Below, piece after piece: positions 1 to 64,000 of a DNA stretch of 64,000 bases; positions within the stretch are counted from its first letter, which is position 1, and each line of letters opens with the position of its first letter. The notes beneath the pieces are model-generated. The model saw only the letters and a program-made list of their open reading frames with translations. It was not told the DNA's origin and made no database searches. Origin of the DNA: Kineosporiaceae bacterium (GTDB lineage: Bacteria > Actinomycetota > Actinomycetes > Actinomycetales > Kineosporiaceae). The stretch lies in assembly GCA_016794595.1 (NCBI GenBank), contig JAEUJN010000008.1, positions 62,001 through 126,000 on the forward strand, in the 5' to 3' direction. Made by a program: the position numbers and the translations under genes.

Positions 1-663
1 GCCGAGATCCAGGCGCAGATCCCGGTGGACGCCGCGATGCCCACGCTGGTCCGCGCGCTCGATGCCGCGGCGACGTCCGGGGGCGTGACGCTCTTGTCGG
101 TGACCCCGGGTGCGGCCTCGACCATGCAGATGCCCGGCCCGTCGCAGGCCAAGGCCGCCACCCCGGCGCCGTCTGCCGGTGCAGCGGGGGGGAGCGCGGC
201 CGGCGCCGCGGGCTCGACGGCTGCGGGCTCGACGGCCGCCGGGGCGACCCGGGTGATCCAGATCCCGATCGTGATCGAGAGTCGTGGTGCCTTCTTCCAG
301 CAGGTGCTGTTCCTGAAGAAGATCCAGACCGAGCTGACCCGGGTGCTGGCGATCTCGAACCTGCAGATGGCGATGGACGACAAGGACGCCGGGACCTCGG
401 CCTCGGCGACCCCGGTGACCATGACGCTGACCGGCCGGATCTTCGCCCTGCCGGACATGGCCGCCTCGTCCACCCGGTCCGCCGCGGGCACTGCCGCGGG
501 CGGCACCGGGACCTCCGCGTCCGGTGGCACGACGGCCACTCCACCGGCCACGTCACCGGCCACTCAGCCGGCCAGCGAGCCGGCCAACTCCGTGGCACCG
601 TCCGGGCAGACCGCGGCCATGCCCGGGGAGTCCAGCGTGACCCGAGGGGGACAGCTGTCATGA
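1..663 (+). CDS. PilO-like type IV pilus assembly protein, 5'-truncated
   Basis: The reading frame is open from base 1, so the N-terminus lies outside the window; about 220 residues are visible. The visible part has a folded segment rich in V/L/I (roughly residues 8-35), a low-complexity A/G/S/T linker with repeated AAGSTAAGST units, a second folded segment containing IQIPIVIES and FFQQVLFLKKIQTEL, and a long A/T/P/S-rich tail. The alternation of beta segments with the FFQQVLFLKKIQ-type helix resembles the periplasmic-like domain of PilO, the inner-membrane scaffold of type IV pili, and pilM-N-O-type genes are known beside aroC in several actinobacteria. The stop overlaps the next start (ATGA), so the two are one transcription unit. 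The family call is an inference from pattern and position; no catalytic motif exists to confirm it. Confidence 0.5.
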   Translation, partial: AEIQAQIPVDAAMPTLVRALDAAATSGGVTLLSVTPGAASTMQMPGPSQAKAATPAPSAGAAGGSAAGAAGSTAAGSTAAGATRVIQIPIVIESRGAFFQQVLFLKKIQTELTRVLAISNLQMAMDDKDAGTSASATPVTMTLTGRIFALPDMAASSTRSAAGTAAGGTGTSASGGTTATPPATSPATQPASEPANSVAPSGQTAAMPGESSVTRGGQLS

Positions 664-1406
664 CCGAGAGCTCCATGCCGGGCCACCCGGCGTCCGACGG
701 CACAGGGTTCCCCGGCCACCCGGGCGCAGCGGGGTACCCCGCACCGCCGACCGGTGACCCCGCCGGCCAGGCGCCCCAAGGGGGGCAGGCACCCTCGCGC
801 ACGATCAAGCCGGTCTACCTCGTGGCCGCCGGCGCGGGCGTCCTGCTCGCCGCCGGCGGGGTGGCCTATGCCGTCCTGGGCAACACCGCCGCCGAGCCCG
901 AGCCGTTCGTGGCCCCCAAACCGCGGACGAGTGCCTCGGCCTCGGCCACCCCGAGCAGCACGCTGGCCCTGGCCCCGGCGGTGCTGGCCACCCGGGACCC
1001 CTTCCCCAGCGTGGGGGCCACCGGGTCGAACGGGACGACCGGCACCACCGCTGCGGCCCCGGCGACGACCACCCTGGTCTCGACCACGACCTCGACCACG
1101 ACGCGCTACTCGACCACGACCCGGGTCTCCACCAGCACCACCACCCGGCACTCGACCACGACCGTGACCTCCACGGCGGCCGACAGCTCGCTCTATGTCT
1201 TCGTGGCCGACGTCACCGGTGCGGTCGCGACCCTGGTGGTCAACGACTCGGTGCCGGTGGCGCTGAACGCGAACGAGAGCATCGGCGGGGTGACCTTCGT
1301 CGAGACCGATCCGGGCGATGCCACCTGCGCGATGGTCAAGCTGTCCGGTGCCGACGACGCCTCCGCCACCTCGGTGTGTGAGGGCAAGTCCGCCAAGCTC
1401 GACTGA
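660..1406 (+). CDS. Membrane-anchored Thr/Ser-rich protein of the pilus-like operon
   Basis: This is a 248-residue protein of uncertain function. Residues 1-50 are Pro/Gly-rich and probably cytoplasmic, residues about 51-74 form one transmembrane helix, and the rest would lie outside. An RDPF motif near residue 121 is followed by a long Thr/Ser/Val stretch (about residues 135-175) and a C-terminal beta-rich domain starting at SSLYVFVADV with two cysteines. The RDPF-type motif followed by a small beta domain recalls PilP/GspC-like pilus proteins, and it sits directly after the PilO-like gene with a 4-base overlap, so a pilotin or scaffold role is a reasonable inference. It could also be an unrelated surface protein. 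The Thr tract may be a spacer or a glycosylation region. Confidence 0.5.
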   Translation: MTESSMPGHPASDGTGFPGHPGAAGYPAPPTGDPAGQAPQGGQAPSRTIKPVYLVAAGAGVLLAAGGVAYAVLGNTAAEPEPFVAPKPRTSASASATPSSTLALAPAVLATRDPFPSVGATGSNGTTGTTAAAPATTTLVSTTTSTTTRYSTTTRVSTSTTTRHSTTTVTSTAADSSLYVFVADVTGAVATLVVNDSVPVALNANESIGGVTFVETDPGDATCAMVKLSGADDASATSVCEGKSAKLD

Positions 1407-1418
1407 GCCCGGCGGCCT

Positions 1419-1440
1419 CACCCGGCCCTCGGGCCGGGTG
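1419..1440 (+). terminator. Stem-loop after the pilus-like operon
   Basis: A perfect 10-base inverted repeat (CACCCGGCCC / GGGCCGGGTG) with a 2-base centre lies 12 bases after the stop codon at 1406 and before aroC. There is no U-tract, which is usual for actinobacterial terminators. It separates the pilus-like unit from the aro genes. Confidence 0.55.
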
Positions 1441-1463
1441 GGCTCGCGGGTCGGTGCTCATGG

Positions 1464-1469
1464 CAGGAT
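1464..1469 (+). promoter_or_regulatory. Candidate -10 box of leaderless aroC
   Basis: CAGGAT ends exactly 6 bases before the aroC ATG at 1476 and no Shine-Dalgarno sequence is present. The same spacing and hexamer occur upstream of hisI, and similar boxes precede five other genes of this window, which suggests a leaderless transcript. Confidence 0.4.
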
Positions 1470-1475
1470 CGAGCC

Positions 1476-2675
1476 ATGTTGCGCTGGCTGACCGCGGGTG
1501 AGTCGCACGGACCCGCCCTGATCGGCGTACTCGAGGGACTGCCCGCCGGGGTACGCATCACCACCACCGACCTGGACCGGGCCCTGCACCGGCGGCGTCT
1601 CGGCTACGGCCGAGGCGCCCGGATGGCCTTCGAGGCGGACGCGGTCCGGATGATCGGCGGGGTGCGTCACGGCCTCACCCAGGGTGGCCCGGTGGCCATC
1701 GAGGTGGGCAACTCCGAGTGGCCGAAGTGGCAGACCGTGATGGCCGCCGACCCGGTGGACGCCGAACTGCTGGCCGCGCAGGCGCGCAACGCCCCGCTGA
1801 CCCGGCCGCGTCCGGGCCATGCGGATCTGGTCGGGATGCAGAAGTACGGATTCGACGACGCCCGGCCGGTGCTGGAGCGAGCCTCCGCCCGGGAGACCGC
1901 CGCCCGAGTGGCCCTGGGAGCGGTGGCCGAGGCGTTCCTGGCCCAGGCGGCCGGGATCGGCCTGGTCAGCCACACCGTGGCCATCGGTCCGGTGTCGGTA
2001 CCGCAGGACGCACCCTGGCCGGCCCCTCAGGACGGCGATGCCCTGGACGCCGACCCGGTGCGGTGCTGGCATCCGGTCACCAGCGCCGCGATGGTCAGTG
2101 AGATCGACGACTGCCGCAAGGCCGGGGACACCCTCGGCGGGGTGGTCGAGGTGCTGGCCTACGGGCTGCCGCCCGGCCTGGGATCCCACGTGCACTGGGA
2201 CCGCCGGCTGGACGCCCGGCTGGCCGCGGCGCTGATGGGCATCCAGGCGATCAAGGGGGTCGAGGTCGGCGACGGCTTCCGGACGGCGGCTCGGCGGGGG
2301 TCGGCCGCGCACGACGAGATCGAACGCTCCGGGGCCACCCTCGCGCGCAGGACCGGTCGGGCCGGCGGCACCGAGGGCGGGATGTCGACCGGTGACCCGC
2401 TGCGGGTCCGGGCCGCGATGAAGCCGATCTCGACGGTGCCGCGGGCGCTGGACACCGTCGACGTGGCAACCGGGCAGGCAGCGGTGGCCATCAACCAGCG
2501 CTCCGACGTGTGTGCCGTCCCGGCGGCGGGAGTGGTGGCGCAGGCGATGGTGGCCCTGGCGCTGGCCGACGCCGTGGTGGAGAAGTTCGGCGGGGACTCG
2601 GTGAGCGAGACCGCGCGCAACCTGCGGGGGTACCTGGATGCTCTGCCCGAGCTGCTCCGCCCCCACCCGGCGTGA
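1476..2675 (+). CDS. aroC: Chorismate synthase
   Basis: AroC converts 5-enolpyruvylshikimate 3-phosphate to chorismate using reduced FMN, the last step of the shikimate pathway and the source of aromatic amino acids. The 399-residue protein has the family signatures GESHG (8-12), GRGARM (45-50), RPGHAD (112-117) and [12 protein letters not shown] (135-146). Full length is normal. The ATG at 1476 follows a -10-like CAGGAT by 6 bases, so translation may be leaderless. The stop overlaps the first possible aroK start (GTGA), and aroB follows, giving an aroC-aroK-aroB operon. Its chorismate is the substrate of trpE further along the window. Confidence 0.97.
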
Positions 2676-3274
2676 CCGGGCCGATGCCGACCGGGCCGAT
2701 GCCGACCGGGCTGATGCCGAACGGGCTGGTGCTGACCGGGCTCCCGGGGTCGGGGGCCTCGTCGGTGGCGCGGGTGCTCGGCGCTCGCCACGGCCTGCCG
2801 GTCCACGACACCGACCGGGAGGTCGAGACCCGGCTGGGCGCCGCGGCGTCCGACATCTTCGTCCGGCAGGGGGAGCAGGCCTTTCGCGAGGCCGAGCGAG
2901 TGGTGGCGCTCGAGCTGCTGGCCCGCACGGTCGGTGATCGCGCCGGTGAGGGGCGAGAGCCGGCGGTCGTGGTCGTGGGCGGCGGGGCGGTGGCGCAGCA
3001 GGCGGTGGCCGAGGCCCTGCGCGCGGCGGCGGCGACCGGCGTCCCGGTGGTGTTCCTCGATGTCGCCCTGCCGGACGCCGCCCGCAGACTCGGCCTGCTG
3101 GGCGCGGCGCCGGCGGGTCTGGGCAGTCCGCGGGCGCTCTGGCAGCGGTTGGCCGACCAGCGCCGCGCGGCGTGTCGGGCCGTGGCCTCCGTGGTGGTGG
3201 CCACGGACGGCATCGGCGTCGACGAGGTCGCCGATCGGGTGGAGGAATCGAGCGGGACGGAGGCGGACAGGTGA
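2672..3274 (+). CDS. aroK: Shikimate kinase-like protein with altered ATP site
   Basis: Shikimate kinase phosphorylates shikimate with ATP. The GTG at 2672 overlaps the aroC stop and gives 200 residues; ATG codons at 2684, 2699 and 2714 are alternatives inside a 15-base tandem repeat. Substrate-side motifs are intact: HDTD, GEQAFRE, VVGGGAV, and an Arg in CRAVAS. The ATP side is not: the P-loop reads GLPGSGASS (23-31), so the Walker A lysine is Ala29, and the lid segment where Mycobacterium AroK has its ATP-contacting arginine (VRPLL) reads [13 protein letters not shown] with no arginine. Position between aroC and aroB makes the family call firm, but catalytic activity is doubtful. The organism may carry another shikimate kinase, or this protein may bind shikimate without phosphorylating it. 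Confidence 0.85.
2681..2725 (+). repeat. 15-base tandem repeat spanning possible aroK starts
   Basis: Three consecutive 15-base units, the first two identical (CCGATGCCGACCGGG) and the third with two changes, each carry an in-frame ATG. They encode [14 protein letters not shown], a segment not found in normal shikimate kinases. The repeat may vary in copy number without disturbing the frame and leaves the true start ambiguous. Confidence 0.7.
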
Positions 3275-4365
3275 AGCGGATCCGGGTCGGGGGAGCACTG
3301 CCGGGGGAGTCCGCCGACCAGCCGGGCTACGACGTCATCGTCGGTCACGGCCTGATCGGCCAGCTGCCCCAGCTGGTCGACGGGGCACGGCGGGTGCTGG
3401 TGCTGCACGCCCGGGCGGTGGCCGAGACCGCGAACCAGGCGGTGGAGCGGTTGCGGCAGGCCGGTCACGAGGTGCACGCCCGAGTGCTGCCGGACGCCGA
3501 GTCGGCCAAGACCGCCGACGTCCTGATCGACTGCTGGCGGGTGCTGGGCCAGGCGTCGTTCACCCGCACCGACGCCGTGGTCTCGGTCGGCGGCGGGGCG
3601 GTGACCGACCTGGCCGGCTTCGTGGCGGCGACCTGGTTGCGCGGCGTCCGGGTGGTGCACCTGCCGACGACCCTGCTGGCGATGGTGGACGCCGCCGTGG
3701 GGGGCAAGACGGGGATCAACACGGCCGAGGGCAAGAACCTGGTCGGGGCGTTCCACCCCCCGGGTGGGGTGCTGTGCGATCTCGAGACCCTGACCACGCT
3801 GCCGCGCGCCGATCTCGCGGCCGGGATGGCCGAGGTGGTCAAGGCCGGCTTCATCGCCGACCCCGCGATCCTGCGCCTGATCGAGAGCGAGCCCGAGCGG
3901 GCCCTGACGGTCGGTTCGGAGGTGTTGGCGGAGTTGGTGCACCGGGCGATCGCGGTCAAGGCGGACGTGGTCACCCAGGACCTGAGGGAGTCCTCGCTGC
4001 GGGAGATCCTCAACTACGGGCACACGTTCGCGCACGCCGTGGAGCAGGTCTCCGGGTACACCTGGAGGCACGGCGACGCTGTGGCCATCGGGATGGTCTT
4101 CGCCGCCGAGCTGGGGCTGCTGGCCGAGCGGACGCCGCCCGAGCTGGTTCCCCGTCACCGCGAGGTCCTGGGTGCGCTCGGGTTGCCGATCCGTTACGAG
4201 GGCGCCTGCTGGTCGGACCTGATGGCCGCCATGGGCCGCGACAAGAAGACCCGCGGGGCGACCCTGCGGTTCGTCGTCCTGGACGACGTGGCGCGCCCGG
4301 GACGCCTGGTCGGCCCCTCGCCGGAGCTGCTGGCCGCGGCGTACGAGCGGGTGTGCGCCCGGTAG
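3271..4365 (+). CDS. aroB: 3-dehydroquinate synthase
   Basis: AroB cyclises DAHP to 3-dehydroquinate with NAD+ and a divalent metal, the second step of the shikimate pathway. The GTG at 3271 overlaps the aroK stop (GTGA) and has a purine-rich GGAGG-type site just upstream; it yields 364 residues, the usual size. Visible motifs are SVGGGAVTD (105-113, NAD binding), PTTLLAMVDAAVGGKTGIN (132-150, the family signature), the metal ligand Glu in GMAEVVKAG (about 188) and the NYGHTFAH metal/substrate motif near residue 250. Nothing unusual is seen. It closes the aro operon. Confidence 0.96.
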   Translation: MKRIRVGGALPGESADQPGYDVIVGHGLIGQLPQLVDGARRVLVLHARAVAETANQAVERLRQAGHEVHARVLPDAESAKTADVLIDCWRVLGQASFTRTDAVVSVGGGAVTDLAGFVAATWLRGVRVVHLPTTLLAMVDAAVGGKTGINTAEGKNLVGAFHPPGGVLCDLETLTTLPRADLAAGMAEVVKAGFIADPAILRLIESEPERALTVGSEVLAELVHRAIAVKADVVTQDLRESSLREILNYGHTFAHAVEQVSGYTWRHGDAVAIGMVFAAELGLLAERTPPELVPRHREVLGALGLPIRYEGACWSDLMAAMGRDKKTRGATLRFVVLDDVARPGRLVGPSPELLAAAYERVCAR

Positions 4366-4463
4366 CATGGGCGGCCGGTCCGGACCGGTGACGCCGGCGC
4401 GCGCGAGGCGCACCGACCGGTCTGTCCACTCCAGACCCCTACCCCAGTGCGAAGGCAGCGATC

Positions 4464-5024
4464 GTGGCCACGACGAACGACCTGAAGAACGGATTGGTGC
4501 TCAACCTCGACGGCCAGCTCTGGTCGGTGGTGGAGTTCCAGCACGTCAAGCCCGGCAAGGGGGGCGCCTTCGTGCGCACCAAGCTCAAGAACGTGCTCTC
4601 GGGCAAGGTCGTGGACAAGACCTTCAACGCCGGGACCAAGGTCGACACCGCCACCGTCGACAAGCGGGACATGCAGTTCCTGTACAAGGACGGTGAGGAC
4701 TTCGTCTTCATGGACTCCTCGACCTATGACCAGTTGCACGTCTCGGGGTCGACGGTCGGTGAGGCGGCGAACTTCCTGCTGGAGAACCAGGAGGCGATCG
4801 TCGCGGTCCACGACGGCACGCCGCTGTACATCGAACTGCCCACCTCGGTGGTGCTCGAGATCACCTACACCGAGCCGGGCCTGCAGGGCGACCGCTCGAC
4901 CGGCGGCACCAAGCCGGCCACGGTCGAGACCGGCTACGAGATCCAGGTGCCGCTGTTCCTGGAGGCCGGGACCAAGGTGAAGGTGGACACCCGGACCGGG
5001 GACTACCTCGGCCGCGTCAACTGA
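4464..5024 (+). CDS. efp: Elongation factor P
   Basis: EF-P binds between the ribosomal P and E sites and relieves stalling at polyproline stretches, which are frequent in this proline-rich genome. The 186-residue protein has the three-domain EF-P layout, with the KPGKGGAF loop at residues 29-36; Lys32 is the tip residue that is modified in other phyla. No modification enzyme (EpmA, YmfI, EarP) is seen here, and actinobacterial EF-Ps with this PGKGG loop are thought to work with an unmodified lysine. The GTG start at 4464 follows a 98-base gap after aroB that contains a 14-base palindrome (4375-4388). nusB follows 13 bases after the stop. Confidence 0.97.
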
Positions 5025-5037
5025 GCGCCGCGGCCAC

Positions 5038-5445
5038 ATGAGCGCACGGGGTAAGGCGCGCAAGCGGGCCCTGGACCTGCTGTACGAGGCGGACATCCGC
5101 TCGGTGCCGGTGGCGGGCCTGCTGGCCGAGCGGCCGGTCCCGGTGTCCGCGTCCGGGTACACCACGCAGATCGTCGAGGGAGTGCTCGCGCGCTCGGCCC
5201 GGATCGACGAGTTGCTGTCGACCTATGCCGTGGGCTGGACGTTGGACCGGATGCCCGCGGTCGACCGGGCGATCCTCCGGATCGGCGCCTGGGAGCTGCT
5301 GTACAACGACGAGGTGCCGGACGCCGTCGCGATCGACGAGGCGGTGCGGCTGGCGACCGAACTGTCGACCGACGACTCGCCGTCGTTCGTCAACGGACTG
5401 CTGGCCCGGTTGCTGGAAGTGAGGGAATCCTCACCACGCGGTTGA
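5038..5445 (+). CDS. nusB: Transcription antitermination factor NusB
   Basis: NusB joins NusE (S10) on boxA RNA to prevent early termination in rRNA operons. The 135-residue all-helical protein begins MSARGKARKRALDLLYEAD, the typical NusB start with its basic RNA-binding face, and contains DRAILRIGAWELLY and SFVNGLLARLL, both hallmarks of the fold. It is co-directional with efp and probably cotranscribed. A strong stem-loop begins at its own stop codon and separates it from the convergent bldD gene. Confidence 0.95.
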   Translation: MSARGKARKRALDLLYEADIRSVPVAGLLAERPVPVSASGYTTQIVEGVLARSARIDELLSTYAVGWTLDRMPAVDRAILRIGAWELLYNDEVPDAVAIDEAVRLATELSTDDSPSFVNGLLARLLEVRESSPRG

Positions 5446-5487
5446 GGGCGGCACGGGCAGTGACAATCCTGCCTCGTGCCGCCCTCA
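5443..5487. terminator. Bidirectional terminator between nusB and bldD
   Basis: A long stem formed by TGAGGGCGGCACG (5443-5455) and CGTGCCGCCCTCA (5475-5487), extended inward by GGCAG/CTGCC with one bulged T, has a loop of 8 bases. It includes the nusB stop codon and ends 8 bases before the bldD stop, so it can serve both convergent genes. Confidence 0.75.
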
Positions 5488-5494
5488 CCGAGGG

Positions 5495-5992
5495 TCACTC
5501 CTCCGCGGCCACCGCACGCCGGGCGTCGGCGTTGAGCACGCCCCAGGCGATCAGCTGCTCCGCCAGCACGGCCGGCGGGACGTCGTAGATCACGGCCAGG
5601 GTGCGCAGATCGTCCGTGCGGATCGAGAGCACCTTGCCGTTGTAGTCGCCGCGCTGGCCCTGGATGGTCGCGGCGTACCGGGCGAGTGGTCCGGCCTTCT
5701 CGGCGGGAACCGATTGCAGACGCTCGAGGTCGAGCACGAGCTTCGGCGGCGGTTCGCTGCTGCCCGTGGGTGCAGCATCGGGGAGCAATGCCTGGACGGG
5801 GACGCCGTAGAAGTCCGCCAGCTCGGCGAGCCGCTGAACCGTGACGGCACGGTCTCCACGCTCGTAGGAGCCGACGACGACCGCCTTCCAGCGGCCCTCG
5901 GACTTCTCCTCGACACCGTGCAAGGACAAACCCTGCTGGGTGCGAATGGCGCGGAGTCGGGCACCCAGTGCCCGTGCGTAATCGGAGGCCAT
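5495..5992 (-). CDS. bldD: Developmental regulator BldD (c-di-GMP-responsive repressor)
   Basis: BldD is the actinobacterial master repressor of sporulation/development genes; a tetramer of cyclic di-GMP dimerises its C-terminal domain so that it can bind DNA. The 165-residue form starting at 5992 matches the length of known BldD. An HTH_XRE domain occupies about residues 8-70, including GLSLHGVEEKS and VVVGSYERGDRAVTVQRL. The C-terminal c-di-GMP motif RGD-x8-RxxD is intact (RGD 114-116, RTDD 125-128). A longer in-frame start at 6052 is unlikely, since the added residues are basic and unlike the family. A GTGA-TGG-TCAC inverted repeat immediately upstream suggests autoregulation. Confidence 0.95.
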   Translation of the reverse strand: MASDYARALGARLRAIRTQQGLSLHGVEEKSEGRWKAVVVGSYERGDRAVTVQRLAELADFYGVPVQALLPDAAPTGSSEPPPKLVLDLERLQSVPAEKAGPLARYAATIQGQRGDYNGKVLSIRTDDLRTLAVIYDVPPAVLAEQLIAWGVLNADARRAVAAEE

Positions 5993-5995
5993 GCG

Positions 5996-6006
5996 GTGAT
6001 GGTCAC
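5996..6006 (-). promoter_or_regulatory. Possible BldD operator at its own start
   Basis: GTGATGGTCAC forms a GTGA-N3-TCAC inverted repeat 4-14 bases before the bldD start codon, and resembles the AGTGA-N-TCAC pattern described for BldD targets. GATAACT at 6011-6017 on the minus strand could be the -10 box, which would place the operator at the transcription start. The rest of the 313-base gap to pyrR (5993-6305) holds a second TCAC-N5-GTGA arrangement near 6063-6075, the pyr promoter region, and no supported gene. Confidence 0.35.
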
Positions 6007-6245
6007 GGAGAGTTATCGTCCCCGTCAAGCGGGATCGCCGAAGTTCACGCATCGAATCTCGATCACCTGCGGTGAACGGCTGGTTTTGTCCCGCTTGTGG
6101 TCACCCGATGGAACCAACGCCCCCAGGAGCTCCGGACACCGCCCGTCAAGGCTCCCCCGGGGCATCCCGCCCAGGGGTGGTGCAGCTCACCGGGTCCGGA
6201 CGGCGGGGGTGGGGGATCGACCCCGGCCGGCGGTGGGGCCGCTGG

Positions 6246-7818
<1,573 letters not shown>

Positions 7819-7822
<4 letters not shown>

Positions 7823-9132
7823 GCCACGATTCGCTGCTGCTGAGCGGGGCGGCGTGGTTCGGCCCGGACGGCACGGCCCGCGCGGGGGACGTCCTGATCC
7901 AGGCCGGTCGGATCAGCGAGGTGGGCCGCGTCGCGGCGCCCTCCGGCACCGAACGGGTGGACGCCGACGGGCTGGTGCTGCTGCCCGGGTTCGTCGATCT
8001 GCACACCCACCTGCGCGAACCGGGCCGCGAGGACGCCGAGACGATCGCCTCCGGGTCCCGGGCGGCGGCCGCCGGCGGGTTCACCGCCGTCCTGGCCATG
8101 GCCAACACCTCGCCGGTCACCGACACCGGCGAGGCGGCCGAGCGGGTGCTCGACCTGGGCCGGCTGGCCGGGCTGGTCGACGTGGTCCCGGTGGGGGCGG
8201 TCACCAAGGACCTCGCGGGTGCCGAGCTCGCCGAACTCGCCCTCATGCACCGCAGCCGGGCTCGGGTGACGGTGTTCTCCGACGACGGCCGGTGCGTCGG
8301 CGACCCGCGGGTCATGCGCCGGGCGCTGGAGTACATCCGGGCGTTCGGGGGCGTGATCTCCCAGCACAGCCAGGACCCCGACCTGGCCGGGCCGCAGGCC
8401 TGTTGCCACGAGGGCGAGCTGTCCGGGCGGTTGGGGCTGCCCGGCTGGCCCCCGGTGGCCGAGGCGAGCATCATCGCCCGGGACGTCATGCTCGCCGAGC
8501 ACACCGGCTCGCGGGTGCACGTGGCCCACGTGAGTACGGCCGAGGGGTTGGACGTCGTGCGCTGGGCCAAGGCGCGCGGGGTCGCGGTCACCGCCGAGGT
8601 CACCCCGCACCATCTCGCCCTCGGAACCGAGCTGCTGGCGAGCTACGACCCGGTCTACAAGGTCAACCCCCCGCTGCGTCCGACCGAGCACCAGGAGGCG
8701 CTGCGCGAGGGACTGGTCGACGGCACGATCGATGCCGTCGCGACCGACCATGCCCCCCACGCCCGGCACGACAAGGAGCACGCCTTCGTGGACGCCGCGT
8801 TCGGCATGCTCGGCCTGGAGACGGCCTTCGCCGTGGTGCACGACCTGTTGGTGCGCACCGGGCGGATGAGCTGGGCCGACCTGGCCCGGGTGATGTCGAT
8901 CGCCCCGGCCCGGATCGCCTCCCTCGGCGAGCACGGCCGCCCCATCGCGGTGGGCGAGCCGGCCAACCTGGTGTTGGTCGACCCGGCGGCCGGCCTCACC
9001 GTCGACCGCGACAGTTCCCAGTCCCTGTCGCGCAACAACCCGTGGCACGCCCGGTCCTTCACCGGTGCGGTCCACCTGACGATCCTGCGTGGCCGCCCGA
9101 CCGCGCGTGAGGGAGTGCCCACCGCATGCTGA
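7819..9132 (+). CDS. pyrC: Dihydroorotase
   Basis: PyrC cyclises carbamoyl aspartate to dihydroorotate. The GTG at 7819 overlaps the pyrB stop; the product has 437 residues, the size of the Gram-positive class I enzyme. The metal-binding HTHLREPG begins at His62, VFSDDGRCV and VAHVST follow, and the C-terminal signature is ATDHAPH near residue 310. The C-terminus has [12 protein letters not shown], a conserved closing segment. The last codons overlap the carA ATG at 9126. Unlike several related operons, no small membrane-protein gene lies between pyrC and carA. Confidence 0.97.
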
Positions 9133-10261
9133 CCACCCGCGACCCGGCCGCCCTGGTGCTCGAGGACGGCCGCACCTGGATCGGCCACGCCTACGGCGCA
9201 ACGGGTTCCACCCTCGGTGAGGCCGTGTTCGCCACCGGGATGAGCGGCTACCAGGAGACGCTGACCGACCCGTCCTACCACCGCCAGATCGTGGTGATGA
9301 CCGCTCCGCACATCGGCAACACCGGCATGAACGACGAGGACGGCGAGTCGGGGCGGATCTGGGTCGCCGGGTACGTGGTGCGTGACCCTGCGCGCCGTGC
9401 CTCGAACTGGCGCGCCCGGCGGGAGCTGGCCGAGGACCTGGTCGGCGCCGGGGTGGTCGGCATCAGCGGGATCGACACCCGCGCGGTGACCCGTCACCTG
9501 CGCGAGCGCGGGGCGATGCGGGCGGGCATCTTCTCCGGCGAGGCGTTCGGTGCGGGCGTGAGCACGGCCGAACTGCTGGCCAGGGTGCGCTCGGCCCCAC
9601 CGATGGCCGGCGCCGACCTGGCCGGTGAGGTGAGCACTCCCGAGCCGTACGTGATCCCGGCGGTGGGAGCCACCCGGTGGCGCGTGGCCGCGGTCGACCT
9701 CGGGATCAAGGCGATGACGCCGCGTTTGATGGCCGCTCGGGGGATCGAGGTGCACGTGGTGCCCTCCTCCTCGACGATCGCCGACCTCGAGGCGCTCTCC
9801 CCGGACGGGGTGTTCTTCAGCAACGGTCCGGGGGACCCGGGGGCTGCGGTCGGTCCGGTGCGGCTGTTGGGTGAGGTACTCGCCCGGCGGATCCCGTTCT
9901 TCGGCATCTGCTTCGGCAACCAGATCCTGGGCCGGGCCCTGGGCCGGGGCACCTACAAGTTGGGCTACGGGCACCGGGGGATCAACCAGCCGGTGATGGA
10001 CCGGGCCACCGGCAGGGTCGAGGTCACGGCGCACAACCACGGCTTCGCGGTGGATGCGCCCCTGGAGAACCCGTTCGAGACCCCGTTCGGGGCGGCCGAG
10101 GTGAGCCATGTGGGGCTCAACGACGGTGTGGTGGAAGGGCTCCGGTGCCTGGACGTGCCGGCGTTCTCGGTGCAGTACCACCCGGAGGCCGCCGCCGGTC
10201 CGCACGACTCGGCCTACCTGTTCGATCGCTTCGCGGACCTGATGACGGGAGCAACTCGCTG

Positions 10262-10262
<1 letters not shown>
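9126..10262 (+). CDS. carA: Carbamoyl phosphate synthase, glutaminase subunit
   Basis: CarA hydrolyses glutamine and channels ammonia to CarB to make carbamoyl phosphate for UMP and arginine synthesis. The 378-residue protein has an N-terminal CPSase_sm domain (about 1-150, including [14 protein letters not shown] and [12 protein letters not shown]) and a class I glutamine amidotransferase domain with the nucleophile Cys262 in FGICFGNQ, and His352/Glu354 in [10 protein letters not shown]. The triad is complete. The ATG overlaps the pyrC stop by 7 bases and the stop overlaps the carB ATG. Confidence 0.97.
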
Positions 10263-13647
<3,385 letters not shown>

Positions 13648-13651
<4 letters not shown>

Positions 13652-14562
13652 GCGAACGTCCTGTCCAGCAACGGGTCCGGCTGCGCTCGATCACCCCTGA
13701 GGGCGCTTACCACCGGCTGGTGCTGGACGCGGGTCAGGTGGCCCGCACCGCCCAGCCCGGCCAGTTCGTGGCCCTCAGTGTCGGGGGCGCGGACAGTGCG
13801 ATGTTGTTGCGCCGCTGCTTCTCCATCGCCGGCAGGCGCGAGGGGGGGATCGAACTGCTGATCGCCGCCCGGGGCAAGGGCAGCACCTGGCTGACCCAGC
13901 GCCGTCCGGGCACGAGCCTGGACGTGATCGGGCCGCTGGGCGGGCCGTTCCCCCCGGCGCCGCGGCGCGCGGGCGTCGTCCTCGTCGGTGGCGGGTACGG
14001 GGCAGCGCCCCTGCTGTGGTTCGCCGAGGAGCTGATCGCGCGGGGGCGGGCGGCGTCCACGGTGCAACTGGTCCTCGGCGCGGCGAGCCAGGACCGCCTG
14101 GCCGGCGTCGAGCAGGCGCGGGCGCTGGGTGCCGGGGTGCACGTGACCACGGACGACGGCAGTGCGGGGATCGCGGGCCGGGTGACCGCCGCGGTCCCCG
14201 CCGCGCTGGCCGCTGCCCGCCGGGAAGCCCCCCGGGAATCGCGGCCGGCACCGGGGAGCGCCCCCGCCGCGGGGTCGGGGTCGGCCGAGACGGCAGGCCC
14301 GCCGGTGGAGGTCTACGCCTGCGGCCCGATGGCGATGCTCCGGGCGGTCAGCGAGGTGGCAGCCGAGCACGGCTCACCCACCTGGTGCGCGGTGGAGGAG
14401 TCGATGGCCTGCGGTGTGGGGGTGTGCATGACCTGCGTGCTACCGATTCGGGGGGCCGATGGGGTGGTGCGCAACCTGCGCACCTGTACCGACGGCCCGA
14501 CGTTCGATGCGCGGGCCATCGTCTGGGATCAGATTCCCTCCCTGACCGGGGGGTCACGATGA
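13648..14562 (+). CDS. pyrK: Dihydroorotate dehydrogenase electron-transfer subunit
   Basis: PyrK carries FAD and a 2Fe-2S cluster and passes electrons from PyrD to NAD+. The 304-residue protein has a ferredoxin-reductase-type FAD domain ([10 protein letters not shown]), a nucleotide domain ([21 protein letters not shown]) and the cluster ligands Cys255, Cys260, Cys263 and Cys280 in the CX4CX2CX16C arrangement typical of PyrK. A Pro/Ala/Gly/Ser-rich insert of about 25 residues (near 195-218) lies between the nucleotide domain and the YACGPMAML segment. The GTG start overlaps the carB stop and the stop overlaps the pyrD ATG, so PyrK and PyrD are made together. Confidence 0.93.
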
Positions 14563-15548
14563 GCGCGGGGGAGAGGGCCGAGGGGACCGCCGGGGAGGTG
14601 TCCGGCGTGGACATGACCACCCACCTGGGCACCCTCGAGCTGCCCAACCCCGTGCTCACCGCCAGCGGCTGCTCGGCGGCCGGGCGCGAGCTCGACCCGT
14701 TCCTGGACGTCGCGGGCCTGGGCGCGGTGGTCACCAAGTCGATCGCCCGGGCGGCCCGGCCCGGACGGGCCACGCCGCGCATGGCCGAGACGCCCTCCGG
14801 CATGCTCAACAGCATCGGCCTGCAGGGGCCGGGCATCGAGGCCTTCCTCGCCAAGGACGTGCCCTGGTTGCGTGAGCGCGGCGCCCGGGCGGTGGTCTCG
14901 ATCGCCGGGGGCGACGCGGCCGAGTTCGCCGAACTGGCCGGCCGGCTCGCCGAGCTGGGCCCAGAGGGCGGGATCAGCGCGCTCGAGGTGAACATCTCCT
15001 GCCCCAACGTCGCCAACCGCGGGCTGGTGTTCGCCTGCGACCCCGCCGCGAGCACCCAGGTGATCGCCGGGGTGGTGGAGGTGGTCGCGGGGCGCCTGCC
15101 GGTCCTGGCCAAGCTCTCCCCGGACGTCACCGACATCGTCGAGATCGCGCGGGCCTGCCTGGACGCCGGGGCGGACGGTCTGGCGATGATCAACACCACC
15201 CTGGGGATGGTGATCGACACCGACACGCTGCGCCCGGTGCTGGCCGGGATCACCGGGGGGCTGTCGGGTCCGGCGATCCGCCCGATCGCGGTGCGCTGCA
15301 TCTACCAGGTGCACGCGGCCATGCGGGCCGGTGCGCTGCGCCCGGCGCCGATCGTCGGCATCGGGGGGGTGCGGACCGGGCTGGACGCGCTGCAGCTGGT
15401 CGCGGCGGGTGCCTGCGCCGTCCAGGTCGGGACGGCGACGTTCAACGACCCGAGTGCGCCCGAGCGCGTCCTGGGGGAGCTGCGGCATGCGCTCGCCGAG
15501 CGCGGGTTCGCCCGGTTCGTCGACGCGATCGGGAGAGCCCATGACTGA
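14559..15548 (+). CDS. pyrD: Dihydroorotate dehydrogenase class 1B, catalytic subunit
   Basis: PyrD oxidises dihydroorotate to orotate on FMN. The ATG at 14559 gives 329 residues. It has the class 1B features: an N-terminal [15 protein letters not shown], the catalytic cysteine Cys148 in [17 protein letters not shown], and the FMN phosphate motif GIGGVRTG. The pyrK gene beside it confirms an NAD+-linked heterotetramer rather than the membrane, quinone-linked class 2 enzyme found in many mycobacteria. It overlaps pyrF by 8 bases. Confidence 0.96.
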
Positions 15549-16395
15549 TCCGGTCCGGCGCGAGCCGTTCGGGGTGCGCCTGAGCGCCGCGATGGCCGAC
15601 CGCGGGCCCCTGTGCGTCGGGATCGATCCCCACCCGGGTCTGCTGGCCGACTGGGGCCTGGCCGATGACGTGGCCGGCCTGGAACGCTTCTCGCTCACCG
15701 TGGTCGAGGCCCTGGCCGATCGGGTGGCCGTGCTCAAACCCCAGTGCGCCTTCTTCGAACGCCACGGATCCCGGGGCGTCGCCGTCCTGGAACGCGTTCT
15801 GGCCGAAGGGATGTCAGGCGGCGCCCTGCTGATCGCCGATGCCAAGCGGGGGGACATCGGCTCGACCATGGCCGCCTACGCCGACGCCTTCGCGGGGGAG
15901 GGATCGGCCTTGGCGGCCGACGCGGTGACCGCGTCGGCCTACCTCGGGTACGAGTCGCTGCGCCCGCTGCTCGACCTCGCCGCCGCCACCGGCCGCGGGG
16001 TGTTCGTCCTCGCGCTGACCTCGAATCCCGAGGGAGCGCAGGTGCAGCACGCCCGGGGGCCCGACGGGCGCACGGTGGCCCAGGCAGTGCTGGACGCCGT
16101 CGCCACCGAGAACGCCGGCGCGACCCCGCTCGGGTCGGTCGGGGTGGTGGTCGGCGCCACGATCGGGCAGGCCGGGTCGGCTCACGACCTCAGCCGCGTC
16201 AACGGCCCCTTCCTGGCGCCGGGGATCGGCGCGCAGGGGGCCGGTCCGGCCGAGCTGCGCCAGGTCTTCGGAGCGGCCCGCTCGGCCGTGCTGCCCAGCT
16301 CGAGCCGCGAGGTGCTGCGCGGGGGGCCCGGCATCGCCGGCCTGCGCGCGGCGGCCGCGGCAACCCTGGACGAGGTGGCTGGCGCCCTGCGATGA
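15541..16395 (+). CDS. pyrF: Orotidine 5'-phosphate decarboxylase (type 2)
   Basis: PyrF decarboxylates OMP to UMP, the last step of the operon's pathway. The 284-residue length and [10 protein letters not shown] motif (Asp100, Lys102) place it in the longer type 2 family of actinobacteria. [11 protein letters not shown] at the N-terminus and the closing phosphate-binding segment LAPGIGAQG are also visible. The orotate phosphoribosyltransferase gene (pyrE) is not in this operon, which is usual for actinobacteria. The following 193 bases up to mihF contain TAGGTT (16534-16539), a plausible mihF -10 box. Confidence 0.96.
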
Positions 16396-16588
16396 CGACC
16401 ATCGGCGCGACCGTGGGGGGTGTGGCCGCCCAGACGCCCGGTGGGCGGCGTCCCATGGCAGTGGGTGCTCAGGTGCGCACCCAGGGTCAGAGCGGATGGA
16501 CCGATCGCGTTGCCCGGCATGGCAGCGAGTGGGTAGGTTCTCACCTGCGATCTCATCGTCCGGCACCTGATCGACCGAGGTGAAACCT

Positions 16589-16903
16589 GTGGCACTGCCC
16601 CCCTTGACCCCTGAGCAGCGCACGGCTGCGCTTGCCAAGGCCGCCGAGGCGCGGCGTGCCCGCGCCGAGGTGAAGAACCGGCTGAAGTACTCGCAGGGCT
16701 CCCTCGGGGATGTCATCCGTGAGGGTCAGGCCAACGAGGTCATCGGCAAGATGAAGGTCTCGGCGCTGCTCGAGGCCATGCCCGGGGTCGGCAAGGTGCG
16801 CGCTCGCCAGATCATGGAGGAGATCGGCATCTCCGAGTCCCGGCGCGTGCGTGGCCTGGGGACCAACCAGATCGCGGCGCTCGTCGAGCGCTTCTCGCGC
16901 TGA
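16589..16903 (+). CDS. mihF: Integration host factor mIHF
   Basis: mIHF is an actinobacterial nucleoid protein that bends DNA and supports phage integration and global expression; it is unrelated to proteobacterial IHF. The 104-residue form beginning [11 protein letters not shown] at the GTG 16589 matches the family start, and AGGTG lies at a suitable distance; an upstream in-frame GTG at 16580 adds only three residues. The C-terminal helix-two-turn-helix segment [21 protein letters not shown] and RRVRGLG are intact. gmk and rpoZ follow, the common actinobacterial order. Confidence 0.95.
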
Positions 16904-16916
16904 CCCCGGCAGCGTG

Positions 16917-17513
16917 CGTCAGGAGGCGACGGGGGCTTCCACGACCCGGTTGACGGTCCTGGCCGGGCCGACCGCGGTCGGTAAGGGCACGGTGTCGGCG
17001 GACATCCGTGAGCGGTACCCGCAGGTCTGGCTGTCCGTGTCGGCGACCACGCGTCCGCCCCGCCCCGGCGAGGTGGACGGCGTCCACTACCTCTTCGTGG
17101 ACGACGCCGAGTTCGACCGCATGATCCTGGCCAACGAGCTGCTCGAGTGGGCGACCGTGCACGGCCGGTACCGTTACGGCACCCCGCGCCGTCCGGTGCA
17201 GGAGATGGTGGGCTCGGGCCGGCCGGCGCTGCTGGAGATCGACCTGCAGGGGGCCCGCCAGGTCAGGATGCGGATGCCGGAGGCCCTCTTCGTGTTCCTG
17301 GCGCCCCCGTCCTGGCAGGAGCTGGTGCGTCGCCTGGTAGGTCGGGGCACCGAGGACGCCGCCGAGCGTGAGCGCCGACTGGCCACCGCCCGCGAGGAAC
17401 TGGCCGCCGAGTCCGAGTTCGACCTGACCATCGTCAACCACGATGTGCATGCCGCCGCCGATGAGCTCGTAGAATGCATGGGATTGCGCCCGGCGGTCAG
17501 GCCTCTCACCTGA
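16917..17513 (+). CDS. gmk: Guanylate kinase
   Basis: Gmk phosphorylates GMP to GDP. The GTG at 16917 gives 198 residues with a short variable N-terminus, then the P-loop GPTAVGKGT (18-26), [18 protein letters not shown] and [12 protein letters not shown], all family signatures. No good ribosome site precedes the GTG; a GGAGG at 16921-16925 lies just inside the gene, so the exact start is not certain. An alternative start at 16851 would overlap mihF and is rejected. Confidence 0.95.
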
Positions 17514-17545
17514 TCCGGAGCGCCTCTGCCCAGACAAGGAGCATT

Positions 17546-17809
17546 GTGTCCGGAACCGTTGCGGCGCCCGAAGGCATCACGAACCCCCCGATCGACGACC
17601 TGCTCACGGCCGCCGACTCCAAGTACGCCCTGGTGATCTACGCCGCCAAGCGGGCACGCCAGATCAACGCCTACTACTCCCAGCTGGGCGAGGGCCTGCT
17701 CGAGTACGTCGGACCGCTGGTGGAGACCCACGTGCAGGAGAAGCCGCTGTCCGTCGCCCTGCGCGAGATCAACGAGGGCCTGCTCACCGCCGAGCCCACC
17801 GAGGGCTGA
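17546..17809 (+). CDS. rpoZ: RNA polymerase omega subunit
   Basis: The omega subunit helps assemble beta' into RNA polymerase. The GTG at 17546 follows AAGGAG by 4-5 bases and gives 87 residues. [25 protein letters not shown] and the C-terminal [11 protein letters not shown] are the conserved segments of actinobacterial RpoZ. coaBC begins 3 bases after the stop. Confidence 0.96.
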
Positions 17810-17812
17810 GCC

Positions 17813-19126
17813 GTGGACGGCGGGGCGCGAGCTCGCGTCGTCCTCGGGGTCAGTGGCGGGATCGCCGCGTACAAGGCGGCTGTGCTGTTGCGCCTGCTGG
17901 CCGAACGGCACGCCTGCGACGTCACCGTGATACCCACCGAGGCCGCGCTGCACTTCGTCGGCGAGGCGACCTGGGCGGCCCTGTCCGGCAGGCCGGTGTC
18001 GACCGGGGTCTGGGACGAGGTGCACCGGGTCCCGCACGTGCGCCTGGGCCAGCAGGCCGATCTGGTGCTCGTGGCCCCCGCCACCGCCGACCTGCTCGCG
18101 AGGGCAGCGCACGGCCTGGCCGACGACCTGCTGACCGCCACCCTGTTGACCGCCCGGTGCCCGGTGGTGATGGCCCCGGCGATGCACACCGAGATGTGGG
18201 AACACCCGGCCACCCAGGCGAATGTGGCGACCCTGCGGGCGCGGGGGGTCCTCGTCCTCGAGCCGGCGAGCGGCCGGCTCACCGGGGCGGACGCCGGGCC
18301 GGGACGGCTGCCCGAACCCGAGGCACTCGCCGAGGTGGCCGCGCGGGTCCTGGCCCGCGCCCGGCGGGGGGTGGACCGGCCCGCTGACCTCCTGCCGTCC
18401 GATCTGGCCGGACGCCGCGTGGTGATCAGCGCCGGCGGCACCCGCGAGCCGCTGGACCCGGTGCGTTACCTGGGTAACCGGTCCTCCGGGCGCCAGGGGT
18501 ATGCCCTGGCCTCGACGGCTGCGGCGCGCGGCGCGGACGTCGTCCTGATCTCGGCGAATGTCGAGCTGCCCGCCCCCGCGGGCGTACACGTGGTGCCGGT
18601 GGGGACCGCGCTCGAGCTGCGCGAGGCCGTGCTCGGCGCGTGCGCCGGCACCGATGACCCGGCCGGGGCGGGGCGGGCGGACGTCGTGGTGATGGCGGCG
18701 GCGGTCGCCGACTTCCGCCCGGACACGGTGGCCGACCACAAGATCAAGAAGAGTCACGACTCGGCGGACGACGACGGCGTCCCGGTCGTTCGGCTGATTC
18801 GCAACCCGGACGTCCTGGCCGAGCTCGTCCGCACCCGGGCCGCCGCGGTGATCGTCGGTTTCGCCGCCGAGACCGGGGACGCCGAGGGCGACGTCCTGGC
18901 CCACGGACGGGCCAAACTCGCGCGCAAGGGCTGTGACCTGCTGGTTGTCAACGACGTCTCGGGCGACAAGGTGTTCGGCAAGGAGGTCACCGAGGTGACC
19001 ATCCTCGACGGCGCCGGGGGAGTGCGGCCCCTGCCGGCCGCCGGCAAGGACGAGATCGCCGATGCCATCTGGGACGCCGTGCTCGCCTGGCCCGCCTCGA
19101 CGCCCACCGGTGCGCCATTAGAGTGA
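17813..19126 (+). CDS. coaBC: Bifunctional phosphopantothenoylcysteine decarboxylase / phosphopantothenate-cysteine ligase
   Basis: CoaBC performs two consecutive steps of coenzyme A synthesis. The 437-residue protein starts with GTG. The FMN-dependent decarboxylase half (about 1-190) has [12 protein letters not shown], the catalytic His in [10 protein letters not shown] and [10 protein letters not shown]. The ligase half (about 200-430) has [39 protein letters not shown] and NDVS. The gene sits between rpoZ and metK as in other actinobacteria. Confidence 0.96.
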
Positions 19127-19164
19127 TGTTCGAGACAGCAGCCGCTGCACCCGACGGGAGTACC

Positions 19165-20370
<1,206 letters not shown>

Positions 20371-20388
20371 GCCGGCGCGCCACCCAGG

Positions 20389-22416
20389 GTGGGCACGGGG
20401 ACGGCGGGCGGGCAGTCCGCGACGACGGGCCTGGCGGGAGCCGCCAGCCCGATCGCCCGGGTGGTGCTCGAGGTGTCCCCGGCCCACCTGGACCGGCCGT
20501 TCGACTACCTGGTGCCGGACGGCATGGGCTCCCTCGCCCGGCCCGGGGTCCGGGTGCGGGTGCGGTTCGCCGGTCAGGACGTCGACGGTTTCGTCCTGGA
20601 GCGGCGCGACACGAGTGACCACACCGGCCGGCTCAGCCCGCTCATCCGGGTCGTCTCACCCGAGCGGGTGCTCACCCCGGACGTCGCCCGGCTGGCTCGC
20701 GCGGTGGCCGACCGGTACCTCGGCACGATGCCGGACGTGCTGCGGCTCGCCGTCCCCCCGCGACACGCGGCCACCGAGGCGGCGGCGCCCCTCCAGGGAG
20801 GGCCCGAGGCCCCAACCGGTGGGGGATCCCAGCCCTGGGAGGCCTACCCCGCGGGAGCGGCGTTCCTGGCACGTCTGCGCAGGGGAGAGGCGCCCCGCGC
20901 GGTGTGGGCGGCCCTGCCGGGGGCGAGCCACTGGGCTCAGGCGCTCGCCGAGGCGTGCGAGGCGACGCTGGACTCCGGGCGTGGCGCCGTGGTCGTGCTG
21001 CCCGACCGGCGGGACGTCGATGCCCTCGACCGGGCCCTGGCCACCCGGCTCGGCCCCGGACGGCACGCCCGGCTGGAGGCCGACCTGGGCCCGGCCGAGC
21101 GCTACCGGGCCTTCCTGGCGTGCCTGCGGGGCCAGGTGAGGGTGGCGATCGGCACCCGCTCGGCGGCCTACGCCCCGATCGCCGACCTCGGCCTGGTGGC
21201 CATCTGGGACGACGGGGACGACAGCCACGCCGAGCAGCGCGCCCCCTACCCGCACTCGCGTGAGGTACTGCTGCTGCGGGCCGGGCAGGCCGGGGCCGCG
21301 GCCCTGATCGGGGGGTGGACGATCAGCGCCGAGGGGGCCTCGCTGATCGGCCGGGGGTGGGCTCGGCCGATCGAGGCCGACCGGACGGTGCGGCGCCGGG
21401 CCTGGGCCCGGGTGAGCGCGGTGCCCGATCGGGACGACGAGGGAGGACCGAGCGGAGTGCGCCTGCCCAGCCAGGCCTGGCGCGCCGTCCAGAGCGGGCT
21501 GGAGTCCGGTCCGGTGCTGATCCAGGTGCCCCGGGCCGGGTACCTGCCGGCGCTGGCCTGCGCGACCTGCCGGCGTCCGGCACGGTGTCCGCACTGTTCC
21601 GGGCCACTGCAGCTGGACGGGCCGGGCCGGTTGGGGTGTCGCTGGTGTGGGCGGACGGTGCTCGACTGGTCCTGTCCGCACTGCCGCGGGCACGCGGTCC
21701 GGGCTCGCCGGGTCGGCGCCGAGCGCACTCGGGAGGAGCTGGGACGCGCCTTTCCCGGGATGCCCGTCGTGGTCTCGCGGCCCGATCGGGAGCTGCCGCT
21801 GATCGACGAGCGGCCCGCGATCGTGGTCGCCACCCCGGGGGTCGAGCCGGTCGCCGGCGCCGGGTACGCGGCGGCGGTGTTGCTGGACGGCGACCTGCTG
21901 CTGGCCCGGGAGGATGTGCGGGCCGACGAGGACGCGCTGCGCCGGTGGTCGGCGGCGGTGGCCCTGGTCCGGTCCGGCGAGGCGGGAGGGCGAGCGGTGG
22001 TGGTGGTCTCGGACGCCGCGGCGCCTGCCGTCCAGGCTCTGGTGCGCGGCGACCCGCGCGGCTTCGCCGAGCGTTTGCTGGCCGAGCGTACGGCGGCTGA
22101 CCTGCCGCCCGCACGGACCCTCATCACGCTCGAAGGGGAGCGGTCGGCCGCCGCGGCGCTGCTGGAGGCGGCGGTGTCCGCTGAGGGCTGGCCCGAGGTC
22201 GACCGGCTGGGGCCGATCGTCATCGAGAGCGAGCCGCCTCCGGCCGAGGTCGATGTCCTGCCGGTCGACGAACCGGTGGTCCGCTGGGTGCTGCGCCTGC
22301 AGCCGTCGGACCTGCCCGCCGCGGCCCGCTGCCTGCGCGCTGCCCTGGTCGCCCGCAGCGCCCGGCGCGAGCGGGCGAGCGTGCGGGTCCGTGTCGACCC
22401 TCCCACGCCCGTCTGA
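20389..22416 (+). CDS. priA: Primosomal protein PriA (N'), helicase motifs lost
   Basis: PriA recognises stalled replication forks and reloads the replisome. The 675-residue protein has the N-terminal DNA-binding domain (RPFDYLVPDG, VRVRFAGQ) and eight zinc-binding cysteines (CATC...CPHC...CRWC...CPHC, about 391-430). The helicase core is degenerate: the Walker A position reads PGASHWAQAL with no GKT, and the DEAH position reads DDGDDSHAEQ. Loss of these motifs is known for actinobacterial PriA, which probably acts as a loader rather than a helicase. The GTG start is 18 bases after metK. A 58-base palindrome follows the stop. Confidence 0.9.
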   Translation: MGTGTAGGQSATTGLAGAASPIARVVLEVSPAHLDRPFDYLVPDGMGSLARPGVRVRVRFAGQDVDGFVLERRDTSDHTGRLSPLIRVVSPERVLTPDVARLARAVADRYLGTMPDVLRLAVPPRHAATEAAAPLQGGPEAPTGGGSQPWEAYPAGAAFLARLRRGEAPRAVWAALPGASHWAQALAEACEATLDSGRGAVVVLPDRRDVDALDRALATRLGPGRHARLEADLGPAERYRAFLACLRGQVRVAIGTRSAAYAPIADLGLVAIWDDGDDSHAEQRAPYPHSREVLLLRAGQAGAAALIGGWTISAEGASLIGRGWARPIEADRTVRRRAWARVSAVPDRDDEGGPSGVRLPSQAWRAVQSGLESGPVLIQVPRAGYLPALACATCRRPARCPHCSGPLQLDGPGRLGCRWCGRTVLDWSCPHCRGHAVRARRVGAERTREELGRAFPGMPVVVSRPDRELPLIDERPAIVVATPGVEPVAGAGYAAAVLLDGDLLLAREDVRADEDALRRWSAAVALVRSGEAGGRAVVVVSDAAAPAVQALVRGDPRGFAERLLAERTAADLPPARTLITLEGERSAAAALLEAAVSAEGWPEVDRLGPIVIESEPPPAEVDVLPVDEPVVRWVLRLQPSDLPAAARCLRAALVARSARRERASVRVRVDPPTPV

Positions 22417-22434
22417 CCACCCGACCGTCCGATC

Positions 22435-22492
22435 CCCACCCTCGTGATCATGCACTTTCGACTAGTCGAAAGTGCATGATCACGAGGGTGGG
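22435..22492. repeat. 58-base perfect palindrome (dispersed family, copy 1)
   Basis: The whole element is a perfect inverted repeat of two 29-base arms centred on ACTAGT, with the family core GTGATCATGCACTTTCGA. It fills the gap between the convergent priA and nrtR genes, 18 bases after one stop and 5 before the other. It may be a bidirectional terminator or a mobile palindrome; see copies 2-4. Confidence 0.9.
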
Positions 22493-22497
22493 TGGGG

Positions 22498-23211
22498 TCA
22501 GCGGGCGGGGGGGTGCAGCACCGCGAAGGCGTCGGTGACCTGGAGGGTGGGGCTGCGGAAGCGGAAGACGGACGCCGGGCGCCCGCCGGCCGGACCACTG
22601 CCGATGCGCTCCCCGGTGGCCTCGATCTGCTGGCGGCGGACCAGGATGCGCTGAAGGTTCGTGGCGTCCACCTCGTGCCCCAGGGCCGCCCGGTAGTAGG
22701 TGGCCAGTTCGGACATGGTGAACCGGGCCGGGGCCAGGGCGAAGCCGAGGTTGGTGTAGGAGAGCTTGGAGCGCAACCGGCGCCGGGCTGCCTCGACGAT
22801 GGCGGCGTGGTCGAAGGCCATCCGGGGAAGGTCATCGGCGGGCTGCCAGCGGGTGTCGTCCGGCACGGCCGGCTCGACGTCACCGGGGACCAGGCCCAGG
22901 TAGGTGGTGGCCAGGGTTCGCCCGGTGGGCATCCGGTGCGGGGCTCCGAGGGTCTCGAGCTGCTCCAGATGACTGAGATCGCGGACGTCGACCTTCTCGG
23001 CCAGCTGGCGGCTGATCGAGGCCTCCAGGTCCTCGCGGGCGCCCAGCCGCCCCCCCGGCAGGGCCCAGCGTCCGGCGTGTGGTGGCCGGGCCCGGCGCCA
23101 CAGCAGCACGTGCACCTGGGCCTGGCGGACCTGGAGCACGGCGGCCAGCACCTCATGGTCGAAACAGGACGCAGGACCGCCGTCGACGGGGACGGAGGTT
23201 GGCCGCGGCAC
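22498..23211 (-). CDS. nrtR: NrtR-type NAD regulator (Nudix domain + winged helix)
   Basis: NrtR proteins repress NAD synthesis and salvage genes and are released by ADP-ribose. The 237-residue protein has a Nudix-like N-terminal domain (about 18-145) and a C-terminal winged-helix segment (about 165-230, [14 protein letters not shown]). The Nudix box is degenerate: G54-x5-E60-x7-RQLAEKVDV, so the REUXEEXGU positions E, E and G are Q69, K73 and D75. Loss of hydrolase residues is the known signature of the regulator branch. Divergence from nadA-nadB-nadC supports the role. The GTG at 23211 has no ribosome site; TAGCAT lies 6 bases upstream, so the mRNA is probably leaderless. Confidence 0.85.
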
Positions 23212-23217
23212 GGGGGG

Positions 23218-23223
23218 ATGCTA
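23218..23223 (-). promoter_or_regulatory. Candidate -10 box of leaderless nrtR
   Basis: On the minus strand TAGCAT is followed by six C and then the nrtR GTG. The spacing equals that seen upstream of hisF and pdtaR. Confidence 0.45.
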
Positions 23224-23236
23224 CCCTTGCCCGGGG

Positions 23237-23257
23237 TTATCGCCTAGTAGGCGAAAA
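23237..23257. promoter_or_regulatory. Palindromic operator candidate for NrtR
   Basis: TCGCCTAGTAGGCGA (23240-23254) is a perfect 7-1-7 palindrome and extends by two further pairs on each side after one mismatch. It lies in the 130-base nrtR-nadA gap where the -35 region of nrtR would be and about 85 bases before nadA, the expected place for an operator serving both directions. Confidence 0.55.
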
Positions 23258-23341
23258 CCATCGAGAGGGACGACCACCCGCCGACGGGTCCGCGGGACAG
23301 AACCGAGCACCACGACCGTCACCCGAGCAAGGAGAACCACG

Positions 23342-24334
23342 ATGGAGCTGGACGGCGCGCTGACCGGCGAGGACTGGGCACGTGAGGTACGGCGGCTGGC
23401 CGCCGAACGCGATGCCGTGATCCTGGCCCACAACTACCAGCTGCCCGAGATCCAGGACGTGGCCGACCACGTCGGGGATTCCCTGGCGCTGTCGCGGATC
23501 GCGGCCACGGCGCCGCAGAGCGAGATCGTCTTCTGCGGCGTCCACTTCATGGCCGAGACCGCCAAGCTGCTCTCACCCGACAAGCGGGTGTTGATCCCGG
23601 ATGCGGGCGCCGGTTGCTCGCTGGCCGACACGATCCACGTCGAGGAGCTGCGCACGTGGAAGGAGGCCAACCCGGGCGCTGTGGTCGTCGCGTATGTGAA
23701 CACCACCGCTGCGGTCAAGGCCGAGACCGACATCTGCTGCACGTCCTCCAATGCCGCTGACGTCGTGCGCTCGATCCCCGAGGACACCCCGATCCTGTTC
23801 CTGCCCGACCGTCACCTGGGTGCCCACGTGCGTCGGGTGACCGGGCGCACGAACATGCGGATCTGGGCCGGGCAGTGCCACGTGCACGAGGGCATCACCG
23901 GCTCGATGCTGGTCGAGGAACTGACCGCGGACGCCGAGGCCGACGTGCTGGTGCACCCCGAGTGCGCCTGTGCCACCCCGGCTCTGGAGCTGGTCGCCAG
24001 CGGAGTGGTCGCGCCGGAACGGGTCCGGATCCTGTCCACCGGCGGGATGGTCGAGGCGGCGTCCGGTGGGCGGCACGGCGCGCCGCGGGTGCTCGTGGCC
24101 ACCGAGACCGGCATGCTGCACCAGCTGCGCAAGCGCGACCCGGGCACCCGGTACCTGCCGGTCAGCGACAAGGCGGTCTGCCACTTCATGAAGATGATCA
24201 CTGCGGCCAAGCTGCTGACCTGCCTGCGCACCGGCAAGGACGAGGTGGACGTCGACCCGGCGATCGCCGCCGCTGCCCGCACGTCGGTCGAGCGCATGAT
24301 CGCGATCGGCCAGCCCTCGCGGGGCGGCGAGTGA
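23342..24334 (+). CDS. nadA: Quinolinate synthase
   Basis: NadA condenses iminoaspartate with dihydroxyacetone phosphate to quinolinate, using a 4Fe-4S cluster. The 330-residue protein has [20 protein letters not shown] near the N-terminus and conserved cysteines at TDICC (Cys132/133), HPECAC (Cys208/210) and LTCLRTGKD (Cys294), fitting the three-cysteine cluster arrangement. The ATG follows AAGGAG by about 8 bases. nadB starts at the stop codon (ATG in TGATG), giving a tight nadA-nadB-nadC operon. Confidence 0.96.
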
Positions 24335-26184
24335 TGGACGGCGCCCCCGGCAGCGCACCGGGCGGCGCGCCGGGCGGTGCACCGGGCAGCGCACCGGGCG
24401 ACCCGCCCGCCGGCCAGCGGGTGATCGAGTCCCTGGCCTGCGAGCCGGTGGCGGTGACCACCGCCACCGACGTGCTGATCGTCGGGTCCGGGATCGCCGG
24501 GCTGGCCCTGGCTCAGGCCCTGAGCGAGCACGGCCTGCGGGTCGACGTGGTGACCAAGGCGCGATTGCGCGAGGGCAGCACCCGCTGGGCGCAGGGCGGC
24601 GTCGCCACCGCCGACGGCCCGGGGGACGACCCGAGTCACCACCTCGAGGACACCCTGATCGCCGGCGCAGGGCTGTGCGACGCCGACGCGGTCAAGGTTC
24701 TGGTCGAGGAGGGGCCGAGCGCCGTGGCCGGGCTGCTGGCCTCGGGAGCCGTCTTCGACCGCACCGCGGACGGCGCGCTGTCCTACACCCTCGAGGGCGG
24801 GCACTCCCGCCCCCGGATCGTGCACGCGGGCGGCGATGCGACCGGGCTCGAGATCCAGCGCACCCTGGAGTCGGCCGTCATGGCCGCGGACGACGTCCAG
24901 GTCTGGGAACGCACCTTCCTGCTGGACCTGCTGCGCGATGCGGACGGCGGCGTCGTGGGCGCCCGGGTGTCCCGCTGGACCGGCACCGGGCACGAGGACG
25001 CCAGCCACGAGATCGGTGAGATCCACGCGCGGGCAACGGTTCTGGCCACGGGCGGGTACGGGCAGGTGTTCGCCAAGACCTCCAACCCCTGGGTGGCCAC
25101 CGGGGACGGGCTGGCTGCCGCCCTGCGCGCCGGGGCGGTGGCGGCCGACCTCGAGTTCGTCCAGTTCCACCCGACCGTGCTGGCCCTGCCCGCGGTCTGC
25201 GACGACGCCGGACGCCACCAGTTGGTCTCGGAGGCGGTGCGCGGCGAGGGCGCCGTGCTGATCGACGGCGACGGGGCGAGGGTCATGGCCGGCAAGCACC
25301 CGCGCGAGGATCTCGCGCCGCGCGACGTCGTCGCGGCGACCATGGCCGCGCGGATGGCCGAGCTGGGCGTGGATCACCTCTACCTGGACGCTCGTCACCT
25401 GGGGGAGGAGAGACTGCTGCGGCGCTTCCCGACCATCGTGGCCGGGTGCCGGGCGGCCGGGGTCGACCCGGTGACCGACCCGATCCCGGTGGCCCCGGCC
25501 GCGCACTACGCCTGCGGCGGGTTGCGCTCGGACATGTCGGGCCGGACGTCGCTGCCCGGGCTGTACGCGGTGGGCGAGGTGGCCTGCACCGGCGTCCACG
25601 GCGCCAACCGGCTGGCGTCCAACTCGCTGCTCGAGGCGATGGTGGTGGCCCGTCGGCTGGCCCGCTTGCTGCTCACGCAGACTCCGCTGCGCCGTCCACC
25701 GGCGCCGGACTCGCGCCGGGCCGGCCTGATCGCCCCCGCCGCGCGGGACAAGCTCACCGAGGCGATGGTCCGCCAGGCCGGGGTGGTGCGCCGTCCCGAC
25801 GACCTGGACGACCTGGCCGAGCACCTCGACTCCCTGGTGCTCGATCCCGCCGATCCCTCGGCGGTGCCGGTCGCCCCCGGCCTGTACGCCTGGGAGGTGA
25901 CCAACCTGCACACCATCGCGACCGCCCTGGTGGCCGCCGCCCGGGCCCGGGAGGAGAGCCGGGGATGCCACCGGCGCAGCGATCTCGACGGCCCGCGGAC
26001 CGCCTGGCGGCGCCGGGTGTGTTCCACCGTGCGCGACGGGCGCGTCGTCCGGCTGGAGGATGAGGTGGTCACCGGGCGCGGCGACGCGCAGTCAACCGAT
26101 CTGACGCCGACTGATGGGCCGTCGACGGATGTGCCGCCGGCCGAGCACCAGCCGCACACCCCGACCCAGGAGGTTCCCCGATGA
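24334..26184 (+). CDS. nadB: L-aspartate oxidase
   Basis: NadB oxidises aspartate to iminoaspartate with FAD and hands it to NadA. The 616-residue protein has an unusual Gly/Ala/Pro/Ser repeat at its start (GAPG/SAPG units, residues 3-22) before the FAD-binding segment DVLIVGSGIAGLALAQ (about 46-61). STRWAQGGVA, HTGG-like RPRIVHAGGDATG, QFHPT, HYACGGLRSD and GANRLASNSLLEAMV are the active-site and FAD motifs of the fumarate reductase/aspartate oxidase family. The tail is rich in T/P/D and probably disordered. If a later start were used, the repeats would not be translated, but no better ribosome site was seen. Confidence 0.95.
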   Translation: MDGAPGSAPGGAPGGAPGSAPGDPPAGQRVIESLACEPVAVTTATDVLIVGSGIAGLALAQALSEHGLRVDVVTKARLREGSTRWAQGGVATADGPGDDPSHHLEDTLIAGAGLCDADAVKVLVEEGPSAVAGLLASGAVFDRTADGALSYTLEGGHSRPRIVHAGGDATGLEIQRTLESAVMAADDVQVWERTFLLDLLRDADGGVVGARVSRWTGTGHEDASHEIGEIHARATVLATGGYGQVFAKTSNPWVATGDGLAAALRAGAVAADLEFVQFHPTVLALPAVCDDAGRHQLVSEAVRGEGAVLIDGDGARVMAGKHPREDLAPRDVVAATMAARMAELGVDHLYLDARHLGEERLLRRFPTIVAGCRAAGVDPVTDPIPVAPAAHYACGGLRSDMSGRTSLPGLYAVGEVACTGVHGANRLASNSLLEAMVVARRLARLLLTQTPLRRPPAPDSRRAGLIAPAARDKLTEAMVRQAGVVRRPDDLDDLAEHLDSLVLDPADPSAVPVAPGLYAWEVTNLHTIATALVAAARAREESRGCHRRSDLDGPRTAWRRRVCSTVRDGRVVRLEDEVVTGRGDAQSTDLTPTDGPSTDVPPAEHQPHTPTQEVPR

Positions 26185-27056
26185 GCACCACCCCGGCCAC
26201 CGGTTCGATCAGCGCCCTGGGGCTGCCCGAGGGAGAGGCGGCCCGGATCGCCGAGGTGGCCCTGACCGAGGACCTGGCCGGCGGCGTGGACATCACCACT
26301 CTGGCCACGATCGCCGAGGACGCCGTGGGTGTGGGTGAGCTGGTTGCCCGGGCGGACGGCGTGGTGTGCGGCCTGGCGGTGGCGCGGGCGGTGTTCGACC
26401 GGGTCGGTGGGCTGGAGTTCGAGACCCGGGTGGCCGACAGCCAGGTGGTGCGCCGCGGTGACGTGATCGCCACGGTGAGCGGGCCGGTGCGCGCGATCCT
26501 GACCGGGGAGCGCAGCGCGCTGAACGTGCTGTGCATGTTGTCCGGGATCGCCACCCTGACCGCGCGCTGGGTGGCCGCGGTCGAGGGCACCGGGGCGGTG
26601 ATCCGGGACACCCGCAAGACCGCCCCGGGGCTGCGGGTGGCGCAGAAGTACGCGGTGCGCTGCGGCGGGGGGCAGAACCACCGGATGGGCTTGAGCGACC
26701 AGGCACTGATCAAGGACAACCACGTGCTGTCGGCCGGGGGAGTGGTGCCCGCCCTCGAGGCGGTGCGCGCGATGGCCCCGGACGTCGTGTGCGAGGTCGA
26801 GTGCACCCTGCCCGAGCAGGTGGAGCAGGCGTGCGCGGCCGGGGCGGTGCTGATCCTGCTGGACAACATGACGCTCGATGCCACCCGAGCCTCGGTTTCC
26901 ATAGCGCGCCGTTATGGCACGCGGACCGAGTCCAGCGGCGGGTTACGGCTGGAGAACGCCCGCGAGGTCGCCGAGACCGGCGTGGACTACCTGGCCGTCG
27001 GTGCCCTGACCCACTCGGCGCCCGTCCTGGACATCGCCCTCGACCTGCGACGCTGA
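26181..27056 (+). CDS. nadC: Nicotinate-nucleotide pyrophosphorylase (quinolinate phosphoribosyltransferase)
   Basis: NadC converts quinolinate and PRPP to nicotinate mononucleotide. The ATG overlaps the nadB stop; 291 residues is typical. Visible motifs are EDLAGGVDITT, RSALNVLCMLSGIAT, RDTRKTAPGLRVAQKYAVRCGGGQNHRMGL split over the active site, IKDNHV and the phosphate-binding ESSGGLRLENA. A family palindrome (copy 2) lies 12 bases after the stop and probably ends the operon. Confidence 0.96.
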   Translation: MSTTPATGSISALGLPEGEAARIAEVALTEDLAGGVDITTLATIAEDAVGVGELVARADGVVCGLAVARAVFDRVGGLEFETRVADSQVVRRGDVIATVSGPVRAILTGERSALNVLCMLSGIATLTARWVAAVEGTGAVIRDTRKTAPGLRVAQKYAVRCGGGQNHRMGLSDQALIKDNHVLSAGGVVPALEAVRAMAPDVVCEVECTLPEQVEQACAAGAVLILLDNMTLDATRASVSIARRYGTRTESSGGLRLENAREVAETGVDYLAVGALTHSAPVLDIALDLRR

Positions 27057-27068
27057 GCCGCTCCCCCT

Positions 27069-27130
27069 CCCCACCTCTCGTGATCATGCATTTTCGACTG
27101 GTCGAAAGTGCATGATCACGAGAGGTGGGG
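27069..27130. repeat. 62-base palindrome (dispersed family, copy 2)
   Basis: The two 31-base arms are complementary except at one position where T27091 faces G27108, which would remain a G-U pair in RNA, and at the central TG. The core is the same as in copy 1, while the outer arms differ (CCCCACCTCT versus CCCACCCT) yet remain complementary. It lies between nadC and def, both on the plus strand. Confidence 0.9.
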
Positions 27131-27230
27131 CCGGCCGGGGCGAGCCTGGTCGGCGGTCCACCCGTGGGCCCACGGGCAGAGACCTAGACTGGGTCCGACA
27201 TCCCGCCACCCCCGTGAGGAAGACCGCCCC

Positions 27231-27776
27231 GTGGCCATCCAGCCCATCCGACTGTTCGGTGACCCGGTGCTGCGCACCCCGGCCGAGCCGGTGGTCGACT
27301 TCGACAAGGAACTGCGGATCCTGGTCAAGGACCTGACCGAGACCATGATGGACGCCCCCGGGGCCGGGCTGGCGGCCCCGCAGATCGGGGTCGGACTGCG
27401 GGTGTTCACGTACTACGTGGACAACACCCTCGGGCACCTGATCAACCCCAACCTCGACCTGTCGTCGGAGGAGCAGGAGGGGGAGGAGGGCTGCCTGTCC
27501 TTCCCTGGCATCGTCTTCGACACCCCCCGGGCGCTGCGCGTGGTGGCCACGGGCGTCGACCAGCACGGTGAGCCGGTGACCATCGAGGGCAGCGAACTGC
27601 TCGCCCGGGCGATCCAGCACGAGACCGACCATCTCGACGGCATCCTGTTCATCGACCGTATGGACCGCGCCCAGCGCAAGCTCGCCCTGAAGGCGATCCG
27701 GGAGGCGGAGTGGATGGGGGAGCCGGCCCCGGTGGTCCGCACCAGCCCGCACTCGACCTTCGGCCGCGCACTCTAG
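27231..27776 (+). CDS. def: Peptide deformylase
   Basis: Def removes the formyl group from new proteins. The GTG at 27231 gives 181 residues; AGGA lies about 10 bases upstream and TAGACT (27184-27189) is a plausible -10 box. All three metal/active-site motifs are present: GAGLAAPQIG (44-53), EGCLS with Cys88, and HETDH (130-134). It precedes fmt, its functional partner, by 18 bases. Confidence 0.96.
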   Translation: MAIQPIRLFGDPVLRTPAEPVVDFDKELRILVKDLTETMMDAPGAGLAAPQIGVGLRVFTYYVDNTLGHLINPNLDLSSEEQEGEEGCLSFPGIVFDTPRALRVVATGVDQHGEPVTIEGSELLARAIQHETDHLDGILFIDRMDRAQRKLALKAIREAEWMGEPAPVVRTSPHSTFGRAL

Positions 27777-27794
27777 CCGCGCCCCGCCGTCCCG

Positions 27795-28745
27795 ATGCGC
27801 CTGATCCTCGCCGGCACCCCGGCGGTTGCGTTGCCCGCACTGGCCTCGATCGCCGCCTCCCGCCACGACCTGGTGGCGGTGCTCACCCGGCCCGACGCCC
27901 CGGCCGGCCGCGGACGGCGGCTGGTCCGCTCCCCGGTGGCAGCCTGGGCCGACGAGCACGACCTGCCTGTGCTGCAGCCGGCCAGACTGTCCGAACCGAC
28001 TGCGCTGCAGGCGATTCGAGACCTCGAGCCGGACTGCGTGCCGGTCGTGGCCTACGGTGCGCTGATCCGCCCGGACGCCCTGGCGATCCCGCCGCACGGC
28101 TGGGTCAACTTGCACTTCTCGGTGCTGCCCGCCTGGCGCGGCGCCGCCCCGGTGCAGCACGCGCTGATCGCCGGGGACGAGATCACCGGAGCGAGCACGT
28201 TCCGGTTGGACGAGGGCCTGGACACCGGCCCGGTCTACGGGGTGCTCACCGAACGCATCCGGCCGCAGGACACTGCGGGCGACCTGCTGGACCGGCTCGC
28301 CCACGCCGGGGCTCGGCTGCTGCTGGACACCCTGGACGGCATCGAGGCCGGCCTGCTCGACCCGCGGCCCCAGCCCGCGGACGGCGTGAGCCTGGCCCCC
28401 AAGCTCACCGCGGACGACGCCCGGATCGACTGGAGAGCCCCGGCTGCCGGCGTCGACCGCCGGATCCGCGGGTGCACCCCCGAACCCGGCGCCTGGACCA
28501 CCTGGCGCGGCGAGCGGCTCGGCCTCGGCCCGGTGAGCCTGGCCGCCGCCGCGGCCCGGAATCCGACCCCGGACGGCGTGCCGTCCCCGGGGGAAGTGCG
28601 CGCCGGCAAGCGTGAGGTGTGGGTGGGTACCGCCACCGGCCCGGTCCGGCTCGGCGAGGTGCGCCCGGCGGGCAAGCGGCCGATGGCCGCCGCCGACTGG
28701 GCCCGCGGGGTGCGCCCGCAACCAGGGGAGGTGCTCGGTGACTGA
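27795..28745 (+). CDS. fmt: Methionyl-tRNA formyltransferase
   Basis: Fmt formylates initiator Met-tRNA. The 316-residue protein has an N-terminal Rossmann-type catalytic domain with Asn105, His107 in [12 protein letters not shown] and the Asp in [12 protein letters not shown], and a C-terminal OB-type domain from about residue 205. The gene overlaps rsmB by 8 bases. The def-fmt-rsmB order is conserved among actinobacteria. Confidence 0.96.
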
Positions 28746-30345
28746 TCCCTCGGCGCCCCGGCGCCCGGACCGACAGCCCGGCCACCACCCGGATCGGGCC
28801 GGCACCCGCGCGTCGGTCAGGCCGTCCACCCGTCAGGTCGCCCGACGCCGGATCTACGCCCCTCGGGTGATCGCCTGGCGCACCCTGCGCGCGGTGGACG
28901 AGGACGACGCCTACGCCAATCTGGTCCTGCCCCGGCTGCTGCGCGAGTCCGGGCTGAGCGGGCGGGACGCGGCGTTCGCCACCGAACTGGCCTACGGCTC
29001 CCTGCGGGGCCGCGGTACCTACGACGCCATCCTGGCCGCGTGCGCCAACCGCCCGATCGACCCGCCGTTGCTGGACGCGCTGCGCCTCGGCGTCCATCAA
29101 CTGCTGGCCACCCGGGTGGCATCGCACGCCGCGGTGGCCGCCACCGTCGACCTGGTGCGCGCCGAGATCGGCCAGGGCGCAGCGGGTTTCGCGAATGCCG
29201 TGCTGCGCCGGGTGTCCGGACAGGACCTGAATGCCTGGCTCGACCAGTTGGCCCCTGCCCAGGGCACCGCCACGGGAGCCGGCTCGGCCACGGGAGCCGG
29301 CTCGGCCACGGGCAACCAGGACGAGGATGCCCGGCTGGCCCTGCGCCACTCCCACCCGGAGTGGATCGTGCGAGCCCTGCGCGACGCGCTGCGCCACCAC
29401 GGCCGACCCGTCGAGGAGCTCGAGCAGCTGCTGATCGCCGACAACACCCCGGCCGAGGTCACCCTCGCCGTCCTGCCGGGACTCGCCAGGCCGCAGGACC
29501 TGTCGGGCACGCCAGGGGAGCTCAGCCCGTACGCGGTCCGGATCAGCGGTGCCCCCGGGGCGCTGCACGCCGTCCGCCAGGGCCGTGCCCGGGTGCAGGA
29601 CGAGGGCAGCCAGGTGGTCGCCCTCGCACTGGCCGACGCCCCGCTCGACGGGCCCGATCAGGGTGCCTGGCTCGACCTGTGCGCAGGTCCTGGTGGCAAG
29701 ACCGCGCTGCTGGGCGCCGTCCTGGCGCGGCGGCGGGACGAGGGCGAGCTGCCGGCGAGCGCCCGGGTGATCGCCACCGAGGTCGCCCCCCACCGCTCCG
29801 ACCTGGTGCGGACGGCGGTGGCCGGCCTCGAGTCGCGGCGCACGGCGTCCGGCAGGCCCACCATGCCGGAGCCCGTCGTCGAGGTGCACTGCCTCGACGG
29901 CCGCGAGGCTGCTGAGGCCCTCGTGGTGCCCGGGCACGGTTTCGACCGGGTGCTGGTCGACGCCCCGTGCACCGGGCTGGGGGCTCTGCGGCGGCGCCCG
30001 GAGGCACGCTGGCGGCGCACGCCGTCCCACCTGGCGAGCCTGGCCCCGCTGCAGCGGGCCCTGCTGCGGGCCGCGCTGGAGGTCGTCCGGCCCGGGGGCG
30101 TGGTCGCCTACGTGACCTGCTCGCCTCACCCGGCCGAGACCACCCTGGTGGTGGACGACGTCCTGCGCCGGCGCGCCGACCTGCAGCGAGCCGCCCCGGA
30201 CCGCCAGCTGTGGCCCCACCGCGACGGCACTGATGCCATGTACCTGGCGCTGCTGCGCCGCGTACCATCGAGCCCGCCCGAGCAGGCGCCGCCGCCTGCC
30301 CCGCACCCTGATCCGCCCCCCGACCCGAGCCGCAGTCCAGCCTGA
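28738..30345 (+). CDS. rsmB: 16S rRNA m5C967 methyltransferase
   Basis: RsmB methylates a cytosine of 16S rRNA using SAM. The 535-residue protein has a variable basic N-terminus (1-40), a NusB-like RNA-binding domain (about 42-165), and a methyltransferase domain with the SAM motif [11 protein letters not shown] (about 312-322) and the two catalytic cysteines Cys411 (VDAPCTG) and Cys461 ([10 protein letters not shown]). An 18-base repeat (29269-29313, two and a half copies) encodes [14 protein letters not shown] in the linker between the domains. The C-terminus is proline-rich. The GTG overlaps the end of fmt. Confidence 0.94.
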
Positions 30346-30365
30346 CCCCGAGGAGCACCGCGCCC

Positions 30366-31457
30366 ATGAGCGTCGAAGGAACCGGCGGCCCCCAGGACGC
30401 CATCGCCCGGGCGGCGGCGGTCGAGAACGTGCGCCGGCTGTTGCGGGTGCCGCCCCCGTTCGCCGTGATGGGCCTGAGCCATCCGGCGCTGACCCCCTCC
30501 CGGCTGGTCCAGGTCAACGAGGTCGACGGCGTGGTCACCCGGATCTCCCTCGGGTTCGGCGACGCGCTCGGTTCGGCCGGCCGGTTCGCGCTGGTGATCA
30601 GTGGCCAGCCGGGGCGTCCGCTGGACGACCTGGCCGACCTGCTGGCCGCCGAGGCCGTGCGGCTCGGGGAGGAGGTCACCCAGGACCCGCCGACCGCGCC
30701 CGAGCTGACCCCCGCCGGGGGACTGCGGCTGAACATCCCGCTGGAGGTCGACGGTCTGATCGTGGTCGAGGGCCTGCCGGTGCCCGCGCACCTACGTCGC
30801 CAGGGGCGGTTGTGGGCTGCGCACATCACCGCCAGCCCCGGCCGGGTGGTCACCGTGATCGCCCGGGGTGTCGACCCCGGAACCCTGCAGCTCAGCGAGG
30901 TGCGCGAACTGCGGCCCTACGTCAACGCCTGGGAGGAGCACCAGCTCAAGGCGATGGCCGCCGCCGCCTTCATGAGCCACCACCCGGTCGCTCCGGAGGC
31001 CCCGGCGCAGGGCCTGGATGCCCACATCGGGCTGCTGCGGGCGTGGGTGGCCGACCGCAACCGGCCCACCGGCGCGAACGACCCGCTGTGGGAGGCCGCG
31101 GTGCGCACCCAGGTGCACTACGGCAAGCAGACCGAGCCGGACGCCGCGGACGCGGTCAACGCCATGGTCAACCAGGCCCTGCGGCTGGCCGAGCGGGCCC
31201 CGTGGTTCACCGACGGGACGCAGGCAGCGCGGGCGATCGAGGAGCTGGCCCGGTACACGGTGTTCGACTCCGACGTGCCGAGTCGCCGGGCCCAGGAGTG
31301 GTGGGGCAGGGTGTGGGTGTTGAGCACCACGCGTCCCCCGGACGACCCCGACCAGGCGCGCGAGCGGATGCGTGAGCACGCCGCCACCGAGGCCGTGTGG
31401 CTGACCGCGTGGGAACGGTGGGCCACCGGGGACGACGGGCACGGACGCCGCCGCTGA
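30366..31457 (+). CDS. Conserved-looking protein of unknown function
   Basis: A 363-residue soluble protein that I do not recognise. It starts at an ATG with GAGGAGC about 12 bases upstream. There is no signal peptide or membrane helix. The N-terminal half (about 25-185) is rich in beta-type segments (FAVMGLSHPALTP, VTRISLGFGDAL, LNIPLEVDGLIVVEGL); the C-terminal half is helical and Trp-rich (AQEWWGRVWVL, AVWLTAWERWATG). Codon use matches the neighbours, so it is a genuine gene. It sits between rsmB and rpe. Confidence 0.7.
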   Translation: MSVEGTGGPQDAIARAAAVENVRRLLRVPPPFAVMGLSHPALTPSRLVQVNEVDGVVTRISLGFGDALGSAGRFALVISGQPGRPLDDLADLLAAEAVRLGEEVTQDPPTAPELTPAGGLRLNIPLEVDGLIVVEGLPVPAHLRRQGRLWAAHITASPGRVVTVIARGVDPGTLQLSEVRELRPYVNAWEEHQLKAMAAAAFMSHHPVAPEAPAQGLDAHIGLLRAWVADRNRPTGANDPLWEAAVRTQVHYGKQTEPDAADAVNAMVNQALRLAERAPWFTDGTQAARAIEELARYTVFDSDVPSRRAQEWWGRVWVLSTTRPPDDPDQARERMREHAATEAVWLTAWERWATGDDGHGRRR

Positions 31458-31532
31458 CCCAGCCTCGACCTGCTCGACCTCGCCTCGGCCACCGGTCACC
31501 GGCTTCACATCCAGATCAGGAGAGCGACCCGC

Positions 31533-32207
31533 ATGGGTGTGCAGATCTCGCCGTCCCTGCTCTCGGCCGACTTCGCCCGCCTGGCGGACGAACTGTCGGC
31601 CATCGCCCGGGCGGACTGGGCCCACGTGGACGTCATGGACAATCACTTCGTACCCAACCTGACCCTGGGGCGTCCGGTGGTCGAGGCACTGGCGGCGGTC
31701 AGCCCGGTGCCCCTGGACTGCCACCTGATGATTGCCGACCCGGACCGGTGGGCCCCCGGGTACGTGGACGCCGGGGCCCGGAGCGTCACCTTTCACGCCG
31801 AGGCCGCAGCGGCCCCGATCCGGCTCGCGCGGGAGCTACGGGCCCTGGGCGCCCGGGCGGGCCTGGCGGTCAAGCCGTCGACCTCGGTCGAGCCCTACCT
31901 GGAGCTGCTGCCGGAGTTCGACATGATCCTGGTGATGACCGTCGAGCCGGGGTTCGGTGGGCAACCCTTCCTGGAGCACGCCCTGCCCTCGGTGCGCCGC
32001 GTGCGGCAGGCGGTGGCGGCGTCCGGGTTGGACGTCTGGGTGCAGGTCGACGGGGGGGTCAACGAGCAGACCATCGAGCGCTGCGCCGAGGCCGGGGCCG
32101 ACGTGTTCGTGGCCGGCTCGGCCGTCTTCGGCAGCGAGAACGCGGGCAGCGCCATCGACAGCCTGCGGGCGCTGGCCACCCGGGCCTGCGCCACGGTGGC
32201 CGGCTGA
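31533..32207 (+). CDS. rpe: Ribulose-phosphate 3-epimerase
   Basis: Rpe interconverts ribulose 5-phosphate and xylulose 5-phosphate in the pentose phosphate pathway. The 224-residue TIM barrel has [10 protein letters not shown], the catalytic Asp in [30 protein letters not shown] and QVDGGVN, all signatures of the family. AGGAGAG precedes the ATG. A gene-poor stretch begins just after the stop. Confidence 0.97.
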
Positions 32208-32450
32208 GGGTGCACGGATTCGGCGACGGCTTTCCGCGGCGATCGCCTGACCCTGACCAACTCAATCACCGTGCCAAGGGTGAAACTGAACGGCGAATGC
32301 CCTCTTTTCGCCCGAGTGGAAGCACTCGGACCACATACGATGAAAGGCCGCCGGCGTCGGCGATTGAGGATCGCAGCGTGGCGCACGTGTTCATTCATCG
32401 GGCGTGGCATACGAGGGTTGCGGGCGCAAGGCACCACTCGGAGGGGAAGA

Positions 32451-32639
32451 ATGATCATTATCACGTTGGCGATGTGGGCTCTCGTCCGCGGGATCTTCAT
32501 CACCTTTCCGCGCTGGCTCGGGGGTTGGCTGTCAGACGACGGCTTCTTCGCCTGGGCATCCGGGTGGGCGATGATCGTCGGGCTGATGTTCGTCCTGAAT
32601 CTCGTGAGCAGGCTGGCTGGTTTCGTTCCCGCCCCCTGA
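32451..32639 (+). CDS. Small membrane protein, unknown
   Basis: A 62-residue hydrophobic protein with two predicted membrane helices (about 2-20 and 32-56, IIITLAMWALVRGIFITF and WAMIVGLMFVLNLVSRLAG). The ATG at 32451 has a strong GGAGGGGAAGA site ending one base upstream; an in-frame upstream extension to 32271 is basic, unlike a gene and rejected. The DNA here has a lower GC content and less third-position bias than its neighbours, consistent with recently acquired or fast-evolving DNA. A CCGAGTG-GAAG-CACTCGG hairpin (32312-32329) lies upstream. No family is recognised. Confidence 0.5.
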   Translation: MIIITLAMWALVRGIFITFPRWLGGWLSDDGFFAWASGWAMIVGLMFVLNLVSRLAGFVPAP

Positions 32640-32677
32640 ACCTTCTGAACGGATCATGACGCGCCGTGTCGCGAGTC

Positions 32678-32977
32678 ATGAAGGGTAGTGAGAAAGACCC
32701 ATGGAGCTGGTAGGCCGGAATCGTCCTCGGAATCGTCCTCATCACGGCCAAGATGGTGTGGGACGTATCCCGGGCCGGGGGAAACCCACCCGAACTCAAC
32801 AACCTGACCAAGTGGCGTCGGCTGATGTACCGGATCAACAGCTACAACGCCGCGGAAGACGAGAAGGAGGCGGCCAAACGTCGCAACCGGCCCTGCCCAC
32901 TGTGCCACGGCACGGGACGCCGCCCAGGTGCCGGAAACTACATGGAACGCTGCGATCACGGCCCGACGTCCTGGTGA
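32678..32977 (+). pseudogene. Small membrane protein with CxxC motif, interrupted by an amber codon
   Basis: From the ATG at 32678 the frame reads eleven residues ending WSW, then TAG at 32711-32713, then without frame change a hydrophobic segment AGIVLGIVLITAK and a soluble tail to the TGA at 32975. The tail contains CPLCHGTG and a later CDHG, resembling one zinc-finger repeat of the DnaJ type. There is no start codon between the TAG and ATG 32753, so the membrane segment is only translated if the TAG is read through or is absent. The remaining 74-residue ORF (32753-32977) could still be made. It is either a recent pseudogene, a sequence error or a separate short gene. Confidence 0.45.
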
Positions 32978-33322
32978 CATGCGCACCCGCCTGCACGACC
33001 TGACGGTATGGCGGCCATCCCTTCTCCCGACACCCGCATCCGCCCCCTGATAATCGTCGTCGAGGCGGTCTCGGCTCGCAGGCGTCGCGTCTTCTGGATC
33101 TCGGTGAGGGCTGGCACCGCCTGGCATTCGGGGGCTCCCTGCGCCCACACCTGGTGACGACCCACCTCAGTGGAGCCTCGAGCCGCTGCGTCCGATCTGG
33201 GCGGCGATCGAAGGAGTGCCCGCAGAGCCGGTCGCGACTCGAGAGCGCTGACGCGGCCGCCCTGCCGGCCGCTGGTCCCGCCACGGGTCGGTGGCACGCG
33301 GTGCATAATCTGCTGTGTAACA
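32978..33322. other. Gene-poor stretch before the FMN riboswitch
   Basis: No supported gene was found in these 345 bases. ORFs on both strands have Arg-rich, patternless translations without third-position GC bias. CATAAT at 33303-33308 is a possible -10 box for the riboswitch transcript. Confidence 0.4.
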
Positions 33323-33451
33323 CGCGTGCTCCGGGGTCGGTGCAATTCCGAACCGGCGGTGACAGTCCGCGACCCGACCGCAGCCAGCGGCCGGTTGACC
33401 TGGTGAAACTCCGGGACCGACGGTGAGAGTCCGGATGGGAGGCAGCACGCG
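33323..33451 (+). promoter_or_regulatory. FMN riboswitch (RFN element)
   Basis: The terminal stem P1 is formed by CGCGTGCT (33323-33330) and AGCACGCG (33444-33451). Inside are the conserved RFN segments CCGAACCGGCGGTGACAGTC, GACCTGGTGAAACTCCGGGACC split over P5/P6, and GACGGTGAGAGTCCGGATGGGAGG split over the junction, in the correct order. The aptamer ends 118 bases before the ATG of the next gene. This class senses FMN and normally shuts off riboflavin synthesis or uptake genes. Confidence 0.93.
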
Positions 33452-33569
33452 CGGCATCCGTGTGCCGTCGATGGTGATGGGCGTCCTGTGACGCTGTCGC
33501 CGCTGACGCACGCGGGGTCGTTCGGTCCCCCGGAGTTCGTCCCGACAGCACTCACACAGGACGGACACC

Positions 33570-34301
33570 ATGGAATTCCTCACCTGGCTGGCCGAGGCGC
33601 ACATCCAGCTCGGCCAGTACCAACTGCGATGGCTCGAACTGATCGGTGTGCTCATCGGTCTGGCCTCTGCCGTCGGCGGCATGAAGCGCAAGGTCTGGGC
33701 CTGGCCGGTCGGCATCACGGCCAACATCCTGTTGTTCTTCGTCTACATCAACGCGATCTTCTCCCCGCACGAGGGGGAGCGGACGCCCCTGTTCGGCCAG
33801 TCCGGCCGGCAGGTGTTCTTCATCATCGTCAGCCTCTACGGCTGGTGGCGCTGGAACGAGTCCCGTAAGGGCCGGGGCACCGACCGACCGGCGATCGTCC
33901 CGCGGTGGGCCACGATGGCCGAGCGGGCCGCGTTGATCGGGGTCTGGCTGGGCGGCGTGCTCGTCGTCCAGTGGGTCTTCGCCCAGATCGGCGCCGGCTG
34001 GCCTGCACCGCGCTGGTACTACTGGTGCGACGCCTGGATCTTCATGGGCTCGCTGCTGGCGACCTACGCGATGGCCAGGGGCTGGAACGAGTTCTGGCTC
34101 TGCTGGATCGGGGTCGACCTGGTCGGGGTGCCGCTGCTGTTGCACTCGAACTACATCCCGACCGCAGTGCTGTACGCGTTCTACGCCGTCTTCGTGATCT
34201 ACGGGTTCGTGGTCTGGTTGCGGGCCAGCCGCGCCGAGGCTCAGGTGGAGGTGACCGACCCGGTCGCGTCCGGCGCGACCCGGGCGAGCACGGCGACCTG
34301 A
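33570..34301 (+). CDS. ribM: Riboflavin transporter RibM (PnuC superfamily)
   Basis: A 243-residue membrane protein of the PnuC fold, with about seven helices and the motifs WPVGITANILLFFVY, SLYGWWRWN and LYAFYAVFVIYGFVVW. PnuC proteins carry nicotinamide riboside, but the RibM/PnuX branch of actinobacteria carries riboflavin. The FMN riboswitch directly upstream makes riboflavin the likely substrate. The last 20 residues are a soluble tail. In relatives this gene lies within a ribE-ribM-ribBA-ribH operon; here no riboflavin synthesis gene accompanies it. The hisE gene follows after palindrome copy 3. Confidence 0.88.
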   Translation: MEFLTWLAEAHIQLGQYQLRWLELIGVLIGLASAVGGMKRKVWAWPVGITANILLFFVYINAIFSPHEGERTPLFGQSGRQVFFIIVSLYGWWRWNESRKGRGTDRPAIVPRWATMAERAALIGVWLGGVLVVQWVFAQIGAGWPAPRWYYWCDAWIFMGSLLATYAMARGWNEFWLCWIGVDLVGVPLLLHSNYIPTAVLYAFYAVFVIYGFVVWLRASRAEAQVEVTDPVASGATRASTAT

Positions 34302-34310
34302 CCACCCCCC

Positions 34311-34358
34311 CCCCGTGATCATGCACTTTCGAATAGTCGAAAGTGCATGATCACGGGG
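34311..34358. repeat. 48-base palindrome (dispersed family, copy 3)
   Basis: The arms CCCCGTGATCATGCACTTTCGA and complement are perfect; the centre is ATAG, so one pair (A34333/G34336) is mismatched. It lies 9 bases after the ribM stop and before hisE, both on the plus strand. Confidence 0.9.
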
Positions 34359-34391
34359 TACCTCGCTGGGGGGGCTGGGTGGGCTCTCGAC

Positions 34392-34397
34392 TAGGCT
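34392..34397 (+). promoter_or_regulatory. Candidate -10 box of leaderless hisE
   Basis: TAGGCT lies 7 bases before the hisE GTG; no ribosome site is present. The identical hexamer precedes hisF at 6 bases. Confidence 0.5.
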
Positions 34398-34404
34398 CGC
34401 CCGG

Positions 34405-34668
34405 GTGAAGACCTTCGAGCAGCTGTTCGCCGAGCTCGCCGAACGCGCCGTCACCCGGCCGGAGGGGTCCGGGACGGTGCGAGCCCTGGACGCCGGCGTG
34501 CACGCGATCGGCAAGAAGATCGTCGAGGAGGCCGCCGAGGTCTGGATGGCTGCCGAGCACGAGGGTCCCGATCGGGCCGCCGAGGAGATCTCCCAGCTGA
34601 TCTACCACCTGCAGGTGCTGATGGTGGCCACCGGCCTGAGCCTGGAGGACATCTACGCGCACCTGTGA
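34405..34668 (+). CDS. hisE: Phosphoribosyl-ATP pyrophosphatase
   Basis: HisE hydrolyses phosphoribosyl-ATP to phosphoribosyl-AMP, the second step of histidine synthesis. The 87-residue protein is the stand-alone actinobacterial form, with the conserved [18 protein letters not shown] and [14 protein letters not shown] segments carrying the Mg-binding acidic residues. The GTG start is probably leaderless. hisG follows after 100 bases. Confidence 0.96.
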
Positions 34669-34768
34669 GCAGAGGCCGGCACCCGTCGGTCGACGTCCCG
34701 CACCTCCCGAGACCCCAGAACGCCCGAACCCGAGAACACCCGAGATCCACTGGCTGCCGAGGAACGAC

Positions 34769-35614
34769 ATGCTGCGCGTCGCCGTCCCGAACAAGGGCTC
34801 CCTGTCCGCCGATGCGGCCGACATGCTCAAGGAGGCCGGCTACCGCCAGCGGCGTGACCTCAAGGAACTGATGCTGCTCGACCCGGACAACGACGTCGAG
34901 TTCTTCTACCTGCGCCCGCGCGACATCGCCCTCTACGTGGGGGCCGGCACCCTGGACGTCGGGATCACCGGCCGTGACCTGCTGCTCGACTCCGGGGCCG
35001 ATGCCCGCGAGGTGATGCCGCTCGGCTTCGCCGAGTCGACCTTCCGGTTCGCGGCGCGCCCGGGGCAGTTCGGCGGCGTCCAGGACCTCAGCGGACGGCG
35101 GGTGGCCACCAGCTACGCCGGCCTGGTCTCCCAGCACCTGGAGGAGAACGGCGTCGAGGCGACGGTGGTCCGGCTCGACGGCGCGGTCGAGACCGCCGTC
35201 CAGCTCGGGGTGGCCGACGTGATCGCCGACGTGGTCGAGACCGGCGGCACGTTGCGCGCCGCGGGCCTCGAGGTCTTCGGGGAGCCGATCCTGCGCTCGG
35301 AGTCGGTGCTGGTCCGGCGCGGCGGCTCCTCCGATCACCCCGGCCTCGAGGTGCTGGTTCGGCGGCTGACCGGGGTCATGGTGGCCCGGCAGTACGTGCT
35401 GATGGACTACGACGTCCGGGTCGAGCACGTCGAGAAGGCCTGCGCGATCACCCCCGGTCTGGAGTCGCCGACCGTCTCCCCCCTGCACGACCAGGGCTGG
35501 GTTGCGGTGCGGGCCATGGTCCGCCGTGAGGTGACCAACCAGGTGATGGACGACCTGTACGCGATCGGCGCGCGCGCGATCCTGGTCACCAGCATCCACG
35601 CCTGTCGGCTCTGA
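34769..35614 (+). CDS. hisG: ATP phosphoribosyltransferase (long form)
   Basis: HisG starts histidine synthesis by joining ATP and PRPP and is feedback-inhibited by histidine. The 281-residue long form has two catalytic periplasmic-binding-like domains ([36 protein letters not shown] as the PRPP loop) and a C-terminal ACT-like regulatory domain from about residue 210 ([19 protein letters not shown]). No HisZ is needed for this form. A PH-domain gene follows 8 bases later. Confidence 0.96.
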
Positions 35615-35622
35615 GGGGGATC

Positions 35623-36099
35623 ATGGCCACCACACCCACGTCGTCATCGGGGTCCACGTCCGCCGACGACCTGTACCGGCCGTTCCGCTCGCGGCGGGGG
35701 CGGGCGGTGGCCCTGGCCATCGGCATCGCCCAGGCCGTGCTGCTGGTGGCCATCGCCGTCTGGCTGCCGCCGCCGTTCGGCTGGGTGGACAAGCTCGAGA
35801 TCACCCTGGTCTCCGCCGCGGTGGGGCTCGGGCTCTGGCGGCTGGGCAGCGTGCGCGCCCTGCCCACGCCGGCGGGCCTGGTGGTCCGCAACCTGGTGCA
35901 CACCACCCGGCTGGAGTGGGCTCAGATCGTGGCGGTCCGCCTGGGCGGCGGAGGTCCCTGGGTGGTCCTGGACCTGGACGACGGGGACACCCTGGCCGTG
36001 ATGGCCATCCAGCGGGCCGACGGTGAGCTCGGTCAGTCCGAGGCCACCCGGCTGGCGACCCTGGTCGCCCTCAACAGCCGGACCTCGCGCGACGACTGA
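35623..36099 (+). CDS. PH-domain membrane protein
   Basis: A 158-residue protein with a Ser/Thr-rich start, two predicted membrane helices (about 29-49 and 57-75) and a small beta domain (LPTPAGLVVRNLVHTTRLEWAQIVAVRL, GPWVVLDLDDGDTLAVMAIQ) that matches the bacterial PH-like domain found downstream of hisG in many actinobacteria. Function is unknown. It is probably cotranscribed with hisG and ends near palindrome copy 4. Confidence 0.75.
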   Translation: MATTPTSSSGSTSADDLYRPFRSRRGRAVALAIGIAQAVLLVAIAVWLPPPFGWVDKLEITLVSAAVGLGLWRLGSVRALPTPAGLVVRNLVHTTRLEWAQIVAVRLGGGGPWVVLDLDDGDTLAVMAIQRADGELGQSEATRLATLVALNSRTSRDD

Positions 36100-36132
36100 C
36101 CCACCGGCCCCCGTCCGCCCTCCGACCCATCC

Positions 36133-36184
36133 CCCTTGGTGATCATGCACTTTCGAATGGTCGAAAGTGCATGATCACGGGGGG
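36133..36184. repeat. 52-base palindrome (dispersed family, copy 4)
   Basis: The inner arms GTGATCATGCACTTTCGA and complement (36139-36178) are perfect around an ATGG centre. The outer CCC/GGG pairs continue after one mismatch and two wobble-type pairs, so this copy is the most decayed at its edges. It lies between the convergent PH-domain and dsbA-like genes. Confidence 0.85.
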
Positions 36185-36214
36185 TGGGCGGGGGGCGGGT
36201 GGTGAGTTGTGAGG

Positions 36215-36967
36215 TCAGGACTTGGCGGCGGCGTCCACGGCGGCCTTGACCACGGCTGGGTCAGAGCTGGCGACCTTGGTGCCGTTCACCACGAACGTCG
36301 GGGTGGCGTTGTAGCCCGCCTTGGAGAACTCCTCGGTCGCCTTGACGGTCCAGTTCTCGAACGTCTTGCCGGTGATCGCGCTCTCGATCGTCGCCTTGTC
36401 GGCCCCGGCTGCCACAGCCAACTCGACCAGCTTGGCGTCGGGCAGCCCGGGACCGCCCTCGGCGGGCTGGTTGTCGAACAACGCCTTGTGGAAGGCCACG
36501 AAGGCCTCCGGCTTGGTGTTGATCACGGCGGCGGCCGCATTGAGCGAGCGGGTGGAGTAGTCGTCGGTCGAGGCGTGGTCGAGGATCGCCACCGGCTTGT
36601 AGATCACCTTCACCGTGCCGTCCTTGACCCATTCCTCGATCTGGGTGCCGTTGGCCGCCTCGGCGTTCTTGCAGGCCGGGCAGAGGAAGTCCTCGTACAG
36701 CTCCAGGGTGACCTTGGCGGTGCTCGAGCCGTACAGGTACCCGCCGTTGGTCAGGTTCGCGGGGGAGGCGTTGGCGGCGGCGGTGCGGGCGTCGGCGTCG
36801 TCCTTGGCCTTGGTGATCAGCAGGTAGGACCCGAGAATGACCACGATCAGCGCGGCGATGGCCCCGGTGATGGTGAGTTGCTTGCGCTTGGCCTCGGCCC
36901 GGGCGGCCTCGGCCCGCAGCTCGGCGGCCTTCTCTCGGGTGGACTTGGCGGCTCGTGCATTGGTCAC
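36215..36967 (-). CDS. DsbA-like membrane-anchored thiol oxidoreductase
   Basis: A 250-residue protein with a cytoplasmic charged start (1-31, Ala/Glu/Lys/Arg helix), one membrane anchor (about 33-52) and an extracytoplasmic thioredoxin-fold domain with CPAC (Cys96, Cys99) and the cis-proline ATPTFVVNG. It should form or reshuffle disulfides in exported proteins. The GTG at 36967 overlaps the stop of the MauE-like gene upstream by 4 bases, so the two are made together; MauE/DoxX-like proteins are known redox partners of such enzymes. Confidence 0.85.
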   Translation of the reverse strand: MTNARAAKSTREKAAELRAEAARAEAKRKQLTITGAIAALIVVILGSYLLITKAKDDADARTAAANASPANLTNGGYLYGSSTAKVTLELYEDFLCPACKNAEAANGTQIEEWVKDGTVKVIYKPVAILDHASTDDYSTRSLNAAAAVINTKPEAFVAFHKALFDNQPAEGGPGLPDAKLVELAVAAGADKATIESAITGKTFENWTVKATEEFSKAGYNATPTFVVNGTKVASSDPAVVKAAVDAAAKS

Positions 36968-37455
36968 GGCGTGACTCCATTCGGGAACATGCCCAGGCGG
37001 GCATCGAGGGACAGGCGGCTGAACGGCCGCCAGGCGATGAAGGCGGCCAGGGCCAGGAAGCCGAGGTCGCGCAGGATGTCCTTGATGTAGCCCGGCACCG
37101 GGTCGGTGACCGCGGTACCGGTGTTGCCGAAGCACCCACAGTTGATCGACAGCCCTTGCGCCCAGGCCCAGGAGATGCCGAACAGGAACATGATCATCAG
37201 GGCGCCGGTGAGGATCGCTGCCACCCGGGTGCCCAGGCCGATCACCAGCAGGACGCCGAGGATCAGCTCGAGCAGCGGCAGGCCGTACCCGAAGGGCCGG
37301 ACCAGGGCCTCGGGCAGCAGCTGGAAGGCACGCACGCTGCGGATCGTGCCCTCGGTGTCGGTGAACTTGGGCCAGCCGGCGGTGAACCAGACCGCAGCCA
37401 GGATCAGCCGGGCCAGCGTGGTCAGCCACGGCTGCCACGCCATGAGTCGCTTCAC
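36964..37455 (-). CDS. MauE/DoxX-type redox membrane protein
   Basis: A 163-residue protein with four predicted membrane helices (about 13-28, 58-76, 79-98 and 125-143). A NCGCFG motif (Cys106, Cys108) lies in the loop after helix 3, as in MauE-type proteins that shuttle electrons for disulfide formation. GWPKFTD near helix 1 fits the DoxX/MauE family. It is translationally coupled to the DsbA-like gene, so an electron path from thiols to the membrane is the probable role. Confidence 0.8.
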   Translation of the reverse strand: MKRLMAWQPWLTTLARLILAAVWFTAGWPKFTDTEGTIRSVRAFQLLPEALVRPFGYGLPLLELILGVLLVIGLGTRVAAILTGALMIMFLFGISWAWAQGLSINCGCFGNTGTAVTDPVPGYIKDILRDLGFLALAAFIAWRPFSRLSLDARLGMFPNGVTP

Positions 37456-37569
37456 GGGGACTCCACTCGAGGGTGCTGGGAGCAGGGACGACGCGAGAGC
37501 GCGGGCACCCTGCTGAGAACCGGGATCACTCGATCGAGGACCGGCGCCCGACGTGCGGGCGCGCCTCGG

Positions 37570-38031
37570 TCAGCGACGCGGAGGACCCCGCAGGCACCAC
37601 GACCCGTCCACCTGCCGGCCGGCCGGCGGCACGGCCACCTGCGCCACCAGCCCGGCAGCGGGTCCGGGCGTCGGGAGCAGGGTGCGCACCAGGACGGCGA
37701 CCACCTGGCCGAGACGGCGTCCTGCGGCGTGGCCGCGTTCGGCGGTCACCAGCAGCAGGGCGGTCGCGCCCAGCACGATCACCAGGACGCCGGCGGTGCT
37801 CATCGCCCAGGTGCCCGACTCGCATCCCGCGTACGGGTAGAGCAGGCCCCAGCGAAGCCCCAGCTGGGAGATCCAGCCGGTGGCCGGCAGACAGCCCGGG
37901 GTGGAGTGCCAAGAGGCCAGGCCCACCACGACCAGCGTCGTGGAGCCCAGGGTCAGCAGCCACGCCGTGGCCGCGAGCGTCGTCGAGGACCACCTCGGAC
38001 GGCGCCGCGGGACCGGGCCGGTCGGCTGCAC
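37570..38031 (-). CDS. Small membrane protein, unknown
   Basis: A 153-residue protein with three predicted membrane helices (about 18-40, 76-98 and 108-134) and two cysteines on the loop between helices 1 and 2 (GCLPATG and YAGCESG). That loop would be outside, where the DsbA-like protein acts. I do not recognise the family. A competing frame (37526-37993) has an unlikely His/Gly-rich translation and was rejected. The gene lies between the redox pair and the kinase-like gene, all on the minus strand. Confidence 0.6.
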   Translation of the reverse strand: MQPTGPVPRRRPRWSSTTLAATAWLLTLGSTTLVVVGLASWHSTPGCLPATGWISQLGLRWGLLYPYAGCESGTWAMSTAGVLVIVLGATALLLVTAERGHAAGRRLGQVVAVLVRTLLPTPGPAAGLVAQVAVPPAGRQVDGSWCLRGPPRR

Positions 38032-38051
38032 GCGATCAGCCTACGCCGACA

Positions 38052-38657
38052 TCAGGGCAGGACGAGGATCGTGTCGCTGCGCTCACGGGTCCTCTGTCGG
38101 TCGTAGTGCTCGACCTCCTGAGCCGCCCACCGGTCCCAGTGCGGCGCGTAGGCCCGGCCGTCGCGGGCCAGTGCCCGAGCCTTCCGGGCGGCGTCCGGGG
38201 CCTCGAGCCAGGCCAGCACCGACAGGTGGGGTGCACACCGGCGGGCCCCGCACCCGACGCCCTCGACCACCAGCAGCCTGCCCGCCGCTCGATGCTCCAC
38301 GGCGCCGGGCCGCCCTCCCTGCCAGTCCCAGCGGCGCACGAGCACCTCAGGCGCCCCGCGGGTGAAGGGCACCAGAACGCCGTCCAGCAGCAGGTCGACA
38401 CCCGCCTCCAGCCCGTCCCAGCCGGGGTAGAGCTCGTCCATCGAGACCGCCGTGACCGGCCACCCCTCGGCGGTCAGCCGATCGTGGACGATCCGGGCGA
38501 TCGCGGACTTGCCGGCCCCGCTGCGCCCCTCGACGGCCAGCACCCGCCGCCCGGGGACGAGCCCGGGGGCCACCTCGGGGGCGGCCAGCAGCAGCCGGAC
38601 GAGTTGGTCGGCAGCCTCGGTGAGCACCGAGGGGGTCGCCTCACCCTGGTCCGGCAC
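38052..38657 (-). CDS. Uridine kinase-like P-loop ATPase
   Basis: A 201-residue protein with a Walker A motif GRSGAGKS (44-51), the segment VSMDELYPGWDGL that resembles the substrate loop of uridine/pantothenate kinases, and VVEGVGC as the second strand. It belongs to the uridine kinase-like NTPase group of actinobacteria; the real substrate is not known. Only 36 bases separate its start from the divergent hisF. Confidence 0.75.
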   Translation of the reverse strand: MPDQGEATPSVLTEAADQLVRLLLAAPEVAPGLVPGRRVLAVEGRSGAGKSAIARIVHDRLTAEGWPVTAVSMDELYPGWDGLEAGVDLLLDGVLVPFTRGAPEVLVRRWDWQGGRPGAVEHRAAGRLLVVEGVGCGARRCAPHLSVLAWLEAPDAARKARALARDGRAYAPHWDRWAAQEVEHYDRQRTRERSDTILVLP

Positions 38658-38681
38658 GCCGGGCAGCCTACGGTGAGCACC

Positions 38682-38687
38682 TAGGCT
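38682..38687 (+). promoter_or_regulatory. Candidate -10 box of leaderless hisF
   Basis: TAGGCT is followed by GGGGGC and the hisF ATG. The spacing is exactly 6 bases. Confidence 0.5.
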
Positions 38688-38693
38688 GGGGGC

Positions 38694-39482
38694 ATGCCGG
38701 TGGCCGTGCGTGTGATCCCCTGCCTCGACGTCGATGCCGGACGCGTGGTCAAAGGGGTCAACTTCGTCGACCTGCGCGATGCCGGTGACCCGGTCGAGCT
38801 GGCCCGCCGCTACGACGCCGAGGGCGCCGACGAGCTGACCTTCCTAGACGTCACCGCCTCGGCCGACAGCCGGGCCACCACCTACGACGTGGTCTCCCGG
38901 ACGGCGGAGCAGGTGTTCATCCCGCTGACCGTCGGTGGGGGCGTGCGCACGGTGGACGACGTGGACCGCTTGCTGCGGGCGGGCGCCGACAAGGTGGGCG
39001 TCAACACCGCGGCGATCGCCCGACCCGAGCTGATCGCCGAGGTGGCCGACCGGTTCGGCTCCCAGGTGCTGGTGCTGTCGGTGGACGCGCGCCGCTGCCC
39101 GGACGGCACGGCGACGGACTCGGGGTACGAGGTGACCACCCACGGCGGACGGCGCGGCACCGGGATCGACGCCGTCGCCTGGGCGGCCCGCGCGGCCACT
39201 TTGGGCGCCGGGGAGATCCTGCTGAACTCCATGGACGCCGATGGCACCAAGAGCGGATTCGACCTGGAGATGATCGCCAGGGTCCGGCGCGAGGTCAGTG
39301 TGCCGCTGATTGCCAGCGGCGGGGCCGGCGAGGTCGCGCACTTCCCTCCGGCGGTCACCGCGGGGGCGGACGCCGTCCTGGCCGCCAGTGTCTTCCACTT
39401 CGGCCAGCTGAGCATCGGTGAGGTCAAGGCGGCCATGGCCGCCGCGGGGATCGTGGTCAGAGGCCGATCCGCGACGCGGTGA
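38694..39482 (+). CDS. hisF: Imidazole glycerol phosphate synthase cyclase subunit
   Basis: HisF with HisH forms imidazole glycerol phosphate and AICAR. The 262-residue TIM barrel has both catalytic aspartates (CLDVD near residue 11 and VLSVDARR near 130), [38 protein letters not shown] and IASGGAG. No hisH or hisA lies nearby, so his genes are scattered over several sites (hisE-hisG, hisF, hisI here). The 3' end overlaps the convergent TIGR03085 gene by 26 bases. Confidence 0.97.
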
Positions 39483-40089
39483 ACCGGTCCAGCGCCTCAT
39501 GGGGACCCTCGAGGCGCACCTGGGCGACCGCCGTCCGGTTGAACGCGTAGAGCAGGAGCTCGGCAGGTTCCCCGTGCAGCCTCACCGGTTGGCCGATGCC
39601 GCCGATGCTGATCTCGGCGCCGTCGGGGCGCACCAGCCGCACCGGGTCCGACGCCCGCCGGAAGGCCAGTTTGGCCATCCGGCCCAGCTGCTTCCACAGG
39701 GCGTCCTGCATCGGGGCAGCCAGCTCGCGAGGGCACCAGGTGGGCTGCGCCCGGCGGACGTCCTCGCAGTGCACGAAGTGCTCGCCCAGGTTGGCCGCGG
39801 CATCGACGCCGGGAAGGGCGAAGGCGCTGAACCGCGGTGGGCCGGTGCGGATCTGTTCCAGCAGGTCCTCGTAGGTCTGCTCCAGGTAGGACCGGCGGAC
39901 ACGTTCGGTGTAGCCCGCGAACAGCGGCACCACCAGGCCCACCCCGGCATCCGGGCGGTGTTCCCGGGCCACCAGGTGGGCGGCCAGATCGTGCGCCGTC
40001 CAGCCCTCGCACAGCGTGGGGGCCAGCGGACCCGCGTCCACGAGCGCCTGGACGAGGGCCTGACGTTCCTGGGCAGCGAAGCTCGGCAT
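39457..40089 (-). CDS. TIGR03085-family protein (DinB/mycothiol-type fold)
   Basis: A 210-residue protein beginning [21 protein letters not shown], with [23 protein letters not shown] and a second His-containing segment [14 protein letters not shown]. These His residues match the metal site of the four-helix DinB/maleylpyruvate isomerase N-domain superfamily, which in actinobacteria includes mycothiol-dependent enzymes. The specific TIGR03085 branch has no assigned reaction. It is convergent with hisF and divergent from the ABC exporter. Confidence 0.8.
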
Positions 40090-40199
40090 GGCCCCGATCG
40101 TGTCACGGGCCTCGGGTCAGCGCCCTCGCGAGGGGTGTGACGTCAGGTCGCGGGAGCCCACCGCGAGGCGTGCCGGCGGGCGTGAGAGGCTGGACGACC

Positions 40200-42140
40200 G
40201 TGGCCAACCCCCCCGCCGACGCCTCTGGCGGCCGCGCTGGCGGCACCTCTGGCGGCACCTCTGGCGATGCCTCTGTCGGCGCTGTCGACGATGCTGCGGA
40301 GCGGGGCTCTCGGGGCGTCGTCCGGCAGGGACTCGCCGTGGTGGGGCGGGGCATCCGGGACGAACCCTGGGTGTTCGCCCTCTCGGTGGTGGGCAGCGCC
40401 CTCTACGGCATCGGGACGGCGGGCAGCGGCTGGTTGCTCGGCCGGGTCACTGACTCGGTGCTGGCTCCCGCATTCACCACCGGGACGCTCGAGGCCGGGC
40501 AGCTCGCCTGGGCGGTGGTCCAGCTGGCGGCCGTGGCGGTGTTCACCGCGATCGGGGTGGTGCTGCGCCGGGCCGCGGCCGGGATCACCATGTACCGGCT
40601 CCAGGCCCGCTATCGCAGGCTGGTGACCCGCCAGTACCTGCGCCTGCCGCTGGCCTGGCATCACCGCCATCCGGCGGGTGAGCTGCTCTCGACCGCCAAC
40701 GCGGACGTCGAGGCCACCTGGCAGGTGTTCGCCCCCTTGCCGATGTCGCTCGGGGTCGCGGTCATGCTGGTGGTCGGCGTGGTCGCCATGGTGGCCGCCG
40801 ACCCGGTGCTGGCCCTGATCGGGCTCGCGGTGCTGCCGGCCCTGATGGCGGTGAACACCGTGTTCCAGCGCTACATGTCGCCGCGGGTGATGCGCGCGCA
40901 GGCGCTGCGCGGGGAGGTCTCGGCCGTGGCGCACGAGAGCTTCGACGGTGCCCTGACCGTCAAGGCCCTGGGCCGGGAGGCGGCCGAGACCGAGAGGTTC
41001 GCCACGGTGTCCGGGCGGCTGCGTGAGGCCAACATCGCTGCCGGGCGCACCCGCGGGCTGTTCGACCCGATCATCGAGGGTCTTCCCACCCTCGGCACGC
41101 TGGCCGTCCTGGTGGCCGGCGCCCTTCGGGTCCGCGCCGGGGCCGCCGGGACCGGCGACGTCGTCCAGGTGGCCTACCTGCTGACCCTGATCTCCTGGCC
41201 GGTGCGCTCCCTGGGCTGGGTGCTGGGGGAGCTGCCTCGCACGGTGGTCGGGTGGCGGCGGACCAACGGGGTCCTGCAGGCGGGTGGGGCGATGACTCAC
41301 GGGGACGGCGAGCCCTCCGGGACCGGCCCCGCAACGGTCGAGGCCCGCGGGGTGCACTACGCCTACCTCGCCCCCGCGCGAGAGGGCGCCGGGCCGGACG
41401 AGCACCTCCCGGTGCTGCACGACGTCCGACTCGACGTCGCGGCCGGGTCGACGGTGGCCCTGGTCGGCCCCACCGGGTCGGGCAAGTCGACCCTGGCCTC
41501 GGTGCTGGTCCGGCTGGTGGATCCTCAGGACGGGCAGGTGGTGCTCGACGGTCTCGACGTGCGCACCCTGCGCGCCGGCGCGGTGGCCTCCTCGGTGGCC
41601 CTGGTCGCGCAGAACGCGTTCATCTTCGAGGACACGGTGCGTGACAACGTCACCCTGGGTGCCCCGGTACCCGACTCCGAGGTGTGGCGCGCTCTGGAGG
41701 CGGCGGCGGTGGCCGAGGTGGTCCGGGCGCTGCCGGAGGGGCTGGACGCCCGGCTGGGGGAGCGGGGCACCTCACTGTCCGGGGGGCAGCGTCAACGCGT
41801 GGCCCTGGCGCGGGCGCTGGTGCGCCGTCCGCGGTTGCTGGTGTTGGACGACGCCACCTCCGCCGTCGACCCGCGGGTCGAGGCGGCGATCCTGAGCGGC
41901 CTGCGCGAGGGCATCGGGTCGGTCACCGTGATCGTGATCGCCTACCGGATGGCGACGATCGCCCTGGCTGACGAGGTGGTCTACGTCGAACACGGCAGGG
42001 TGCTCGGCCGGGGCAGCCACGAGGACCTGATGGCTCGTCTGCCCGGGTACCGCGCGCTGGTCACCGCCTACGCCCGTGACGCGGCCGATCGCGCGCGGAT
42101 CCGGGCCGACGAGGCGGGTTCCCCGGGCAGGGCCTCATGA
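40200..42140 (+). CDS. ABC exporter half-transporter, degenerate ATP site
   Basis: A 646-residue fused permease-ATPase. After a Gly/Ser/Ala-rich start (1-40) come six membrane helices (about 58-340) and the ATPase domain (about 375-610). Walker A (GPTGSGKS, near residue 423) and the signature LSGGQ (near 525) are canonical, but the Walker B sequence is LLVLDDATS, with Asp at the catalytic Glu position, and the H-loop histidine is Tyr (IVIAYRM). This is the pattern of the non-hydrolysing member of a heterodimer. The GTG start at 40200 is one of several candidates (GTG 40170 is another). The next gene overlaps by 4 bases and is the partner. Confidence 0.9.
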   Translation: MANPPADASGGRAGGTSGGTSGDASVGAVDDAAERGSRGVVRQGLAVVGRGIRDEPWVFALSVVGSALYGIGTAGSGWLLGRVTDSVLAPAFTTGTLEAGQLAWAVVQLAAVAVFTAIGVVLRRAAAGITMYRLQARYRRLVTRQYLRLPLAWHHRHPAGELLSTANADVEATWQVFAPLPMSLGVAVMLVVGVVAMVAADPVLALIGLAVLPALMAVNTVFQRYMSPRVMRAQALRGEVSAVAHESFDGALTVKALGREAAETERFATVSGRLREANIAAGRTRGLFDPIIEGLPTLGTLAVLVAGALRVRAGAAGTGDVVQVAYLLTLISWPVRSLGWVLGELPRTVVGWRRTNGVLQAGGAMTHGDGEPSGTGPATVEARGVHYAYLAPAREGAGPDEHLPVLHDVRLDVAAGSTVALVGPTGSGKSTLASVLVRLVDPQDGQVVLDGLDVRTLRAGAVASSVALVAQNAFIFEDTVRDNVTLGAPVPDSEVWRALEAAAVAEVVRALPEGLDARLGERGTSLSGGQRQRVALARALVRRPRLLVLDDATSAVDPRVEAAILSGLREGIGSVTVIVIAYRMATIALADEVVYVEHGRVLGRGSHEDLMARLPGYRALVTAYARDAADRARIRADEAGSPGRAS

Positions 42141-44011
42141 GTGACGGGACCCCTGCCCAGGGGACCGACGGGACGAGGGGCGTCGGGGGGAGCCGGACGA
42201 CTTCCACCTCGGCCTGGGCCACCGTGCGCCGCGGTCTGCGGTTCACTCCGGAGATCACCCGCGGGCTCGGAACCACCCTGGCGATCGCGCTCCTGGCCAC
42301 GGCCGGGCGGGTCGTCGTCCCGATCGCGGTGCAGCAGACCCTCGACCGGGGGATCCGGGGGCCGGGCGGGCCACGCCCCGGCCTGGTGGCCGTGATCGCC
42401 GGTCTGGCCCTGGTCGGGGTGCTGATCTCCGCGGCGGCGTCCTACCAGGCCAACGTGCGGATCTTCCGGGCCACCGAGGCCGGTCTGGCCACCCTGCGGA
42501 TCACTGCCTTCCGGCACGTGCACGACCTGTCGGTGCTCAGCCAGAACAGCCGCCGCCGGGGAAGCCTGGTGGCCCGGGTGACCACGGATGTCGACACGAT
42601 CTCGACCTTCGTCCAGTTCGGCGGCCTCATGCTGGTGCTGTCCGGTGGTCAGATCCTGGTCGCCACCACCGTGATGACCATCTACTCCTGGCAGCTGACG
42701 CTCGTGGTGTGGGGCTGCTTCCTTCCGCTGTTCGTGCTGCTCCCGCGGTTGCAGCGGATCGTCGCCCGGGCCTACCTGGGGGTGCGTGAGCGGGTCGGCG
42801 CCACCCTGACGGCGATCTCGGAGGCCGTGGTGGGGGCGGACACCATCCGGGCGTACGCGGTCGAGGAACGCACCCAGGCCAGGATCGACCAGGCGATCGA
42901 GGCCCATGCCCGCGCGGCCACCCGGGCCCAGGTGCTCGTTGCCTCGAGCTTCTCCGGCGGCGTGCTGGTCTCGGGACTGGTGGTGGCCGCGGTGGCCGGG
43001 GTGGGCACCTGGATCGGCATGGACGGTGATCTGACCCTCGGCCGGCTGGCGGCGTTCCTCTTCCTGGTGCAGCTGTTCACCGGTCCGGTGCAGATGGGCA
43101 CCGAGGTGCTCAACGAGCTGCAGAACGCCGCGGCGGGGTGGCGCCGGGTACTCGACGTGCTGGACACCCCGGCGGACGTGGAGGACCCGCCGGACGGCGT
43201 CGTCCTGCCGCGGGGACCGATCCGGGTGCGGTTCGAGGGGGTGGGCTACCACTACCCGGGCGGTCCACCGGTGCTCACCGGAGTCGATCTGGACCTGGCG
43301 CCACGCCAGCGGGTGGCCGTGGTCGGCGAGACCGGTTCGGGCAAGACCACCCTGGCCAAACTGCTCACCCGGCTGATGGACCCCACGGGGGGCCGGGTGC
43401 TGCTGGACGACATCGACCTGCGCCGGATTGCCTTCTCGTCGTTGCGATCCCGGGTGGTGCTGGTGCCGCAGGAAGGGTTCCTGCTGGATGACACGATCGC
43501 GGCGAACCTGCGCTGGGCGCGTCCGGACGCCTCGGACGACGACCTGCGGCTGGCGATCACCGAACTGGGCCTGAGCGATTGGGTCGACGGCCTGCCGCAC
43601 GGTCTGGCAACCCAGGCCGGTCAGCGGGGCGAGGCGCTGTCGGCCGGGGAGCGGCAACTGGTGGCCCTCACCCGGGCTTACCTCGCCGACCCCGACCTGC
43701 TCGTGCTGGACGAGGCGACCTCGGCGGTCGACCCGGCCACCGAGGTGCGACTGCAACGTGCGCTCGACGGGGTGACCGCGGGCCGGACCTTCGTGGCCAT
43801 CGCCCACCGGTTGAGCACCGCCGAGTCGGCCGATCTGGTCGTCGTGGTCGATGCCGGCCGGGTGGTGGACGTCGGCACGCACCGGCAGTTGCTCGGCCGG
43901 TGTGCGGTGTACCAGCGCCTGCACGCGAGCTGGATGCGGGGCAGTACCGACCAGCAGCCCGGCATCGAGGTGCGGGGGGCCAGCTCCTCGGCGGCACCCG
44001 AGGCATCCTGA
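42137..44011 (+). CDS. ABC exporter half-transporter, catalytic partner
   Basis: A 624-residue permease-ATPase with six membrane helices (about 50-330) and an ATPase domain (about 355-590). Walker A GETGSGKTT, Walker B LLVLDEATS with the catalytic Glu, and the H-loop IAHRLST are all canonical, but the signature reads LSAGE instead of LSGGQ. Combined with its partner this gives one consensus site (this Walker A/B plus the partner's LSGGQ) and one degenerate site. The substrate is unknown; a multidrug, lipid or peptide exporter is possible. Confidence 0.92.
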   Translation: MSDGTPAQGTDGTRGVGGSRTTSTSAWATVRRGLRFTPEITRGLGTTLAIALLATAGRVVVPIAVQQTLDRGIRGPGGPRPGLVAVIAGLALVGVLISAAASYQANVRIFRATEAGLATLRITAFRHVHDLSVLSQNSRRRGSLVARVTTDVDTISTFVQFGGLMLVLSGGQILVATTVMTIYSWQLTLVVWGCFLPLFVLLPRLQRIVARAYLGVRERVGATLTAISEAVVGADTIRAYAVEERTQARIDQAIEAHARAATRAQVLVASSFSGGVLVSGLVVAAVAGVGTWIGMDGDLTLGRLAAFLFLVQLFTGPVQMGTEVLNELQNAAAGWRRVLDVLDTPADVEDPPDGVVLPRGPIRVRFEGVGYHYPGGPPVLTGVDLDLAPRQRVAVVGETGSGKTTLAKLLTRLMDPTGGRVLLDDIDLRRIAFSSLRSRVVLVPQEGFLLDDTIAANLRWARPDASDDDLRLAITELGLSDWVDGLPHGLATQAGQRGEALSAGERQLVALTRAYLADPDLLVLDEATSAVDPATEVRLQRALDGVTAGRTFVAIAHRLSTAESADLVVVVDAGRVVDVGTHRQLLGRCAVYQRLHASWMRGSTDQQPGIEVRGASSSAAPEAS

Positions 44012-44072
44012 GGGCAGGCAGCAGGCACGGGGCACGGTGTGCGGTCGGTGGGCACCGGGCGGACCCGGCGCA

Positions 44073-44078
44073 CACACT
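44073..44078 (+). promoter_or_regulatory. Candidate -10 box of the SRPBCC gene
   Basis: CACACT lies 6 bases before the GTG at 44085 and no ribosome site is seen; a weaker example of the leaderless arrangement. Confidence 0.3.
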
Positions 44079-44084
44079 GGTGAT

Positions 44085-44516
44085 GTGCCGGCCCCGCGGA
44101 TCAACCTGAGCGTGAGTACCGCGGGGTCCGCGTCACCGGACCTGGTGTGGCAGCGCTACCTGCGCACGGAGCTCTGGTCGAGTTGGTCACCGCAGATCCG
44201 AAGGGTCGACCCGGACGGCGCCCGTCTGACCCTCGGCCTGACGGGCGTCGTCCACGGGCCTGCGGGCATCGGCGCCCGATTCGTGGTCACCGGGCTCGAC
44301 CCGGCGTCCCGGAGCTGGAGCTGGCAGGTTCGCCCCGTGCTCGGCACCCGGCTGGGGGTGCCGTTCACCCTGGACCTGGACCACACCGTCGACGCATCAG
44401 CCGGGCAGGGCACGCGGACCACCCTGACCATCTCCGCTGCGCTGCCTGCCGCTGGCGCCGTGATCGGCTACCTGCCCTGGGCCCGCCTCGCGCTGCGACG
44501 GCTGGTCCGTCCCTGA
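44085..44516 (+). CDS. SRPBCC / polyketide cyclase-like protein
   Basis: A 143-residue protein with the pattern of the START/SRPBCC lipid-binding fold: an N-terminal strand INLSVSTAGS, a helical segment with WQRYLRTELWSSWSPQIRRVD, alternating beta strands (ARLTLGLTGVVHGPAG, ARFVVTGLD, SWSWQVRPVLG, VPFTLDLDHTV) and a C-terminal helix LARLALRRLVR-like. Function unknown; such proteins bind hydrophobic ligands. It lies 73 bases after the exporter genes. Confidence 0.7.
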   Translation: MPAPRINLSVSTAGSASPDLVWQRYLRTELWSSWSPQIRRVDPDGARLTLGLTGVVHGPAGIGARFVVTGLDPASRSWSWQVRPVLGTRLGVPFTLDLDHTVDASAGQGTRTTLTISAALPAAGAVIGYLPWARLALRRLVRP

Positions 44517-44570
44517 ACCTGCCGGCACCGGCTCCGGCCGGACCACGGCGGACCACCGCAGGGTGGCCGG

Positions 44571-45578
44571 TCAGCGCCCCAGTTCGAGCACAGCGGCACC
44601 GGTGACCCGGTCGGCGGCCAGGTCCTGCAGGGCGGCATCGGCCTGGTCGAAGGGCCGCGCGTCGACCGTGGCCCGTACCCCGAGAGCGGCCGCCAGCCGC
44701 AGGAACTCCTCGCCATCGGCGCGGGTGTTCGCGGTGACGCTGCGCACCTCCCGCTCCTCGAACAGCTCGCGGGCGTAGTTCAGGGAGGGCACGTCCGAGA
44801 GATGGATGCCGGCGATCGACAGCACCCCACCCCGGTCCAGGGCCCGCAAGGCGACCGGCACCAGGGTGCCCACCGGGGCGAACAGTACGGCGGCGTCCAG
44901 CTTCTCGGGCGGCTCGTCGTCGGCCCCGGCCGCGGAGGCGGCCCCCAGTGCGAGCGCCAGCCGTTGCGCCTCGGCCGACCGGGTCAGGACGTGCACGGTG
45001 GCACCCTGGGCGACGGCGACCTGGGCGACCAGGTGCGCCGAGGCCCCGAAGCCGTAGATCCCCAGACGGCCGCCCGGGGGTAGCCCGGCCCGCTTCAGCG
45101 CTCGGTACCCGACGATCCCGGCGCACAGCAGGGGAGCGGCGTGGACGTCGTCCACCGTCTCGGGGAGCCGATAGGCGAAGGCCTCGTCGACCACGGCCTG
45201 TTCGGCGAACCCGCCGTCGGTGTCCCAGCCGGTGAATCGCGTTGCGGCGCAGAGGTTCTCGCGCCCCGATCGGCACCACCGGCAGGCGCCACAGGTGCCC
45301 CGCAGCCAGGCGATGCCGATCCGGTCCCCGAGGGCCAGGCGGGTGACACCCGGGCCCAGGGCGTCCACCTCGCCGACGATCTCGTGCCCGGGCACCGTGC
45401 CCGGACGGCGCGGAGGCAGGTCGCCCTCGGCCAGGTGCAGGTCGGTGCGGCACACCCCACAGGCGCGCACCGTGACCCGGACCTCGCCCGGCCCGGGCAG
45501 CGGAGCCGCCCGCTCCACCAGCCGCAGCGGGCGTGAGTGCGCCACCGGCCCCGGCTGCTCGACCACCCATGCCCGCAC
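44571..45578 (-). CDS. Zinc-dependent alcohol dehydrogenase
   Basis: A 335-residue medium-chain dehydrogenase. Catalytic zinc ligands Cys40 and His65-Glu66 (GHE) and the four structural zinc cysteines 96, 99, 102 and 110 are present, and the NAD(P)-binding segment [16 protein letters not shown] is intact. GFGASAH is typical of the AdhA/YahK-like branch. The GTG at 45578 is preferred because GGGAGG precedes it at 8 bases; a GTG at 45611 would add 11 residues. Substrate unknown, probably an aldehyde/alcohol. Confidence 0.85.
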
Positions 45579-45623
45579 CCGGCTCGCCTCCCTACATCCA
45601 GCTCGGGTCACATCCTGCTCGGG

Positions 45624-46628
45624 TCAGCGCACGGAGGGCAGGTCCACCGGTCCCCGGACGGGCGCGAGGCCGATCACGATCGTCGCCTCGAGCTCCGGCT
45701 CGTGCACCACCCGGGCCACCAGCCCCTGCGCCTGCGCCAGGGCAGAGGTGACCGGCGCCTGCGCCCGGCCGGTCTCGATCATCACCGCACCCGACGGCGC
45801 CAGCCACGAGCCCAGCTGTGCGATGGCCCGCCGCTGGACGTCCAGCCCGTCGGGACCGCCGTCCAGGGCGGCGCGCGGCTCGTGCAGCCGGGCCTCGGGG
45901 GGCATGGTCGTCAGGCCGGACGTCGGCACGTAGGGAGCGTTGACCATCACCAGGTCGAGGCGACCTGCCAGGTGGCCGGGCAGTGCGGAGAACAGGTCCC
46001 CGCAGTGAACCTGGCCCGTGCCCGCCAGGTTGCGCCGCGCCCAGCCCACGGCCACCGGGTCGCTGTCGGTGGCGTGCACCTCCAGGTCCGCCACGTCCAG
46101 GGCGGCGCGTGCCCACCGGGTGACCAGCGCTGCGGCGAGCGCTCCACAGCCGCAACACAGGTCCAGCACCCGCCTGCGGTGTGGCATCGCCCCCGTCAGC
46201 TGGTGCGGTGTCCGCTCACCGCGGGACCGGCTGGCCGCCACCTCGCGCAGGAACCGGAACCCTTCTCGTACCAGCAGTTCGCTGCGCCGGCGGGGCACGA
46301 AGACTCCCGGTCCGACCCCGACTCGCAGGCCGTCGAACTCCGCCCAGCCCAGCAGGTGCTCGAGCGGCTCCCCTCGCACGCGGCGGTCGAGCCGCTCGGC
46401 CAGCTCGCTGCCGTCCGCGGTCTCGGAGATCAGCAGGTGAGCCTCGTCCTCGGCGAACACGCAACCTGCGGCCCGCAACCGTGCCACGACCTGGCTGAGG
46501 TCGGGGTGGTCGGTCTGCCGGTCACCAGGCCGGTCACAGGGCCGGTCGGGCGGGGAGAGGGATGGGCTCGAGATGGGTCCGAGGATACCCGGGCGCGCTC
46601 TCCCGCCCCCGGATGACAGGATCGGCAC
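45624..46628 (-). CDS. PrmC-like protein-glutamine methyltransferase (related family)
   Basis: A SAM-dependent methyltransferase related to PrmC/HemK, which methylates release-factor glutamine. The SAM motif [16 protein letters not shown], the acidic [17 protein letters not shown] and the substrate motif VNAPYVP are visible; NAPY replaces the usual NPPY. This fits the PrmC-related family (TIGR03704) found in actinobacteria. The longest sensible start, GTG 46628, has GGAGGA about 5 bases upstream and directly abuts the hisI start on the other strand; the first 45 residues are low-complexity, so a later start (GTG near 46491) is possible. Confidence 0.8.
46617..46622 (+). promoter_or_regulatory. 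Candidate -10 box of leaderless hisI
   Basis: CAGGAT lies 6 bases before the hisI ATG, identical in sequence and spacing to the box before aroC. It lies inside the first codons of the divergent PrmC-like gene's upstream region. Confidence 0.4.
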
Positions 46629-47027
46629 ATGTCCTCCGCACCGGCCGCCCACGATCCGGGGGTCGGCCCCCATCCGGTCGCCGACCCGCCCATCCTCGAC
46701 CCGCAGCTGGCCGCTCTCCTGAAGCGCACTCCCGACGGCCTGGTGTGCGCCGTCGTCCAGCAGTTCGACTCGCGAGAGGTGCTGATGGTGGGCTGGATGG
46801 ACGACGAGGCGCTGCGCCGGACCCTGGAAGGGGGCCGGGTGACCTACTGGAGCCGTAGCCGCCGGGAATACTGGCGCAAGGGGGACACCTCCGGGCACGT
46901 GCAGTGGCTCAAGGGGGTCCGCGTCGACTGTGACGGCGACGCCCTCCTGGTCAGCGTCGATCAGGTCGGTCCGGCCTGCCACACCGGAACCCGTTCGTGT
47001 TTCGAGGCTTTCGAGGTGACGCGATGA
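46629..47027 (+). CDS. hisI: Phosphoribosyl-AMP cyclohydrolase
   Basis: HisI opens the adenine ring of phosphoribosyl-AMP, the third step of histidine synthesis. The 132-residue protein has GDTSGHVQ (85-92), [11 protein letters not shown] with Mg ligands Asp100/102/104 and Zn ligand Cys101, and the two further Zn cysteines Cys117 and Cys124. It overlaps trpE (ATGA), so a histidine gene heads a tryptophan operon; hisI-trpE linkage is common in actinobacteria. Confidence 0.97.
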
Positions 47028-48613
47028 CCCGGATCGACGCCCCGGGGGACCACTCGCCGCAGGCGGACTCACCCCTGCACCAGGTCTCGCTCGGGCAGAC
47101 CTGGCCCGATCTGGACACCTTTCGCGTGCTGGCCAAGGACCGTCGGGTCATCCCGGTGGTCCGCCGCTTCCTGGCCGACGGCGAGACCCCCATCGGGGTG
47201 TACCGCAAGCTGTCCGGCGACGCGCCCGGCACCTTCCTGCTGGAGTCGGCCGAGCAGGGCGCGTGGTCGCGCTGGAGCATCGTGGGCGCTGCCAGCCGAG
47301 CGACCCTGACCAGCCGGGACGGCGCTGCGCACTGGATCGGGACGCCGCCGGTCGGCGTCCCGACCACCGGGGATCCGCTCCAGGCGCTGCGGGACACGGT
47401 CGCGGTGCTCGGCACCGCGCGGCTGCCGGGGCTGCCGCCGCTGACCGGGGGCATGGTCGGGTTCGTCTCCTGGGACGCCGTCCGCCGCTGGGAGCGCATC
47501 CCGGCCGGTGCCACCGCCACCGTCGACGAGCTCGGCGTGCCTGAGCTGAGCATGAGCCTGGCCACGGACCTGGCGGTGCTGGACCACAACGACGGCACGC
47601 TGGTGCTGATCGCCAACGCGGTGAACCACGACGCCACGGACGAGCGGGTCGACGAGGCGTGGGCGGACGCCGTGGCCCGTCTGGACCGCATGACGGCCGA
47701 GCTCGCCGCTCCCGCGCCCTCGACGGTCGCCGTCCATGCGCCCGCCCGCCCGGAGCCCACGGCCCGCACGGACGAGCAGGACTACCTGCGTGCCGTCCTG
47801 GCCGGCAAGGAGGGGATCCGGGACGGTGAGGTCTTCCAGGTCGTGCTCGCCCAGCGCTTCGACCTGGACTGCCCGGCGGACGCCCTGGATGTCTACCGCG
47901 TGCTGCGGGCGACCAATCCCAGCCCGTACATGTACCTGTACCGGACCACCGATGCCCAGGGACGCCGGCTGGACGTCGTCGGCTCCAGCCCGGAGGCCCT
48001 GGTCACGGTGACCAACGGCAGGGTGGTCTCCCACCCGATCGCGGGTACTCGCTGGCGCGGGGCGACCGCGGCCGAGGACAACGCCCTGGCCGCCGAGATG
48101 CTGGCCGACCCCAAGGAACGCGCCGAGCACATCATGCTGGTCGACCTGGCCCGCAACGATCTCGGCCGGGTGTGCGAGCCCGGCTCGGTCGAGGTGGTCG
48201 ACTTCATGCAGGTGGAGCGCTACAGCCACGTCATGCATTTGGTGTCGGTGGTCGAGGGCGATCTGGCCGCCGGCCGCACGGCGTACGACGTGCTGCAGGC
48301 GACCTTCCCGGCGGGCACGCTGTCCGGGGCGCCCAAGCCCCGGGCGATGGAGATGATCGAGGATCTGGAGCCGGTGCGGCGCGGCCTGTACGGGGGAGTG
48401 GTGGGCTACCTCGACCTGGCCGGGGACATGGACCTGGCGATCGCCATCCGCACCGCGTTGATCCGGGACGGCGTGGCCCACGTGCAGGCGGGGGCCGGGA
48501 TCGTCGCCGACTCCGTCCCGGAACGCGAGCACGAGGAGTGCCGCAACAAGGCCGCCGCCGTGCTGCGTGCGGTGGCCACGGCGTCCACGTTGCGGGCGCC
48601 GGGCTCGGCCTGA
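47024..48613 (+). CDS. trpE: Anthranilate synthase component I
   Basis: TrpE converts chorismate to anthranilate with ammonia from TrpG. The ATG at 47024 overlaps the hisI stop and yields 529 residues. The feedback site LLES (near residue 76) is present; the catalytic domain has the expected [31 protein letters not shown] and [19 protein letters not shown] segments. No trpG or trpD lies in this cluster. The gene overlaps hisI too closely for a separate attenuator, so regulation by leader peptide upstream is unlikely. Confidence 0.97.
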
Positions 48614-48622
48614 GGGGTCGTG

Positions 48623-49225
48623 ATGGGCGCTGCGGAGCGTGCGACGTCCCGCCGCACGCTGGTGCTGGCGGCGCTGGCCGGGGCGGGCCTGGTCGCGCTG
48701 AGTTCGGGACGGGTGTGGTTGACCACCGACCACGACCCGGCCTCGTCCGTGGTGACCGCAACCGTGAGCTCGTCGGTCCGCGGCGGTGCTGCCGTTCCGG
48801 GCCTGCTGGCCCTCGCCGTGGTCGCGGCCGCCGGTGCGGCGGCGGTGAGCATCTCCGGACGCCGACTTGCGCAGGCTTGCGCGGCGGCGCTGACGCTGGC
48901 GGGCCTGGCCCTGGTGGCCCTGGTGGGCCGGGTGATCGCCGCTCCGGTCCCGGCGGCGCGCTCCGTGGTCGCGGACTCGACCGGACTTGCCGGGGAGGCG
49001 CTCTCCGCGGCCGAGGTCGGGGCCTGGGCGGTGACCGGCTTGGCCGGGTCGATCCTGGTGGTGGTGGCCGGTGGGCTCATGGTGGTCCGGGCGCCGACGT
49101 GGCGCTCGGAACCGGGCAGGTTCGAACGGGCCGGCGACCACTCGAACGGTTCGGTCCCGAATCGCCGCGAATCGCCCGAACCGCTGTGGGATGCGATCAC
49201 CCGCGGGGAGGACCCGACCGATTGA
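48623..49225 (+). CDS. Trp biosynthesis-associated membrane protein (TIGR02234)
   Basis: A 200-residue protein with four predicted membrane helices (about 13-30, 56-80, 84-108 and 132-158) and a polar C-terminal tail. GLVALSSGRVWLT near the N-terminus fits the TIGR02234 family, found between trpE and trpC in actinobacteria. Its function is not known; the position suggests a role linked to tryptophan synthesis or export. ATG 48623 or GTG 48620 are equally possible starts. Confidence 0.85.
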   Translation: MGAAERATSRRTLVLAALAGAGLVALSSGRVWLTTDHDPASSVVTATVSSSVRGGAAVPGLLALAVVAAAGAAAVSISGRRLAQACAAALTLAGLALVALVGRVIAAPVPAARSVVADSTGLAGEALSAAEVGAWAVTGLAGSILVVVAGGLMVVRAPTWRSEPGRFERAGDHSNGSVPNRRESPEPLWDAITRGEDPTD

Positions 49226-49313
49226 CGCGCCGCAGCTACCGGAGGACGGCGGGCTGCACCGCGGCGGGCCCTCGGGCTGCAACAATGTGGCCCAGGTGAA
49301 AGGAGTCGGCGCC

Positions 49314-49541
49314 ATGGTGGAGAGTTCGGTGGCCCAGAAGGTGCATCACGAGAATCACGGCAACAGTGTGGCCGCGTGGACCAGCGTCATCGTGATCATG
49401 CTCGGAGCGCTGATCTCGTGCATCGGCGTCGTGATGGCGAGCACCACCGTCGCCATCGCCGGTGGCGTGGTCTGCGTGGTCGGCGCTGTCCTGGCCAAGG
49501 TGATGTCGGCCATGGGCTACGGGAGTGCCGGGCGCGGCTGA
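49314..49541 (+). CDS. HGxxPAAW-like small membrane protein
   Basis: A 75-residue protein with two predicted membrane helices (about 23-42 and 45-66). HGNSVAAW (15-22) matches the HGxxPAAW motif of a small actinobacterial family except that the proline is valine. AAAGGAG precedes the ATG at a suitable distance. The family is regularly found between the Trp-associated membrane protein and trpC. Function unknown. Confidence 0.8.
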   Translation: MVESSVAQKVHHENHGNSVAAWTSVIVIMLGALISCIGVVMASTTVAIAGGVVCVVGAVLAKVMSAMGYGSAGRG

Positions 49542-49629
49542 CGCCCCGTGCGGGTCCAGGGCTGGGTCGGACCATGCCGTCGAGGTCGGTAGGATCGACG
49601 CGTAGTGTCCGTCGCCCACAGGGGGATCC

Positions 49630-50442
49630 GTGACAGTTCTCGACGACATCGTCTCGGGAGTCCGGGAAGACCTCGTCGAGCGCCAGGAGTCCGTTCCGCT
49701 GGAGCGGCTGCAGGAGCAGGCGGAGCGTCAGCCGAGCGCGAAGCCCGCGATCTCGGCGCTCTCGGATGCCGATGCCGTACGCGTCATCGCCGAGGTCAAG
49801 CGGTCCAGTCCCAGCAAGGGTGCGCTGGCCGCCATCGCCGACCCGGCCGCGCTCGCCCGTGACTACGAGGCCGGCGGCGCCAGCGCGATCAGCGTGCTGA
49901 CCGAGCGGCGCAAGTTCGGCGGCAGCATCGAGGACCTGCGATCCGTCCGGCGGGCGGTCGACATCCCGATCCTGCGCAAGGACTTCATCGTCTCCGCCTA
50001 TCAGGTCTGGGAGGCCCGGGCCGCCGGCGCCGACCTCGTGCTGTTGATCGTGGCCGCCCTCGAGCAAGAGGCCCTGGTCTCCCTGGTCGAGCGGGTGCAC
50101 TCGCTGGGGATGACCGCCCTGGTGGAGGTGCACGACGCGGACGAGGTGCCCCGAGCGGTGGATGCCGGGGCGAAGGTGATCGGGGTCAACTGTCGGGACC
50201 TGCGCACCCTGGTGGTCGACCGGGACAACTTCCAGCGGGTGGCCCCGACCATCCCGGACGGCATCGTCAAGGTGGCCGAATCGGGGGTTCGGGGACCCTA
50301 CGACGTGCACACCTTCGCCCGGGCCGGGGCGCATGCCATCCTGGTCGGCGAGAGCCTGGTGACCGGCACCGATCCGCGGGCAGCCGTGGCCAACCTGGTG
50401 GCGGCCGGAGCCCACCCCGCCCTGCGGGCGGCTCGCAAGTGA
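49630..50442 (+). CDS. trpC: Indole-3-glycerol phosphate synthase
   Basis: TrpC closes the indole ring from CdRP. The 270-residue TIM barrel starts at a GTG with GGGGGAT just upstream; TAGGAT at 49589-49594 may be an internal promoter. Motifs [34 protein letters not shown] and AESGV include the catalytic Glu and Lys residues. The stop overlaps the trpB GTG. Confidence 0.97.
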
Positions 50443-51656
50443 GCGCGCAGCCGACCTCGGCCCCGCTCGCGGAGGCCACGGGCCCGTACTACGGGAGGTT
50501 CGGCGGCCGCTTCGTCCCCGAGGCCCTGATCGCGGCCCTGGAGGAGCTCGAGGCGGAGTACGCCAAGGCCTCCGCCGACCCCTCGTTCGCCGCCGAGCTC
50601 GACCGCCTGCACCGCACCTACACGGGCCGGCCGAGCCTGCTCACCGAGGCCCCCCGGTTCGCCGGGCACGCCGGTGGCGCGCGGATCCTGCTCAAGCGCG
50701 AGGACCTGAATCACACCGGTTCCCACAAGATCAACAACGTGCTCGGCCAGGCCCTGCTGACCAAGCGCATGGGCAAGCACCGGGTGATCGCCGAGACCGG
50801 GGCCGGCCAGCACGGGGTGGCCACCGCGACGGCGGCCGCCCTGCTCGACCTCGAGTGCGTGGTCTACATGGGCGAGGAGGACACCCGCCGCCAGGCGCTC
50901 AACGTGGCGCGGATGAACCTGCTCGGCGCAACGGTGGTGCCGGTCACCAGTGGGTCGCGCACCCTCAAGGACGCGATGAACGAGGCCATGCGCGACTGGG
51001 TGACCACGGTGGAGCACACGCACTACCTGATCGGCACGGTCGCCGGCCCGCACCCGTTCCCCAGCATGGTCCGGGACTTCCACAAGGTCATCGGCCAGGA
51101 GGCCCGCGCGCAGGTGCTGGAGTTGACCGGGCGGCTGCCGGACCTGGTCGCCGCCTGCGTGGGTGGTGGTTCCAACGCGATCGGGATCTTCCACGCCTTC
51201 CTGGACGACCCGCAGGTGCGCCTGCTCGGGCTCGAGGCCGGCGGCGACGGGGTGGAGACCGGACGGCATGCGGCCTCGATCACCGGCGGCTCGGCCGGGG
51301 TGCTGCACGGCAGCCGGACGTTCATCCTCCAGGACGAGGACGGCCAGACCGTGGAGTCGCACTCGATCTCGGCCGGGTTGGACTATCCGGGCGTCGGGCC
51401 GGAGCATGCCTGGCTGGCCGAGACCGGCCGGGCCACCTACCGGCCGGTGACCGACGCCGCGGCCATGGAGGCGTTCCGGTTGCTCTGCCGCACCGAGGGC
51501 ATCATCCCGGCGATCGAGAGCGCCCACGCGCTGGCCGGTGCCCTGGAGGCGGGCCGGGAACTCGGCCCGGATGCGGTGATCCTGGTCAACCTGTCCGGTC
51601 GAGGGGACAAGGACGTCGAGACCGCCGCCCGCTGGTTCGGGATGGGCGAGCAGTGA
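50439..51656 (+). CDS. trpB: Tryptophan synthase beta chain
   Basis: TrpB joins indole and serine on pyridoxal phosphate. The 405-residue protein has the PLP lysine Lys97 in [23 protein letters not shown], and the phosphate-binding GGGSNA. The N-terminus [14 protein letters not shown] is standard. It overlaps both trpC and trpA by 4 bases, which ensures equal synthesis with the alpha chain. Confidence 0.98.
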
Positions 51657-52477
51657 GCGCCACGGTGAACACCCTCACCAGCGCCACCGTCCTGGAGGAC
51701 GCCCGGGCCGAGGGCCGGGCCGCCCTGGTGGCCTACCTGCCGATCGGGTTCCCCGACCTGCCGACGTCCATCGCCGCTGCCCGTGCCGCTGCCGAGGGGG
51801 GAGCGGACATCCTCGAGCTCGGACCGCCGTACTCCGACCCCCTGATGGACGGACCCGTGATCCAGCTCGCCGTGGACGCGGCGCTGCGGGCCGGCACCCG
51901 GGTGCGCGACCTGTTCACCGTCGTCGAGCAGGTGGCCGATGCCGGCGCGTGCCCGATGGTCATGTCGTACTGGAACCTGGTCGATCGTCACGGTGTGGAG
52001 CGGTTCGCGCTCGACCTGGCCGCTGCCGGTGGGGCGGGGATCATCACCCCGGACCTGATCCCGGACGAGGCCGCCGAGTGGATCACCGCCAGCGACGCCC
52101 ACGGCCTGGACCGGGTGTTCCTGATCGCGCCCTCCTCGACCCCGCAGCGGCTGGCCGCGACGGTCGCCGCCTGCCGGGGGTGGGTGTACGCCGCCTCCAC
52201 CATGGGGGTCACCGGCATCCGCAGCCAGGTGGCCTCGAGTGCCCACCTGCTGGTGGAGCGTGCGCGCGAGGCCGGCGCCGAGCGGGTCTGCGTGGGGTTG
52301 GGGGTCTCCAGCCGCCAGCAGGCTGCCGAGGTCGCCGGGTATGCCGACGGCGTGATCGTCGGGACGGCGTTCGTGCGGGCCCTCGCCGAGGCCGACTCAC
52401 CCCGGGCCGGCGTCGCCGCCGTCCGGGCCCTGGCCGCCGATCTCGCCGCCGGGGTGCGCGAGGGTCGCGCGGGGTGA
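51653..52477 (+). CDS. trpA: Tryptophan synthase alpha chain
   Basis: TrpA cleaves indole glycerol phosphate and channels indole to TrpB. The GTG at 51653 gives 274 residues. The catalytic Glu55 and Asp66 lie in [18 protein letters not shown], and MSYWN, APSS and GVGVSS-like GLGVSS phosphate motifs follow. The stop overlaps the lgt GTG. Confidence 0.97.
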
Positions 52478-53352
52478 TCGCCGCGCCGGCCCTGCCGACC
52501 TCGATCCCCAGCCCCGATCAGGGGGTCTGGCATCTCGGGTTCTTTCCCTTGCGGGCGTACGCGCTCTGGATCCTGGCCGGCATCGTGGTCGCCGTCTGGC
52601 TGGGCGAGAAGCGCTGGCGGGCCCGGGGCGGCAGCCCGGGCATGGTGATGGACCTGGCGACCTGGATGGTGCCCTTCGGGGTCGTGGGCGGCCGGATCTA
52701 CCACGTGGTCACCTCCTGGCCGAAGTACTTCGGGGAGGGTGGTGATCCTGCCCGGGCGCTGCGCATCTGGGAGGGCGGCCTGGGCATCTGGGGGGCCGTC
52801 GCCCTGGGCGGGGTGGGGGCATGGATCGGTGCCCGGCGGCGAGGGGTGAGCCTGCCCGCGCTGGCGGATGCCATCGCCCCCGGCATCGTGCTCGCCCAGG
52901 CGATCGGCCGGCTGGGCAACTGGTTCAACAACGAGTTGTACGGGTCGCGGACGACCCTGCCCTGGGGCCTGGAGATCCACGACTGGGACAGCTCGACCGG
53001 CCGTGCGGTGCTCGACGCCCAGGGGCAGGCGGTCCTGCTCCCGGGGCTCTACCACCCGACCTTCCTCTACGAGTTGCTGTGGAATGTCGGGGTCTGCCTG
53101 GTGCTGCTGTGGGTGGACCGCCGCTGGCGGATCGGCCACGGCCGGCTCTTCGCCCTCTACGTGGCGCTCTACACCTCGGGTCGGTTCTGGATCGAGATGC
53201 TGCGCGTGGACGAGTCGGCGCATGTCCTCGGCCTGCGCCTGAACGTGTGGACGTCGCTCGTCGTGTTCGCGGGCGCGGTCACCTACTTCGTCATCTCCGC
53301 CCGTCGCCGTCCGGGGCGCGAGAGCGTGGTCGAGAGGGCCACCAGCAGTTAG
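52474..53352 (+). CDS. lgt: Prolipoprotein diacylglyceryl transferase
   Basis: Lgt attaches diacylglycerol to the lipobox cysteine of prolipoproteins in the cell membrane. The 292-residue protein has about seven membrane helices, the signature [13 protein letters not shown] with the essential arginine, [11 protein letters not shown] and LYHPTFLYE. Its substrates include the two binding lipoproteins encoded at 62.3-64 kb. The trpA-lgt linkage is typical of actinobacteria. Confidence 0.96.
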
Positions 53353-53394
53353 AGTGTGGGCACTTGTGGGCCATCGGCGTCCCCGCACTTTTCC

Positions 53395-53415
53395 GGCACG
53401 CGTCTCACGCGTGCC
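53395..53415 (+). other. Hairpin in the lgt-gltB gap
   Basis: GGCACGCG and CGCGTGCC form an 8-base stem with loop TCTCA, 44 bases after the lgt stop and 45 before gltB. It could end the trp operon transcript or belong to the gltB leader; no U-tract is present. Confidence 0.35.
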
Positions 53416-53459
53416 ATTCGAGCTGCGCTGAAGCGCACCCGGACGACGAGGTGAAGTCC

Positions 53460-59490
<6,031 letters not shown>

Positions 59491-59513
59491 GTCCACGCCA
59501 GCCGAGTCCACGC

Positions 59514-59548
59514 CTCGCACGCCGACCGGAACCGGGTCGGCGTGCGAG
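59514..59548. terminator. Terminator after gltBD
   Basis: A perfect 14-base stem, CTCGCACGCCGACC (59514-59527) with GGTCGGCGTGCGAG (59535-59548), has a 7-base loop. It starts 24 bases after gltD and lies before pyk. Confidence 0.8.
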
Positions 59549-59606
59549 TCACCCCGGCGGGTCATGTCCTGCCGGGCCGTCCACCACGTCGAGGGATCGC
59601 CGAGCC

Positions 59607-61043
59607 ATGCGCCGAGCCAAGATCGTCTGCACCATGGGCCCAGCCGTTGCCGGCCGGGTCGAGGACCTGGTCCGGGCAGGGATGGACGTCGCCCGGTTGA
59701 ACTTCAGCCACGGCTCCTATGAGGAGCACCGCATCCGCTACGAGGAGGTCCGGGCCGCGGGGGACGCCGTCCACAAGGCCGTCGGCGTGTTGGTGGACCT
59801 CCAGGGCCCCAAGATCCGCCTGGGCGAGTTCCCGGACGGGCCGGTCGAGTTGCTCGAGGGGGACCGGTTCGTGATCACCATCGAGGACGTGGCCGGGACG
59901 GCCCAGCGAGCCTCTACCACCTACCTCGGACTGCCGGGTGACTGCAGGCCGGGGCACTTGATCCTGGTGGACGACGGCAAGGTGGCGCTGAGCGTGACCG
60001 CCGTGACCGACACCGAGGTGATCACCCGGGTCGAGGTCGGTGGGGCGGTGAGCAACCACAAGGGGCTGAACCTGCCCGGCGTCGCGGTGAGCGTTCCGGC
60101 GTTGTCCGACAAGGACACCGAGGACCTGCGATTCGCGCTGAGCCTGGGCGTGGACCTGATCGCACTGTCGTTCGTGCGCTCGGCCTCCGACGTGGCCGAC
60201 GTCCACAAGGTGATGGACGAGGTGGGCCACCGGGTCCCGGTGATCGCCAAGATCGAGAAGCCACAGGCGGTCGACAACCTCGAGGAGATCGTCGCCGCCT
60301 TCGACGGGATCATGGTGGCCCGCGGCGACCTCGGGGTGGAGCTGCCACTGGAGCAGGTTCCCATGGTGCAGAAGCGCGCGGTCGCCCTGGCCCGGCGCGC
60401 CGCCAAGCCGGTGATCGTGGCCACACAGGTCCTGGACTCGATGATCACCCTCCCGCGGCCCACCCGCGCCGAGGCATCCGACTGCGCGAACGCCGTCCTG
60501 GACGGTGCCGACGCGATCATGCTCAGCGGCGAGACCAGCGTGGGCCGCTACCCACTCGAGGCCGTGCGCACCATGGCCCGGATCATCGAGACCACCGAGC
60601 GGGAGGGCCTGGATCGCATCCCGGCCTTGGGCACCCGGCCCACCACGAAGGGTGGCGCGATCACCTGGGCAGCGGCGTCGGTGGGAGAGCTTCTGGACGT
60701 CGGCCACCTGGTGGCCTTCACCACGTCCGGGGACTCGGCTCGCCGCATGTCCCGGCTGCGTTCGCCGGTCCCGCTGACCGCGTTCACCCCTGATCCGGCC
60801 GTCCGGTCGCAGCTCACACTCACCTGGGGGGTGGAGACCTTCCTGACCGCGGTGGTGGAGAACACCGACGAGATGGTGGCCCAGGTCGACGAACTCCTGC
60901 TCGAGACCGGGCGCTGCCAGGTGGGGGAGCTGGTGGTCATCGTGGCCGGTTCGCCCCCCGGGATCCCCGGCTCGTTGAATGCGATGCGCCTGCACCGCAT
61001 GGGGGATGCGGTCCGGGGCATGGCACCTGCCTATCGTCAGTGA
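59607..61043 (+). CDS. pyk: Pyruvate kinase
   Basis: Pyk converts phosphoenolpyruvate and ADP to pyruvate and ATP. The 478-residue protein begins MRRAKIVCTMGPA and has the barrel, B and C domains of the family: RLNFSHG, LQGPKIRLGEF, IAKIEKPQAVDNLEEI with the catalytic Lys, MVARGDLGVELP, and the C-terminal allosteric domain. The K+/substrate segment reads TQVLDSMI where TQMLESMI is usual; the change is conservative. GAGGGA lies 10 bases upstream of the ATG. Confidence 0.96.
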   Translation: MRRAKIVCTMGPAVAGRVEDLVRAGMDVARLNFSHGSYEEHRIRYEEVRAAGDAVHKAVGVLVDLQGPKIRLGEFPDGPVELLEGDRFVITIEDVAGTAQRASTTYLGLPGDCRPGHLILVDDGKVALSVTAVTDTEVITRVEVGGAVSNHKGLNLPGVAVSVPALSDKDTEDLRFALSLGVDLIALSFVRSASDVADVHKVMDEVGHRVPVIAKIEKPQAVDNLEEIVAAFDGIMVARGDLGVELPLEQVPMVQKRAVALARRAAKPVIVATQVLDSMITLPRPTRAEASDCANAVLDGADAIMLSGETSVGRYPLEAVRTMARIIETTEREGLDRIPALGTRPTTKGGAITWAAASVGELLDVGHLVAFTTSGDSARRMSRLRSPVPLTAFTPDPAVRSQLTLTWGVETFLTAVVENTDEMVAQVDELLLETGRCQVGELVVIVAGSPPGIPGSLNAMRLHRMGDAVRGMAPAYRQ

Positions 61044-61173
61044 CCCACCCCTGAGGTCCCGCTGCCGCCGGTGCTCTCGCCGGTGGTCTGGCGGGCCCCG
61101 GCCGGGTGATCCGCGCCAGGGATCGCCACGCTGTCCACATCACTGGCGGCGAGTCGCGCGGATCGGGACCACG

Positions 61174-61205
61174 CAACGGCCGACAGGTTCACCTGTCGGC
61201 CGTTG
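61174..61205. terminator. Bidirectional terminator between pyk and tRNA-Leu
   Basis: Two 15-base arms (CAACGGCCGACAGGT and its complement) are separated by TC. It lies 130 bases after pyk and 5 bases beyond the 3' end of the minus-strand tRNA gene, so it can end both transcripts. Confidence 0.75.
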
Positions 61206-61210
61206 CCCTG

Positions 61211-61292
61211 TGCCGGGTGCGGGACTCGAACCCGCACACCTCTCGGCGGCGCATTTTGAGTGCGCTGTGTCTGCCAATTCCACCAACCCGGC
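61211..61292 (-). tRNA. tRNA-Leu (anticodon CAA)
   Basis: Read on the minus strand, the acceptor stem GCCGGGT pairs with ACCCGGC, with discriminator A73. The anticodon stem GCGCA/TGCGC has the loop CTCAAAA, giving anticodon CAA for the codon UUG. The T arm is GCGGG-TTCGAGT-CCCGC, and a long variable arm marks a class II tRNA. The 3' CCA is not encoded. The D arm GGTGGAATTGGCAGACAC is typical of Leu tRNAs. Confidence 0.95.
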
Positions 61293-61346
61293 GCACGGGG
61301 TGTGCACTCGACTGTAGCGAACTCCCACACCGCTTCCCGGAATCAC

Positions 61347-61352
61347 TACCCT
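61347..61352 (+). promoter_or_regulatory. Candidate -10 box of leaderless pdtaR
   Basis: TACCCT is followed by 6 bases and the pdtaR GTG at 61359; no ribosome site is seen. Confidence 0.4.
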
Positions 61353-61358
61353 GGTGCC

Positions 61359-62081
61359 GTGGCTCCTGACGCGATCGACCCGACCTCGACCACCGAAGCC
61401 GCCTCCGCGGGCGCCGGTGTCGTCTCGCCCGACGCCGCCGCCGCGGTGCACCCGGGACCCGTAGGGTCGCGCCGCGTCCTGGTGGCCGAGGACGAGGCGC
61501 TGATCCGGTTGGACATCGTCGAGATGCTGGGCGAGTCAGGGTTCGATGTGGTCGGCCAAGCCGGCGACGGCGAGGAAGCGGTGCGCCTGGCCGAGGAGCT
61601 GAGGCCCGACCTGGTGGTGATGGACGTCAAGATGCCGGTCCTGGACGGCATCTCCGCCGCCGAACGCATCGTCGGGGCCCGGATCGCCCCGGTCGTCATG
61701 CTGACGGCCTTCTCCCAACGGGAACTGGTGGAGCGGGCCAGGGACGCCGGGGCCATGGCCTATGTGGTCAAGCCGTTCAGCTCGGCGGACCTGCTGCCTG
61801 CGCTGGAGATCGCTCTCAGCCGCCATCAGGAGATCACGGCGCTCGAGGCAGAGGTGGCCGATCTGTCCGAGCGCTTCGAGACCCGCAAGATCATCGACCG
61901 GGCCAAGGGCCTGCTCCAGTCCAAGTTCTCGATGTCGGAGCCCGAGGCTTTCCGCTGGATCCAGAAGACCTCCATGGACAAGCGGTTGACCATGCGCGAG
62001 GTCGCCAGCGCCATCCTCGCCTCGACCACGCCGGCCGAGGGTTCGGCGGCCGTCCGCCAGGCACGGCCGGACGCAGGGTAA
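61359..62081 (+). CDS. pdtaR: PdtaR-type response regulator with ANTAR RNA-binding domain
   Basis: A 240-residue two-domain regulator. The receiver domain (about 38-155) has acidic residues in AEDEA, the phosphoacceptor Asp89 (VVMDVKMP), Thr116 and Lys138. The C-terminal ANTAR domain (about 162-223, TRKIIDRAKGLLQSKFSMSEPEAFRWIQ) binds paired hairpins in RNA and stops termination. The family partner is the histidine kinase PdtaS, whose gene is not in the window. The first 35 residues are a low-complexity extension, so the real start may be later, though the -10-like TACCCT supports the GTG. Confidence 0.93.
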   Translation: MAPDAIDPTSTTEAASAGAGVVSPDAAAAVHPGPVGSRRVLVAEDEALIRLDIVEMLGESGFDVVGQAGDGEEAVRLAEELRPDLVVMDVKMPVLDGISAAERIVGARIAPVVMLTAFSQRELVERARDAGAMAYVVKPFSSADLLPALEIALSRHQEITALEAEVADLSERFETRKIIDRAKGLLQSKFSMSEPEAFRWIQKTSMDKRLTMREVASAILASTTPAEGSAAVRQARPDAG

Positions 62082-62330
62082 CGCTCGCCGTCCCTCTCCG
62101 AGGGATCCCTCCCGACTTGGGTGGGAATGACCGGACTCAGTGCAACCGTCACCCCGACTGGGCCCCGCGACCTGCACCGTTCTGCTGCTCTCGGCGGGGC
62201 GTGCAGGCAACGGATCGGCGCGAAATCGTTGTCGAGCAGTGATGCTCCCGCGGCCTGGCGACCCGGTGCCGATGGTAGTTTCCGGGACCACAGGAAGCCT
62301 GGTGGCAGGCTTGTGGGAAGAGGTATGCAC

Positions 62331-63596
62331 ATGAAGAAGTCCACTCGAGCCGTCGCAGCAGTTGCGCTGGCCTCGATGGCGCTGTCCGCCTGTGGTGGTG
62401 GCAGCGGCTCCAGCGACAGCGGTGGCGGGAGCGGCAAGAAGCTCATCATCTCGAGCGACCTGCCGTTGCAGGGGGCGTCGAAGGACGCCTCCGACTCGAC
62501 CAACAACGCGATCCGGCTCTACCTGGAGCAGGTCGGGAACAAGGCCGGCAAGTACGACATCGAGTTCAAGACCTATGACGACTCGACGGCGGCCAAGGGT
62601 GCCTGGGACGACGCGACCTGTGCGAAGAACGCGGCCGACCACGTGGCCAACGCCGACGAGGTCGCGGTGATGGGGACCTACAACTCCGGCTGCGCCAAGA
62701 TCATCGCGCCGGTGTTGAACGCGGACCCGAACGGGCCGATGCTGATGGTCTCGCACGCCAACACCAACCCGGGCCTGACCAAGACCTGGGACCCGGGCGA
62801 GCCGGAGAAGTACTTCCCCTCGGGCAAGCGCAGCTACGCCCGGGTGATCGCCACGGACGACTACCAGGGTGCCGCGGCGGCCCAGTTCGCCAAGCAGAAG
62901 CTGGCCACGACCAAGGTCTACATCCTCAACGACAACCAGACCTACGGTCAGGGCGTCGGCAAGGCCTTCGAGGACGAGGCCAAGAAGCAGGGCATCACGG
63001 TTCTGGGTAACGAGCCGTGGGACGGCAAGCAGACCAGCTATGCCTCGCTGTTCACCAAGATCAAGTCGCTCGGGCCGGACCTGGTGTACCTGGCCGGGAT
63101 CTACGACAACAATGGTGGCCAGCTGGTCAAGGACAAGGTCTCGGTCCTCGGCGACAACACGGCCGTGAAGATGATGGCGCCGGACGGCTTCACCGGGTAT
63201 CCGGAGCTGCAGAAGCTGCCGCAGGGCGAGGGCCTCTACCTCACCTTCGGTGGTCTGCCCACCGACCAGCTGCTGAGCGGCGGCGGGGCGGCCAAGAAGC
63301 TGCTGGACGACTACAAGGCCAAGTACAACGCCGAGCCGGCGACCAGCTACGCCCTCTATGGCGTGGCCGCCGTCCAGGTGATCCTGGCCGCCATCGAGAA
63401 GTCGGACGGCACCCGCAAGGGCGTCAACGACGCCGTCTTCAGCGGCGAGGGGATCACCATCCCGGCCGACAAGTCGGCCATCGGCAAGGAGATCAAGATC
63501 GACCCGGCCACGGGTGACACCTCGGCCAAGGACATCTCCGTGCTGCAGTTGACGGGCGGCAAGGAAGCGTTCGTCCAGGCCCAGCCGGTGAGCTGA
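62331..63596 (+). CDS. Branched-chain amino acid-type ABC transporter substrate-binding lipoprotein
   Basis: A 421-residue lipoprotein: signal peptide with lipobox LSAC and lipidated Cys21, a Gly/Ser-rich linker, then a periplasmic-binding fold of the LivJ/LivK type (Peripla_BP_6). IISSDLPLQG, TYNSGCAK, YARVIATDDYQG, VYILNDNQTYGQG and YLAGIYDNNGG are typical. The ATG at 62331 has GGAAGAGG at 7 bases; ATG 62325 is an alternative. The ligand could be a branched-chain amino acid, amide or other small molecule. The permease and ATPase genes are presumably beyond the right edge. Confidence 0.9.
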   Translation: MKKSTRAVAAVALASMALSACGGGSGSSDSGGGSGKKLIISSDLPLQGASKDASDSTNNAIRLYLEQVGNKAGKYDIEFKTYDDSTAAKGAWDDATCAKNAADHVANADEVAVMGTYNSGCAKIIAPVLNADPNGPMLMVSHANTNPGLTKTWDPGEPEKYFPSGKRSYARVIATDDYQGAAAAQFAKQKLATTKVYILNDNQTYGQGVGKAFEDEAKKQGITVLGNEPWDGKQTSYASLFTKIKSLGPDLVYLAGIYDNNGGQLVKDKVSVLGDNTAVKMMAPDGFTGYPELQKLPQGEGLYLTFGGLPTDQLLSGGGAAKKLLDDYKAKYNAEPATSYALYGVAAVQVILAAIEKSDGTRKGVNDAVFSGEGITIPADKSAIGKEIKIDPATGDTSAKDISVLQLTGGKEAFVQAQPVS

Positions 63597-63615
63597 ACGA
63601 TCCAGAGGTAGTGGT

Positions 63616-63733
63616 GGGGGGGGGGGGGGGGGGGGGGCGCCCCCCCCCCCCCCCCCCCCCCCGCCCCCCCCCCGCGGGGTCGAGCACCCCCCCAGGGTTT
63701 GGGGGGGGGGGGGGGGGGGCAACACCCCCCCCC
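63616..63733. repeat. Extreme poly-G / poly-C tracts
   Basis: Runs of 22 G (63616-63637), 23 C (63640-63662), 10 C (63664-63673), 7 C (63687-63693), 19 G (63701-63719) and 9 C (63725-63733) lie close together and could pair with each other. No coding sequence is plausible here. Such tracts may be a genuine intergenic hairpin region, or sequencing and assembly error around a shorter G/C-rich hairpin. Confidence 0.85.
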
Positions 63734-63784
63734 GCCACCACCTCCGCATGCACCGGCCGCCTGTCGAGGACCGTGCGGCCGAGA

Positions 63785-63805
63785 CGTCAGGCGCGACGCC
63801 TGACG
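63785..63805 (+). terminator. Short stem-loop between the binding-protein genes
   Basis: CGTCAGGCG and CGCCTGACG form a perfect 9-base stem with loop CGA, 21 bases before the second binding protein. It may limit read-through so that the two proteins are made in different amounts. Confidence 0.4.
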
Positions 63806-63825
63806 GGACCAGCGAGAGGGGAAGC

Positions 63826-64000
63826 ATGGACGCCAGGGTTCGGCTCGGTGCGGTCGGGATCACGGCCGTGATGGCACTGGCCGCGTGTGGTGGCGGATCG
63901 ACAGGCTCCGGTAGCGGTGATGGCGGTGGTGATGGCAAGAAACTGATCATCGCGACCGATCTGCCGCTCCAGGGCGCCTCCAAGGACGCCTCCCAGTCGA
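63826..64000 (+). CDS. Second substrate-binding lipoprotein, cut by the window edge
   Basis: The first 58 residues are visible: signal peptide with lipobox LAAC and Cys21, a Gly/Ser/Asp linker and KKLIIATDLPLQGASKDASQS, nearly identical to the same segment of the gene upstream. GAGAGGGGAAG precedes the ATG. It is a tandem paralogue of the binding protein at 62331. The gene continues past 64000. Confidence 0.85.
   Translation, partial: MDARVRLGAVGITAVMALAACGGGSTGSGSGDGGGDGKKLIIATDLPLQGASKDASQS

Follow-up and report, generated by a model that had tools for sequence, protein, structure and literature searches.

Near-perfect palindromes at gene ends in a Kineosporiaceae genome as candidate dyad sites for a DNA-binding protein

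Four long, near-perfect palindromes lie close to stop codons in a 64 kb stretch of DNA from a Kineosporiaceae bacterium (the window), and the question that they raise is what kind of element would sit at such places. A sequence-only reading had described the four copies and offered a dispersed palindromic element, a protein target site or a structured RNA as explanations. On balance, we lean slightly towards the palindromes being dyad sites for a putative DNA-binding protein that would bind cooperatively and act at gene-end boundaries.

Results

The sequence-only reading placed all four palindromes correctly and gave their centres as they are; the palindromes are assigned to no strand, and each holds two 18-base arms as inverted half-sites. 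Element 1 (22435..22492) lies between a convergent pair of genes and combines 18-bp arms (22444..22461 on the + strand and 22466..22483 on the - strand, both exact) with the centre CTAG and 9-bp matching outer arms. Element 2 (27069..27130), between co-directional genes, has the centre CTGG, 11-bp matching outer arms and half-sites at 27080..27097 (+, one mismatch, a C to T change) and 27102..27119 (-, exact). Element 3 (34311..34358) also lies between co-directional genes, with the centre ATAG, 4-bp outer arms and two exact half-sites (34315..34332, + and 34337..34354, -). Element 4 (36133..36184) belongs to a convergent pair and has the centre ATGG and exact half-sites at 36139..36156 (+) and 36161..36178 (-). 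The outer arms, which had been described as complementary throughout, form contiguous stems in three of the four copies, and in the copy at 36139 they pair around a 3-base bulge.

When the window was scanned with up to three mismatches, the 18-base arm occurred eight times, always within the four palindromes and exactly in seven of the eight cases, against a mean of 0.01 matches in 100 shuffles of the window. The 40-bp core is 13-39 bp from stop codons in codon-usage gene calls, which were made in this analysis and are not an annotation; the same calls bear out the two convergent and two co-directional settings. The core has 42-45% GC compared with 72% for the window. Hairpins formed by the window copies would be very stable (-42 to -58 kcal/mol). 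At the Rfam gathering score nothing matched any of the four elements, and the matches in the window were an FMN riboswitch and a tRNA only.

Neither scarcity nor random placement, which the sequence-only reading had named as grounds for abandoning a family, was seen in the genome as a whole. The search that it proposed with the 18-base arm returned 73 + 78 matches (up to two mismatches) and 0 for the reversed control, corresponding to at least 68 distinct elements. Among the matches listed, a gene 3' end adjoins 62 of 68 elements: 39 lie between convergent genes, 22 between co-directional and 5 between divergent genes, 2 are at contig edges and none falls within a called gene, as had been claimed for the window. 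Convergent gaps make up 4.1 of the 32.3 kb of intergenic DNA in this genome. Element spacing is nearly fixed here, and the 40-bp cores are near-identical, with asymmetric centre subfamilies. The orientation of the centre relative to transcription is split 10 versus 10 over 20 co-directional copies, on which count a transcription-oriented function was rejected.

The outer arms pair further than the consensus would give. After removal of 12 of the 68 elements, which differ in length or have over two mismatches in an arm, the mean pairing run is 5.23, compared with a mean of 2.32 and a maximum of 3.36 in 5000 shuffles, none of which reached it; the outer arms of 19 of the 56 intact copies form 0-1 base pairs. 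Binding alone would need neither this pairing beyond the consensus nor hairpins of such stability, and both tell against a reading by protein only.

In relatives, the elements have in common a 12-base core, GTGATCATG(C/G/A)AC, after which comes an extension particular to each lineage, here called a dialect. The core is common to distant actinobacterial genera, its distribution is patchy, and genomes that carry elements have from tens to about 940 matches. The dialect differs even between two species of one genus, with GTTCGC sites in G016 and G(C/T)CAG sites in G034. Of the six junctions compared, two hold an element in both species, and at the other four none directly follows the gene in the congener. 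Other genomes show weak enrichment between convergent genes, where 14 of 42 Planotetraspora elements and 7 of 28 from G016 and G034 combined are placed; in other genomes, called genes contain 1 of 29 and 2 of 7 elements. A looser scan of genome contigs found at least 61 matching stretches and a stricter scan found 0. The Planotetraspora-like pattern, which recognises that dialect only, had one match in each of 10 of 197 genomes. One survey pattern demanded CG after the core and therefore missed the dialect of G034. One of the 61 stretches, from a Phycisphaerae MAG, looks like coding sequence on visual inspection and was excluded from testing.

The spacing of sites in relatives follows steps near 10.5 bp, clearly in G016 and more weakly in G395, which belongs to another genus. 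Among the matches listed for G016 (68 of 76, plus three one-mismatch arms, with outward-facing pairs entering only in a later test), 19 inverted pairs are spaced 29-33, 41-42, 53 or 62-63 bp apart, giving a period near 10.7 with R = 0.90, a fit that no uniform null reached in sets of 5000 and 1500. In the same sample, R falls to 0.77 when the three outward-facing (-+) pairs are added, 8 of 1500 nulls reach the fit when each distinct inverted spacing is counted once, and same-strand spacings are looser (R = 0.60). In the two spacing classes of G016 that allow a test (7 and 5 spacers), the spacers resemble each other no more than letter-shuffled sequences do. For G395 the listed matches (100 of 112, with pairs no more than 131 bp apart and two outward-facing pairs included only in a later test) fit best at 10.45, with R = 0.70 for 14 inverted spacings (7 of 1500 nulls) and R = 0.78 once six same-strand spacings are included (0 of 1500); with each distinct inverted spacing counted once, 164 of 1500 nulls reach the fit. 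The usual distance between same-strand units is 53 bp in Planotetraspora; in G395 and in the metagenome-assembled genome M60 it is 30-32 bp.

In Planotetraspora, 53-bp units are repeated in mirrored arrays (+++---). P. thailandica has 464 + 476 unit matches, of which the first 100 listed are spread over five contigs. Across 21 overlapping array alignments, in which loci are reused and flank identity is at least 66%, so that neighbouring non-orthologous arrays may be included, differences affect 73 of 1468 positions (5%) in the 11-base core and 1019 of 3191 (32%) in the spacers. The central gap between 12-mers is mostly 18-24 bp, with some of 28-29 and 37-40 bp, and forms no whole-turn series. 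Pairing beyond the consensus was absent from the flanks and spacers of 15 pairs in G016 (z -0.5, -1.0 and -0.4) and from positions 13-34 of 39 Planotetraspora elements (z -0.8); a weak excess appears in Planotetraspora beside the core (z 2.8) and over the 53 bp (z 4.5). A pool of other taxa mixes genera and was not used for complementarity.

Discussion

Sites in steps of about 10.5 bp are expected for proteins arranged along one face of B-DNA. Given that the spacing in relatives tracks the helix turn, a DNA-binding protein is suggested, beyond a mere RNA hairpin. Of the explanations first offered, we favour the protein target site because of this spacing, the core conserved between diverged spacers and the lack of excess pairing in G016 and at positions 13-34 of the Planotetraspora flanks. 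What relatives have in common is not a structured RNA; that part of the earlier suggestion survives only in the very stable hairpins expected of the copies in this genome.

In this scenario, each palindrome would consist of two 18-bp protein-binding sites, head to head and 22 bp apart, or about two helical turns. Double-stranded DNA elements of this kind would form one family, present in several actinobacterial lineages as pairs or arrays and built from the common core and a lineage-specific extension. We infer a putative sequence-specific protein that binds these sites cooperatively, with its copies on one helix face. The complex would form a short way downstream of stop codons, most of all, in this genome, where two genes converge. 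Its most likely role would be that of a boundary at the gene end, which as a roadblock or insulator would hold back read-through and keep opposing transcription from colliding. The sites of this genome would have closed up until the palindromes became nearly perfect; many of them have GC-rich outer stems, and these may contribute termination by hairpin or shield the ends of RNAs.

The elements could instead be selfish, REP-like mobile palindromes, copied by a transposase with a preference for gene ends or terminator loops, whose subfamilies invaded species separately. We consider this unlikely. It would suit the patchy distribution, the near-identical cores with asymmetric centre subfamilies and the element-free junctions in the congener; the outer stems resemble older terminators, and in 13 of 68 elements (among the matches listed) the element itself supplies the neighbour's called stop codon. 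Like REP and BIME sequences associated with RAYT (TnpA-REP), these are short intergenic palindromes in many copies, single or mosaic. However, helical spacing and a core kept between diverged spacers would not be expected of inert copies, and the arms here are nearly perfect. Although a RAYT or Y1 transposase had been proposed as support for mobility, Y1 (PF01797, the sole transposase family searched; positive in 5 of 14 known genomes used as a control) was found neither in this genome nor in 11 other element-rich genomes with at least 14 core matches. Across 20 genomes the single match was in G005, which has 5 core matches only. Within 12 bp of the 136 element ends, GTAG occurs 0 times and CGTC 3 times. 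A RAYT-linked REP origin was rejected because neither the Y1 family nor a GTAG tag was found.

Very stable stem-loops at gene 3' ends, with GC-rich outer stems complementary beyond the consensus, would also be seen if the elements were common transcription terminators, or hairpins that stabilise RNA 3' ends, with an unusually conserved stem, and actinobacterial-type intrinsic terminators without a U-tract are gene-end hairpins with GC-rich stems. Such a stem, however, has no need of a low-GC core common to distant genera, and the extended hairpin is missing in some relatives. Extra complementarity is absent from G016 and from the Planotetraspora spacers. A U-tract is almost absent, with TTTT within 15 nt at 1 of 136 stem ends (68 elements, among the matches listed). 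We regard this explanation as decidedly improbable.

It is very doubtful that the elements are a recognition watermark left by biased DNA acquisition, as the DNA uptake sequences (DUS) of Neisseriaceae are, with dialects following a changing receptor. The likeness lies in species dialects around a constant core, which separate G016 from G034 and also other lineages, and in inverted pairs at gene ends; DUS dialects likewise have a constant core and species variants, with inverted pairs associated with terminators, in the accessible part of PMC3630211. According to that same part, DUS are commonly intragenic as well and no mention is made there of mirrored 53-bp arrays or helical spacing, whereas no listed copy in this genome lies within a called gene. 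Tens to hundreds of matches per genome also differ from the thousands known for DUS.

A broader claim would extend the preferred reading, of dyad sites for a cooperatively binding protein, to a so far undescribed system of gene-end boundaries in Actinomycetota, in which phased dyad complexes act as insulators and not as hairpin terminators and the dialects drift. We put this forward tentatively and think it rather unlikely. Dozens to hundreds of chromosomal sites would then lie at the ends of transcription units, and the recognition sequence would drift as species dialects, which the sites of a genome would follow. If the protein reading is right, protein-DNA complexes that form cooperatively would mark the ends of transcription units, and their sites would evolve together. 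Such marks would be a bacterial counterpart of boundary elements, and the dialects would be a natural experiment in the co-evolution of a DNA-binding protein and its genomic sites.

The mirrored 53-bp arrays of Planotetraspora may be unreported. Open-access literature searches returned nothing for Planotetraspora palindromes and unrelated titles only for Kineosporia with palindromes and for the string GTGATCATGCAC; among the matches listed for shorter core strings, none concerned bacterial repeats by title. A further parallel comes from the accessible part of PMC5217627, which describes a spaced palindrome of Bradyrhizobium japonicum whose 52 copies lie, with few exceptions, close to the 3' end of a gene, together with other unexplained spaced motifs that are partly between convergent genes. 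Unlike the elements studied here, those motif pairs have other sequences, occur in other organisms and have one spacing each, and dialects and arrays go unmentioned in that part.

Other origins were rejected. A CRISPR array has direct repeats in one orientation at few loci, unlike the mirrored arrays, and the units of P. thailandica are spread over several contigs. Phage or plasmid origin was dismissed, with 0 matches in viral contigs (two patterns) and none in plasmids (one window copy). For an IS or MITE origin, an ORF does end shortly before the centre at two copies, and these look like insertions into the element; one of the two ORFs has no Pfam match and the other matches DDE_Tnp_1.

Results

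The palindrome and its siting

The four palindromes described in the sequence-only reading (22435-22492, 27069-27130, 34311-34358 and 36133-36184) are present in the window, where the 18-base arm occurs eight times, always inside these elements (0.01 expected). The further genomic copies that reading called for were also found: the genome (4.95 Mb, 123 contigs) has 73 + 78 arm matches at ≤2 mismatches, and the reversed pattern has none. We collected at least 68 distinct elements, commonly of the form GTGATCATGCACTTTCGA-NNNN-TCGAAAGTGCATGATCAC. The centres of 56 intact copies, read in either orientation, include ATAG (24), ACAG (15) and CCAG (7), and 17 arm positions are altered on one side only, none on both.

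By our own gene calls (not annotation), 39 of the 68 collected elements are flanked by convergent genes, 22 by co-directional and 5 by divergent ones, with 2 at contig edges. The siting at gene ends proposed from the four window copies holds across the genome, as a gene 3' end adjoins 62 of the 68, a stop codon lies within 50 bp of 58 and no collected copy falls within a called gene. In 13 of the 68 a neighbouring gene takes its called stop codon (G-TGA) from the arm itself. Of the 32.3 kb of intergenic sequence examined, 4.1 kb lies in convergent gaps; the stretches used were picked around elements and if anything inflate that share.

Relatives

The exact arm is absent from all 12 same-family genomes searched. 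Across 248 genomes of the order, GTGATCATGNAC has at least 14 matches in 17 rows and at most 12 in the remainder, many of which are probably coding matches, since the reversed control ignores codons. The 17 comprise the window's own genome (146 matches), six genomes of the same family (g3, 15-33), two of g10 (90 and 110), six of g13 (31-117), G369 (14) and G027 (17). Stretches from Kineosporia rhizophila (L137) and genome G012 (L175) carry an identical element with identical flanks, so the taxonomic family of the window's genome is that of Kineosporia. Among the matches listed in a scan of named genomes, paired cores occur in Planotetraspora (at least six species), Phytoactinopolyspora (at least two), Quadrisphaera (at least two), Kineosporia, Bailinhaonella, 'Streptomyces sp. 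NP160' and MAGs. The core reads GTGATCATG(C/G/A)AC, with the variable base set by lineage, and the extension beyond it is lineage-specific. Two patterns detected no element pair in viral contigs, and a search of plasmids with one window copy gave no match.

In these relatives the gene-end bias is kept and the convergent bias is weaker than in the window's genome. Planotetraspora has 14 convergent, 25 co-directional, 3 divergent and 4 edge elements (33, 149 and 41 for gene pairs lacking one), and Phytoactinopolyspora 3, 10, 1 and 1. Two species of one genus, G016 and G034, together have 7 convergent, 19 co-directional and 2 divergent elements and 1 in a called gene; for Quadrisphaera, NP160 and the MAG M60 the numbers are 1, 3 and 0, with 1 at an edge and 2 in called genes.

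G016 has 76 arm matches at ≤2 mismatches, and the arms among the 68 listed read GTGATCATGCAC-(G, once C)TTCGC; 15 of 17 arms in G034 have G(C/T)CAG after the core. Six gene ends were compared, and at two of them (one following rpmB, the other next to a gene taken for argC) both species have an element, written in the respective dialect. At the remaining four no element directly follows the gene in G034: the downstream neighbour of era (named by eye) is unchanged, and beyond a pgm-like gene the downstream DNA differs, with an element about 0.3 kb further on. Either the shared sites were retained and altered in concert, or colonisation took place independently in the two species at some of the same junctions.

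Arrays and spacing

In Planotetraspora the core forms mirrored arrays (e.g., +++++-----) with a period of mostly 53 bp and a unit of roughly GTGATCATGCA-N4-TTCG-N14-GACCTGC-N13; P. thailandica has 464 + 476 exact copies of CGTGATCATGCA (reversed control, 0). In 21 array alignments between loci, which reuse loci and are not independent, differences affect 73 of 1468 positions in the 11-base core, 61 of 451 in TTCG, 183 of 508 at positions 12-15 and 1019 of 3191 in the spacers. Nine alignments have 0-4 gap columns (0 in three); among the remaining 12, the gap totals that correspond to whole units are 51, 54 and 159, and the rest do not fit. In the locus pairs L117/L138 and L105/L119 the spacers differ by 13-19% and the flanks by only 2-6%, and the spacers thus evolve faster than their mostly coding surroundings.

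Inverted pairs in G016 (n = 19) are spaced at 29-33, 41-42, 53 or 62-63 bp, fitting a period near 10.7 with R = 0.90, a value not reached in either of two sets of uniform nulls (5000 and 1500). Adding three outward pairs lowers R to 0.77 (still 0 of 1500); with the 9 distinct spacings each counted once, 8 of 1500 nulls are as good, and R is 0.60 for the 13 same-strand pairs. Copying does not account for these spacing classes because same-class spacers are unrelated (interior identity 0.36 vs 0.38 shuffled for 7 spacers, 0.32 vs 0.29 for 5). In G395, of another genus, 14 inverted spacings peak at 10.45 (R = 0.70, 7 of 1500 nulls); adding 6 same-strand spacings gives R = 0.78 (0 of 1500), and when only the 11 distinct inverted values are used, 164 of 1500 nulls match them. 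Counting against helical spacing, the central gap of the Planotetraspora arrays is mostly 18-24 bp, with some at 28-29 and 37-40 bp, and these lengths form no whole-turn series.

Discussion

The conserved core between freely changing spacers, the helical spacing and the genome-wide dialects point to one putative sequence-specific DNA-binding factor per lineage, and siting after stop codons points to a putative role at transcription-unit ends. Each palindrome in the window's genome would then be two putative half-sites separated by 22 bp, or about two turns.

A structured RNA is an alternative. The window copies fold as RNA at -42 to -58 kcal/mol (z -10 to -13), and in the window's genome the outer arms pair above chance (mean run 5.23, against a mean of 2.32 and a maximum of 3.36 in 5000 shuffles). 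Against this reading, TTTT follows the stem end in 1 of 136 cases, and asymmetric centres are oriented independently of transcription (10:10). G016 and Planotetraspora positions 13-34 show no extra complementarity; in Planotetraspora it is weak beside the core (z 2.8), in the loop (z 2.6) and across all 53 bp (z 4.5), where species differences may contribute. The spacing fit in G395 (0.77 at 10.5, 0.37 at 11) favours B-DNA over an RNA helix, and that in G016 (0.89 and 0.88) does not separate them.

REP elements are alike in copy number and placement, but their tag and transposase are not matched here; a Y1 transposase, the sole enzyme type searched for and suggested earlier as support for mobility, was not found. 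Uptake-sequence dialects (PMC3630211) likewise combine a constant core with variants between species, and have inverted pairs associated with terminators. The literature also records other unexplained spaced motifs close to 3' ends (PMC5217627). The text of a GTAG/CGTC repeat survey (PMC3733652) contains none of six actinobacterial names, and no title listed in open-access searches for the core string, or for either of two genera together with 'palindrom', looked relevant.

Some further features of the genome deserve mention. A DDE_Tnp_1 transposase ORF (L027, contig C28, 1-2700) and a 395-aa ORF with no Pfam match (L063, contig C69, 1-4500) each stop shortly before CTAG and an intact right arm, as would result from insertion of mobile elements at the centre of the palindrome. 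A left-arm variant, GAGCCCACGCACTTTCGA, lies at the end of L001, the start of L065 and L073:10720, with another match at the end of contig C74 (L094); in contigs C1 and C71, not in L073, it adjoins the same repeated sequence at a contig end. Near the window end, 63613-63745 contains long G and C runs, possibly hard to assemble, with extensive inverted repeats. An FMN riboswitch aptamer lies at 33322-33452, about 120 bp ahead of the called gene start at 33570.
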